Shown one piece after another: positions 1 through 64,000 of a DNA stretch of 64,000 nt. Every line of letters begins with the position of its first letter. Within the stretch, counting starts at the first letter, position 1. Where the stretch lies: NCBI GenBank assembly GCA_030737835.1, contig CM060847.1:8446704-8510703 (forward strand), read 5' to 3'. A program made the position numbers and the translations under genes. The DNA is from Acorus gramineus. Its lineage: Eukaryota; Streptophyta; Magnoliopsida; Acorales; Acoraceae. A model generated the notes under the pieces. The model ran no database searches and was not told where the DNA came from. It saw nothing but the letters and a program-made list of their open reading frames with translations.

Positions 1-38
1 ATAGTAAAAAAACAAATCGACAGAGACAATATAGTGAC

Positions 39-3000
39 CTTCAGTATGTTAGGGTCCTTCCATGGCCCCTTATCAGACCTAAGGCAACCACCCTGGTCAG
101 AGCAGGTACATGTTCCACCAAGAAATTCTGGCAGTTCACTGCCAACCAAAAATGAAGTTAATACAATCATCACAAAAAAAATGTAAAATACATAACTGAT
201 ATAAGTTTACCATAAGTATTATAACGAAAACAACATCAATAAATAATCACCTTGCGTCAATTATTTCAAGTAATTTGCTCTGAAACTTGGCTCCAAGGAC
301 CTGAGAAATTTTGTGGATAATATAAACTGTAGGGTTTTGAAGATATTGTCAATAATAAAACAAGATAGCGAATAAACAGATCGCTTACATGGATTTTTGA
401 AGTTGTTTTTGGATCAAGAAAAGATTTCACAGCGTTCCAAATAAGCCTGAAGCCAGGGCCAGCATTAACAATAAACATTCGGCACAATGTCTGCAGCATT
501 ATAGTTTACACATCAGAGGGGCCAAGACCAACTTTTGTACAATGGATGCATAATTAGTACTAACCAAGTAAAACCTTTTCATAGACATACCTCAGGATAG
601 TTGTCGCTGTCAATCTTCTGCAGTCGCATCATGAGATCACGTGCAGTCTTGCTATAGTTTTTGAAACTCTGAGTAATAAATATAGTAATGACGACAAATC
701 AGTCTACTGATAATGTGGACAACAATAAAAACAATATAAAAACTGCAAAAAAACAAAACAGTAAGCACACAACATACCACACCCTGAACATCTAGAATTG
801 TAGTACTTGAATCAATATGCCGTTTTGCAGCAATTGAGCAAGCTGGAAACTTGATCTCAAAGCTCCTCTCAAATTCCAGTACATGATATCTTACATAACG
901 GTCCATGGTTGTCACTTGCATAAGCTTGCTGGGATCAACTTTTCCCAGCCTTTCTATGTAAACTGGCCTTCCCTCCTTATCCACTCCATGATAACCATGA
1001 GGGTAATACTTCAATACTTCATCTAACTCCTTGAAATCAAAATCCTAGAGAAAAAAAAAATCAACAAGCATATCAATTAATCGATCTTAAATCATATGAC
1101 AGCCAAAATTGCAATATTACACCAACATGAAAGAAGAAATCCAAAAATGACGAAAACGCATGCATAATTCAAATGAGAATACAAGAGAAAATCTATTAAG
1201 GTCATTTCTGTTTCTTGTACATGATTAGTGGTCCACTTCCTCACTAACTCATCAATGGACGCGCTCATGCATACACAACTCCACTCCAAATGTTACATTA
1301 ACCCTAGCATCCAAGATTTCATAACATTGTTGAACTCCTAAAGATATAATTCATAGCATAATTAATGGTTTGGACCATGAGCTCTAATGAAAAGATAAGA
1401 AAGTTCAAATACCTCCAATATAGTGTCAACACCGTATTCCTTCCTCCACTGAAGCATTTCAGCCCACATGTGCTTTGCTTTCTCAATATCAAATTTCCTC
1501 GCTTTCAAAAATCTGAAGAAATGGAAGGAAGGTAATAAAGATATAAATTAGAAACTAGAAAGTCAACATAACCACATACATCATAAATGAATGGCATAAA
1601 CTACCAAGATACTAGCATCATCTAGTTTGTATGTAGGAATGATACAGGACAAATAGACCCTCTCAAAAAGTTTACTTGACATGGAAGTGAAATTTTGGTA
1701 ACCTCAAGCATTTCTGTGCATTCTCTTATACAAGCGGAAGTCACAATTAAACAAACACCTGTACTCTTGTTTTTGTTATCCAAAGTTTACTACCATGTCA
1801 ATGATTTTTTTTTTTTTTTTGAAGTTCACTAAATGGGACCTTTTCATGGCTGGAAAGGAGCTCAAGAAAAATGGATAGAAGCTCCAAGTAAATTACTCGA
1901 CTGCTGCATAAACAATTTGGGAGAAGCATATAACCCATCCTATGGAAAAATTAACAAAGCCTCTGAACCTAGAAAGAGTCCATGGTTTTGCTCAAAATGG
2001 AAAGCAAAAGGTAAGAAATAAAGACCATCACAGATGACACATGATTGTGGATTTGAACACTGTCCAGCGAGAATTGTAGAACTACCAATTTGTGAGACAA
2101 ATTGAGAGATGGGTGCTTTAAAGGTAATTACCTCAGCATCATGTGGTAATCATCATGTCTTGCAGGTAGCAATTCATCTAAGACCAATGCTTGACGAAAT
2201 GCATCAACAGCCTGTAGCTCTTCAACATCCCGCACATCCTCAATTGAAACAGAAATCACACGACTGTCACTCTTTCTTCTGCTCTTTTTCTTTAAAGAGT
2301 GTCTGAATTTAGTGGAGGCATTTATCGCTTTCTTCTTCAATGACGCAATTCTTGTCCTCCTCTCATCTTCTGAATTTTCAAAATCTGATTTCCTTTCTCT
2401 TCTCTCGTCATGACTGGAAAAACCCTCAAAACCTGTAATATAATCCAATCCGTGAATGACTAACCAGCTTACAGAAGATTCTTGATTACACATTTCAGAT
2501 ACTTCCAACACAATAATTTTCTCATGGTGTTACGTTTGATAGTTTAGGACTACAGAGCACAAGTCACTAAAATGTGACAAAAGACTTTAGCTCACAAACT
2601 TACTATGTAATTAATATACTGCTCAAAATTCTACAGAACAAATTACACTAAATTGGACAACTAACTTAAACTCACAAAACAAATTAAGGAAATTTAAAAT
2701 GGACAATGAGAACGCCACTAAGCACCATCAACACATTCTTTCCTAAAAGTGATACAAAAACAATGGAGCTTTTCTTGAAACTGTTGTGGAACAAAACACT
2801 CCTCAAGACACAAGTACAATCTTAAACTTTCTGATACCGCTAATGTGAAGCTATTATTTCATTTGCCAACAGAATTAATATAAAAAAACCTAATTTAGTC
2901 GCGAGATAGAGCAAATGAAATCTATTATTTAAGTACCCAATACTACTACCCATTGAAAATTTTGAATTTATTTTAAAGAGCAGCTAAGTAAGAAAACAAG

Positions 3001-3244
3001 TAAACGCCTTCGAATGCCAAAGCTAATTTCATGCAATTAAAACCCTAAATTAACAGAAAAAAAACACACAACAACAATTGAAAAAACAGCCAATTTATTT
3101 CAAGAAAGAAACACAATTCCATAAAAAAAACCACCCAAAAAAAAAAAAAACAGAACAAACAAATGAGACGATCCAAACACATCGAACAAGGTCTCAGGAG
3201 AGAGACTCACATGGACGTGTGAATCGATCGAGCGGTCCCGACAT
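39..3244 (-). CDS. SFH: Sec14-like phosphatidylinositol transfer protein (SFH), 5' part, truncated by window edge
   Basis: Exons on the minus strand: 3211-3244, 2132-2432, 1413-1512, 778-1044, 591-668, 389-490, 251-300 and 39-138, giving 344 residues in one frame with GT-AG borders; a GT donor after the last exon shows the gene continues left. The start is the ATG at 3244 (MSGPLDRF). Residues about 25-60 form the basic Ser/Arg/Lys-rich N-terminus typical of plant SFH proteins. A CRAL_TRIO_N segment follows ([18 protein letters not shown]), then the Sec14 lipid-binding fold ([57 protein letters not shown]). Family members exchange phosphatidylinositol and phosphatidylcholine at membranes and support phosphoinositide signalling and polarised growth. 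The C-terminal part, including any nodulin-like tail, lies outside. Which SFH paralogue this is cannot be decided here. Confidence 0.93.
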
Positions 3245-3560
3245 CACCGACGCTTCAAACGCAATCGGAAATAATAATTAAAAAATCACAACCTCAGCAG
3301 CGCCACCCAATCGATCAAAAAAGGCAAACCTGCGCCAAAATTCAAACAAAAACCCTAATAAAGCCACAATAAACCCCCCAAAAAAATAAAACACAACCAA
3401 GAAATTCACCTCCAATCGCTCGTCGCGACGACGGGTGATCGAATCGGGGATCCGTGGCCGATATCGGAGAGATTTATTGATCGGCAGCGACGAAAGAGAG
3501 AGAGAGAGAGAGAGAGAGAGTCGTCGAAAGGCGAGGTCTTCGTTTTATTATGCGTTCAGT
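3245..3560 (-). promoter_or_regulatory. SFH 5' leader and proximal promoter
   Basis: The stretch upstream of the SFH start is pyrimidine-rich on the coding strand and holds an (AG)n run read as (CT)n by the gene, a usual composition for plant 5' leaders. No clear TATA box was picked out. An intron in the leader is possible but not resolved. Confidence 0.45.
3495..3520. repeat. (AG)13 microsatellite in SFH leader
   Basis: Thirteen uninterrupted AG units sit about 250 bases upstream of the SFH start codon. CT-rich tracts of this kind are common in plant core promoters and 5' UTRs; length variation between accessions is likely. Confidence 0.95.
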
Positions 3561-5182
3561 GGGCTCTTCGAGAGAATATCTTTTCCAACGTTTTTTTGGG
3601 GATTGGGGTAGCCCGTTGGCGAGAGCCCCAGATTATGCCACGTGGCTAGGTAGGACATGTAATTACCGATGATCCAAATTAACACAGTTTTGTGTGTATA
3701 AATAAAATCCAATTAACAACATATGTAACGCAAATCAAGGCCAGTTAAGAATGAACTAAGGGAATATTAACTTGTAAAGATATTTTAAACTAACTTTCTA
3801 TAGTGTCATCATAAAAGTAACCACACGTCTACCCGCTTTGCCTTTATGTGGTCAGTTTATCTTCTTATCTTTAAATAGAGAATTCTCTTCTTTTTTTTAA
3901 GCATAAAATCCAACTTTAGTTGGAAAAAATCTGGTATTCACTTGCACTTAAATGAGATCTTGCATAGGTTGGATATATTTCTATTGTTGTCGTCTACATT
4001 CAGTCTATTTTACAGTCTCGTTATAATTCAAAAACAATCATCCACCTATCTATATACTACATTATCATAGTATATTAAAATTTTAAAAAATTATTTTTTT
4101 TTCAAATACTAATGTAACTTGGTGTATATTTCACTTTATATGACAGTATTTATTTCAATAAATGAGTATATATATTTATTTTTAAAAAAATAGTAAAGGT
4201 TGTAGACAAAAGAAATTAGACATACCATTTTCTTTTTTATTAATATACTCTTATTTTAATTCATTATGGTGAAATAAAATATATATTAAGATGTATTAGT
4301 ATATTTTTTTCATATTAAAAAAATCTTAAAAAAAAATTATATCATACAAAGATCGCTTTTCAGGAAATTTAATTGAAATCCGTGAATGGAGGAAATAGGT
4401 ATGAACTGTGCATTATGTTAGCTAATGATTTGATCGAGTAACACGAAATTGAATGTTGACCAGCTTTTAGAATCGGTCAAACAAGGTGAGAAGCTGACAT
4501 GTGAAGGTTGCAATCTAAGTCGCATTTAATGTGACACATATCCATTGCTAGGCGAATACACACAAAATTTCTTAGGAAGAAACACTATTTTCAAGTGCGG
4601 TGGCTTGAGATTTTTATTTATTTTTCAATTCCAAACTCAAACTATACCCTACCACCATTATTAATTATAAGTCAAGGTGAATAGAGCAGCTATTCAGATA
4701 GGGACATCTAAGCGAACAACAAAGCATCTCATGATATTAATCATTCACAGGGACTCAATTGGCCTCTTCCCCTTTCATAAAATGGTCTCCCAAATTGTGG
4801 GTCCATCTATATAATATAGGTCAGAGCAGAAAACAATTGCAGTTTATTAACTGCGGCAATCGAGCGAAGAAGATGAACATTCTGAACAGAATCATGTAAA
4901 ACATGGTGTAAGTACCATATAGCTGCACAGTTATTCTACTCTATACAGATATAGACATACGTAAGTTTATATGTACACGCACATATGCCAGAAGATACAC
5001 ATATATATACCATACTACCCAACACAATTGGCATTTGCTCCAAGGGCTTGCTTTATATGTACATCGGTGCAGCGTCACTGCAATGGGAAAGAGAGGTCAA
5101 TCAGGTCATGTAGAGAAAGATCATGGTGGGCATTCATGTATAGTAATATATTTGACATCATATAAGAGCATGTCTTCCTACC
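3561..5182. other. Intergenic, AT-rich, no gene seen
   Basis: Between the SFH promoter and the BBD stop codon there is no credible coding sequence. The part at about 4000-4330 is a very AT-rich stretch resembling 18090-18300 and 27240-28020 in composition, probably old degraded transposon sequence. About 4800-5182 should be the BBD 3' UTR. Confidence 0.6.
4843..4848 (-). terminator. Candidate poly(A) signal AATAAA for BBD
   Basis: A canonical AATAAA on the minus strand lies about 335 bases after the BBD stop codon, a plausible 3' UTR length. Other AT-rich signals nearby could be used instead. Confidence 0.35.
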
Positions 5183-8100
5183 TCATATCCAGTTTTTTTT
5201 CTTGGACCTGAGCTGCGCAAGCTTGTCCCTCCACTCAGCTGAAATTAAAATTAGGAGGCATGTTTAATTAGGACTGGCTATTATTAAATAATAATCAATA
5301 ATTTTTTTATGGAAATCCAATAATTCGATTCCATTCCATTTTTATGATTTGATGATTACAAATACAACCCATGAGAAATCTAATTACATCTTAAGAAAGT
5401 TTAATTTAACTTCCAAATATCATGATTCTTCAGCGATTTGAATATTTATGTCTTACAAAACACACACGTTTGGACAAGGAAAACCTAATCTCACATGATC
5501 GTTCACATCCCCAACAATTCGATTCAACAAGTCAATATGTTATATTTACATTATATATATATTATCCAACGATAATACAGATAACAGAACATAATTCAAT
5601 TAAAATATATTTAAGGCCGCTACATTCAATCCCCCTCTGTTATATTAACTCTCATATATATTTTATTCTTTCTTACAATATACATTCTCTAATTGTTAAT
5701 ATAACTCATGATTAGGACTAAAATTTGAATGATTCGACTAATCTGATTAATCTCCAACATTTATCCATACAAAATAATAAAAGAGTCAGTCTTTTGTAAA
5801 CTCACAGACCTTCACAAAGATGATAATAATTCGCACTGCTTAATCATCTCAGATATCTTCAAATCTCTGGCCTTCAAATTTGAGTCTAAGCCAGCCAATT
5901 TTAAAATACTAAGTAATTCCTCTTCATCAGATTCATCAATATAAATCATTGCATTTTTGTTTATCTTGAAAGCCGTGAAAACCCCAAATCAGTCTAAAAC
6001 AACACAGCATTTTCTAAATAAACAACCAGGTCGACCTAAATTATAGAACATGAAGATACTAGAGATTTTACACTTGAAAAGAACATGCTGCTTGAGCTAA
6101 ATGAAAGCATATAATTAGAATCCGTAGTAAAAATAATCTTTTTCCCAAATAAATGTTATATCATACCTGCATCTCTATAGCGCTCTTCAACAGCGGCAAT
6201 CATCATGTTGCGGATAAGGCAAAACTCTTTGGTTTCAATGCATGGTTGACCATCAGGCCTACATAATCGAAAATCTGCATTAAAATCTTCTCATTGCAAG
6301 CTTATTTTACTTCCTATCCAGTAAGATTGATAAACACAAACTAGCCAAACCATCTAATAAAGAATCCTCACAAAATATCTTGACAAATCAACAGCTGGTT
6401 AACTCTGTTGCTAGTAATTATAGTAAGTTGCATTCTTTAGCTTAAGGGAGCTCCTGGCACCCTTTAAACACAGAAAATGAAATCACCGGGCATAAATGTT
6501 TTCCAGTCCACCTGTCCAGTTCTGTGAACAACAATCCATCCATCAAAGGAGTTTGCATGGCTAACTTTACAGGCTCCACAACTCTCATCCCATCACTGTA
6601 TGCCAGATGTTTGTTGACTTGTATGGGCACCTGCAGGGATACAGTACAATACACTTCCATGTAAATTGGCATGTTTGTGACTACTGATTTCTCTGATAAG
6701 AATTAATATTTAATAACAAACCTAAACAGAAAAAGGATTGTCACTGGCCAGCATGCATGATTTGCTGGTTCACTGCTATGTAGGTTGTATATGTCCATCT
6801 TATCTCATGCCATCATTTTTTAAAGAATCATCTTATAATGCTATCCTAATTGGAAAATCCAAGACAGGAAGTGCAGTGGCAGAATTTAAAACCAATCAAG
6901 GAGTTTAAAATTCTGCAATAAATTATACATAGTATTTGCAGTAACGTATAATGTTCTTCAGCCAACTCATCAGATTTATACAAAAAAATTATGGCCGCGG
7001 TTAAGACAAACTAGAGCCAATTCTTTCAACTCTTTAAGAAACTAATAAAGGAGGCTACAATACTCGATAAAAGACGGAGACCAGAATACTAATGAACTGC
7101 AGAAATAGGTCACATAACAAGACATGTCCATCAAGTCAGAACATAATCTGGCACTAAGCTCCTTTAGTCAAAGACTGATCTTAAATTTAAAACATCAATA
7201 TCATACTTATTCAAAATCTTCATCAATTACATTTTGTCATCACTAGGTGCTTCTCACAAGAAACAGACCTTGCATCTTACAGCAATATTGATAGCATCAG
7301 ATGGTCTGAGATCAAAGCAGATTCTCTCAGATTCGTTGCCCACCTGCATGGACAGCAATAGTTAGCAGAGAAGTAGTTTGGTACATCAATTGCCACGCAT
7401 GCTATCCATGTTGCATGAGCAACAACAGGTGAGAGAAGTTTGAGTATGCCTTTGCAAGGTATAGCTGCGCAAAATATGCCTCATGTACTCTCCTTGTAAC
7501 TCGAACTAGTTGAACCTGAATAAGAATTAGAACCATGGGAAATGTCTCATAATTGAAGCACAACAAACTAAAAATTACCGAATAGAATTGCATAATGAGT
7601 GAGTTCAGCAACTCCAACTTACAGCATATCCCATCTCCTCAATCATCTCTTTCAAAATTTGATACATGGTAGGTCTAGCCTGAGCACAAATTTCATGTTA
7701 AAACTTTGATGGTAGGTTCCAGCACATGCAAGTAAAAACAAACAAATTCCTCAAGAAAATATGGAACTTTAATTAACCAAAAATAATAATAATAAGTGAC
7801 ATACAATGGGAACATTGCGAATTGCAGCCATAAGAAGAACACTTGGCATCTCCACTGCAAATTAAAATTGACGTTCACTTGTCACTAGCCAGAAAGATCC
7901 AGTAAACAAACCAAACATAAAATAGTGAACAGAAAGTATTACACCCTTCCAAAAGAGCGAGATACATACAGACAATTATGGGTAGAAGTAGATCACTTCC
8001 ATCCTCCATTTTCAGGACAATCGCATGATGAGGAGCATAGTCTGGAATGTGCCCACACTGCGGATTGTTGTGAATACATCTCATATACCTACCATCCCGC

Positions 8101-8812
8101 ATTTTGATTAAAAACCCATCTGAACAACTTTTCACTTCAACTGCATGAAGAAAATCAAGTAAGAAAACACTCAAAAACTGTAAATAATGAAATGCTGTAA
8201 ACATAACAAAAGATATAGTCATTTGAAGCTCTATACTTGCAGCATTACTAAATCCTCAAGCACTTCACATTAAGGCTAGACAAATCTGGAAGGATGGGAA
8301 GATAATGAGTTTGGTCATAATACTCACACTGTGAGAAACCATATGAGAGTGACCAAAACTATATCCTGAACTAAACGGTAGAAGAGATTTCATACATCAG
8401 ACTTCCTCAAGAGGGACCCACCTAAAACTGCATCATCTAAAATGACATCTACAGATGACTGAAATAGGTCACATATAGTCCAATAAAAAAACAGGGAAGG
8501 ACAAAGGAACATACCAGCCTCAATCACAGTAGAGTTGACATAATCTTCATCGTTCTCATTGAAATTCTCTGCCATGCTACCATTGTCATCAGAAGATGAG
8601 CTGAAGGCACAGCGCACAACTGCAATCCTTTTCTCACAATGTTGAGAAGGGAGAGACCTTGCCCTGATTCGACGACCTCCGGAGCCCCATTTAGACCCCC
8701 AAATCCCGCTTCTAATTTTAACCATAGACCTACTCACAGGTGAAGAAAAAGCCCTGGGTTGCTTAGCCCGGATGGTTGGGCGGCAGATGACCGGTCCTTG
8801 TAGGGTTCCCAT
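5183..8812 (-). CDS. BBD: Bifunctional nuclease in basal defence (BBD-type, BFN domain plus UVR motif)
   Basis: Nine exons: 8515-8812, 7970-8140, 7805-7854, 7623-7679, 7450-7515, 7269-7343, 6512-6630, 6167-6258, 5183-5238; 984 bases, 327 aa. The ATG at 8812 is chosen because the longer upstream frame begins only with a non-ATG codon. Residues 1 to about 95 are poorly conserved and basic. About 100-275 is the BFN (DUF151) domain, with RDGRYMRCIHNN, HAIVLKMEDGSDLLLPIIV, EMPSVLLMAAI, RPTMYQILKEM, VHEAYFAQLYLAK and FDLRPSDAINIAVRCKVPI. About 290-320 is a UVR-like segment (AAVEERYRDAAEWRDKLAQL). Characterised family members have RNase and DNase activity and act in basal defence and ABA-linked callose control. 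Intron 5 must use a GC donor (see separate entry). The total length matches the family. Confidence 0.93.
7344..7449 (-). other. GC-AG intron in BBD (intron 5)
   Basis: The upstream exon must end after the AAG of LYLAK and the next begins GTG GGC (VGNE), as conserved in BBD proteins. On the coding strand the junction reads AAAG|GCATAC, so the donor is GC, not GT. No GT within reach keeps the frame; the acceptor is a normal CAG. Confidence 0.8.
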
Positions 8813-9560
8813 CTCAATTCCCCCACCCAAGCACAAATTCTACATCATTAAGCACCACACCACACCACACCACATTGATCGAACAGATGTAAATACTAAT
8901 TGAATTGCCAAAAAAAAAAAATTTAAAAAAATGAAACAAAACATTAATAGATAGCAAGAGAGAGACCTTGAGCATCTTATGCAAGCTTTACACTACACAA
9001 TGATTCATTTGAATTGAAATAATAAATTAGACATACCCAGATGAAACTCAACTGAATTTTAACTTCTCATGCAAGCCTTGAACCGCATATTAATCTATTG
9101 GAATTGAAAATGATAATATTAACAAGCTCAAATGAAATTCAACAGAGTTCTGGTACATACAAGGAAAAGAAACTCTTTTTGAGAGTTCACATTAAACGAA
9201 TACCAACAACAGATCACACGAAGTAATAACCGCACGAGAGACTCCCAAAGAAGGCAAAGAACCTTCCTTTAATCGCGTATGATACTTTGTTCATCTCCGA
9301 ACACAGATCATTAATTAAATCGCGTGAGCAAACAAAAAAAAAAAAAAACGACACACACAACAAAAGCGTGAAATCAAAACCGACCAAATGATTAAGCGAA
9401 ACACGCGATCACGAGACGGATCACGAACAGGAGTGCTTACTTGTAGCCTCGAAATCCGTGCAATGGGAATCTCCCGATCGCGGCCAAGAAATTGAAGAGT
9501 CGGTTGAGGATGATCGAAATCAAGATCGGTTTCAAAAACCCTAGTTTTTACCCCCCAAAA
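8813..9560 (-). promoter_or_regulatory. BBD 5' leader region and promoter
   Basis: No protein-coding sequence is visible upstream of the BBD ATG. The segment contains a CCACA-type tandem near 8857-8873 and, at about 9536-9545, AAACCCTAG (telo-box-like), common close to plant transcription starts. That spacing suggests a leader of up to about 700 bases that probably contains an intron, but the exact borders are not resolved. Confidence 0.4.
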
Positions 9561-10325
9561 AAAAAAAAATACTTGGAACGATTTTAAAAGTTTTATTATT
9601 AAAAGAAGGATAAAAAATGTCCTAAACAGGCGGATGAGTATGAAATGATGCCATCTTCAGGAGAAGATATTTTACAAGAAGGTCCAATTCGGTTAGACTA
9701 TATTTACTCAAATAACCCTCCATTATCGCTAAATTCCATGGAGGATATCGTGAAAGGAAGGGACTTTTTTGTGATTTTCATGGAAGGTTAGGGGGGACAT
9801 TTCGATAGTCTTCTGGATGGTCACCGGCAAAAGCCGGTTGCTGATGACATTATTCAGTTTTGGTTAATTGTATATTTATATATATTATATAAATATATTT
9901 ATGTGGATGGCGGCTGTGTGAGTAACACGTGGCAGATGGATTCTTTGTGCTCCCAAGCTGGACAAATTTTTTATTTTTTTTGTTTTTGAGGATTGATTTC
10001 CTGGATTTGATAGGGTGTTTAGCTAAAAAACCAAAACTCTGTTTGATGTTAGGGCTTTAGTCATTCATGTAATATTATAATGTAACAACGACTTCCTGGT
10101 TCAATTTTATATATAGTAGGTTAGAATAGGTTGGAATAAGAAAATGCTAGAAGATATATTCTTTCATGAAGATATCTATTTTATACTGAAATTCAGTGCA
10201 TGTCTTTTTTTTTTAATAAAAAAAATGATGATTTCATTGCATTTCTATAGTAGTTGCAAGTCAAGCAATTGTAATTACATCACATCAAAAGGTAATTACA
10301 ACAAAAAGAATTGGATCCATGTAAG
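9561..10325. other. Intergenic, no gene seen
   Basis: AT-rich sequence upstream of BBD. A short imperfect palindrome (AAGATATATTCTTTCATGAA and following) occurs near 10150-10175. Nothing supports a gene. Confidence 0.55.
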
Positions 10326-10761
10326 TAGGGCTGTAACTTGGGCCTGGTTGAATCCAAATCTGACATGTTAAACTCGATTTTTATATAGGTTGGGTTGGTC
10401 AAATTGGGTTTAGGTTTGGGTTGACCAATTCAAGTTGACTCACAAATCGGGTTGCGTTTAGGTTGGCCTCATTCACAACCCGACCCAACCCGAACTCATA
10501 AACTAATAATAAAAAAAAATCATGTTCATTTATTATGTAGCTCCTAATATGAGCCGTTCAAATTTTAGGTAAACCTAACTAATCTTACGGGTTGGGTCGA
10601 GTTGGTTTATTTAATTTGCATATCATGTTTAAAAATTGGGTTGAGTTAGGTTGATTTATTTAATTGCGGGTTGAGTTCGGGTTAGTCCAATTTTGGGTTG
10701 AAAATCGGGTTAGGTTCGGGTTGGGGTCAACCGGAACCAAACCGCTCGAGTTGTAGCCCTA
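10326..10761. mobile_element. hAT-like non-autonomous element (MITE), 436 bp
   Basis: Starts TAGGGCTGTAACTTGGGC and ends with the inverted counterpart of TAGGGCTACAACTCGAGC, 14 of 18 terminal positions matching. The 8-bp flanks CATGTAAG and TCTATAAG share 5 of 8 positions, compatible with an aged 8-bp target duplication as made by hAT transposases. The interior is an imperfect palindrome rich in GGGTTG and CCCAACCC. There is no transposase frame. Confidence 0.7.
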
Positions 10762-10904
10762 TCTATAAGTAACACGCGATGAATAGGTTGGAGTAGAGGA
10801 GAATAAAAGAAAATGTATTTGCATAGAGAGAATAAGCAGGTATAGCTATGCAAAATTAGGTGAGAATAAGCTAATATTTGTATTCCATACCCCTCTTGGA
10901 ATTG

Positions 10905-11110
10905 TGTTATTCTCCACTGATATTAGAGGACCCACCTGTCAAATTACATGTCATTACAACAAAGCATATGTCATTACCTCTTATGCATCAATGGAGTCCA
11001 CATGTCAAATCAATTTTTCACATCTTATTTACATTTTATTCGTTATCAATCAAACAACTCAATATTTATTATTATATTTTTTCAATGAGAATAACAAAAA
11101 ACACAGTCAA
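10905..11110. repeat. MITE-like repeat, diverged copy A of a 3-copy family
   Basis: Shares the order of blocks (TGTCAAATCAA, TATTTACATTTTAT, TTTATTATTA, AATGAGAATAA) with the copies at 11530-11720 and 63119-63305, but is more diverged than those two. Non-coding despite two overlapping short open frames. Confidence 0.45.
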
Positions 11111-11329
11111 ATAAAAAATCACATATTTAACTGATAAAATTATTTATTTTTAAAATATGTATAAACCCTAAAATAATTCATATATCTATCCAAACGGGCA
11201 CATAATGAGAGAAGATGTAATTCTACCCTCCACAAGCTACCGGGTTTGTTAGCTTTAGCGCAGTCAAGTAAAGACCATCCCAATATGACATCTTAGACAA
11301 CAAGGTCTTTCAATTCCTGCCAGCCTCAT

Positions 11330-11425
11330 GAGGAGCTATGATTGTCCACCCTGGTGTGCCTCACCATGCTGCGACGTGATCGGCCACCTGATTGCCTTCG
11401 AGGAGGACGTCCAAAACTTGCATAA
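11330..11425 (-). pseudogene. RNase H-domain relic of a LINE-type retroelement
   Basis: On the minus strand a short segment reads VLDVLLEGNQVADHVAAW, then a stop. This resembles the C-terminal part of the plant LINE/RNase H domain (consensus REGNxxAD). No reverse transcriptase is attached, and further down the frame is broken. It is most likely a small relic of a dead non-LTR element; the match is short, so certainty is moderate. Confidence 0.5.
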
Positions 11426-11529
11426 ATAAAAGGAAGGCATGATATAAAGTAGTTCAGACTAAACTTGTTTGGTTCAAGCATAGAATCCGAAATAAGTGAG
11501 AGTTAATTGAAATAGCCTCAAAATGAGTG

Positions 11530-11720
11530 TTCCAGGTTAATCAGTAAAAAAGAATACGTAAGTCCATTGTTAAATCAATTGTCATCATTTTTTATAAATC
11601 AAATATAAAATCAATTGTCATCCTTTTTTTATATTTTAAAAATTCTTATCCACACCTATTTCACATTTTATTTAAATAACAAAAAATTTATTATTACGTT
11701 TTAACTGAAAATAATTTAAA
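11530..11720. repeat. MITE-like repeat, copy B
   Basis: About 190 bases clearly alignable to 63119-63305: both start near TTCCAGGTTA, then run through TGTCATCATTTTTTATAAAT, CTTATCCACA, TTCACATTTTAT and TTTATTATTAC in the same order. This marks a dispersed non-coding repeat family. Confidence 0.65.
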
Positions 11721-12063
11721 ATATAACTAAATAAAAAATTATTTAATCTTTATTTATATTAATATAATCATAAATATCAAAATCACTCTCTATAAGGACC
11801 TTGGACATACCCTGACTAAACTAATGACCATACTTCGAAAGTAAAATATGGACTGGTCATTCCTCCTGCCCACACCACTCACGCCAGCTGATATCAATTT
11901 TGTTCAGTACAGGAGTGTCAATGTGAGACGTGACTGTGTGTTAGATTTTGATCAGTGTGTCAGCACCCATTTGGTACTTGTTTGGATCTCATCTCTTTCT
12001 CCTTAAATTTAGAAAGATTTTGTAATCGGTGATCGATCACCTAGGAAGTACAAGAAAAGGTGA
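11721..12063. other. Intergenic, nothing identified
   Basis: AT-rich sequence between two repeats; no frame, hairpin or RNA gene recognised. Confidence 0.5.
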
Positions 12064-12355
12064 GACCAGATCCACTCATGATTGATTTTGATCAATATTG
12101 AAATTATATAACATATTAATCAAACTATAATCAAACCAATAAATAATTATTGAGTTTATATTCCACTCTTGGATAATAATAGTATTTAAAAATCTATGTT
12201 TTATTCAATAATTGATTAGATCCAATAAGAATGTGAAATATATATCTAACAATTGGTTGTATAATTTAATTCATTGGTTGTGTAGTTTAATTAATATGAT
12301 GTGTAGTTTGATATTGACAAAACTGATCAAAACCAGCCTTGACTGGATCCAGACC
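12064..12355. mobile_element. Foldback MITE, about 290 bp, related to 26791-27185
   Basis: The two ends are inverted copies: GATCCACTCATGATTGATTT near 12069 matches the complement of the right end, GATCCAGTCAAGGCTGGTTT, and similarity continues through TTGATCA. The interior shares AACAATTGGTTGT, GTGAAATATATA and CCAATAAGAA with the element at 26791-27185. It sits just beyond the calreticulin 3' end and may overlap its 3' UTR. Confidence 0.65.
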
Positions 12356-12676
12356 CATACCCATGCATGATAATATTCCAAGAAGCAGCTTTTGTTCGTA
12401 CTCTCCTAACGAACATATTTGAACTTGTAATGAAGTACAAACAACTGACATTTTTTTAGCTTTTTCTGGAGGGTGTAACATAAAATTATTAGAAGGCATG
12501 CAGCAGAACTGCTAAATGAGAATTCCAAGTGTCTATGACAACTTAAAGAAAATCAGCTACTAAACCTAAAGATACTCCATCATTTCAGGGATAGGAAAAT
12601 GATCATAATCAGTAAACGATGGCTAACCACGGTCCCATACTACAAAAATTAAGCTTTCCACTCAAGCTGACTGCTT

Positions 12677-15600
12677 CTACAGCTCGTCCTGAAACGGAAG
12701 AAAAAAAAAACAAACATGAAAAAATTAGCACACGAAGAAAATTAAAATGGCTACAGTACTTGTATATATCACATCATCCCAATTTATATTTTTGTGTGAT
12801 GGTTATTGCCATTAAAAGTAACCAAATTGTTTGATAAAAAAAAGATGCTGAACAAACAGGAAATCCACCAAATTTCCAAACATGTGCCATCACAGCCATC
12901 CTTGGAAATGCTCTGCTTTTCAAGGAATTAGATTCGATGGTTGTGATGGAATGTTGGTTACATGTTTGTCTACAATCGGTAGCACCTTCAAGAGCATCAG
13001 TAATCAAATATCTTTTTATCATAGAATAAAAAGAATCAAGACAGATGAGCAGAAGAGTGAACGATGATAAATCATGGTGGTGCTTGTGAAAAAAATTACT
13101 TGCAAACTAGATATGGCATTATAAATTATAACCTTGTTGGGGAAGGAAGCAAAAAACTCTACAAAAAATTCCTAATACTACACCAAACATGTTTCAGGGA
13201 AAAGGAAAACCGATCTGATTCTAAATACTACTCTACCAATTGACTGAATGTTCTGCTTGTATAGCTTAAAAGCAACAGAAAACAGAAAGAAGAAATAACA
13301 AGCATGGATGGCTCCAATGTAAAATGAAGTTAACAAATCACATGTGCATTTGAAAGCTACGTACTGAATGCATTATTGGAGACCACCCCAAAGTGATTAA
13401 TGAAGATGTTAAAGGAGAGACTTACATGCTTAACTTCATCTTCCTCCTCGTCTTCTGTATCATCAGAATCCTTCTCGTCCTGCAGCCATATAAAGCCAAT
13501 GTTATAACAATGTTTTCATTAAAAACTGAGAAACTCGACTAAGTTTTGTTTAAGATCTCACATCAGATTCATCAACGTCACTCTTGTCAGCCGCATCCTA
13601 TTTTAAGAAACAAAGAAAAAAAACTCAGTCTACAGCTCATTATAGATTAGAAAGTTTGTGAATTCTCTCACCCACAGAACAAATACAAAACAAGGGCAAG
13701 AAGTTGCAGTACCTCCTCCTCTTTCTTTTTCTCAGCTTCATCAAAAGCTGCCTTCTCAGCCTGCAAAAAGACAAATCATCAGAAAAATTGGAATAATGCA
13801 AATGCATAAAATTTACATCAAGTGAAAGTCCAACATACATCTTTCAGTTTTCCCCATGTTTCCTCAACCAGCTTCTTTGCATACTCGGGGTCATCACAGA
13901 CCAGAACATTGTCAAATAGGGTTCCAGATTTTACCTGAAACAAACAGTTTTCTCGAATCAGAACAATCAATTCCACTTGTATGATAATTCGTATGAACAC
14001 TGGCCAACTAAGTCGATTAAATTACCTGCCACAACTCAATTGCCACATATTTCAAGTCAGGGAAAACATAGAGATCAGGATCATCCTTGAAGTCTGTCAA
14101 ACAAGCCAATTGATTTTCAATAACGTGTGTAAACTTAAAGAACAATAATCAAATAGAAGTCCGAATCATTCAGCAGATCCTGAAGAGTGTAAAAAAAACA
14201 AAAACCTGGGTTGTCGATCATAGGAGCCTTCCACTTGCCCTTGTAGTTCGGGTTCTTAATTTTCTACGGATCCCAAAAAAAAGGTCAGTCAGTTTAAATT
14301 GAATCATAAAAAAGAGGTGGAAAATTTTCTCATTTCATTTACCTTTTGCTTCCATGGTCCCTTGTATTCAGGATTTGGAATGGTTGGGGCAGTCCACTCA
14401 CCATCTTCCTCATCATCCCAGTCCTCTGGCTGTTAAAATTTTACACTCAACCCATGTCAATATAACACATATTCTATTCTCTCTCAAGAACCTCCTTAGA
14501 ATATGTAAAAAAAACTTCCTAAAATTCAAAGCACTGCCCACAAAATCAAGAGAGGATATACCTTCTTGGCATCAACATCTGGGATCTCCTTTGGAATGTC
14601 ATCATAACCCTAAGCGATTACAAAATCATTAGCTATATATATTTAACTGAAACTGTTGAAAACAGATAAAATGATGACGGCACAAAAGCAAAAAGAAAGA
14701 AAAACTAAAAAAAATAGAAGCTATAATAAATGAAAAATCAGACCAGAATATCTGAATAAGCAAGCACATGCCAATATATGTTTTAGTTACAAAGATATGC
14801 AGTTTTGATGATCTAGTTATAAGAGTTCTGCAGTTTGCAAATGACTACCCATAAAGTTATAGATATTGCAGCATTTCAACATGGAAAGACACATGCTTCC
14901 AATAAGAAATATCTTAGGCAAGGATTTCTGTTCATTTACCTCTGGCTTCTTGTCCTCGGGATCAGGAATGTATTCCTTATCATCCCAATCTTCAGGCTGT
15001 AAAACAGCATAGCTTTTAAGAATTTTATCAAAACATATATACACATTACTATAATATAAGTACTAATAAGAATTTGATAATCATGAACTCTGCCTTCTTG
15101 GCTTCAGGGTCCTTAATTTGCTTAGGAGGGAGCAAGTCCCAGTCAGAATAAAGGCTTCCAGATTGTTTCTCTTCATTGTCAATCAAAATGCTGTATGTAG
15201 AATCAGGGCGGAGAACGAAAGTGTAAACATGAGTTAGCTGATCAGTTTCACAAGGAACGTCCTTCTTTATCAAATTGTTCTTCCCATCCCGAGTCAGTAT
15301 AGCATGAACTTTCTTTGTGCTGTAGCCACAAATATCAGGTCCAAACATAATGCTGCACAGAACAGTGTAAGGTTTAGTGCAACAGCATGCAATCGGGTAG
15401 CAAAGACAAAAGCCACATTTGCATGCATAACCAACTGCATATAATGAAAAAAGGTAGGCATGAAGTGGAACATAAACAAGGCTGAACAAACATGTTACAC
15501 CTCCTCCTCGGAAAGTTATTTCAAAATTTATTCAGTTTTAAACTGACTAGATATTCAAGTCAATTTTGACAACCAAACATATACAACCAGATAACTCTTA

Positions 15601-17367
15601 TTATATACCCATTTGAGATGCTTATTCTGACAAAAAAAAAAAACAGGGGCTTAATGAAATCATGGTTGCCTAACCAATAATCAATGTCAAGCTTTAATTA
15701 ATCAACATTAAGATTTTGTTCACTCGAACACCTTGAAGTGTTTTTTTTTTTTTGAAAAGAACACCTTGAAGTTAAAGATAGCTGACCCTTTTTTTCTTCA
15801 AAATTTCATGATAGACTGCTCTAAATAGGTAGATGTGGAACACTAGAATATCATTATCAATTATGGTTTCTTACAGGTTAATATCATACAATTCCTCCCA
15901 AACACTCGTAATGTGAGAAATAATCATAATGCCCATTTACTTTTATGCTAAAATCATCATTCAGACTGATTTCACTACACAATATCAGTAATATAATTCC
16001 AGTAAAATATTGATGCATGAACTAACCTGTAAGGTGTGTCACCACCAAATTTCTTTTGGTCAACGTCACCACTCAGGAGCTTCATGTACCCACCACCACA
16101 GTCAAGCTTCTGCTCATGCTTGACAGAAAATTGGAAAACCAATGTCTTATCCTTATTGCTGAACTCTGGGAATTTCGCAGAGATAGCAAAGAATCTATAG
16201 TCTGGATTTGTTTGGATTCCTGTAAATCACATACAAATCATCACTTATTAAACTGGCATATCAGTCTTGGTCAGAGCAGGAAGACAACTACAACATGATA
16301 GCACATAATGTGGAATCTTCATGAGATCCCCAATATGATCGATAATTGATTCAAAACTACAGCATAAAACTCTGAAAAATGAATTATTAAACAAAGTCAG
16401 TTCTAACCAAGTTATATAGCCTTTCTTTCTGCAAATATGAAGCATAGTATGAAAAATCTACTAACATTAAATAAAAGCAGTAAGAGAAACTAGCATTGAT
16501 GATCAAACTACTCAACCGCTCTTCAAACCACCAAATAAATCATAAAGGAAAGAAATCACATATATACAAATTTAAATGAATGTTTTTTCTGCAATTAAAA
16601 CAAACAGCATTATAATAGGACAAACATGTAATATATAATTTTTGAGGCTGAAATATATATACCTTTGTCATTAGGGTCTCCGGTCCATTTCCCAGACGTA
16701 TGCGCCCATTCTCCAGCCATGTTCTCATCTTTCTTCCAATCAGACTTCACCCACCGATCCTCCCATCCATCTTAAATATGTATAGAAAAGAATGAGCATA
16801 CAACTCATAACATACTTCATAAAATGGAATATACTTCAATAAATAAAGGTCACAAATCAAATAAACTAAATCTCCTCACACTCCCTCAAACATAATGAAC
16901 GTACACGAAGTCACAACCATGGAATATCACAGAGTAACCTAACTCGATTTGCGAATCAGACATTTACAAAATCAGTTCAATCAGATGACCAACAAACGAT
17001 ACATTGTTATGAAAACAATCGATCTTCAAACACAGATGCAGTTAAAAAAACTATCTATTCGACAGATCTGATCAATCAAGCCGATCAAACACTAATCATT
17101 CACGAATCAAACCAGATCTGAATATCCAAACGCATTTCACAAGGAATCAACACAGATCGACGGATCAGACACCGAAAAATGAGACAATCATAGATCGATC
17201 GAGAAACAGCGCACGGAAAAGATGGAAATCCATCAAAACCAGGTTCAAAAGAATCGCCAAGAGAACCAGAACTCACCATCGAAGCGCTCCTCGAACAAGA
17301 CCTCGGCGGAGACGACGGAGGCGATCAGGAGCAAGGCTAGGACGGAGAGGGCTCTCCTCGCCATCAT
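12677..17367 (-). CDS. CRT: Calreticulin (CRT1/2 type), ER lectin chaperone ending in HDEL
   Basis: Fourteen exons: 17277-17367, 16663-16770, 16027-16219, 15094-15352, 14940-14996, 14562-14609, 14343-14429, 14206-14263, 14026-14093, 13839-13934, 13713-13760, 13562-13597, 13426-13479, 12677-12688; 1215 bases, 404 aa. Residues 1-21 are a signal peptide ([20 protein letters not shown]). The N-domain carries the lectin-type segment [11 protein letters not shown] and [14 protein letters not shown]. The P-domain (about 205-310) has three KKPEDWDD or KKPEGYDD-type repeats followed by [18 protein letters not shown] and DNPDF. The C-terminal 45 residues are Asp/Glu-rich (calcium storage) and end EVKHDEL. 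Calreticulin buffers calcium and folds glycoproteins in the ER. The acidic rather than basic tail argues for the CRT1/2 class and against CRT3. ATGs at 17367 and 17364 are both possible starts. Intron 4 uses a GC donor and the last intron splits HDEL. Confidence 0.96.
12689..13425 (-). other. Last calreticulin intron, splitting H|DEL
   Basis: Exon 13 ends with the His codon CAT followed by a strong GTAAGT donor. Exon 14 begins GAC GAG CTG TAG after a TTTCAG acceptor, so its coding part is only 12 bases. If the intron were retained, the frame would continue for about 22 residues to a stop and the retrieval signal would be lost. Confidence 0.88.
14997..15093 (-). other. GC-AG intron in calreticulin (intron 4)
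   Basis: The conserved P-domain repeat DPEAKK-PEDWDD requires exon 4 to end after AAG AAG; the next bases are GCAGAG, giving a GC donor. The acceptor is TTTTACAG before CCT GAA GAT. No in-frame GT donor is available. Confidence 0.8.
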
Positions 17368-17406
17368 CGACTTCGGCCCGATCACGAAATGGTGGTGACC
17401 AGTGAG

Positions 17407-17413
17407 TGACGTG
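17407..17413. promoter_or_regulatory. TGACGTG motif near calreticulin transcription start
   Basis: TGACGTG is the core of plant unfolded-protein-response elements bound by bZIP60/bZIP28-type factors. It lies about 40 bases upstream of the start codon and downstream of the TATA box, so it may be fortuitous; an ACGTG core also occurs on the other side of the TATA box at about 17470-17480. Confidence 0.35.
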
Positions 17414-17447
17414 CGTGCCTTTTGGGAAGCTCTGACTCCAAGAGAGA

Positions 17448-17455
17448 TTTTTATA
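17448..17455 (-). promoter_or_regulatory. TATA box (TATAAAAA) of calreticulin
   Basis: TATAAAAA on the minus strand, about 80 bases upstream of the ATG, predicts transcription starting near 17415-17425 and a short leader of about 50 bases. Confidence 0.6.
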
Positions 17456-18596
17456 GTCTGAACTGATGTCGTACACGTTCTTATGTTTAACTCACTTTAT
17501 AACTAATAAAAACAAACTTTATAGACCACTTGGATTAGAAAATCTGGACCGCTCAAGTATGTTATATTGTTACCGCGGGTGAGGTGAACCAAAACCCCTT
17601 CCAAAAGCCCTCGTTAATGACGAAGAGTGGGAGGAGTACAGGTCACGAGTGGCAATGACTAAACTACCCTTGTATTTGATCCGGATTAGTGGGGACTGGG
17701 AAGGGCATTAGTGGAATTACAACGCAAAGTTTGCTTCTTATTTACGTTAGAAGCCGTCCAAGGCGTCAATCACAAGGTTTGTTATTTTGACGATATCTCC
17801 TCGAAAATTATCAACAACTGTATTATATGTCAGAAATGCCCCTCCAAACGAGCAGAACTACGGGAGGGACCGTTTAGCTTTCCTCCAATGCGAAGGGTAG
17901 AACAGTAAAATGGGAGACGGAAGCATGGTTGGAGAATATCCCTACAGCACATTCTAGTGGAGGATAATTATTCCGGGCCTTTGATATAAGGTCCACGAAA
18001 TGGGCCTAATGGATCTTTATTGCAAAACTCCAATAGATCTTTTGTAAGGGCCCATCAAACAAGACAATGTAGTCCCAAGAGCAAAAGCACAGATATACTC
18101 AGTCAATTTTACAGTCCTATACACTATAATAGTATGACATAAAAAAATTTATTTTTTTAAAACGAGAAAAAATATTATTATATCTTAACATATATTTCAT
18201 TTCATATAGTCGCATGTACTTCAATGAGAGAGTGTGATTTTTTTTTAAGAAAATGAAAACTGGTGTGAATTACGATTGAAGCTGAACATATCATTTTCCA
18301 AGGTCCTGGGTTAGGTTCCAAACTTCTGAACCAACTTACACATTGATACACTTAAGGCCAGCCCACAAGTCGAATCCTCATTCACCGGAATTCAATTATA
18401 TTAGATTCTTTTTTAAAATGGTAGTTCATTCACAATCGATTAAACGAGTTACAAATTGACCGAATTATATTAGATTCTATGGAATGAAAATTTTTGTTTT
18501 AGATAAACAAAGAATAAACTTAGGTTTAAATACAAATTTTTTGGGTATTCAAGTAAAATGAGAATGAACGCTAAACTACTCCTTAGTCATTCTTGT
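17456..18596. other. Calreticulin upstream region, no gene; Site II-like motifs at 17971-18056
   Basis: GC-richer sequence at 17560-17930 has an open frame but no recognisable protein. At 17971-18056 three GGGCC-type motifs occur (TGGGCC at 18001, GGCCCA at 18049), resembling Site II elements of housekeeping promoters. Further left the DNA turns AT-rich. Confidence 0.45.
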
Positions 18597-18860
18597 GGTT
18601 CTAATCAAGTTTTTGTTAGACTAGTGTATACTTGATTAGAGAAAATGTAAAAAGTATATATTTAATTCATTCCATTATATGCTCTAAGTTTTTGTAAAAA
18701 AATATGTGTTTCAATAAGCATGATAGATGGTTCTAATCAAGTTTTTGTTAGACTAGTGTATACTTGATTAGAGAAAATGTAAAAAGTATATATTTAATTC
18801 ATTCCATTATATGCTCTAATTTTTTGTAAAAAAATATGTGTTTCAATAAGCATGATAGAT
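18597..18860. repeat. Recent 132-bp tandem duplication
   Basis: 18597-18728 and 18729-18860 are adjacent direct copies that differ by a single base (GCTCTAAG versus GCTCTAAT). The unit starts GGTTCTAATCAAG and ends CATGATAGAT. It lies between calreticulin and the bHLH gene and is non-coding. Confidence 0.95.
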
Positions 18861-19603
18861 GGAACATGGACATGACATTTATGATATATAGATTTTCTTG
18901 AAGTACGATATCCATGCAATGCTTCGTGTGTAGAGTTTTAATTATTATAGTTGCTGTCATTAAGAAGCATACTGAAACTGAATTTGTTTAAATATATACA
19001 ACCAATGGGTGTTTTTACATCTTTATAGCAAACATGCAGTCTAATGATATTTGCTTTTTACTAAATAAAGCGTGTGATGAATTTGTATATTTATTTAAGA
19101 AGTATATACTTTATTTTTTTGAAGTTACATGTACACCTTACAAAATAATTGTGTCAAAAAATGCAAAAAAGATTGCATGCATGTAAAACTGTCCTTAGCA
19201 TCATCCGTAACCAATTAATAAGACAAGCTGGCATGCATGATGAATTTCATAAGCCTGGTTACCCATCAAAATCAATCACTGATGAAAAGAAGAGTAACTG
19301 AAACATAGAGTAGATTTTTTTAAGATATACATTACACCAGTAATCCGGATGGTGGAGCAAACATGCTCTATCTCCACATTTTCACATCCTCTCTAAAAAG
19401 ATGATCAGATTTGCTCCATTACATCCTACACTTTTTTTCTTCTTTTTTTCCCACCCTAAAACACATCAAGCACTTGAAAAAGCATGAGTTTTTTCAAGCA
19501 ACTGGTGTCCAAGAACTACTTTAAATGTAGAAAATGAGAGTGTTAAAATAAAATAAAATAACCAAATAACTTGCATGGAATGCATGATCACATATGCATC
19601 CAT
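18861..19603. other. Intergenic, including bHLH 3' region
   Basis: AT-rich, with no gene seen. The part nearest 19603 should be the 3' UTR of the bHLH gene. Confidence 0.5.
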
Positions 19604-22600
19604 TCAAATTCCCCTACTCAAGTCAGATGGAAACCATACGTTGCCTCCATCTCTGGTGATGTAAGTCATACATGAGAGCGGAACCAGGCAGAGTCCTCGG
19701 CTTCTCAAATCCAGCTCCGGCTCCTCCCTCTTGCAGTTCAGTCCCTGATAAGAAATTTTCAATTTTTTTTTAAAAAAATTAAAATCATATTTAATTAAAA
19801 TGAATAATATTTCGATCAGGTTTTTTTTAATTTCATTTCTTGCTCCAACTTGTTAGAAACAATGTATGACTTCATTATCCAAATAAAAATTTGACGTACA
19901 CCTTTCACTAGCTAATAAATAATTATTAAATATTAAATTACTGTAAATTACATATTCTTAAAAAAAAATTGTATTTTTACGTTGAATTCACTACTTTAAT
20001 GATTTTTTTCAAATATGTTCTACATTATATATATTTAAAAATTAATGAAACTAAAAATTAAATGGGTCCTAATAACACCGTTTTTTTTAACACAAATTAG
20101 ATGAAAATAGGTCCAAAAAAGCTCTAAAATTGGGTTAAAAAAACATCAAAGATTACAACGTATATCAAAAATAACTAAAAAAAATTACACAAACAAGGAC
20201 TAAAATTTGGTGGGTGAAAACGATTTTTTTCAGATCAGAACATTCTAAGGACCTCACAAGTCAAAAGTGAAGGCCGCCCCCTAGGGATACAGATATCTTA
20301 TCTGCACAGATTTCAGTGAAGATTATTCACTTATATTTATATATATATATATATATGTAAAAGATGAATAATAAAAATGATCCGTACCCCATGAGGAAGA
20401 GCAGAGGCACTGCTTTTGGCATCGGCGGTGGACCTCATGTAAGGCACGCTTAGTGTCTGCAGAAAGACAAAACGAATCCCTCCATCAGCTTTTCCTTTCA
20501 TATAAATCCAAAAGCACTTTGTCCAAAGCCCGTATATATAAAATCCATGTAACCTTTTAAAAACTGTTCGAAATTCATTTAGCCTCTTGATTTTTTTTAA
20601 ATTCATATAATTCATTGAAATACTTATATAAATTTACATAGATGTTTTTAGAGAATTATATGTACTTTTGAAAAAGTCATATGGTTATATGAATTTTTTC
20701 CTATTTAATAAAATATATATAAAAAAACCAAGACAAGCAGAGACAGCTTATTAAACAAATATAACATGCCATAACAGTAACCAAATCGATCATCATCATA
20801 AGAGGTGAACGACGTACCTCAACCTGTTCGTGCAGGAATTTTATGTAACCTATGGCCTCCATCAGTACAGATGCTGTATCGGTCTGCATTGAAAAATGAG
20901 CACATTTTGTGTGAGCTTATTTTTGTTCATTCACACAAGGTTACGTGATAATCAGTATTGATTGATATTTTTTTTACTATATATACATATATATGTACCT
21001 TGCCGAAAGGTGCCACTAACTGCTGAAGGGCAGCAATCCTGTCTCCTAACTTTTCCTTTCTAACCTGCTTGTGAGGTAGTATGTATAATCCATGCATAGT
21101 GAAAGGATAAGGTGATCAAGATTGGGTGATTGAGTTTTCAAGATGATATTTATTAGGTTTGGAAACCATATTAGATAATTCTATAATATTGTGTTACCTT
21201 GATTGGAGGACATGATGTGCGGGAGGCCGACTCGAACCGGGGCTTTTTCGGGGTGGCCTGCGACAGTTTCATGTTGGAGATGGAACTAGGTCTCTTTGTT
21301 TCTGTGACCCCATTTTGTGAAGATGATAGCTGTGGAACAAAAGCAAAATGAAAGGGATTGGTTGTTAGTGAATAAAAATTGAACATGGGTATGTGTATAA
21401 AGTAGTTTTTGATTGATGAAGCTGAGAAAGTGATGTATCTTTACAGCTTTCACTTGATAAGATAAATGAAGCAATGCCAATCATCCAAATGTTGCTCTAT
21501 GTTTCAGCAAAGCTAGCTGTTTGAATCAATCATATCATTTTCTAAAAAGAATCTAAGCTAATATCTGCCTTCAATCAAGGAACTTATATATATAAAAAGT
21601 GATGATAAGTGTGACATTCTTGTTGCTCCTTATCACTATTAGCATATGTTATATATGATGATAATAAAATGTTAGGTGTACTACCAAACTCTATGTGAAC
21701 TACTTGATTAGGATTTGTATAAAACAAAGAGTGCATGATATATTTATATAAAATTCATTCTTTTCAAAGAAAAGAAAGTAAAAGGAGAGACAAAAAAAAG
21801 GTGATAACTTTGAGCATTGAAAGAACTGTTCCCTTCCCAAAAAATAATGTAATGCATTTCAATTCAGAGATAAATTTTGTGGAGGGAATGAGAAGGAATA
21901 TAAGTACAGTAACCAAGAGAGAGAGAAAAAAATCCAAATCAATGTTCTTCCATAAATAACTATATCCCACAAAAAAGAACAAATATCAAATATTCTTGGG
22001 GCTAAATGTTGGACAATGCATCAAATGCTAACATTGATAACAACCCCTGACAATTCAGCATATGATAAGTTTAACAGTACAAATTAAAAGTACTAGTAGC
22101 ATATATTGAGGTGGTACTGCTCCTAGCAATGGTATCTCTACCAGTATAAGAAGAAGAAATCATGAAAGAATGGCAGTAATCAAATGACTAAAGAGGGGAT
22201 AATAAAAATACCCACTTTTTCATGAAGAGTGCTTGAATGCCCCAGACCATACTTCTGCAAATTGTCAAGCCCAAAAGGCAACACTTCTCTAAACAAAGCC
22301 ATGGTATCATGTGGTGTATGGCTTAAGCCTCCACAAAATTTAGGAGCCAATAGATCCAAGGACATGCCTAAGGAATTTAAATTTGATGATGATAAAGAGG
22401 AGAAATTGAAATTCGACGATATATTCGTCGTGGGAAGAACTGTGCTAAAGCTCCCTCTAGTACCGGATCCATTCATGCCTCCCAAACTCATCGGATTATT
22501 GAAGAACAATCCACCTTCCAAAGATTCATGAACGCCATCGATTTGGTCACCCGAAGACGATGTTTTTAGATAGATCTTTTCATTTAGATGATCGGAATGT

Positions 22601-23508
22601 TGTTTTTCGGTTCCTATGTAACTCATAGAAGGCGAATGGTATTCTTCGAGGCTGTGAGGATCGGTGCTTACACTACCATATACGGGGAAACTGCTACCCG
22701 AAAGCTCGTCTTTGATCCTTTGGAGATTTGCTTGTTGGGTTGAGTGGACTGTGTAGTTCTCTGCATTGGCAGTCCAATAAGGTCCTAAGTCTGGAATCAT
22801 GGAAGTTGTTGAGGTGGGAAGAAGGTAGCCATGGCTTTGGGTGAGTTGATCTCTTGAGCTTGGAAGAACTCCATTGTCATTTCGATCGAAATTGTCGTCG
22901 GTCCTGCACGGATGAATAAAATTGAATGATAATTAAGTTTTTGCAACTAATGTAGAGTTGATTTAAATCAAGTTAACACATGCAAGTTAATGAGAAAGCA
23001 GTGGAATTAAATATATAGTACAAAATCACAAAAACCAAGACAACATTGTTGATAATTCTATTGATGAATATCAAATCTCAAGTACTGCTACTTGTGGAAA
23101 ACCTATGAACAATTATGATATTTTTAAAAAATTATATTTTTTGTAAGAGTAGAACAAAATGCTAAACTCCAAATCCTAGGTATAAGTCACACACTGAAAA
23201 CACTGTTATATTTTATTTTGAGACAACAAGAATCCAACAAGTAAATCCAAATATTTACACAACAAAACATAAGAGGCTTGTCATTTGTTTGATGAAACAA
23301 AAGATGTTAGGAAAAAATTAATAAAGAAGAACTCAAGAGTGGGTTGGACTTACAACAAAAGATTTTGGCTCCACAAGTTGCTTCCAAAAAAGTGGAAAGA
23401 AGGGGTTGTTGCCACAGAAGAAGAAGAAGAAGACCCAAGTAGCTGTTGGTGGAGTTGATGCTGCTGATCTAGGTTTGGAGACTCCATCATGATTTGTTTT
23501 AAAGGCAT
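19604..23508 (-). CDS. Atypical bHLH transcription factor, bHLH110-like
   Basis: Seven exons: 23354-23508, 22216-22903, 21198-21329, 20999-21064, 20818-20883, 20388-20456, 19604-19744; 1317 bases, 438 aa. The start used is the ATG at 23508; in-frame ATGs at 23490 and 23487 (MESPNLDQQ) may be the true start, as related proteins begin MES. Residues 1-320 are low-complexity, rich in Ser, Asn, Gln and Gly. The bHLH core spans exons 4-5 (about 326-369): VRKEKLGDRIAALQQLVAPF, GKTDTASVLMEAIGYIKFLH, EQVE. After the helix comes TLSVPYMRS, then the subgroup's C-terminal block LDLRSRGLCLVPLSCM. The segment before helix 1 (PKKPRFESASRTSCPPIK) lacks the His-Glu-Arg triad of E-box binders, so this belongs to the atypical-basic subgroup. 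It is presumably nuclear; target genes are unknown. Confidence 0.92.
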
Positions 23509-23760
23509 TTGAAAGTCCCAACAAATGATGATGATGATTTTTTTTCTTTTCAAAAAAAAAGAAAAGAAAAGAAAAAAGGGAAAATTTAGGGTTTGGAATC
23601 TCTCACTCCACTCAAAGAAACATGCCAGGTGATGCCCATAATCTCTTCCTTGCTTTTTTTTGGTTACTTTTCTCCACAACTTTTTTTCTTTACCTATTCA
23701 AGTTTCAAGTCTTAATCTCGACCCTTTGGAGGGAAGAAAAAAGAGAGTGAATTGCAACCC

Positions 23761-23860
23761 CTCTCTCTGTCTCTCTCTCTCTCTCTCTTTAGGAGTGTTT
23801 GTGTGTCCCTTCAGGACTTTGGTTTTACAGGCAAACTTTCTGAAGCTGTTGAAATTAATA

Positions 23861-23898
<38 letters not shown>

Positions 23899-24112
23899 CC
23901 TTCAAGACTTTCTTTTTACAGGCAAACTTTATGAAACTCTTCAAATAAAGCTCTCACTCACTTTGTCTCTGAAGTGTTTTTCTTTTTTCATATGGAGGAG
24001 CTTTTTGCACTCTCTGCAATTACCTGACCATGATTATACTTCCTCCATGCCATGATTAAATCCGTGCCTTCGATCCCAAGACTTTCAGCCAAGTCTTTGC
24101 TGTTGCAATAAT

Positions 24113-24151
<39 letters not shown>
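23761..24151. repeat. Three CT microsatellites and a roughly 91-bp tandem duplication upstream of bHLH
   Basis: CT runs lie at about 23761-23789, 23864-23895 and 24114-24151. Between them 23805-23895 and 23896-23962 are diverged direct copies (GTCCCTTCA, ACTTT, TTTTACAGGCAAACTTT, GAA, AATAAAGCTCTC). The CT run appears to be part of the repeating unit, which suggests duplication by slippage or unequal exchange at the microsatellite. For the bHLH gene these are GA-rich leader or promoter sequences. Confidence 0.85.
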
Positions 24152-24154
<3 letters not shown>

Positions 24155-24476
24155 ATGCCCACATGGTCATGATCCTCAACAAACATTCTAGAACTTGATT
24201 AAAGTGAAATACTTCCTTTAGTAAAACCAAGTAGAACTTTTATATTATCAACTTTAATAAGCTATACCTTTCACAAGATAAATTTTACTTAACTAATTAG
24301 GTTTGTTAAAGAAAGAAAGAAAGAAAAAAAAAAGACACACAAAAGATAATCATCTAAAACAATTAATATTTTTGACATAAAGTTTTGCTCGTATTTCATG
24401 GCATGAAATGAGGGCTTGTTTCGAGGAGCATTTTTTTTTCTTTTTTAAGAGCTGTTTTAATAGAGATCATGTAAGC

Positions 24477-24490
24477 AAACCCTAACCCTA
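24477..24490. promoter_or_regulatory. Double telo-box (AAACCCTAACCCTA)
   Basis: Two telomere-type repeats occur about 970 bases upstream of the bHLH start. Single telo-boxes bind TRB-type factors and mark promoters of growth-related genes. Whether this one regulates the bHLH gene or is chance is open. Confidence 0.4.
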
Positions 24491-26401
24491 GAAGCAAAAA
24501 ATACACACGTGTAGGAAGGACAAAGTGTATGTACGTCTAGGTTTACCGTTTGCGTGGCCACCACATAAAACAGGCTCCAATACCTCAAAAAACACTTCTT
24601 CAAGGTCTTACATACAATCACTCAGAGACACACACATGTACGTATCTATGTATGCATAGAGAATGTCACTTGTGTAGAACAAGAATCTTTACAGAGAGAG
24701 AGAGAGAGAAAGAATTCTTTTTTTTGGGTAATTGTGATGATTCCATGCCTGCTATGAAATAAAATATTGCAATGGTTAGGCTGTCCTTCCTCCAGAGGGA
24801 GTCTATAATTAATATAATGGGTTGGCTCAGTCCCCACAAAAACACAAAAGAGTTTCATGTCAGAAAAAGAAGGGAGAGAAAGAAGAGAGACATGGGGACT
24901 GTGAAACAGCAAGAAGAGAGAGAAGGGGGGGGGGGGTATGGGCAAACCTTTGCCTCAGCTTTTTTTTCTTGAAGTCCTTGGTTTTTTAACTCACTGACCC
25001 CTCCATTTTTCTCTTGGGGAGAAGAAAAGTTGTGTTTCTTTAATGGTTACTTCTCTCTTTCTCCTGGGGCATCACCCTTTTTTTCCCTGTTCCCCTTACA
25101 TTGCTATCATCCCAAGATTTTGTGGTCTGGTACTACAAATGTAGTTTTATTCTGTTTAGGGTTTCCCAAGGAGAATCAATATGGCTTGTAAAGCATGTTT
25201 GACAGCATTTCAAACTTCAAAGACCTTTGTTTTTTTTTTTGTTTAGAACAACACTGACTGATGCGGGTGATAATTCTCTTGTTATTGCACAACATTCAAT
25301 AACTTGTCTGTAACATTTGATTATATATAGATTCGACACTGATTATAAGTAATAATTAATCACACCATCCCCATGCCAAGGTCTTATACTATAGACACAT
25401 GTGCATATTAAGGTAGAGTGGAAGAATGTTTTTTTTTTTTTTGGTAACTTAAAGAATGAATTTTTCTGCATTAGTATTTGATGGCCGGTTTCAAAAGATT
25501 TGAACATTCTGAGAGTGGAAAGTCATTCCTTTCCACTGTTGTTGAAAGATAAAGCCTAACAAAAGATATTAAACTAGCACTTCTTTGCATAATTTTTTTT
25601 ATTGGTAATTAAAGAGTTTCTATTTCTATAAAAAAAAAAAAAAAGGATTTTACAAATGCACATTTCTTTCATTGCATATGTTGATATACGTACACATAAT
25701 AGTATAATTGGACAGACTAGGTCTAATTTTTATCAAGACCTCTATCTCAACGTGTTCTAGCCAATACTGGATCTCATAAGAACATATCAATCCAAAATAA
25801 ATAATATTAAATGACTAATACGTGATTATACATACTAGATTGCATGTTACATATTTTGATACATGGGATCTAGTCCTTATTGGATATCATCTCTTATATC
25901 CTTGGCCTTCTTTCCATGATGGACAACTTTAGGGAGGCATGCATGTTGGTCACCAGCATATACATAATCCTTTCAAGTCAGTCTTAGCTAGTCAAATCAT
26001 AGGTCAAACGCTCATCCACCTTTAGTTCTCTCATCCCATAAAAGCTAAAGGCAAACCCAACATAAAGCCTGATCTAATTTCACAGTCTCTTGTGATCTTT
26101 GATCAACAACTGCTTTTCTTTTCTTTTCTTTTTCTATAAAGAAAAACTGAAAAGCCAAGCCCGTATACTAATTTAAAACATGGTGTTAAACAATGCTAGA
26201 CCATTTGAGTGGACATTTCTTTTCTTGATCATAGAATATTATCTTATCAATGCTTAGCCCCAGAAAATAAGGGGCCGGGAACATTTTTTTTTATAACATA
26301 TAATGATATATAATGATGATATAACGCGTAATGGTGCGAAGAAGACAAAAATGTTGGAAGAATATATGCTCTAATTTGAATAATTAATTATTAAAGAGTG
26401 T
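24491..26401. other. Intergenic; simple repeats, no gene
   Basis: Holds a GA run at about 24690-24708, a G-tract near 24926-24936, and several T-tracts. The short open frames here consist of repeat-derived residues. No coding or RNA gene was recognised. Confidence 0.5.
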
Positions 26402-26550
26402 ATAATAGTAACATAAAGTAATAGTCGGATTTAATTTATTGTTTAATATTATTATTATTGATGAGTGGATATGTGGTTGTCTGAATGCCGCCTGTTTAAT
26501 ATTATTATTATTGATGAGGGGATAATAGTAACATAAAGTTATAATTGGAT
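26402..26550. repeat. Local direct repeats with ATT array
   Basis: TGTTTAATATTATTATTATT plus GATGAG occurs at 26440 and again at 26493. The flanking block TAATAGTAACATAAAGT also occurs twice, near 26404 and 26524. The arrangement looks like an interrupted duplication of about 50-120 bases. Confidence 0.7.
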
Positions 26551-26602
26551 TGAAATTAATGCTTAGTTACGACGTCAGAGTGATGTGTATGCTCATTTAA
26601 AA

Positions 26603-26667
26603 TGGGCCAGCGAAGGTTGGTAATAAAGTCCAGCATTGCCTGGCCCAACAAGACTTTTAAATGGGCC
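26603..26667. promoter_or_regulatory. Cluster of three Site II (TGGGCC) motifs without a gene
   Basis: TGGGCC at 26603, GGCCCA at 26642 and TGGGCC at 26662 lie in a GC-richer island. Such clusters mark promoters of ribosomal and mitochondrial housekeeping genes, but no gene starts nearby on either strand. It may be a displaced or decayed promoter. Confidence 0.35.
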
Positions 26668-26790
26668 GACGACGTGCGGGGTCACCGGATCCATTTTAAA
26701 CCTCCAAAGCTACCGACGCTTGTTCAGCTTCACCTCAAAAAAAAAAAATTTAAAAATTTGATACGTCTATCTGTGCATGGAGACTAGATC

Positions 26791-27185
26791 CAGTCAGGAT
26801 TAGATTTCGGTCAGTTTGATCAGTATCAAACTGGACAACGTGAAAATCGAACTGCACTGTCTATAAATTAAACTGCACAACCAATTATTGGGTATATATT
26901 TCACACTCCTATTGGATACTGATAATATTTAAGAATTCATATTTTCTCCAAGATCTAGATTTCGATCAGTTCGATCAGTATCAAACTGGACAACATGAAA
27001 ATCGAACTGCACCGCCTATAAAATCAAACTGCATAACCAATTGTTGGGTATATATTTCACACTCCTATTGGATACTGATAATATTTAAGAATTCATATTT
27101 TCTCCAATAGCTGACTGGATCCAATAAGAAAGTGAAATATATACCCAACAATTGGTTGTGCAGTTCAATTTATAGGCAATGTTGG
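26791..27185. mobile_element. Foldback MITE with duplicated left arm
   Basis: 26801-26955 and 26956-27110 are direct copies with a 155-bp period (TAGATTTCG, TCAGTATCAAACTGGACAAC, CAACCAATT, GTTATATATTTCAC-type block, CTCCTATTGGATACTGATAA). From about 27104 to 27185 the sequence is an inverted copy of the arm (CCAATAAGAAAGTGAAATAT, CCCAACAATTGGTTGTGCAG). It belongs to the same family as 12064-12355, here with an internal tandem duplication. Confidence 0.75.
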
Positions 27186-29484
27186 GTATAATTGGTACTC
27201 TCGTGCATGCTGGTTCATCCACAATCTTAATCGCATTTTTTTCTTATTAAATACACTCAATCACTAAAGTACCTATTATTATAAATAGTGAAGCATGCAC
27301 TGAGATGCATTAATGTATTTTTTCTTTTTTAAAAAAATAAAATTTTTTAGTTTTCATACACTACGGACGCTCATTTTCTTAAAATAATGATAGAAGGTGT
27401 CAAACATAGTCTGCAGATATTTTTATTTTTTTAAAATCATATATCTTATCCAATAATGTACTTATATTTATAAAAACTAAAAAATATACGCAATTGAGTT
27501 GAATGGCATCATTTATAGAAAATTGAAAAAAAATTTCAATAAGTGATATATTTCATTAATGTTGGTAAAGGTGGCTAACAAAATATAAGAGCAATAGATT
27601 TGTAAAAAGGACCGAGTGTAACAAATGCAAAGGAAAATGATATATCCAGCATGGTATTCAGTCTCAAATATAATTCGCACCTTATTTGATTTTCTTAAAA
27701 ATTGTATACACATCTAGATGAAGTATATATTTTTGTAAATATATACATATGGAGCCGTTAATAAAATGTATAAAACAAATTCTAGTATTAAGAATTATTA
27801 TTTTTCTAGCCTCAAATCTAATCCGTATCCATTTTGATTTTTTTTTAAAATAATATACATCATCTAATGAAGTATACGCTTTAATAAAATATGAAGCATA
27901 TACTCTACTTAATTATATGAACTCATTTATAAATAAAAATATTTTTTTAAAAAAATAAGGTATATATATATAGCTTGTTGTAATAAGTACATCTATCTAA
28001 TGAAGTATATAAGACTGAAAATTGAATCGAAACAAGAAAAAAAAAAGGATGTGTACAAACACTCTAATATTAATGATGGCCAGACCTTATGAAACTTTGA
28101 AGCCTATTTGGACAATAGGACCTATGTAAACAAATGGGGAGATAAGTTTCATTTAGTGGGTAAATTTGATGATTAATTAGTCCAAGCAAACAATTTAAAA
28201 GAAAGAAAACCTTTATTTTATGTGCTTCATGTAGAGTTCTAGAAGCAGATCAAATGGAGTCCATGTTTGCTTCTTGGTACCTTCTAAATTTTTTAACCAA
28301 AATTATCAGCAATCCCAATCACAAAATGAGATATGTTGTTGGGAGGGTCTAGCTTGCAATAGGGGGGCATCTCTAGTCACTCAGGGTGTTTTTACATCAC
28401 CATCAAATTTAAAATCTGATTGTAAACCAAAAAAATAAATAAAAATAAACAATAATTAAAATAAGATAAGATCCTTTAATTTGGTCCTCATGTTCACAAC
28501 ACTGTCTTCATCAAGACATTTAATTATGCCTTCGGCATCATAAGTGGGGCTCAGACTCTATTAATTCATTTTTATTTATATTCTCATAATAAAATCCATG
28601 ATGTAATTATATTTAATGAGTATAAAATAGTTATTTAAAGGCTAAATAAAAATAAGAAATTGATTAGACATTTTCTATTTGTTTATTATAGTGAAATTAT
28701 ATCCTCTTTTAGGAATAATTAAATGTTTAATCTTAAAAAAAATGTTTGCTTATCATAACCATGGCTTGATAAATTGAAATAATCTCTGCATGCGGTAGGC
28801 ATGTACAATTTATTCATGTTTAACTATGTAGAACTATAGCTATATTTTACCCAAAAAAAAAAAAAAAACATAAAAAATAAAAATTTATTCGAATGTAAAG
28901 GAACAACAATCAAATTATTTTATACCTGAATAACTACCGGTAACCATGCAAAAAGTTAGATAATAAGACAAAATTAAAATTCTAATATCCCATGAAATCA
29001 CTATTAGGAATTGTTAATTTTATTTGGTTCTACGAATTAGTCTTCTTCTAGCCAACCAAATAGTTATTTGTGATTTTTTTAAAAAACTATAAGTATTCGA
29101 ATTTAGGTATAATCAGTCTTCACGGAATAATTTCAGATGTAAAATATGTGAGTTATTATAACGTTTTGTAGTTAATACAACATGTCAATATTACTGACAA
29201 TATCTAATGAGATTTAGCACGATCACATCTTTGCTTATCTTCCGAGTTATCCAAGACAAAAACTATATAAAATGTGTCTACCAATTTCATTAGCCCCTAC
29301 CACCTAAGTGGATTCTTTCAAGGTGGGCTTGTGTGTGTGTGTTTGTAATGGAGTTCAAATTTTCTGTGTAAAAGAAACAAGGAATGCATGAAGCAGCCAA
29401 TAGGAGGCAGCCATGTAAGCAATGCAAAAAAATATAATTATTTTTTTTTGAAAATCGGTGCTCCACTAGGATTGATAATGTGAC
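27186..29484. other. Gene-empty, very AT-rich
   Basis: Repeated weak motifs such as AATGAAGTATAT and TTTAATAAAATAT recur at 27700-28010, with similar ones at 49760-49910, suggesting old degraded transposons. No coding sequence or RNA gene was recognised. Confidence 0.5.
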
Positions 29485-30043
29485 TAGGCTTGTCAACGGA
29501 TCGGGTCTGGGTTGACTTATTTGATTGCCGGATCATTAGAATCGGTCCGTATTAGGTCTTGGGTAGAGTCAAATTGGGTGGGGTCGATCCACTAACAAGC
29601 CTATGTTCGACCAGGAGAGATCGAGAAACTTTTTAAGGGCGTACAATTGCTTTTTTTTTTTTTTTTGTAATAGAGTCTAGTGTGTTATAGATAGTTTTTC
29701 ACTATTTTAATTTTTTAATATTTTATGAGGAACCATTTAGAATGCGATTTGGATTATTATGCTTTTACGTGAACTAAAAAAAGATTATAAAAATATTTCA
29801 AATGCTTAACATTCTAAATGATTATTCAGTATTTAACTATAAATTTTGGATTTGATCATGAGTGTTGGGTTGAATCATAAATATAAAAAAACACCGTATT
29901 TGAGTTGGGTCTATCTGATCTATAGGATCGGGTGAACCCAGATCTGATCCGTTTTGACTGTCAGGTCATTCGAATCAGGTATTTATGTCTTTTATCTGTT
30001 CTAAGTCGGGTTCAGGTCGACCCACAACCCATTGATAAGCCTA
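29485..30043. mobile_element. hAT-like non-autonomous element, 559 bp, possibly nested
   Basis: Begins TAGGCTTGTCAACGG and ends with the complement of TAGGCTTATCAATGG. The flanks AATGTGAC and ACCATGAC share 5 of 8 positions. A further inverted end, the complement of TAGGCTTGTTAGTGGATCG, lies at about 29585-29603 and pairs with the same left end, so a short 119-bp element may be contained in the longer one. There is no coding capacity. Confidence 0.65.
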
Positions 30044-31620
30044 ACCATGACCTCCTTCATAAATTTAAAGTAGAAAACTGCTAGTCAACTAATCAAAATT
30101 TGATTCTTACCATCTCCGTGGCCACCTCTCTTTGTTCTGTCACATACATTAATATGAACTTATACGTGTGATGGCCGCAAGAGAATGTTATCTAAATTTT
30201 GCTTAAGGGGGAAGGCAAAGCAATTCACCCCCATCGTGTGATGGTCTCTCACCAATTGTAGAGAGAGAGAGAGAGATGCGTTTGGATTCTTTTTTAGCAG
30301 CACCAATTGTTACATACAGTGGGTGCACGTGCAAAAGTGTGTTCTGAGTGTACTGTTGCACCCACTACACAAGTCCTTTTTTTTTATAAAAAAAAAAAAA
30401 AGGTTTTGAAGGCTACTATTTGGTGGTGGTTAGTAAAGCTGCCTGAGTGATTGTGAGAGGGGAGTGAGGGGAGGACCAGCTACAATACTGTACATTGACA
30501 TCATTTTCTAGAATAGAAAATGGAGATTTCTGGCATCCTATGAGCCAAAAATTCTATCGACAATGTGTTTGATGTACCGTTTCATGCATCTTGTACTAAA
30601 AATGTCTAATTAAGACTAGATACCACCTAGTAAAAGATTAATAGAGAAATAATAAGCTTGAGAATGTTTCATTGACTTTACAAGAAGAATGATAGACCAA
30701 GTCTCATTTTTAATCTCGCTTTTAACCTTCAAATAAATACATATATTGACATATATGACAAGTATAGTAATGAATGTGTTTTGATATGAATGTATATATA
30801 GTATACACTTAAATATATGAGGATAAAAATAAAAATGGAATTGGATGTATCAAAATTCAAAATGAAAATTAAAAACAATAGCCTAAAAAACAAAATCTAC
30901 AAATTATGTCTCACCGTAAATCAATGATATTAAAACAAATTGTCAGGGATTATTTTAATTAAATGGAGGCGGTTTAACTTTTAATGTCCCTAGGTTCTAA
31001 CCAATTTGAATGTGACTATTAATATAGGTTTAAATCAAGTGCTAGGTTCGAGTCGTTCTCGAGTGGGGGTGTTCTCCGTATTGAGGAGTAGGTAGTGATA
31101 TATATTTTTTGGAGGGGGGAGGAGTAGATATCTCTTCTAATTTTTTTTTTTTTTTTGGTCGGTATGATATTTTTTTTTCATTTTGTTTATCATTCTTATA
31201 TTATCTATTAGTCCCTCTTTCAGATGTTGTAATCTTAAAATATATCAATGAAATCAGAATAACAATATAATACTCTACTTTTTCTTTAAAAAAAAATAAA
31301 AAATAAAAATAAATTGCTACGTTTGAGTCATCCTCTTACGTGTGATCACTCAGAATGATGGCTTTATATGGTCTGCCAAATTGGTACCCAAAAGCATAAA
31401 TAAAAGAAAAGATTCACAAAGAAAAAAATAAAAATAAATGTAACACATCATACTATATGCAACAAATGGTAATGCAAACCCTCCCCCTTCAAAAGCACAG
31501 TGGGAAGTCACTGCTTCAAGTACACACAATAAATACACTAGATGAAGCCCTTTCAAAAAAGTGAAATGCTTCTCATACACATTATTATTGTTATTATTTT
31601 CGTACAATTTGTGAACCTAC
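30044..31620. other. Intergenic; inverted repeat at 30318-30366, no gene
   Basis: AGTGGGTGCA at 30318 and its complement TGCACCCACT at 30357 form a 10-bp perfect stem with a loop of about 29 bases. A GA run occurs near 30260. No gene was recognised. Confidence 0.5.
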
Positions 31621-34600
31621 CCCACAAACCGACCATTCCCTCCTTCGGAATGAATACAAAACCTTTCAGTAATGAAAACTAGTAGGGCAGTACTACTATC
31701 CCACTGTAATACACTTTGGTTTTAGCTTTTTCTAATAATGAGAAACACAATCAATCAATGCAACATGGCAGGTTTTGATTCAATCTTTGTCAAGAAAAAC
31801 ATAATCTCTAGATTTGCTAATAAAGCATATTTGTGGCATGGAATAATTTCCTCTTTTTGAGCTTAAAAATTTAATCAAAGCCAAAAGTCTTGATAATTCC
31901 AATAGAGTGAGCTTATGAAAGGCTAAATTAAACAACCCCCCCTCCCAAATAGAATATCAAGTGGGTCCCTAATAAATTGTACAAGTTTCAAATGGTGGTT
32001 AGTGTGGAGAAAGAAAGGTTTGGTGTTCTGTCCCAAACAAGGTCTCTGTGGTTTGTTAGGGTAATCTGTCATTATAAGCACCACCTCCTCCCACTTGGGA
32101 GGAGAAAATGTTTTGTGCATCCATTAATCTCCCTCCACTTGATCTTTAGAGTGTGGGGACCCCTTTTTTGTGATATAGAACCCAGATGAGAATTCCAAGA
32201 TGCTCACAATCACCTATAAATCATATATATATATTTGATACATGATTTAGTAGATAGATTTTAATCAAACTCCTAAAATACAAACCCGATATATATTATC
32301 ATAATAAAAAAAATGTTTTAATTTATTTATTTAGGGTTCCTCAAGTCCCGATCTGGTAAAGCAAACTCATAGATAGGTCTAACCAAAAGCCAATTCTGTG
32401 TGGTTGGGTGGGGCCCATTTGAATGTACTACATTGATATGCTGTGAATAGTGATGGGGATTTGCTTTGTGTTGTTTTTTCCCCTCATAGAATGCAAGACA
32501 GGACATGTTGAAAGAAAGAACCAGTGTTTCTGAAAGAGAAGCTTATGATGTTCATTGGTTGGTTTCAAGAGCAGTACGTCATTCATTAAATCATGCTTAC
32601 TCTGTTAAAGAGTGAAAATTTTCCCAACCCAACATTAGAGATCTCTTTTGTGAAGAAACTGAATTCTAGAAACAAAAATGTTTTTTTTTTTTTGGCATGT
32701 ATACCTCATAAATAATCCAAACACACTCACATGTATTATTTTTTTTTACGTAGACACCATTAATTACAACATAATTCATTTTACACACTTAATGATTTTG
32801 AGGATCTCAAACAATTTATAAAGATGAATATTAGGAGTTACAAGTAGTTGCAAAAAGTTACAACTAGTTGATTACGTCTAATACTATTGTAGTGTTATAA
32901 AAATTTGTTGTACGGTTTTCCAATGTATTTAAGAACCATTTATGATCATATAAAAATCTGTGAAGCTTATTTATTAAATAATAATCATATTTGCACATTA
33001 GAAAAGAAAATTTATCCATTACATGTAATTTGTGAAATACTTTATCTGAGTGGCACTGTGAAGTACTAATAGTTGAGTAGAAGCAGCAAATATGAGTATC
33101 ATCATCAAAGAAGCAGAGGAAATAAAACTCATAAAACTACAACCAAATAGAACTCATAAAACAGGCTCTGAATTATTGAAAGCAACTTATTAACAAGGAT
33201 TAAGAATCTAAAGGTCAATGTTCATTTCATTGGCCATGAGGGGCCCTATCAAACACCAATAGAAGCTGTCAGTTAATTAAGCTCCATGAACATGGATATA
33301 TATATAATTACCAAAATTGTAAAATTGTACCCTCTAAATGCTCGACAAGTGTACCCCGTCGGCTACCACCTACGATTTCGCGGCACCTATCGAATAATGC
33401 CAAATGTGAAAATCAATTTAGGTCTCCATTAACATCATCCCCAGTCAAAGAATTTGTGCTTAACTTTAGCTTAAGTGCCTTTGCTTTTGTATCATGCATG
33501 GACCAAGTTCAGGTTGGAACATCCTTCATTCCTTCTTTTTGTTCATTTCAGCTTCTTTGTTTTAGAGAAATTCAACAGTGAGCATTGTCCCTTTCTTTTG
33601 CATGGTATGGGCCCAAGAGCTTCAAATAAGTATAAAAAAAAATTAGGTTCCCATTTATTCTAGAATCATGAATTAATGTTTCCATCAGAAATTAATATGA
33701 GCCGCCTTGCACTATCTTTGTTTGGTCCCAAAATTTTCAGTTGCTTTTACAAAATCAGTTTTCAGATAATCATTAACTTCTATTTCCCATCTTTGTTTTT
33801 ATGTGTTAAAAAAAGTGGATTAAGAGAAAGTCATGTAGATACTGATTCATAATAGTGTTTATGAAAAAAAGTTGTTTTTGAAAATTGGTTCCAGACGAGA
33901 CCTAGAAAGACATGGTGACTTATGCCCATGTTAAGGAGGCTTCCTCTCTTCTTCCTTTTCATCTTTACTTGAGCTGTTCAAACAGAAATATACAGATGTG
34001 CTCACTACTCACATTAAAACAAAAGCAAAACCAGATTTTTTTTTCCACCAAAACCATGTTCCAGAAGGTGGTCCAACAAAACTTTGATAGCAGCAGCCAA
34101 TTATGTAATTCCAATATAAGGAATCTGCTGTTATCAAGAGAGATGCTCAATCTGCAGTTTAAAATTTGTGAAGACTGATTTGATATCCAAGTGTCGAAGT
34201 GGACAGACTATTCAGTCCATCAGTCCACAAAGGTTCCCCATCTTTTTTCTTTTTCTTTTTTTTTTGGTCTATATCATTTTCTACTCTTCATGGAGAAGAA
34301 AGAATAAGTAGCACATGTTCTCTGTGATTCTGATGCTTTCATGTCTTCTTTCAGCCTCTCAACATTTAAGAAATTGTCTTAAGATGAAAAGTATAGTACG
34401 TAAGCAATCTCATTGACTGCATTGAACCACCTCTTCACATGTGGCAGAAGTACCCCTCTTCACCTAACAGGAGAAGATTTAATTAAAAACAAAAAAACAA
34501 AAATTTCAAAATAAAGAGAGAGAGAGAGAGACCTAGAATTAGTATAAGGTTTTCAACTGATGATCAATTAGGATGTAAATAGACACCTATGACATGAAAT

Positions 34601-35652
34601 AGTGTTTAAATTATATGGACCAATCAAAACTCACATTTTGTGACAATTAAGGGAGTCCACAATTGAACACATGACTTGGTGAGGCTCCCCATTAACAGAC
34701 CTTTCAGTAGGACCACTTGAAATATATCAATTAATTAACCTCTCATGGTAAGGCAAACAAAAAAGTTGCTTTTAGTGAAGCCCCTTCTAAATTGGCGACT
34801 GAAATGGTGGCACATCTGCCCCTCTCTGGGCCCTTTTGGGGACGCCATGGATGTATATTTAATTATATGGAGACAAAAAAAAAGAGAAAAAGGATATATA
34901 TTGTTTGTGATTATTATGCCACTCAATATTATAAACAAAGATATTGATCTGAGTTTTATTTTATGATATTTTGCAAACTGTTATCAATCTTATCTTTGCT
35001 TGTCATCCAATGGTGTTATTGATCATCTATCTTGCTATCCTAAATTTATTGGCCACTTTCATCCCCAGATTACTTGTAGAATTTCTCTCATATAGACATT
35101 TCAGTTTTCACGAGTTTTGATATAAAAAATTATCAATAATGAGTTTTAAGTCTCATGTTTTAAGCACCATCACAAGCTCCATGAGTTGACGTATGTACAA
35201 TACCCACTATATCTTTATGTGGGATTTTTGTTATTTTTTATTATTACTCTCTATATTTTAAGGAGGCGGATACAATTGAGATTGATTTTATATTCTTTTA
35301 AACGTAACTCAAAATAGCATATTGATTTTTTTTTATTGAAAGAATTTTAGATTTAATTTGCTTTGGTTTTGAATGATATGAATTTTGTTTCATCAATGTC
35401 GATCGATTCAAGTTTAACCTTTATGATTTTATGGTTATGCAGTTGTTTCTAATTCTCTTTTTTTAGTTGAATCTTTTGTATCTTTTTTTAAAATCAATTC
35501 AGTTACATACCGTAAACAATTTTTTGTTTCTTTGGCTTGGAATGCAGATTTTGATGAATGCCACCAATGGAGAATAAATTAATTTGAATGATACATATTC
35601 TTTGGAACTAGTCCACAAAAGGATTTGTTCCATGGATATACGTAGAAGTGAT
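31621..35652. other. Intergenic, no gene identified
   Basis: Long stretch without an intron-exon structure that could be joined into a protein. Short open frames (for example 31923-32189, 33475-33663, 33912-34178, 34735-34966) lack family features. A GC-rich patch sits at 33336-33398 in otherwise AT-rich DNA. No match to common conserved plant microRNA sequences was noticed by eye. Confidence 0.5.
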
Positions 35653-35960
35653 TGTTTTTAACATTCATATACATTTCAATTACACGAAACACACATATTG
35701 AAATACAAATAAAACATTCGGATATTTTTTAATTACATCAAACATATATATTGAAATTCAGATATAATCTCGCAAATTCAGATACATTTTAAAGATTGCA
35801 TATTACACGAATGTATACATTTTAAAAATGATTGTTTTAACATTCAGATACATTTCAATGATATGAAACACACATATTGAAATTCATATACAATAAACAT
35901 TCAGATATATTTCAACTACATTAAACATACATATTGAAATTAGATACATTTATGAAATCA
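35653..35960. repeat. Degenerate tandem repeats of about 60 bp, four copies
   Basis: The pattern AACATTCAGATACATTTCAA ... AAACACACATATTGAAATTC recurs at about 35660, 35714, 35838 and 35893. The first and third copies share the extra lead GATTGTTTT, so the array looks like a duplicated dimer (period about 176). An inverted fragment (GTATCTGAATTTCAAAT) follows near 35980. Confidence 0.75.
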
Positions 35961-37417
35961 TCACATTTTAAAATGTATCTGAATTTCAAATAAAAAAAGG
36001 TATCTGAATAAATCTGAATATAAAAAAAAATATTTCTGAATTTCAAAAAACAAGTGGAAGTGGAAGCCGGACGAGGGCTCGAACCACCTCTCATATGATT
36101 TTGGAATTTTGGAATGGTGACGCCAATTGTCAGGGATAAGTAGGTGGGTCAGAATGAATTTTTTTAACTGTGAATGATTTACGAGGGTATAAAATGAATT
36201 TCCTTAAATCTTGACAACTGTGAGTCTATTAGTTTTTTATTTTTAAAAAATAAAAAAGGGGTTTTAAATAAAGGATAGTAATTTGTTTTGACTTTTTAAC
36301 CTACGGTAAAAGTCAAACCTATAACAATGAGAAAATGATATTTTATTTCATAAAATATTAGACCAAGCAGCAGGATTGACAAATTATATTTTATTTCATA
36401 AATGATCACATGGAGCATGACTCAAGTTAAACTAAAACGTAGCATTAATATCATCTAATAAAAAAAGACATTCAGGGGAATATATAATAGTTCTGATTAG
36501 AGAAACAGTATATTGTTCAAACGGTTTTTTTTAATCATACTGGTGTTCCTCCTACTTATAAAATATGAAAATTATTAATTATGCGTTTGAATGTGAAATT
36601 AAAACTCTAAGATTTTTAAAATCTTATATTTTAAATTTAACTTTTAAAAAGTTATTTTTTATTATATTTTTAATCACAAAATTTTTTTACTTAAAAATAA
36701 AAATTATGATTTAAAAAGTTAAACGCTAAAAATGTATTTAGATCTGAGTTTGAAAATTTTTAATTTTTCAAATACAAAATCTATTTAAACTCACATCTAA
36801 ACGAACTCTAAATAGCTAATTAGTTAAGTAGTTTTAAATAGCGTTAAGCATTGAAATGGCTATTGAAAAAACATTGTAACCATGCCTCCAACTTTATATA
36901 TTTTATACAAATAAAAAAATTTTATATACTTAAATTATTATTAATTTAAAACAAACCCATGCAGGATATTTATTACTCTAAACTGGACCCACTCATTAAT
37001 ATACCCTGTCAAAGCAGGCACATCAAACAACAGCATCTGTGTTTTTTATAACAGGGCTACCAGGTCTGAATACTCAAAAATAAAAAAAATTCAATTCAAA
37101 TGAGAGAAGGGTAATAAATTAGATGAAAAAGAAAAATACTCACCACTTCATGTCTTTCAAATGAAGGGTCAGTTTGTTGTTTGCATTCATTCTCCTTTTG
37201 AACACGAGCTTAAAAATATATTTGAAATCTTTTATTTCTATATTCATTTCTAAACATTCTAAAAAATACATTTTGGATAACAAATTAAATTAGGGGCTAA
37301 TTTAACATTCATTTTAAATAAAAAAGTTATTTGAAATATTTCATTCATACTGCTATTCTTGTACATTATGGTAAATAAAAAAATTTACTTGTGGATAAGA
37401 ATGAATTTAGATTGATG
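35961..37417. other. Intergenic; possible retroelement debris near 36060-36160
   Basis: 36060-36160 contains GAGGGCTCGAACCACC and GACGCCAATTGTCAGGGAT, which faintly resemble leader regions of plant LTR retrotransposons, but no LTR pair or polyprotein is visible. The rest is AT-rich with no gene. Confidence 0.4.
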
Positions 37418-37590
37418 GTACATTTGATCATGTGATTATACATCTTTTGTAATCGAAGGAAACTGTTTTTGCAATCGTATAACCAAACAGTTTTAATGTA
37501 ACAGTTTTTTACAAGCAGATTTTAAATAAATAATATTTAAAAATTACTATTTTAAAAATTCGATAGAGTGAGTTTCTCAGATTCCTGCAC
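37418..37590. repeat. Diverged relative of the foldback MITE at 41468-41694
   Basis: Blocks align in order with 41468-41694: GTACATTTGATCATG for GTGCGTTTGGTTACG, then ACCAAACAGTTTTA, CAGATTT, and GAGTGAGTTTCTCAGATTCC for GAAAGTGAGCTTCC. The right end is missing. Confidence 0.6.
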
Positions 37591-37962
37591 CACTTCTACA
37601 ACAGAGTAAGAACATTTTTATTGAAAAAAAAAATTACAACATGAGTACGTGAATGATGTGAAACCAATGGAGATTCCCTCCCTGGATTCACTGGTTTTGT
37701 GAAAGCTTCACATAAATGGAAAACAACAGTGACTGCTTTAGCTACGGAAGTCAGTGGACCCCCAAAATTTACAGCTGTGAAATTGGACGGTTGTGGAAAT
37801 CTCGTTCCCACCCCCCACATGCCTCATCAACCCACCAGATTCAAAAGCTTCTCACTTTTTTTTTTTTTAATTTTAATTTTTTTGATTTCTCACTTTTGCT
37901 TTTAATCTTTTTATTTTTATTTTTATTTATGGTGGGCTCCCTTTTTTTCTTCTATAAAATCC

Positions 37963-37969
37963 CATCCCT
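37963..37969 (+). promoter_or_regulatory. TATA box (TATAAAA) for the bZIP gene
   Basis: TATAAAA followed about 25-35 bases later by a CT-rich initiation-like tract (CCTCTTCCTCTTCTCTCTCC). It predicts a leader of roughly 815 bases before the bZIP ATG, in line with the long uORF-bearing leaders of group S1 bZIP genes. Confidence 0.6.
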
Positions 37970-38079
37970 TGCTCTTCCAAAATCCTCTTCCTCTTCCTCT
38001 TCTCTCTCCCTTCGTCATCTTTCAGTTGATTGCTTGTTTTCATTTTCTTTTTCTATTGAGCTTCTGCAGCTCTCTGTTT

Positions 38080-38211
38080 ATGCTCTGTTTTCTTTTTATG
38101 TGTTTGGGGGGTTTTGTTTTCGCTTTTCGAGATCAGAAGGGAAAACCCAGTTGCGGAATCCGGTTGTTCTTGCCGTTTGTTTTGACTGATTGTGAGGGGA
38201 AGCTCTGCTGA
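38080..38211 (+). CDS. Leader uORF of 43 codons (upstream-most)
   Basis: ATG at 38080 opens a 43-residue frame (MLCFLFMCLGGFVF...) ending TGA at 38211 inside the predicted bZIP leader. It is hydrophobic and Cys-rich at the start. No conserved peptide is recognised; it may be a chance frame but would affect scanning ribosomes. Confidence 0.3.
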   Translation: MLCFLFMCLGGFVFAFRDQKGKPSCGIRLFLPFVLTDCEGKLC

Positions 38212-38498
38212 AATTTCTGCTGGTGGTTTTTTTTTTTTTTTTTTGGACTTTTCTGATCCAGGTAGCCGAAACCCATCTTGCCGAAACCATTGCTTTATCC
38301 CTCTATTAAATCAAAATCTGATTTTTCCTTTTGCCAAGCTTTGATTTTTCTGTTTCAAGCGAGCTCCTTTTGAAGGAATCCTTGTTGGGTTTTGTTCATC
38401 TAGACCACTAATCTTGTCCAGTTTTCAAGATCACATCTCTTCTTCTTTTTCTTCTTCTTCCATCACCTTCTATTGAAAAACCCCTCCCAATCTCTCAC

Positions 38499-38546
38499 AT
38501 GAGTTATATGTTGAAGTTCCTGCTTCATGTCTCCTATCCTCAGTGA
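38499..38546 (+). CDS. Short uORF overlapping the sucrose-control uORF
   Basis: A 15-codon frame (MSYMLKFLLHVSYPQ) that starts 28 bases before the sucrose-control uORF, in another frame, and ends inside it. Overlapping small uORFs at this spot are a known arrangement in group S1 bZIP leaders and tune how often the second uORF is initiated. Confidence 0.55.
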   Translation: MSYMLKFLLHVSYPQ

Positions 38547-38652
38547 GATCCTCCTCTCCGGGTTTATGATCAACTCCACCCTCCGACGCAGGACCCACTT
38601 AGTTCAGTCATTCTCCGTTGTCTTCCTCTACTGGTTCTACGTGTTTTCATGA
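38527..38652 (+). CDS. Sucrose-control peptide uORF (SC-uORF) of group S1 bZIP
   Basis: A 41-codon frame: MSPILSEILLSGFMINSTLR, RRTHLVQSF, SVVFLYWFYVFS, stop. The core (LSGFMINSTLRRRTHLVQSF and SVVFLYWFYVFS) is the conserved SC-peptide of bZIP11/bZIP2/bZIP44/bZIP53/bZIP1 leaders. In that family the nascent peptide stalls ribosomes when sucrose is high and so represses translation of the main bZIP frame. The stop lies 158 bases before the main ATG, with no further ATG between, so re-initiation or leaky scanning must feed the bZIP. This small frame is real although it is short. Confidence 0.95.
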   Translation: MSPILSEILLSGFMINSTLRRRTHLVQSFSVVFLYWFYVFS

Positions 38653-38810
38653 ACTCTCTGTCTCTCTAAAGTCACTCTCTTGGGGTCCTGCTTTTCTTTC
38701 CTCCTCTTCTTCCCCCCTCTCTATATATCTATCTTTCTATAATTCGCTCAAAATAATAAAAAAAAAAGTCAGCTCCTTTACATACAAATATAAACATATA
38801 TCAATCATCA

Positions 38811-39278
38811 ATGGCTTCTTCAAGTGGCACTTCATCTGGGTTGTCTCACCTCCCAAACTCCGGGTCCGAGGAGGACCTCCAGGCGGCGATGAACCGTCGA
38901 AAGCAGAAGCGGATGCTCTCCAACCGCGAGTCCGCGAGGCGGTCGAGGATGCGAAAGCAGAAGCATTTGGACGATCTGATGGCGCAGGTGAACCAGCTGA
39001 GGAGGGAGAACAGCCAGATCATAACAAGCCTCAACATCACAACCCAACATTACGCGCGTGTCGAGTCAGACAATTCGGTCCTCAGGACTCAAATGGTGGA
39101 GCTCAGCACGAGACTTCAGTCTCTCAATGAGATCCTCCATTACATGAACAGCTCTAATGGGGTTGTCTGTGATGGATCCCAGACAGGCATTGATGGGTTC
39201 TCCATGAACCCATGGAACAATAATTTGTTCTATGTGAACCAGCCAATCATGGCCTCTGCAGACATGTTTCAGTACTGA
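38811..39278 (+). CDS. Group S1 bZIP transcription factor (bZIP11/bZIP44-like)
   Basis: Intronless, 155 aa. Residues 28-47 are the basic region (NRRKQKRMLSNRESARRSRM) with the invariant N38-x7-R46. The leucine zipper follows from L56 (L56, L63, I70 and later hydrophobic heptads to about residue 107). The C-terminus ends NQPIMASADMFQY, as in bZIP11/44 relatives. The N-terminus is Ser/Gly-rich. Group S1 proteins dimerise with group C bZIPs, bind ACGT-core sites and reprogramme amino-acid and sugar metabolism under low energy (SnRK1 signalling). Translation is most likely sugar-repressed through the SC-uORF in the leader. The bZIP11 versus bZIP44 assignment is not decided. Confidence 0.95.
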   Translation: MASSSGTSSGLSHLPNSGSEEDLQAAMNRRKQKRMLSNRESARRSRMRKQKHLDDLMAQVNQLRRENSQIITSLNITTQHYARVESDNSVLRTQMVELSTRLQSLNEILHYMNSSNGVVCDGSQTGIDGFSMNPWNNNLFYVNQPIMASADMFQY

Positions 39279-39446
39279 ATGGGTGGTTTTTTTTTTCCTT
39301 TCTTTGTTGTTGTTATGGACCATAAGAGATGGTGAGGCGAATTAGTGGCAGAGAAGGACAATGGGTTGGTTTGTTTTTTTTTTCTTTTTCAATGGTCTGT
39401 ATATGTGATGGTGGGGTTGATGGGATCCTATACATATTAGACTCTA

Positions 39447-39488
39447 ATGCATTCATGAACCATGAATATATGTGGTTCATGAATGCAT
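39447..39488. other. Perfect 16-bp inverted repeat in bZIP 3' UTR
   Basis: ATGCATTCATGAACCA at 39447 and its exact complement TGGTTCATGAATGCAT at 39473 enclose a 10-base loop. It lies about 170 bases after the bZIP stop codon, likely inside the 3' UTR, and would form a stable hairpin in the mRNA. Confidence 0.9.
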
Positions 39489-39559
39489 GTATAATGTAAT
39501 GATATCCACTGTTAGGTCCATCAATGTCTCATTCTGTCAGTTGTGTTTTTTTTCTTTGA

Positions 39560-41467
39560 GTTATTTTTTAGTATTAAATCATGAGCACTCTCTTCTCTCT
39601 TTTTTTCTCACTTCTATTGATGAGACTTGAATTAAAAAAGAAAAAGGGTGATGAGCCTACTTGTGCTGCCATGTCGAGGGAACAAAAATATAAACCAGTG
39701 AACTATTTCTTTGGATATGCATCATATAATAGTGGTGATGATAAATTTGAAAAATCAATGAAACAATCTCTTCTGCATTTGAAGGCAACTCTATTAGGAC
39801 AAGATGTTTGCTTTGTTTATGGTATTGGGTGATGAATTGCAAGTCTTCTTTACATATTTAATACAGACCCGAATTTGAGTCCTTTGAAGATAATGGGAAA
39901 AAAAACTTGAACGATGCACTTCCTTTAGCAGTGGCAATATGTGAATAGGTTGATTTTTGTGCTTTAATTCAATAATAAATTTATGTGGAAAAATAAAAGA
40001 TTCTGTTATTGAATGTCTTCCATTCAAATCTAGCTGAATTCAATACTGCATTAAGATTTCAATCAGACAGGATCTTTTTTTTTTTTGTGAAGAGAGAGAG
40101 AGAGGGGGAGGGGGAGGGAGACATATTAATTATTACCAAGACCCAAGATTTAATCCATTATCACATCAAACAATCCAATGCTGGCTTTGGCAAATCAATA
40201 ATTCATAACATGGCGTTCAACCACCTAGTATTTGAAGTGCCCTCATCAGGCTACGTGGTTGTTTTCAAATCATTCAGAAAAATCAATCCTCAAAGTCACA
40301 CAGTACCAGACCACATAATAGCAAATGAAAACAATGTATAAAATGCTCTTCTTTTGAAAATAAGAAAAAAATCATTACATGTCAAGGAAGAGCACATAAC
40401 AAAATAGGGTTCAAGGTGAAATGCAATGAAGGTAGATGCTTGCTTTTCTTGAAGTCCTCAACACCTGTATTTCATCAAACTTAAACAATAGTTTTACAGT
40501 AATTAAAGGTCTTTTGTGAATTTCCACCTCCATCTGTCCCTTAAAATATGATATATCCACACACACAACAAAGACTGTCAAGATTGATTCATGTTATGCA
40601 TTATTTAAGTGATTAACACTAATATAATGTAATCCCCTTCACTTAATTCAATACAACCCATAGTCAGATGTCCAAATACACACACACACACACATACAAA
40701 AAAGCTTAATAGCAGTACAAAATGTAGAGCTGTTAAATTAATTATTTGAGGACAGAGAATGTATGGGTTTTTGGCGATACACAATCGGAGAATCAGAGAG
40801 GTTAAACACGATTATATGTCAAAATGCTCTCAATTTTTTGAATTTTGATCAACTGAAGCAGTTGTATTAGTATAAAAATGATACAGGGAGAACATTTTTT
40901 TTTTCTCAGCATGTTAAACATGAATGACATACTTTACCATAAAAAATAGTACTTTTCAAATGGTCACTTTTCAAATTTTCCTTGCAGAGGAAAGGAAGTT
41001 GCACATGCCAGATCTGTGGTTCTTGATAAATACTTTATGAAAGGAAGAAACAATTACAGTTTAAAAGGCTGAGGCAAGGAAGAGGAGTGGGTGAATGTGT
41101 TCTTCTAGTAATATAAAAAAATCTCACCATAGAAAAAGTTCACTTTTGGGATGATGAAATCTCTGGTCATGGGCTCATTCATTTCAATTTTTTTTTTATT
41201 TGCATGTTAAGGAAAAAAAGGTTTCATGATAAATATTAATATCCATACTTAGAAGGTGATGAAAGCATATGGCCAACCATTCATTGGGAGTGCTGATGTG
41301 CATACACACTTTTATTGATGCATACAATAAACATTACAAGGAAAAGGTAATGAATAATTAGAGTTATAACTAATTTGACTATCCTAGCTACTAATCTTCT
41401 CACAAGTAACAAATGTGATAGGATGTTAGGCTTTCCTTTCTTTAAATGACAAGGGCCTACCGCCTAA
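39560..41467. other. Intergenic; (AC)n at 40678-40695, no gene
   Basis: Apart from the AC microsatellite and a GA/GGGGA run near 40090-40120, nothing distinctive was found. The open frames at 39581-39832 and 40009-40341 show no family features and are probably chance. Confidence 0.5.
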
Positions 41468-41694
41468 GTGCGTTTGGTTACGCAATTGCGCAACGTTTGT
41501 GATTACAGGAAGCTGCGTTTGCAATTGTGCAACCAAACAGTTTTACTGTAGTAGTTTCATGCACACAGATTTCAGGTAAATAGTACCCAAAAGCTGCGAT
41601 TTCAAAAAACTGAGAAAGTGAGCTTCCTGCAGAATCAATTTTAAAACCTAAATTCCTGCGTAATCAGTTTTACAATTGCGCAACCAAACACACC
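41468..41694. mobile_element. Foldback MITE, about 227 bp
   Basis: Starts GTGCGTTTGGTTACGCAATT and ends with the complement of GTGTGTTTGGTTGCGCAATT. CTAAG occurs directly outside both ends, a plausible short target duplication. Internal repeats of the same TTTG/CAATTG motif make it highly self-complementary. A diverged relative lies at 37418-37590. Confidence 0.75.
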
Positions 41695-42995
41695 CTAAGT
41701 AAAAAAAAAAAAAAAATCAAATGTGATAGGATGACATTTATTTGTGTCATTCATTCATCTCAAGTCAATCTGAGCCGTCAAATAGATCAAATCTAGGTCA
41801 CTTGGGGCTCCTACAACAATTCACTCACTCAAGCCCATGATTTTTTTCTTCCCATTATCGGTTGTTTATTTTAAGAATAATGATTACAAACCCACGTCGT
41901 TCTGATTTTTTTTTAATAAAAATTGTATACTTTACAAAATGAAATTGTAATTGATATGAATCCAATTAAGATTGAAAATCACATATTTTGTTAGGTATAA
42001 GTGAATTTACATAAATGATTATGAATAATAAATGTGTTTTTGGAATTGTTATGTGACATGGGGCTTGTTGCATTTTTTGGAGGCTATTTATAACAACCAC
42101 ACTGAGGGTGACATGTATGTGTTTGATTATTCTTGGTGGGCGAGAGGAAGCACCCGCGGCGTGCAATTTATATGTACATATAAGTTTAGGGATCCAGAAA
42201 CTGTCATTTTGTGCTTGAATCACCAATGTTTTTTTTTTTTTTTTCACCATGGTTGAATTTGATAATTTTGTCCTTTGGGGTGGTCGAATTCACATCATCG
42301 ATAATAAAATTATATCAACCGATGATGATGCGAAGTCATGCTTATGCTTTGTTTTCAGTTGATTAGGATAGTGTTTGAAAACTCGTTTGAAATATAAAAT
42401 TATGAATAAAGTGATTTAAATAAACTTGATTCCTAATAAGCGTAATTTTTTTATTTTTTAAAAAATAATTTTTTTATTAAAAGTTACAAGTAATTTTTTA
42501 ATTAAGTTTATTTTTTTAAAAACGTTTAATAAAAAACATAATTACTACTAAACGCATTATCAAAACAGAGGCTACACCAGACATTATTAATTTGATATTT
42601 AATTAAATGAACGTGAATACGTGTGATAAATAGACTTATTTCATATAATGATTTTGTTTATGTTCTAATTATTCAAAACACAAAGTTGAATAAGACGTAC
42701 AAAGAGTCTTAGGCCTCAGTAACTAGTTCGACTATATGATGTCGACATGTAAAATAATGAACGACTTCACAAAGTCGAGTGGGCTATAAAGAGGGTCTTA
42801 GATTTCTGTGACCAATTTAATTATGTGATGTTAACCTGTTATATAATGAACAACTTTATAAAATCGAATAGATCGGAGTGAGATTACTCTTTAAAAAATC
42901 ACATTCTAATTTTCTCAAAAGGGTGTGATAAATAGCTACGTGGATAAAAATATCTTTGCCCTTTCCGGAATTAGTAATAAAAATCGAGCTCCCTG
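41695..42995. other. Intergenic with diverged tandem repeat at 42703-42880
   Basis: 42703-42791 and 42792-42880 are diverged direct copies, period about 89 (AGAGTCTTAG/AGGGTCTTAG, GTAAC/GTGACC, ATATGATGTCGAC/ATGTGATGTTAAC, AATGAACGACTT/AATGAACAACTT). It ends about 165 bases before the UBE3D-like start and so belongs to its promoter. The frame at 42032-42256 matches nothing known. Confidence 0.55.
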
Positions 42996-43000
42996 TATAA
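42996..43000 (+). promoter_or_regulatory. Weak TATA-like element before the UBE3D-like gene
   Basis: TATAA about 48 bases before the ATG would leave a very short leader. The duplicated AAAACCCTAAAAAATG just at the start codon is typical of housekeeping promoters, so transcription may be TATA-independent. Confidence 0.3.
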
Positions 43001-43047
43001 GAGGTTTTCGTTATTTGAGCGTGGAAAGACCGCGAAAACCCTAAAAA

Positions 43048-46000
43048 ATGTCGCCACCGCTTCAAAACCCTAAAAAATGGCGGTTCACCTGGGAAGCCCT
43101 CGCTCACATCCCGACCCTCCGATTGCTCCTCTGCCATCCCGACTTCGATCCCTCCGTCCGATGTGTGAACCCCAAAGCTTCCCTCAAATTCGAGGAGTCC
43201 CTCCTCCTCCTCAGCTGGACCGAGCCGATCGACGGAGACGATCAGACCGAGGAAGTTCTTCTCAAGGTCCCGGTTCCTAGGGTTCTGATCGACCTAGAGT
43301 CCCCGGTGGACCTCCGCGCGACGGCGGACCATATCGAGGTGAACCTGGTGTTGCTTCTTCCCGTCGACCATCCGATTGTGGTGGATTTTCGATGTGATCT
43401 GGAATCGGACGGTGAGGGGGCCTTGGATCGTCCGGGGCCGTTCTCTTTGGGTTCTGGTGAGCTGGAAAGTCTATAATGTCTCTTTTTGTATCATAACTAG
43501 CTTTGGATGCTTGAACGGCCTGATTTGTTGCCATGATTTGATTGGCTCAGATGTGGAGAGGCTTTCGGCTGAATGTGTGCATTTCTATTGCAAGAGTTGT
43601 TCGACAAGATTGACCAAGAAGCCTCTCAGGTATTAAAAAAGTATCTGGTTGTTCTATTATTCGAATTGAATGGGATAAGTGTGAATGGGTTTTGTGGATT
43701 TCTTGTTATGGTAATAAATGATGCATCAGGGACTGATACATTTCCGATTACAGAGAATGGGTATCCTTTTTTTCTGATGTATCCAAATGAAATTAGTCCC
43801 ATCTTTAACATTATAGCTTTAGGCTGCTAGAATCCACTACCACGGAAGGGCTCTATGCCTTTATCTTATGTCTGTCACACTGAAATACGAAAAATCTCTA
43901 GACACGAAGCACATTCATATGAACACTGAGAGGATCTATCTTTTCTTAATGGATCTTCAATGAATCAACAGGCTGTTTCATAAGAAGTTTATGCTTTTAT
44001 GTGTTGGTTGTGTAACTTGTGTTATATGATATCAGTTTTATAGTCTTCAACTATGTACTTAAGTTTGAAGCCTTTTATGCAGTCAATGTTCTGTAACAGG
44101 TTTCATTGACTTGGATGTTAATTTCAGTCGGTTAGTGAAGATAATGACTTGTGGAATTTAACATAGAACTCTTTAGGTTACTACAAGTGGACGCATGGGT
44201 GTTCTACATGTACTCATGTTTTCAAATTGCATGGATTTTTTTCTTACTTCTAAAGTAATACTCATTTCAGATATTTTGCTGAGATGCCATCAATCAATTG
44301 GCGTGAAGCAGCTGATAATTGGTTTGGGACATGCTGTTGTTCCTTTGGAGGAATCAGTGAAAAATTGGTATCCGGATATGTCAACTCCTATGCATGTGCA
44401 GAAGGAAAATGTCTAGTAGATGAAACTTCTGTTATTATATGCAAGGATGACTTTGAGGGCTGTGGATTTCCTGATTTTGCAGATGTAAGACCAAAACATG
44501 ATTCAAAACCCGATCATCTGCCGAAGGATGATCTCATTTATAATTTAAGAGACTCTGGTGCTTGTCCAGGAGGAAAATCTCTTGAGAATGGAAAAGAAGG
44601 CATGGGTGAGGTTTCCAAGAGCGTAGTATTTTTATCTCCTGAGAGGGACGAATCAATAACTGATCAAGAAGGACATGTGAATGAAGGTCTAACTGTTAGT
44701 AATTCTTTGTGTTGTTCGTCTCCTGGTTTCCCACATCTCTCTGGATGTGGAAAAGTTTCAGTTTTGGAAACTCCTGATATGCCTCGACCTAGCTTGGATG
44801 GGACGCAAGCTGATGGTGTGGATTCTCTAGCGTTGAGCTCAAATTCAAATTCCAAAAATCCTGCAAAATCATTTTTATGTTCACCAGCACATGTATCTTC
44901 TTCCGTGGAGCAATTCCAGTGTTACAGAGATACAAAGGAACATCATCTGAGTGATGTTCATGATAGTCCCCTGCATGCTATGTCTACCACATCTTCTGAG
45001 GGCCAACAGTCTATGAAAAATCCAATGCATACTAATATAGATGGTCCACTTCGTAATGGCTTTCTTGGTAGTGGTTTTATGATCCGCACTTCAAGCTTCT
45101 CTAGTGATGTAAAGTGGGTTGAATTTCGGTGCAGAAACTGCTCATCTGTTATTGGTTCGTATCCTTCTGTCAATGGTATTGATGCACCAGTTGACAACGG
45201 GATTCGGTTATTCAAGTGCTATGTTTCCACCAGCTTGCCAATTGGAGGACCACAGGACATATTCAGGTCAGACGAATAGTAAATTTGCATCCCAGAAATA
45301 GTTACTATGATGCTATCTAATTAAATCCATTCATTTATCCTTATTACAGTTAGTCATAATTCATTGCCAACTCATACTAGAATTATTGTGTATCATGTCT
45401 TAAATCCATGTCAATTTTGTAGTATCAGAAGCCAAGCTCACAAACTTTTTAAGCTTAAAATTGTAAGTGGATATATATGGTACTTCAATGTGTGATTTAC
45501 CTAATCGTACTGCATCTTCTTTTTCTAAATACCAATGGCACATCAGAAGGGAGTAATATATCAATAGTACAGCGGAATCATATTTTTGCAGTGTTTATTT
45601 TTTATTCACAGAACATTCCCCTTCCATGATTAATTTATATAATAAACTCCTGACTGGGGAATACAGACAAGGTTCCTGTGGGATAACTTATTCTTTACTC
45701 CAATGGAAAATTTTCATAAAGGGGAAGTCCCAACTGCCACTTCTTACATCATGGACTCGCTGCTTGTCCATTTTTTGAATGTAATGGGTCTTAGAAACAA
45801 CTTTAATTATGACCAAGATTTCTGGTATTTCTTTAGGAGCGTGAATCTGACTTTCTGTTTGACTTGGGATAATAACCTATTTTAATCTCTTGTTGTCCTT
45901 TATTAACATGAGTTTATCTGATCTGACATTAATGGATTGTTTAAACAGAAAGCACAGTCTGCAAAGAGTCTTTTTACATCTTCTGCTGGAAAGTGCGACT

Positions 46001-46490
46001 GATGAAATATCGTTTAGAACTTTAGTGAGGAATCTGAGAACCAATTCTCCAATGTTGCAAATCATTCTCCTGAATCAGAAAATGTGGCGTGCTACCGGCC
46101 ATTGCAGTGAGAATGAGGTTGTGGGGCTTGCGCGTGGAGTGAATCTAAAATCTGTTGCCAAGGTGCTCTTTTGCGACTGCAGTGTCGCCACAGAAACGGA
46201 CTTGAGGTAGGTCAAGTACATTTCCATTATAATTGTCGTTATCGTTAAACCGGTGCATTCTGTAAGCTTCTCTCATAAACAACAATTTAGTAGTGTATTA
46301 AATTTACTGTCACTGTACACCTATGTGCAGGGTAATTGAGGACTGGTCAAAGAAGAACCAGGTTGATGAAGTCTACATGTTGACAAGTCAAATAGAAGAA
46401 TTAATTGACAATCTGAAAAGGGAGCAAACTGTACTTCCACGCTCGTATGCAGTTATACAAGGATTCTTATTGTCATCCTTGGATAGATAA
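43048..46490 (+). CDS. UBE3D-like (HECT_2 / E2C-binding) E3 ubiquitin-ligase-type protein
   Basis: Five exons: 43048-43456, 43551-43629, 44271-45266, 45949-46206, 46331-46490; 1902 bases, 633 aa. Cys-rich clusters typical of the family are visible: AECVHFYCKSCSTRL (about 143-157), WFGTCCCSFGGISEKLVSGY (about 180-199) followed by VNSYACAEGKCLVDETSVII, and VEFRCRNCSSVIGS (about 446-459). The C-terminal part (LFKCYVSTS, GGPQDIFRKHSLQRVFLHLL, SPMLQIILLNQKMW, VAKVLFCDC) is also conserved. Mammalian UBE3D binds the E2 UBE2C and has HECT-like activity; function in plants is little known. Residues about 235-435 form a hydrophilic Ser/Asp-rich linker with little conservation. A second ATG at 43075 in another frame is not used. 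Confidence 0.88.
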
Positions 46491-46734
46491 TTGAAGGCTC
46501 ATCGTTCACCACCACATCAAGAAAGGAAAATCTACATCATTTTTCAATGCAAGTGCCCCCTGTGCCCGTCACTCTAATGGATCGTCCAATTAACTCCCAA
46601 AGTATGTCTCCATCATTTATCTTTATTGTCCTTTTGCTACCAGTATCCCTTGCAAGAACTGTCCCATTACTGAAAATGATACATAATTTAATCCCTTATG
46701 ATTATCTTTCTTTGTGTAATCTTGGAAAAAATCT
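46491..46734 (+). other. 3' UTR of the UBE3D-like gene, probable
   Basis: Non-coding on the plus strand after the stop codon; the transcript end was not located. The PPR relic begins just beyond on the opposite strand. Confidence 0.4.
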
Positions 46735-47300
46735 ACATTGAAGTGTGGCAATCCTCACAGGATCTCATGTTCTTCACAACCAATATTTTGGCCTGATCAG
46801 CCCAAATGCTACAGAAACTTTCTTGCTGTGGTGATGCAGCTGTGGAACCTTCACTTCACCCTCAATATTAAGCAGTACCTCTGAGATCTTTGAGATCTCG
46901 TTCCACTTCTGAGCATTTTCTGATCACCCGCATTTCGCATACATGTTTATCAAAGCCATGCCGAAATTTTCCTTAAAAGTGATGCTGTTCTGAACCATGC
47001 AGTGGACCCTCTGATCTAAGCTCAGCTTACCTACATTTGCACAAGCTCGCAAGACAGAAAGGAAGGTCACCTTATTAGGAGCAACCCCTTGTGCTGCATC
47101 CAAACAACCAGATATAAAGCTTCAACAGGGTTGTCATTCTCAACACTCCAGAGCTCAAGAGACCACTTCTTTCTGAATGGTTCTTTGGAAGCTCTGTCAC
47201 TGCTTGGTCTAGTTCTCTGCAGCTGGAGTACATGTATGAGTTATGAATAGGCTTACCTTTGTGTGGATCACTTTTGTGATTGATGCATTGGAGTTGTTTG
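46735..47300 (-). pseudogene. PPR-DYW editing-factor pseudogene, internally deleted
   Basis: Read on the minus strand, pieces of a PLS-class pentatricopeptide protein appear in order but in different frames: NSYMYSSCRELDQA, VENDNPVEALYLVVWMQHKG, then after a 1-base shift VAPNKVTFLSVLRACANVGK, RVHCMVQNSITFKENFGMAL, INMYAKCG and a stop. Next come AQKWNEIS (E-motif-like) and HHHSKKVSVAFGLI, then after another shift KILVVKNMRSCEDCHT. The last two match the DYW deaminase (HSEK...AFGL, KNLRxCxDCH). The active-site Glu of HSEK is Lys here. Several repeats between the PPR and DYW parts are missing. Intact relatives edit organellar RNA; this copy cannot. Confidence 0.88.
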
Positions 47301-49036
47301 CTGTCAGTGAACTCTCTTGTGAGAGATTAGTCCTGCTTTTGCAGTTAGTAGAAGTGGATGGCCTTTTTCAGTGTCATCTTCATGTTCCCTCTTTTTTGTG
47401 GCAAAGCCTCTGATGATGGTGTTGGAGAGATGAGTTTGCAGTTCCCTTTCTAAGAGTTCTGGTTGTCTCACTCGTGGTACCCATTGAGTTGAAGGCTTAT
47501 GTTGAAACTCAATCCAGCTGTTTTTAATGTTATGTTGAGTTTTATATTCTAAATATCATGGAGATCTACATGGACAGGGTGCATTCTACTATGGAATTGA
47601 GAAATCAAGCTAACACTACATTAGGACGTGAGGCAAAGACTATGTTTAAAAAAAGTTAAGAGGGTTTGAAAAATCGAATGTTAAAATGTGTTTGAGAATC
47701 TTCGCTTTTGAAATGCAGAAACTGTCCAAACATTTATCCAAATAGAACTTAAAAACAATTGAATTTTTTTTGACAAATGTTATGGTTAACTACGGATCCA
47801 AATGAGATGGAAAGATTGAATTGAACTATTATTTTGGAATAGATTTTTTGTTGGAAAGGTGGGCTAAACATAGAATTATTATTTTTTAAAGGTGTTGTTA
47901 ATTATTTTTATAGTTCAAAATGTAATCACATATATGTCGATAAAAATCCAGTGTAACATCTCTTCGGTTCGATATCTCTTCTAACCCAAGACGGTGCTTG
48001 TTGTACCTTTCTTTGCGTTAATTTTTGTCATATGTTCTCTCTGCATTCAGAATTTGTAATTCAAATTCAACAATGAAATCGAATAGAAGATATCTACCTT
48101 TTTCAACAAAAAATAATAATAATACAGTATCGTTAAAATAGGTATATAACAATGAATATAATACTGCATTCTAGCGATGTATATGTTGTACTGAATTTTT
48201 AACAATGAATATGATACTGCATTTTGAATTGTAAAAAAGATTTAATGTAACAACATCCCTCTAGAAATTATCAAGCCCGCATAGCCATCTATAACAATGG
48301 GCCATTTTTTTAGATCCAATGCAAAAAGCCCACGATCTACTTACATGCTGTGGGCCAATTTCTCAAGACTGAATGGTGATAGTCTATTCATTATACCACA
48401 TTTATCATTAGTAAAATGAGATGTCCAGCCCTGTTTGCAATGCACATCATTTTTCTTTTCTTAAACCATTCTCTTATTAATTTTTACACTTATTAAATAT
48501 GAGTTCATGCAATTCAACATGGAGTGATATACACTCTTTATTAAATTATACACATATTTAGATAATGTTTATTATTTTTAAAAAAATAAAAACATACACA
48601 GTTGGTTTGACAATGAGATAAGTGTTGGGATAAGGGGTAATTATGAGGATAAGTGAGTGGGATGACAGCTTATCTCCGTTTGATATAAAAAAAATAATCA
48701 GGATAAATTATGAACAGTTGTCCCAATTTGAAATAAAAATAGAGATAGTTTGTTCTATCTAAAGGCTGGGATAATATTTATCTCCATTTTTTATCCCAAT
48801 TTTAACAAATGTAAATATGAACAAAATTGAATGATTTTTTATCCCCTAAAATTAGGACAACTTATCATCAAAACTTTAACCTCTTACGAAACTAACCCAC
48901 AATGTCTGCATTGTCGACTATGAAAATGACCAAGTATAACATTTTCATTATTTGTATTTGTTTTTGAAAATTAATATTTATGTTTGGTCTAAATGACAAA
49001 TAAAAAACAAATAATATTTTTATATGGAAAAAAATT
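47301..49036. other. Intergenic; possible further PPR relic to 47530, Site II-like cluster at 48298-48356
   Basis: 47301-47530 on the minus strand has faint PPR-like or E-motif-like pieces but cannot be assigned with confidence. At 48298-48356 TGGGCC, AGCCCA and TGGGCC occur together, a Site II-type cluster with no gene beside it. 48600-48890 has loosely inverted ends (GATAAG/CTTATC) and may be a degraded MITE. Confidence 0.45.
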
Positions 49037-49467
49037 GATATAACTCCATGTAAATTTAGCTAAATTGTTTTTGGTCCTTATAAAATAGTTTAATCGTCAC
49101 ATGTTCTCGAAAAGTTTGTTAATATTTGTTTCAGTCTCTACACTCACTCCAACTAACCTGATATATATTAACCCTAACTACACATTGAAATTTACTAAGA
49201 TATCCTCCCTTTCTAGAAAAGATAGGGGCTAATTTGTCATGAAAAGGGTTAAAACGGAATTTACATATTTTATAGTCTTATTTGAATGTTAGTTAGTGGA
49301 CCTCTATTTAGCAAAAAGAATATTCTTGAAATATTACTGGTAAATTGATGGTGATTTGACTCAGAGACTAAATCGATCAATCATACATACTTTTTAGGAA
49401 CATGCAGCGATTATACAATTTTATAGAGACTAAAATAGATATAGCTGTTTTTAATGGGGGTTATATT
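49037..49467. mobile_element. MITE with long (about 100 bp) imperfect terminal inverted repeats
   Basis: The left end ATATAACTCCATG...TTTGGTCCTTATAAAATAG and the complement of the right end ATATAACCCCCAT...TTTAGTCTCTATAAAATTG align along about 100 bases, continuing through TAATCG, CATGTTC, AAAAAGT and AGTCTCT. The middle (about 49200-49330) is unique. The long inverted ends suggest a Mutator-type non-autonomous element, but a target duplication was not found. Confidence 0.7.
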
Positions 49468-50401
49468 AATTTTTTTTTTTAAAAAAATAAAAAATAAAAA
49501 AATTTGAGCCTCTCTCCCATTAAACATCACTTATGGCATCATTTCCTTTGCTACTTTGAATTTTTTACAATGATTGTTATTTTATTATTTTTTAATTAAT
49601 TAATTAATTAATTTTTGAGAATGAAAGACCAACTTTATTGCATTATTGTTCTGGTGCAATATGGACGTGGAAAACGGACAAAACAAAAAATGCGCTGTGG
49701 AGGAAAATGTTAGATACATCTATTTACTTATCAAAATTCAGATGACATATGTATTATTTTAAAAAAATTATAAACATCATCTAATGAAATATATGTTTTA
49801 ATAAAAAATATATATACTTTATTTGAGTGGAATTAATCTATTTTTAATAAGTATAAAAAAAAATTTAATAAGATATACACAAAGTTTAATGAAATATATG
49901 TTTTACTTGATTTTAATAAGGCATATATTGTAGTAATTATATAAGCATGTTGAGAAAAGAGATACCGGGGCCCTCCTATACCAAAAAGATCAAAATCGAT
50001 TTAGTTAACTTTCTATGAAGTTATATCGACTTTTCCCTTTTATTTTAAATTAAGAATGAGGGAACTAGATTTGAATGGTTTTCTAAAAGAAAATGGTATC
50101 TACGGTTACTTTCATCTAACCATCCCACCCATCCAAGCATAATAGTAAATAAAAAATATATCTTAGAGATTAATATATGAATTGTCCGTCATCTCATCAT
50201 AGTAAAAATAAATATAAAATATTTTTAATCAGCTATTTTTCATATTTTTTTTATAAACGATAATTTTCAATTTATTTAATTATACATATATATTTTTTTT
50301 ATAAAAAATTAAATACTAAATAAAAGATATTTTGAACCATAAAATATAGTAGCCTAACATTTTTCAATATAAAATATAAAAGAGGAAAAGATGTCTAAGG
50401 C
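49468..50401. other. Intergenic, AT-rich, nothing identified
   Basis: Contains (TTAA)n near 49591-49612 and weak AATGAAATATATG repeats resembling those at 27.7-28.0 kb. No gene. Confidence 0.5.
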
Positions 50402-50476
50402 CCCGTTTGGTTGCGCGTTGGGGCGCGCTTTTGCTTTTTGAAAAGCTGAAAAGCTAAAAGCGTGCAGCCAAACGGG
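50402..50476. repeat. Foldback repeat arm pair (CGTTTGG type)
   Basis: CCCGTTTGGTTGCGCG at about 50402 is complementary to CGTGCAGCCAAACGGG at 50461-50476 at 14 of 16 positions. This is the common plant MITE terminus type. It may be one end of a longer element reaching to about 50640 (TCTGCCAAACATT). Confidence 0.55.
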
Positions 50477-51627
50477 ATAGTTTTTTGCAGAATCGGAAGC
50501 TGGATTCCTTTTAATTTTTTCCTCGAAATCTGTGTTTTAAAAAGCTCAGAAACAACCTTTTTTATCAGAATCGATTTTTTGAATTGAAAAGCAACTTTCT
50601 CTGCCAAACATTAAACTCCTTTCAAATATTGATTCCTGATTTAAAAAAAACATCCTAAAAAAGTCAAGGTCTAAAATCATTTTAAAAAAAACTTTATTCT
50701 AAAAGTTATTTTTCAATCTGTGCTAAATGTATTTGACGCCCATAGGGATTGGATTCAATCAGTATTCAATTCATGGGTTAATGTCAGTCTTTAGTACGTG
50801 TCTCAAATCTTTCTAAAATCTCATACGATTTATTACTTGACGGAACACGTTTTCAATCGTATTTAAAATCTCATGTGTGGAATTTGATTGGATCCGATCT
50901 CACTCGTTACCCTGGTTAGTTGAACAGCTTGGACTCCCCTTATCCCTCGACACGCACCCGACGCGGACGATTCTTTATTACTTTCTCTTTAATCCACTGT
51001 TTTTATTTTATTCTCCTTCTGATTACCGACGAATCTCATTTGCAATCTCTTCCCGTTATTCAAGCTCAGGTTTCTTCTTCGTGTTCCATCGCTTCTAGGT
51101 TTCGTTTTGTGGTTGTTTTTGTTGATTGAGAAGAAACCCTTGTTTGATTTTTCATGGATCATGTCGCACGTTTTATTGGGTAGTGGATTCTTATTAATGC
51201 GTCCAATTTTAATTTTTTTCAGTTCGTGATGGTTTTTATGCCTATTTTTTTTTTAAAAAACATATGTTCCATTTCGATTTGGGAATACATTGCATAGTTG
51301 ATGATCTTGTTTTCTTATTTACTTTGTATTTCGGTTAAATATTTTTGTTTTTATGTGGATTTTTTTATCATTTATGTGTCAAACCCATGCATTTTGAATC
51401 ATCTACATATGGTTGATGTGTTACGATATCAAGTTCTGTGGAAAAATTTGGAATTTTTTTTAAAAAAAAAAGGATTTGGATGTTATTTTACATGGCCCAT
51501 CTTTAAATCGCTCGTCGTGTTATTCACCGCTAAAATGATGGAGAAGTTTGAATTTGTACTTTCAGTTTATTTTGATTATTATTGTGTCTCATGTGTGTCT
51601 GTTGTTTATAGGATCTAATTGAAAATC
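50477..51627 (+). promoter_or_regulatory. Promoter and intron-bearing 5' leader of the DnaJ gene
   Basis: 50900-51110 is GC-richer and CT-rich, as expected for a leader exon. Candidate donors are CTCAG|GTTTCT near 51068 and TCTAG|GTTTCG near 51099. A clear acceptor, TTTATAG, ends at 51611, 16 bases before the start codon. The T-rich stretch between is therefore most likely a leader intron of about 500 bases. Confidence 0.5.
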
Positions 51628-54600
51628 ATGGTGAAGGATACAGAGTACTACGACATTTTGGGTGTGAACTCTGATGCATCTGCTGCGGAAATTAAAAAAG
51701 CTTACTACATCAAGGTAATTGTTGGTTGAGCAGATGTAGGAAAATTTTCTCAGGTTGTAGCCAAATGTGATAGTTCCTTTGACGCAGTGTAAAACATGTG
51801 AGAAAGCTAATGATAGCCGTGTTAGGTTCAAAATATTCTATTTCTTGCGATGTTTATTATATTATGGTTCAGATATATGGTAAAACAGTAGAATCTCTAA
51901 TTGGGCTTTTTTATTCGCTTCACTGCATGATTATTCAGCTAAACTGGCAGTTCATGTACAGTATGACATTGTATTTCATTTCTATCCTTGTAAAGAAGTA
52001 TTCTTTAGTATTTAGTGAGGGCTAAAAATACCTATGTTTTTTCCCCGTATAATCAAATCATAGATCTTAACCCACATATGATTTATACATTTAGCCATCG
52101 GTATGTTGGTCCAGCTTTGCTAATGAACCTTTTTTTTATCTGCATTTCCACTTGAACTGTCTTTTTTTTGCCTAATGAAGATTTGTCTGTAGATATTCAG
52201 ACGTATTTGATAAGAGTATCACTGATAGTTTTGTCTCACTTGATGGTTTCTCTGATTTATTCCAGATTGTTAATTGATTTTCCTTGTCCATCTTGTTTCA
52301 CTTCACTTGGTTATATGACTTTCAAATGAGTATTACCATTGTAATGAGCTAATTATGTATTATTCTACTCAATGATGTACTTTAACTATACACTTTGTAG
52401 GCAAGGCTGGTGCACCCAGATAAAAATCCTGGAGATCCCGAAGCCGCTCACAAATTTCAGGTATTGCGCTTTGTTAAGGCCCATTCTATTTTTTAGCAAG
52501 GATTCTCTTGTGCTGAAACATTGATCTCCATATTAGTACTATGAAGTTTGGGTCCCATACTGCTCATATAAGCTCTGGAAGAATTTCTAATCTAACCAGG
52601 CTGCATATTCCATCAGAAATCTATAGTATATTGTAGCTTAGGTTTGCATAGAGGCTGATAATAGATTGTGTTTTAGAGTATATTCCATCAAACAGATGAG
52701 GGTTTGAGTACAATCAACACACAGAGAAGTGGATGCCTTCCCAATTTATGAAGTGGTGTTGTTGATGTTGGTGACTTAATGTTTTCTTTATTCATTACGC
52801 ATGTCTTGGATTAGGTTAGAATTGGTGTCTTTCCAATTTAGAAATACTGAAATAGTTATATTTTGATGCTGGACTTTATATTTCATTACAAATCGCTATT
52901 CCCCACGTTTGGTCTGCGATCATAATATCATATGTTATCAGCTACTCAACACCCCTGGTTTTAGATTTTTTAGCTAGGTTATTTCTGACTGTGATTTCTT
53001 GTATAAAGGTTCTTGGGGAGGCATATCAAGTTCTAAGTGACCAGGGGAAGCGTGAGGCATATGACAAGCATGGAAAGGAAGGGGTTCTTCAGTAAGTTTC
53101 CATGAACATAATTTGAATTTATTTAAATTTAGATTCTATTATGTTTAAAGGATTTTCATATTTATTACATATATCTTCTGTTCCATTTTGGTTGTTATTA
53201 AAGGATTAGTAAAAAATAGTATATAATTTTTGCTATATTACCTTGTTTTCATGTTCACGATTTTCTATGGGAAGTTTGTCTGATATTATCATCAAATTAT
53301 GTTATGAATTTTCTCTTCCAGGGATTCCATGATGGATCCTGCTGCTGTATTTGGAATGCTTTTTGGGAGTGAATATTTCGAAGACTATGTTGGGCAGCTT
53401 CTGTTGGCTTCTATGTCATCCCTGGAACTGGAAGAGGAGGAACAGGTCCCAGAAGTCCGGACGCAAAAAGTTCATGAAAAATTGAAGGTTTGTTGTATTA
53501 TTTAGTTACGTGAGGTTATGCTGTTCCATAAAGAATTATACTAAGTACTGCCTTTGTGTTTTGAATTACTGAATGCATGTGCTAGACTGGCTCAAAATGT
53601 TTTGATAGAAGAGATAGAAATGTATGGCATCATTAAGAAGTTAAAATTTATGGTGTAGCATCGCTTTCCTATCCAATGCCTCTTGAGTCAGCCTATTTAT
53701 TATTTGGAAAAGTGATAAAAACCTACACTGGAGGACAGATTGTATACGCACAGCTACAACGTAAAACAAAATAAATCGGTCATTCCTGACGAGGGAACCT
53801 ATCCAACTTAATTACTTCTCCTCTGGGAAAACATCATTTTGTTCTTTGTGGATAAGTTTTGATGATTTTGGTTGATTGAACTAAGTGATATCAACTATAC
53901 TTACCTATATTGTGAAAATACTTAATGAAGATATGATTTCTTTGCTATTATAGTGGATGTGTTGTCGATAACAGTATAATTTGATAGTTTTTATGAATGT
54001 TACCTTTTTTGTCCCAGCTGATATGGTAGATTGCATCTTATTGAAACTGCAGGAATTGCAAAAAGTAAGGGAAGAAAAACTTGCGGAAAATCTCAAAAGT
54101 CGACTTCAACCATATGTTGAAGGTCAAATAGATGAGTTTGGAAGTTGGGCTAATTCAGAAGCCAAGCACCTTTCGCAAGCAGGTGGGACATTGGTATATC
54201 ATTTTCCATATAAATAAAGCTGCTCGTTATCTTTCTTTTCTTTTTTTGAAAGAAATGGTAGACAAGTTACCGCGATTCATTAGATAAAACGGGATCTATT
54301 TTTCCACGTGCATCTCCTGTGAATTTTAATTTACCTCAACATTCAGCTTTTGGCGAGGCTATGCTCCACACGATTGGATACATTTACACAAGAAAAGCTG
54401 CAAAAGAACTCGGGAAGAACAAATTGTTCATGGGGGTGCCCTATATAGCAGAGTGGGTCCGAGATAAAGGTCATCATATCAAATCACAGGTGACAGCAGC
54501 TGCAGGTAATTGCCCATTCTGCATATATGAATCATCTGTGATTAACCCATTCGAGGATAGATCTATTTTCACTTTGATACAGAAATCAAAGCAGTTCTAA

Positions 54601-55129
54601 AGAAGATCCATTCTATTCGAAAATGTTAGGTGCTGTATCGTTGATTCAGATACAAGAAGGAATGAAGAAGTTGGAGGAAGGAGAAAATAAAGAAGAGAAT
54701 GCATTGAAGCTCATTGAAGAAAAGAAGGATGCGATGATAAATTCTCTATGGAAGATTAATGTTGTAGACATTGAGTCAACCCTTTCACACGTCTGCGAGG
54801 CGGTGAGCCTTGAAATAAGCCTGCCTTGCCAATGTCTTTATTAGTCATAGACAACCATAATTTTTAAGTTTCTTGTATTTCAGGTGCTTAAAGATGGCAG
54901 TGTTTCGAAGGATGTGCTTAAGCTACGGGCCAAAGCATTGAAGAAGTTAGGAACCATTTTTCAAGTAAGTAATTTGTTCACTACTCCGAGTTTCTGTTCT
55001 TTAAAGGGAGGGATTTGGTTGTTACATATATGTTCTTTTTCAATCATATATCAGGGCGCCGATGTTCTTTATAGAAGAGATTACAGTCTTCGACATGAAG
55101 ATGGTATATCATCATCCGAAGCATCGTGA
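51628..55129 (+). CDS. DnaJ chaperone with DnaJ-X domain (dnaJ 10-like, class C J-protein)
   Basis: Nine coding exons: 51628-51714, 52401-52460, 53009-53091, 53322-53487, 54053-54182, 54347-54505, 54630-54802, 54884-54964, 55055-55129; 1014 bases, 337 aa. Residues 1-70 are the J-domain ([20 protein letters not shown]) with the Hsp70-activating HPD at 34-36. There is no Gly/Phe-rich or zinc-finger region, so it is a class C J-protein. From about residue 130 the DnaJ-X domain follows, rich in charged helices ([60 protein letters not shown]). The end [11 protein letters not shown] is hydrophilic. It presumably recruits cytosolic Hsp70; the precise client is unknown. No signal peptide is seen. 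Confidence 0.93.
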
Positions 55130-55869
55130 TAAACTACATTTTGGATGTGAAAATGAAGGCATCAGACCCCAATCTGCATCATTTCTCCTTCCGCTCACAC
55201 ATTTCATCAATCATGTCCCCCAGACAGGCAGGTTGTTTGGTATGTAAGTTGTTTGTGTTCTTAAAAATACTGGCCTTGGTCATCTGGAAACAAGCATTTG
55301 GAAACCACGTTGAAATATCCCCACTTCTCTCCTACCTGTAGTTTATTCAAATTCTTAAGCCTCTGTTTGAGTACCGACATAACCTACTATGGGATGGATA
55401 ATTCATATAGGTGTGATTTAAGTTATTTTCTATTTGATTGTGTTATTAGTTATTCACTTATTCTCTTTGAGAAATATAATAATTAAGTTTTTTTATTTAT
55501 TTTTGGTTGATCATGAATAGTTGTGGATAAAATGTAGAGGACTAGGTGGATAATCCTGAAGAGGCTCGGGAATTGCCATGGACGGTTCACAGTCGTTGTC
55601 GGCGATAATGGAGAGGACTAGGTGGGTTCCTCTCCTTCCAAAACATAGAATTCTTATTTTTTTCAAGGGGTGGGTAGAGGGACTAAAGGGGTGGAAATAA
55701 TGCCCCCGTTAATTTAATCACGGGTCGGCCCGACTTGGGATATCCTGGCCCGAATTTATTCCCAAGAACAAAATATATATTTGTGCCATTCTTATAAGTG
55801 CGCATCAGTTTTTTTATATATTGTGCGCATCAGTTTTTTATATAACGTGGTGTGGTGGTTACTGGAAGC
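55130..55869. other. DnaJ 3' region and intergenic
   Basis: Includes an 18-base direct repeat, 17 of 18 identical, at 55532-55549 and 55608-55625 (GAGGACTAGGTGG core), in a GC-richer patch reaching 55760. No gene was recognised. Confidence 0.5.
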
Positions 55870-56347
55870 TAGGGGTGCAACTTCGGTCAAATTCAACCCC
55901 AACCCGAATGTTGAACTTAACTTTTGTATGGATTGGATTGTAAAAATCAAATTCGGATTGGTTAATTTGGATTGAATAAAAAATCGAGTGAGGTTTGTGT
56001 TGGCATTATAGACAGTCCGACCCAACCCAAACCCGTAGTAGATACCTATATGATATTTTAAATGGATCATGGGCCATTGATACTTGATTTTTTACTCTAA
56101 ATCTGTTCATTCGAATCACAATATAATATTTTTTTAATAGACTTCGATTGCTTTAGACGATGATTAAAATTTATTAAATATGTGTTTTTTTTTTATTAAA
56201 AATTATGCTTGAAAATCGGGTTCCGCAGATTGGATCGAGTTAGAGTCATTGGATTGGGCCGAGTTAGAATTGAACACCTTAAACTTCGAGTTAAATTCAT
56301 GTTAGAAGTCAATCCGAACAAAACCTACTCGAGTTACTACAGCCCCA
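55870..56347. mobile_element. hAT-like non-autonomous element, 478 bp
   Basis: Begins TAGGGGTGCAAC and ends with the complement of TGGGGCTGTAG. The 8-bp flanks CTGGAAGC and CTGAAAAC match at 6 of 8 positions, the best preserved target duplication in the window. The interior has CAACCCGAA and complementary GGGTT-type motifs like the elements at 10326 and 29485. Confidence 0.75.
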
Positions 56348-59300
56348 CTGAAAACAGTCTCACAAAATGAATAGGAGCGCACGATGTCATAGATGAGCTG
56401 AACAATTTCAAAGTGGAGTGCGCCAATATAAGAGAGCCCATGGCCCATCAAATCGTCTTCTTGGTCTATTAAATGTAGGAAATTATTAGAGAGAATCCCG
56501 ACATGCACTCGTACACTTGCGTACATAAATTAAAAAAAATTAAACATTTTAAATAGGCTAAACTATAAAGCCCAATTTGATATAGAGATAAATATTTATG
56601 ATAAGTTAATCTAATTTATGAAGATAAAAATATCATTATTTTTATGTATATTTACATTTGATATTGCAATTTATTATTTTCATTTTTTTGTGTTCTTATC
56701 CTTAACTTTGTATTTGGATCACATGATATAAAATATAGGATAGCTTTAAATTTTTTTAAAAAATACCAAATCTACCCTTTTTATTAAAGGGGGACTAATA
56801 TTATTGGTTTTGGTTTTATGAATATTTTTTTTTTAAAGGACAGTCATAAATGTTGTCCATATTTTATAAAATGAGGTTAAAAAATGAGTATAAAGTTTAT
56901 TCTATATTTTACCTAGAACAAAATATTCCAACTTTTTTTTCTCAAAATACGTATAATTGTCCATGTTTTATCTTTTTTTTTTTTCTTATATCATATAGGA
57001 TAACATGTAATTTAACCCAACTATTTCTTTATCCCAATGCCAAACCAAGCCTAATAGGATTACAAATAAAAATGTATCTAAGTTTATCCAGAGAAAAAAT
57101 GTTAGGAACAGTCAGTTTTGTTCTTTAATATATTTTGATTTTTTGAAGGTACGTATATATAAGGTATATTATACTTTTTTAAAAATAAAATAAAATATAA
57201 TATTTATCTGAATGAAATAAATGTATATTATATTAATTTTTATCCTATTATCCAATATATACTGGATTAGGGAAAGATGTGGATTTGTGGGAATGAATGT
57301 AGGAATCAGTCTTATCCATGTTACCGTAGAGAAAGGGTAAGCATCAAGTGCAAGTGAGAATGCAAGGCCCACACAGTGAGAGGAAGAGAAGCTAGCCAGG
57401 ACAACATGCTATAACTAATCAATCATTCCTAGTCTAGTTCAACTTCTCTTTAATATACCTCCTTCTCAAGGAAGTGCTAGCATACTAATTCGGTTTTCCC
57501 CGTGTTTATAATCTTTAAATGCACATTTAGGTAGAGAAAAAAACTAGAGAAAAATCCATATAAACCCATGTAAACTGTCCGAAAAATCTATATAAACCCT
57601 TGAAAATATAATTGTAAATTCAAATAGCCCCCTCAATTAAATTTTCGTTGATAAATAAGAAACATTTTACAATTATTCTGCTTGGTTAACTCTGAATGAA
57701 AGCACAGTATATCAAAAATCTCTTATAATGTGTTCAAAATACGAAAAATCCTTAATGAATAATGATTCTAAGGCAAAATTATCATTTACAAAAAATTTTA
57801 GCATTTTTAATGTATTGTAAGGGGATTTTTGATATACTGTTTTTTCATAGAGGATTAATCAAACGAAAAATTGGTAGAATATTCAACGGAAGTTTAACTT
57901 AGGGGGTTATTTAGATTTTTCTTTAAAAAATTATCTAAAAATATGTAATGACAAAATCCTTTTCTATCTACCAATTGATCTTCTTGTAGTCTAACATCAT
58001 CTACAAAAGATTTTGAGTTTTAGATTGACAACCAGTCAAAAAAATTATGAGTGAAACGACCATCGATTTCATTGAGATTTTCTCCAATTAATGCATAGAC
58101 CGGACTTCTTTTCTTTCTTAGGCAAACAATATTGATCAAATAGTGTTCTTAGCTGTCCATTTTTAAAGTGTGACTACTTCTCTAGCTACATGTATGTATA
58201 TAGTTGTATAATTATTACTATATATTTCATGCATGCATATAAGTAGTGAATACTTTGATCATCATATTTTGATTCATTCTTCATTTTTGTCTTTTCATGC
58301 AAGTTTAAGATCAACAATTCATAACAAAGTGAACAAACAAATCCAAGCAAAGCTAACATTGCTTTTTCTTTGACAAAACTCCAGAGAATGCTTCAAAACT
58401 TTTTTCCCCTAGTCATACCATAATGCCACCACCAACTGGGAATACTAGCTAACAAACAAGGTGGAAAACTATTTCATCCTAAGTTACACTTTCCAATATA
58501 TAATCTCCCATGTATGCCCAGAATACACTTCCAGCACTAATAATGCAGTCACTTGTGTTTGAAATGATGACCCTCAACATGCTTAGAACAGCCGCTCTGC
58601 ATTAAGAAGGCATATCTTATACACCACTTTAGCATAAAGAGGAGAGCACAAAAACAAACAAATTAAAGCAATTGTTTAAGCCATGTAGTGGATCTCTTTA
58701 TTCTCCACCACTGTCCTTTCAAATGGGGTCTGGTTTCATGTCTTTGTCTTTTTGAGGATAATTGGAAGCACTATCCATCTACAAAAGAAAATACCTATTT
58801 TTATTGTCACCATTCCTCCCTGCTTCATAAAAGACAGAATAAACCCTACTCATTATAACTGGAAGTGCTCGTTTAAGTTTTTTTATTTCATGCTTTTATT
58901 CCAAAAAAACAAAAACAAAAATTCATGCGGACACCCTAATTAACTATACTCCTTTCTTATTTTAAACATTTTTTTAATACAATGATAAGCGATTGTACAT
59001 TGCATGTCAACCTTCCATGCAGTCTCACATGTTTTAATTTTTATTTAAAATTATATATATAATTCATGAAACAAAACATGTATATTCATAAAAATAAAAT
59101 ATAATATGAAAATTGCATGTTTCATAAATTTTATATATTTGACCGCATATAATAACTACATATATAACAACGCCCACATTTATTTCATATGATAGGGTTA
59201 TATTGCAATAAAATTATATTAACACCATAAAACTAACCTTATAAAAATATAACTTCAATTTGATTGATTAAACAAAACTCTCAGAATTATCTCCTAAAGA

Positions 59301-59455
59301 AACTTCAAGAGATATTTTAAAAGGGGTACTTTAGGTCATAACAAACAAATGGTTAGAATCATGGCTTCAACCCTACAGCTTGAAATTTTGAATATAGATT
59401 AGTTGTTCCACCAACACCCACATCAGAACATGGAGAAAGTGGCAAACCTCTACTT
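56348..59455. other. Intergenic, no gene identified
   Basis: 56348-56526 on the minus strand has an open frame (SNNFLHLIDQEDDLMGHGLS, YIGALHFEIVQLIYDIVRSY) that stops being plausible exactly at the hAT-like element, so it may be a gene fragment cut by insertion, but the family is not recognised. The rest is AT-rich. About 59465-59674 is the CIF leader. Confidence 0.45.
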
Positions 59456-59464
59456 TATATAAAA
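59456..59464 (+). promoter_or_regulatory. TATA box (TATATAAAA) of the CIF-type gene
   Basis: TATATAAAA about 210 bases upstream of the ATG. It predicts a start near 59490 and a leader of about 185 bases that contains CT-rich stretches. Confidence 0.6.
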
Positions 59465-59674
59465 GCTTAGTAAGATTGCATTGTCTTCAAATTTTTTTTT
59501 TTTAAATAAACATTGTCACTCAGTTGGCCAGCCCTTTCTTTTGCTGCAATGTGTATTTCAACTTAGAAACAAAGCATCTAATTTTTTCTCTCTCTCTTAG
59601 TACTTGAAAGTTGAAGCAGAAGAAATAACAGGAGGATAGAATTGCAGATTCTTGAAAGAAAAATCTCTCTCAAA

Positions 59675-61419
59675 ATGGATTCTAAATCTCTTAAAGAGAT
59701 CATTCTTTTCTTCATCGTTCTATCGACTGTGATTCTTCCGGCCGCAGGTCTGTCTATCTTTTAATCTTCTGTAAAGCTTAACCATTTTTACAAAACAGAA
59801 TCTCAGTTAAGCAGATGTGTGCATGCAGATTAGTATCACGTGTGTTTATATTTTGATCGATTTTAAATTTTATGATAGTAACATAAGATGTTATGTCATG
59901 TTATGTTGTTCTTGTTGATTATATGGTTTTCATACATGTTGGGAATTGATTTCTGCAGGATCCAACCGAAAGTTAGTGGAGAATTCTATGGTGCAAGTTC
60001 ATATGGAGTCTAAGGTATGCCAAGAAACAAAAGATCTGTAGTATATTTTCAAGACTGACCATGTTTTATTCATTCAAAATCAGTGTTAATGGTCTTAATT
60101 TTTCAGGATTAGTGAAGGCCTTGTTGCTATATCCCATGAATTGTGTTCAAACCTGAATCGTGTTTATTTCTATAATCAACGCCAAAATCTTTTATAAACA
60201 CATGCATGGAAGAAACAAGAAATATGATTGGTTTTTTTCCCTTAGATTTCTTTAATAACAGTACTGATAGATCATATTGTTCAGATAACCATATTTCAAA
60301 ATGTTAATATAATTAATATCTTATGTATATATGTATGTATATGTATGTAAGTATGCACACCGAAAAAATTTCTGACATATATATATGCATTGCAACTTTG
60401 AGTTAGGTCCAACTCAAAACAGGATTAATTTCCATGTGGATTGAGTTAGAGCTGTTCAGATTCTAAGGTTTACGTTGGGATTGAGTTTGGATTAATGTTC
60501 GAACAACCAGACTCAACCCCAACTCAATCATCATATAATTATGTACTAAAGTTTTACAATAAATTTATTCCAATTTTGTTTATTTACATAGTGTTTTTAG
60601 ATCTCTTGTCCGGTGAAAATCATATCAAATGAAAGTTTTGAGGCCCATACATGTACTGATTGTGTTAAACCTAGTTTGATCCAAACTTGAAATTCAGGTT
60701 TTTCGGATTGGGTTGAGATTGTGAGTTGGATTAGTTCAAATTAGATTCAGATTGAACATTCCCATCTCAACATGTGTTACAAAGTTTATAACAAAAGGGT
60801 ACAAATTCAGTCTAAGTGCTTGTCCACTATTACTGAATAAAGTAGGCTTTAAAACACTCACTCATAAAGGGAAAGGAAGTGATGGACAACCCATCAAATA
60901 AACATTAATGAACTGAATGGTTGGAAGGCATGAAGACAGACACAAGGGGAAAATAACGTAACTCTCTTTTATTTACTGTTTTAGACAAACATGCATGCAT
61001 GAACAGAACTCTTTGAAATAAATTTTATTTTGTCTCAATTTTCACCTCAACATGTGTAAACATTCATTTTAAAGTCATAAGAATTCATGTGTCTTTCAAA
61101 TGAAATCATGCACCTTTCAAATGAAATCATGCACACCTTATGGTATATGTAAACATTCATTTTAAAGTCATATGGATTCATGTATAATCATGCGTACAGT
61201 TGATCAAAACTTAATTCAAGCTCTTTGTTTGTTTGCTTTGATGTGAGAATTTTTATGTTTCAATGCCTGAATTGGTAGGGAATGATGAAGGAGACTCCCA
61301 ACAAGGAGAAGGTAATTGGTGCTCACCCAAGAATGCTGAGAGTCAACACCAAGGACTATGATAGCTATGATCCTGCACCAGCTATGGTGAGACCTCCTTT
61401 CAAGCTCATACCCAACTGA
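59675..61419 (+). CDS. CIF: CASPARIAN STRIP INTEGRITY FACTOR-type peptide hormone precursor
   Basis: Three exons: 59675-59747, 59959-60014, 61279-61419; 270 bases, 89 aa. Residues 1-25 are a signal peptide (MDSKSLKEIILFFIVLSTVI, then LPAAG). Residues 26-68 are a basic, variable propeptide. Residues 69-89, at the very end, are the mature peptide: DYDSYDPAPAMV followed by RPPFKLIPN. The DY start (sulfation site for TPST) and the RPPFKLIPN end are the signature of Arabidopsis CIF1/CIF2, which are released by processing, sulfated, and bind the receptor kinases GSO1/SGN3 and GSO2 to control Casparian strip or embryo and pollen barrier integrity. The family's total length of about 80-100 aa fits. 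Intron 2 (1264 bases) is large and holds a repeat. Which CIF (root barrier CIF1/2 or CIF3/4 type) cannot be told from sequence alone. Confidence 0.93.
60446..60766. repeat. hAT-like remnant in CIF intron 2
   Basis: The interior has alternating GGATTGAGTT and CAACCCCAACTC motifs like the other hAT-type MITEs. The ends (GAGCTGTTCAGAT and the complement of GGGAATGTTCAATCT) are roughly inverted. No target duplication is seen, so limits are approximate. Confidence 0.4.
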
Positions 61420-61423
61420 ACAA

Positions 61424-61455
61424 CAGCCTCTCTCTCTCTCTCTTTCTCTCTCTCT
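61424..61455. repeat. CT microsatellite in CIF 3' UTR
   Basis: CT runs with one TTT interruption start a few bases after the CIF stop codon and are followed by a TA-rich stretch. Confidence 0.9.
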
Positions 61456-61505
61456 CTACATATATATATAAATATGTGTATTTCAATCGCCCAACAAAAC
61501 AATTG

Positions 61506-61511
61506 AATAAA
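61506..61511 (+). terminator. Candidate poly(A) signal AATAAA for CIF
   Basis: AATAAA about 87 bases after the stop codon; position and sequence are suitable for plant polyadenylation. Confidence 0.5.
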
Positions 61512-63118
61512 GAGGGCATGACTTGTATCACATATAAGAGAGGCATATGTAGTTTAGATTCATATATACTAAGTTTGAAATTTGTTGTAGTCATTGTAAT
61601 ATATTTTCCTACAGTGTTTTAAACCCCTGTAAAATGTTCTTGAATCGTATCAAGTGGAACTCTAAGAGAAATAATATTTGCATGTAGTTTGATTTTCATT
61701 TTCAATTGAAATTTTTTAAAACTATTAATCCAAATGCGGTTCATTATGAAAGCTGGATTTCCTCACATGTACATAATTTTTTTTTTTCAAAACATGCAAA
61801 ATATTTCACATGTAAAGTCGTTCAACTTCTTGATCATGCTTATATATATTTTTGTATATTTAATTCCTAACCTAGTATATGGAAAATGAGGGTTGTAGTG
61901 GCTTGGACCCATAGCTCAATAAGAGACAAAAATATTTGCAAACAAGAGGTAATGGATTCAAGCCTTTACACTAACCTACTAAAAAAAATGGGACCAGCAA
62001 AAACGACTCCAGTTGATTTGTATGATGTTATTTGAAATAATTCGTTCTTATGGTCATTCATAATCATTTTTTGACAAAATTCCATTGACTTCCCATTCTC
62101 ACATAATTATCAAAACTGGATTATTTGGAAGAAAAAAAAAATTATGTATAAGAGTTATCAAATTGGATATTCCTCACATAATTATGTGTACTGTACACCA
62201 AACTGTCACAGAGCGTATGCTAAAAACAGAAGATGTGACAAAAGCTCATATTCAAAAACAGTGATTAAGGGAAGAATATTATGGAGTGGTCCAGCCACAA
62301 AGTGGATGCTTTAACTAGCTAGCCATGATTACCAATGTCCCTTCCATACCCTCTACTCAACTTTTGACACAAATTTGTTTATGCTATTGGGTCCCCACTA
62401 ACCAACCACCATTTCGCACTCAAAGAACGTCTTCAATCAATTGCAAGGGAAAATAGTTAGGAACAATTTTTTTACAACCTAAATTGTAGTCAACACATTG
62501 CATGTTTGAAACTTTTTAAAATAAAATATACAATTAAAATGAATTATTTAGTAAATGTATAGACACATATACTTCCCCCATATAAATATATGCAAAATAA
62601 CTAAAATTTTGCTTGGATATGTTGTGAGAACTATCCTTTTTAAAAAAAAAACATTGTTTTTTTGAGGGTTTGACACGTCAAAATTTTTGCATAGAAAAAG
62701 TTGTAAATCAGATTTGAAATGCAGAAACTAAAACATTTTGACTTTTCCATTGTTGAATCCGCACCCAAACAAAGTCTAATATTGTACCGGGCAAAACGAC
62801 ACTCCCTTTGTTATGTGGTCCCAAGTTAAGGACCTCAACATAACTAGGACTTGTTTGAAAAATTGTGGATGGATTTTGTTACAAGGCCATCGGATCTCTT
62901 CAAAATTGGTGACATTTATTCTGATCAAATCAAGTGAACTAAGTACAAATTTAGTTCAATTGGAAACCTGTCCCGACCTTAAATTTCATCGTTTGAATAG
63001 TTGGCAACATTAAACATTATTACGACGCACCCTATTCCATGTCATTTCACTTTTAGTGATACAACTTTAAACAAAATTATTAGTATGTGAATTTCAGCTA
63101 ACCCTTATAATTAAGTTA
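61512..63118. other. Intergenic; tRNA-like segment at 61907-61975, no gene
   Basis: 61907-61975 has an A-box-like CATAGCTCAATAAG and a B-box-like GGATTCAAGCC at tRNA-like spacing, but arms do not pair well, so a degraded tRNA-derived SINE is more likely than a tRNA gene. Nothing else was recognised. Confidence 0.4.
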
Positions 63119-63305
63119 TTCCAGGTTATTCAATTTAAAAGAATATGTGGTCCACTATCAAATCAACTGTCATCATTTTTTATAAATCAATTGTCATTAT
63201 TTTTCTATATTTCATAAATCCTTATCCACAACTTATTCACATTTTATCTAAACATCAAAATTTTTATTATTACATTTTCCAACGAGAATAATTCAAAAAA
63301 GAAAA
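63119..63305. repeat. MITE-like repeat, copy C
   Basis: Aligns with 11530-11720 over about 190 bases in the same orientation (TTCCAGGTTA, TGTCATCATTTTTTATAAAT, CTTATCCACA, TTCACATTTTAT, TTTATTATTAC). Confidence 0.65.
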
Positions 63306-64000
63306 AAAAATTGATTGTTTTTTTCAATTCCTAATTTGTAAAATCACTCTAACTGTGTCTCTGTTACTGTTTTGATTTTAATTGAAATAGATATGTCCAT
63401 AATTTTTTTTAAAAATATATATATATATCTTTATTTATTTATACTAAAATAGTTATAAACTTCATAATAATAACTTAATTATCCATTTAAACAGGAATAA
63501 AATCTCAATCCATGGGTTTAATTTGGTTGGGTCGGGTACAAAATCAACCTACCCAATGTCCAGAGTTGAACCCGCCGATAATGGCAGCCCACCCACCCCT
63601 CTCTGTCAATATGTATATCATTTTGAGACAAAGATCGACCTGTATTTACTGTATTTTGCCATCCACGTTTCATCCTTACGAGAACTCGCGAGGCCCATGC
63701 CGACTAATTAGCTTACGTGGCCGATGAGAAGAAAATGACAATAAATAATTCGTCCCCCTCACTCCGCGTACGTCAGAAAGCCCATTTCGTTATCTAATCT
63801 CACCCCCCAACTGCATGCAATTCCCGCTTTGTTTCTCTCATCCAGTGCTTGGAATTAATTGAGAATATAATGGAATAAGAAATAATAAACTTAAAAACAT
63901 ATTTGTTGGAAGAGACAATGCTAGAATAAAATTGAGATAAACTGATATTGATTCGTTAGACCTCTTTAAAATTGTGTATTCCGTCAATGGTGTAAGGGAA
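63306..64000. other. Intergenic, perhaps the start of a promoter at the right edge
   Basis: From about 63500 the DNA becomes GC-richer (TTGGTTGGGTCGGGT, CCCACCCACCCC, TTACGTGGCCGATG, CGCGTACGTCA). Together with ACGT-core motifs this suggests the upstream region of a gene beyond the window, but no coding start is visible. The open frames at 63512-63727 show no known family. Confidence 0.35.

Follow-up and report, generated by a model that had tools for sequence, protein, structure and literature searches.

A probable CIF1/2-type Casparian strip integrity factor gene with small exons in Acorus gramineus

The locus and its neighbouring genes

The window analysed here, a stretch of 64,000 nucleotides of Acorus gramineus DNA, contains on its plus strand a small three-exon gene with its ATG at 59675 and the end of its stop codon at 61419, which is predicted to encode the precursor of a short secreted peptide. 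The same window holds the 5' part of a SEC14/SFH-type gene and a bZIP transcription factor gene that is preceded by an upstream open reading frame (uORF).

652..3244, minus strand: SEC14/SFH-type gene, 5' part, the rest lying beyond the window edge (Pfam CRAL_TRIO, E 8.5e-8 for 652-1044; start and further exons read by eye)
38527..38652, plus strand: 41-residue uORF ahead of the bZIP gene, encoding the leader peptide MSPILSEILLSGFMINSTLRRRTHLVQSFSVVFLYWFYVFS
38811..39278, plus strand: bZIP transcription factor (Pfam bZIP_1, E 1.9e-11 on the frame 38760-39278)

The bZIP gene and its leader peptide (38527-39278, plus strand) are ordinary and well kept. We take the leader peptide to be the sucrose-control uORF of group S1 bZIP genes, and the transcription factor behind it is presumably of the S1 type (bZIP11/bZIP44-like), an assignment that follows from the leader peptide. 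A tblastn search of the phage collection with the leader peptide gave no match, which has no bearing on the assignment, and the frame at 2128-2529 of the SEC14/SFH-type gene had no match in Pfam. About 20 kb and several genes separate the bZIP gene from the peptide gene in the window, and between the two lie a HECT_2 frame, a weak pentatricopeptide-like frame and a DnaJ-X gene. When other frames of the window were searched against Pfam, no family was returned for 5 of 10 in one set and 5 of 10 in a second, and the matches to DnaJ, PPR_3, PPR_2, FF and MDY2_C in the second set were under the Pfam cut-offs. An Rfam search of the window gave no match and ARAGORN found no tRNA in it. A calreticulin exon (Pfam E 2.6e-16) occupies 15049-15531 on the minus strand, and a frame without a Pfam match lies on the same strand at 8390-8839. 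We take this last frame to resemble a BBD bifunctional nuclease, a gene of which presumably neighbours bZIP44 in Arabidopsis.

The company of these genes is of interest when set beside the Arabidopsis locus numbers given in the cited sources. There, SFH1 is At4g34580 (PMC5464667, PMC10225987), bZIP11 is At4g34590 (PMC5315408, PMC2075485) and CIF2, a Casparian strip integrity factor, is At4g34600 (PMC11534595). CIF1 is At2g16385 (PMC11534595) and SFH7 is At2g16380 (PMC5464667, PMC10225987), so that by locus number both AtCIF1 and AtCIF2 have a neighbour of the SFH family, and AtCIF2 has bZIP11 as well. A third region holds SFH5, At1g75370 (PMC10225987), and bZIP44, At1g75390 (PMC5315408, PMC2075485), and bZIP2, which is named as the recent duplicate of bZIP11, is At2g18160 (PMC2075485) and by its locus number is not adjacent to CIF1. 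The co-occurrence of an SFH gene, a bZIP gene with its leader peptide and a CIF gene in one window suggests a correspondence with SFH1, bZIP11 and CIF2, whose closeness in Arabidopsis is taken from locus numbers only; in the window, other genes lie between the three. The arrangement seen in the window may be an ancestral one, and the Arabidopsis regions may represent reduced duplicates of it. A shared neighbourhood, if confirmed on a real map, would be a handle for tracing CIF orthologues, a purpose for which 21-residue peptides alone do poorly.

Gene model and splice sites

The features of the gene and of its immediate flanks are as follows.

59456..59461, plus strand: TATATA, a TATA-like candidate core promoter about 215 bases 5' of the ATG, proposed from position and sequence
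59675..59747, plus strand: exon 1, 73 bases; ATG and a hydrophobic signal sequence; donor CAG/GTCTGT, rank 3 of 109 GT sites
59959..60014, plus strand: exon 2, 56 bases; propeptide, frame-restoring; acceptor rank 1 of 101 AG sites, donor rank 1 of 109 GT sites
61279..61419, plus strand: exon 3, 141 bases; last part of the propeptide, then the mature peptide and the stop; weak acceptor, rank 6 of 101 AG sites
61354..61416, plus strand: predicted mature CIF peptide DYDSYDPAPAMVRPPFKLIPN, with a predicted sulfation site at Tyr-2 (from the match to 6S6Q chain C and a comparison with 14 peptides)
61506..61511, plus strand: AATAAA, a candidate polyadenylation signal, from sequence only

The joined coding sequence of 73 + 56 + 141 bases comes to 270 bases, that is 89 codons and a stop, and translates to the precursor MDSKSLKEIILFFIVLSTVILPAAGSNRKLVENSMVQVHMESKGMMKETPNKEKVIGAHPRMLRVNTKDYDSYDPAPAMVRPPFKLIPN. 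An earlier, sequence-only reading of this DNA had described an 89-residue precursor split over three exons with a second exon of only 56 bases, and re-translation reproduced this model to the base. The splice sites that it reported are present as well: both introns are GT-AG with consistent phases (211 bases in phase 1 and 1264 bases in phase 0), and both sites of exon 2 are top-ranked, with a weak acceptor at exon 3. The introns have an A+T content of about 70% and 69%, against 56% for the coding exons. Exon 2 is required for the reading frame, because skipping it in silico changes the frame and gives a product ending in ...AAGNDEGDSQQGEGNWCSPKNAESQHQGL from which the motif is lost. The in-frame codon immediately 5' of exon 3 is TAG, and the open frame of that exon therefore does not extend back into the intron. 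At the other end of the precursor, the claim of a signal peptide is borne out insofar as hydropathy can judge a secretion signal: the N-terminus is hydrophobic, and the maximum in a 12-residue window falls on residues 9-20, IILFFIVLSTVI, with a mean of 3.18. The stop codon follows directly after the last Asn, which places the peptide at the C-terminus of the precursor.

Keeping the ATG (59675) and the stop codon (61419) fixed yields 19 models that end in the motif; 17 have two exons and 2 have three, where three-exon models were left out if donors scored 0 or less or acceptors -2 or less. The proposed model is at the top with a score of 18.9, followed by one that shares its exons 1 and 2 at 15.2 and, in third place, a two-exon model at -0.3; these sums come from approximate splice matrices and favour models with more sites, and a four-site sum can be compared only loosely with a two-site sum. 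Two very short uORFs lie 5' of the ATG, at 59430-59462 (MEKVANLYFI) and 59549-59566 (MCIST), of which only MCIST is 3' of the TATA-like site and may sit in the leader. In intron 2, just 5' of exon 3, positions 61052-61183 carry a 39-base direct repeat that is 92% identical at a spacing of 93.

A competing acceptor in intron 2

The acceptor of exon 3 faces a competitor that lies much closer to exon 2.

60107..60112, plus strand: first bases after the competing acceptor TTTTTCAG/GATTAG, rank 2 of 101 AG sites

This site scores 5.49, against 2.51 for the exon 3 acceptor at 61279. If exon 2 is joined to it, the intron is 92 bases long and the frame meets a stop after one codon, giving a 44-residue product without the CIF motif. 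The sequence-only reading had named a better in-frame alternative without the motif as one finding that would refute it, and the product spliced to 60107 is an alternative of that kind. Chance is a sufficient explanation for the competing site: 61 of 300 shuffled versions of intron 2 contain a site equal to it or better, and the real intron has one internal acceptor scoring at least 2.51, against a mean of 2.81 in the shuffles.

These numbers bear on the possibility of a CIF copy that has decayed or fallen silent, in which the motif has been kept but splicing goes to 60107 or no transcript is produced. The higher score of that acceptor and the truncated product that it yields are what one would expect of such a copy, but the 89 codons contain neither a frameshift nor a stop, the frame runs through two junctions with neither the signal sequence nor the peptide damaged, and about a fifth of the shuffled introns hold an acceptor as good as the competing one. 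If 60107 were the site used, the open frame and the intact hormone in exon 3 would have no explanation, and we regard a decayed copy as improbable. A splice switch, in which use of 60107 would give a secreted 44-residue precursor without the hormone and use of the weak distal acceptor at 61279 would give the hormone, seems to us just as doubtful. If such a switch were real, the choice of splice site would set the dose of CIF.

Identity of the predicted peptide

The C-terminal 21 residues of the precursor are DYDSYDPAPAMVRPPFKLIPN, in agreement with the DY...RPPFKLIPN ending that had been reported, and thus have the length, the DY start and the PPFKLIPN end that mark CIF1/2 peptides. In a search of PDB chain sequences, the sole match up to E 10 was the CIF2 peptide in structure 6S6Q (chain C), at E 0.0015 with the precursor and E 2.2e-5 with the 21-residue peptide. 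No Pfam family matched the 89 residues of the precursor at E values up to 10, so membership in the CIF family rests on the 21-residue peptide, the layout of the precursor and the neighbourhood. In a literature search the string RPPFKLIPN at the start of a word had no match, and the shorter PPFKLIP does occur.

Fourteen peptides drawn from PMC11534595, PMC9369194 and PMC9028419 were used for comparison. Ungapped identity was 13/21 with AtCIF1, 14/21 with AtCIF2, 14/21 with GmXAP3 of soybean and 15/21 with SlCIF1 of tomato, and the scores against these four CIF1/2-type peptides were between 76 and 90, values reached by 0 of 2000 shuffles in each case. AtCIF3 (8/21 identical, score 36, z 5.0) and soybean GmXAP5 (score 29, z 5.1) also stood above all 2000 shuffles, and the remaining eight peptides scored 16 or less. 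Seven DY peptides from outside the CIF family, which served as the test of the PSY and RGF/GLV class, scored 3 to 29, GmXAP5 being the one among them that exceeded its shuffles. The DY start, being common to all 14 peptides, would by itself leave room for another family of sulfated DY peptides (PSY, RGF/GLV) or for the CIF3, CIF4 and TWS1 branch, and AtCIF3 and GmXAP5 do rise above their shuffles, but both fall far short of the CIF1/2-type scores and the PPFKLIPN ending is confined to the four CIF1/2-type peptides among the 14. We consider an origin in one of these other groups very improbable.

Relative to AtCIF2 there are seven substitutions, at positions 3-6, 8, 10 and 11, and relative to AtCIF1 there are eight, at the same positions and at position 12, so that the peptide starts with DYD here and with DYG in both Arabidopsis peptides. 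The AtCIF1 and AtCIF2 precursors are likewise small, 83 residues each (PMC11534595) against 89 here, and carry a 21-residue DY...RPPFKLIPN peptide, and the length found here is inside the span of 76-118 residues of the Arabidopsis and patchouli CIF genes listed in PMC11534595 and PMC11855783. SlCIF1 and GmXAP3 share with the peptide a YDPxP core and the PPFKLIPN end, but they have DYGR and KPPFK where the peptide here has DYDS and RPPFK. Xylem sap was found to contain both, including forms that carry sulfated Tyr and hydroxyproline (PMC9028419 for SlCIF1, PMC9369194 for GmXAP3), whereas the peptide here is predicted; the latter does have P7, P9 and P14, the positions modified in GmXAP3, and hydroxylation at these positions is itself a prediction. 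CIF3, CIF4 and TWS1 belong to the same published family and begin with DY, and CIF3 and CIF4 also have P7 and P9, but their endings lack PPFKLIPN and are given as ...IEH, ...IPH or ...VPH (PMC11534595). None of these three endings is present in the precursor, which ends in KLIPN.

By its ending, then, the gene would be placed with CIF1 and CIF2 and apart from CIF3, CIF4 and TWS1. The CIF family proposed by the sequence-only reading is supported, with one refinement: RPPFKLIPN is the ending of CIF1 and CIF2, so that a role in the root Casparian strip is expected rather than one in pollen or seed. In tomato, expression of SlCIF1 was detected in roots only, according to PMC9028419.

A degenerate 27-base pattern for RPPFKLIPN has a single match in the window, and none of 100 dinucleotide shuffles contains it. 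A six-frame motif search of the window found no second CIF1/2-type ending, and its one extra DY...PPF match, on the minus strand at 17387-17458, is without the KLIPN ending. Searches of prokaryote and viral sequences with the DNA pattern served to control for chance and to look for mimics. The viral collection gave 0 matches, and the single match in the prokaryote genome collection looks non-coding: it sits in an open stretch of 10 residues, flanked by stops, that has no DY. A chance resemblance in intergenic DNA, which the short exons and the missing Pfam model might suggest, is contradicted by these shuffles and the look of the lone prokaryote match, by the stop right after the motif, by the best-ranked splice sites of exon 2 and by a neighbourhood similar to that of Arabidopsis, and we give it practically no weight.

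Proposed function and place in the CIF family

The reading of this locus as a CIF gene agrees with the peptide sequence, the layout of the precursor, the splice phases and the genes nearby, and we conclude that this flowering-plant gene very probably encodes a Casparian strip integrity factor of the CIF1/2 type, one of the peptide hormones by which root cells learn whether the Casparian strip that seals them is complete. If it acts as its relatives do, the 89-residue precursor would be secreted from the stele, TPST would sulfate the Tyr of the DY motif, and cleavage before DY would free the 21-residue C-terminal peptide. The peptide would then diffuse through gaps in the Casparian strip and bind receptor kinases of the GSO1/SGN3 type on endodermal cells, and the receptor would switch on the deposition of lignin until the gap is closed. 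This follows the order of the CIF pathway (stele, strip gaps, SGN3/GSO1, lignin) as given in PMC10827307 and PMC11534595. The predicted binding to GSO1/SGN3 and GSO2 leans on the sequence match to the CIF2 peptide of 6S6Q. Transcription and splicing of the gene, like hydroxylation of its peptide, are expected by analogy with the same relatives.

The gene is an ordinary further member of a known family. A survey of 33 species reports CIF homologues in 29 of them, from gymnosperms to grasses and eudicots, and places the origin of CIF in seed plants (PMC11855783), and CIF-like motifs have been reported in three deep eukaryotic lineages (PMC13091385). Because homologues are already known from so many of the surveyed species, the value of this gene lies in annotation: it adds one well-formed CIF1/2-type gene together with its gene model and its neighbourhood. 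In patchouli, CIF genes have two to six exons (PMC11855783), and the present case illustrates how a motif search, combined with phase arithmetic, can recover precursor genes that are short and split.
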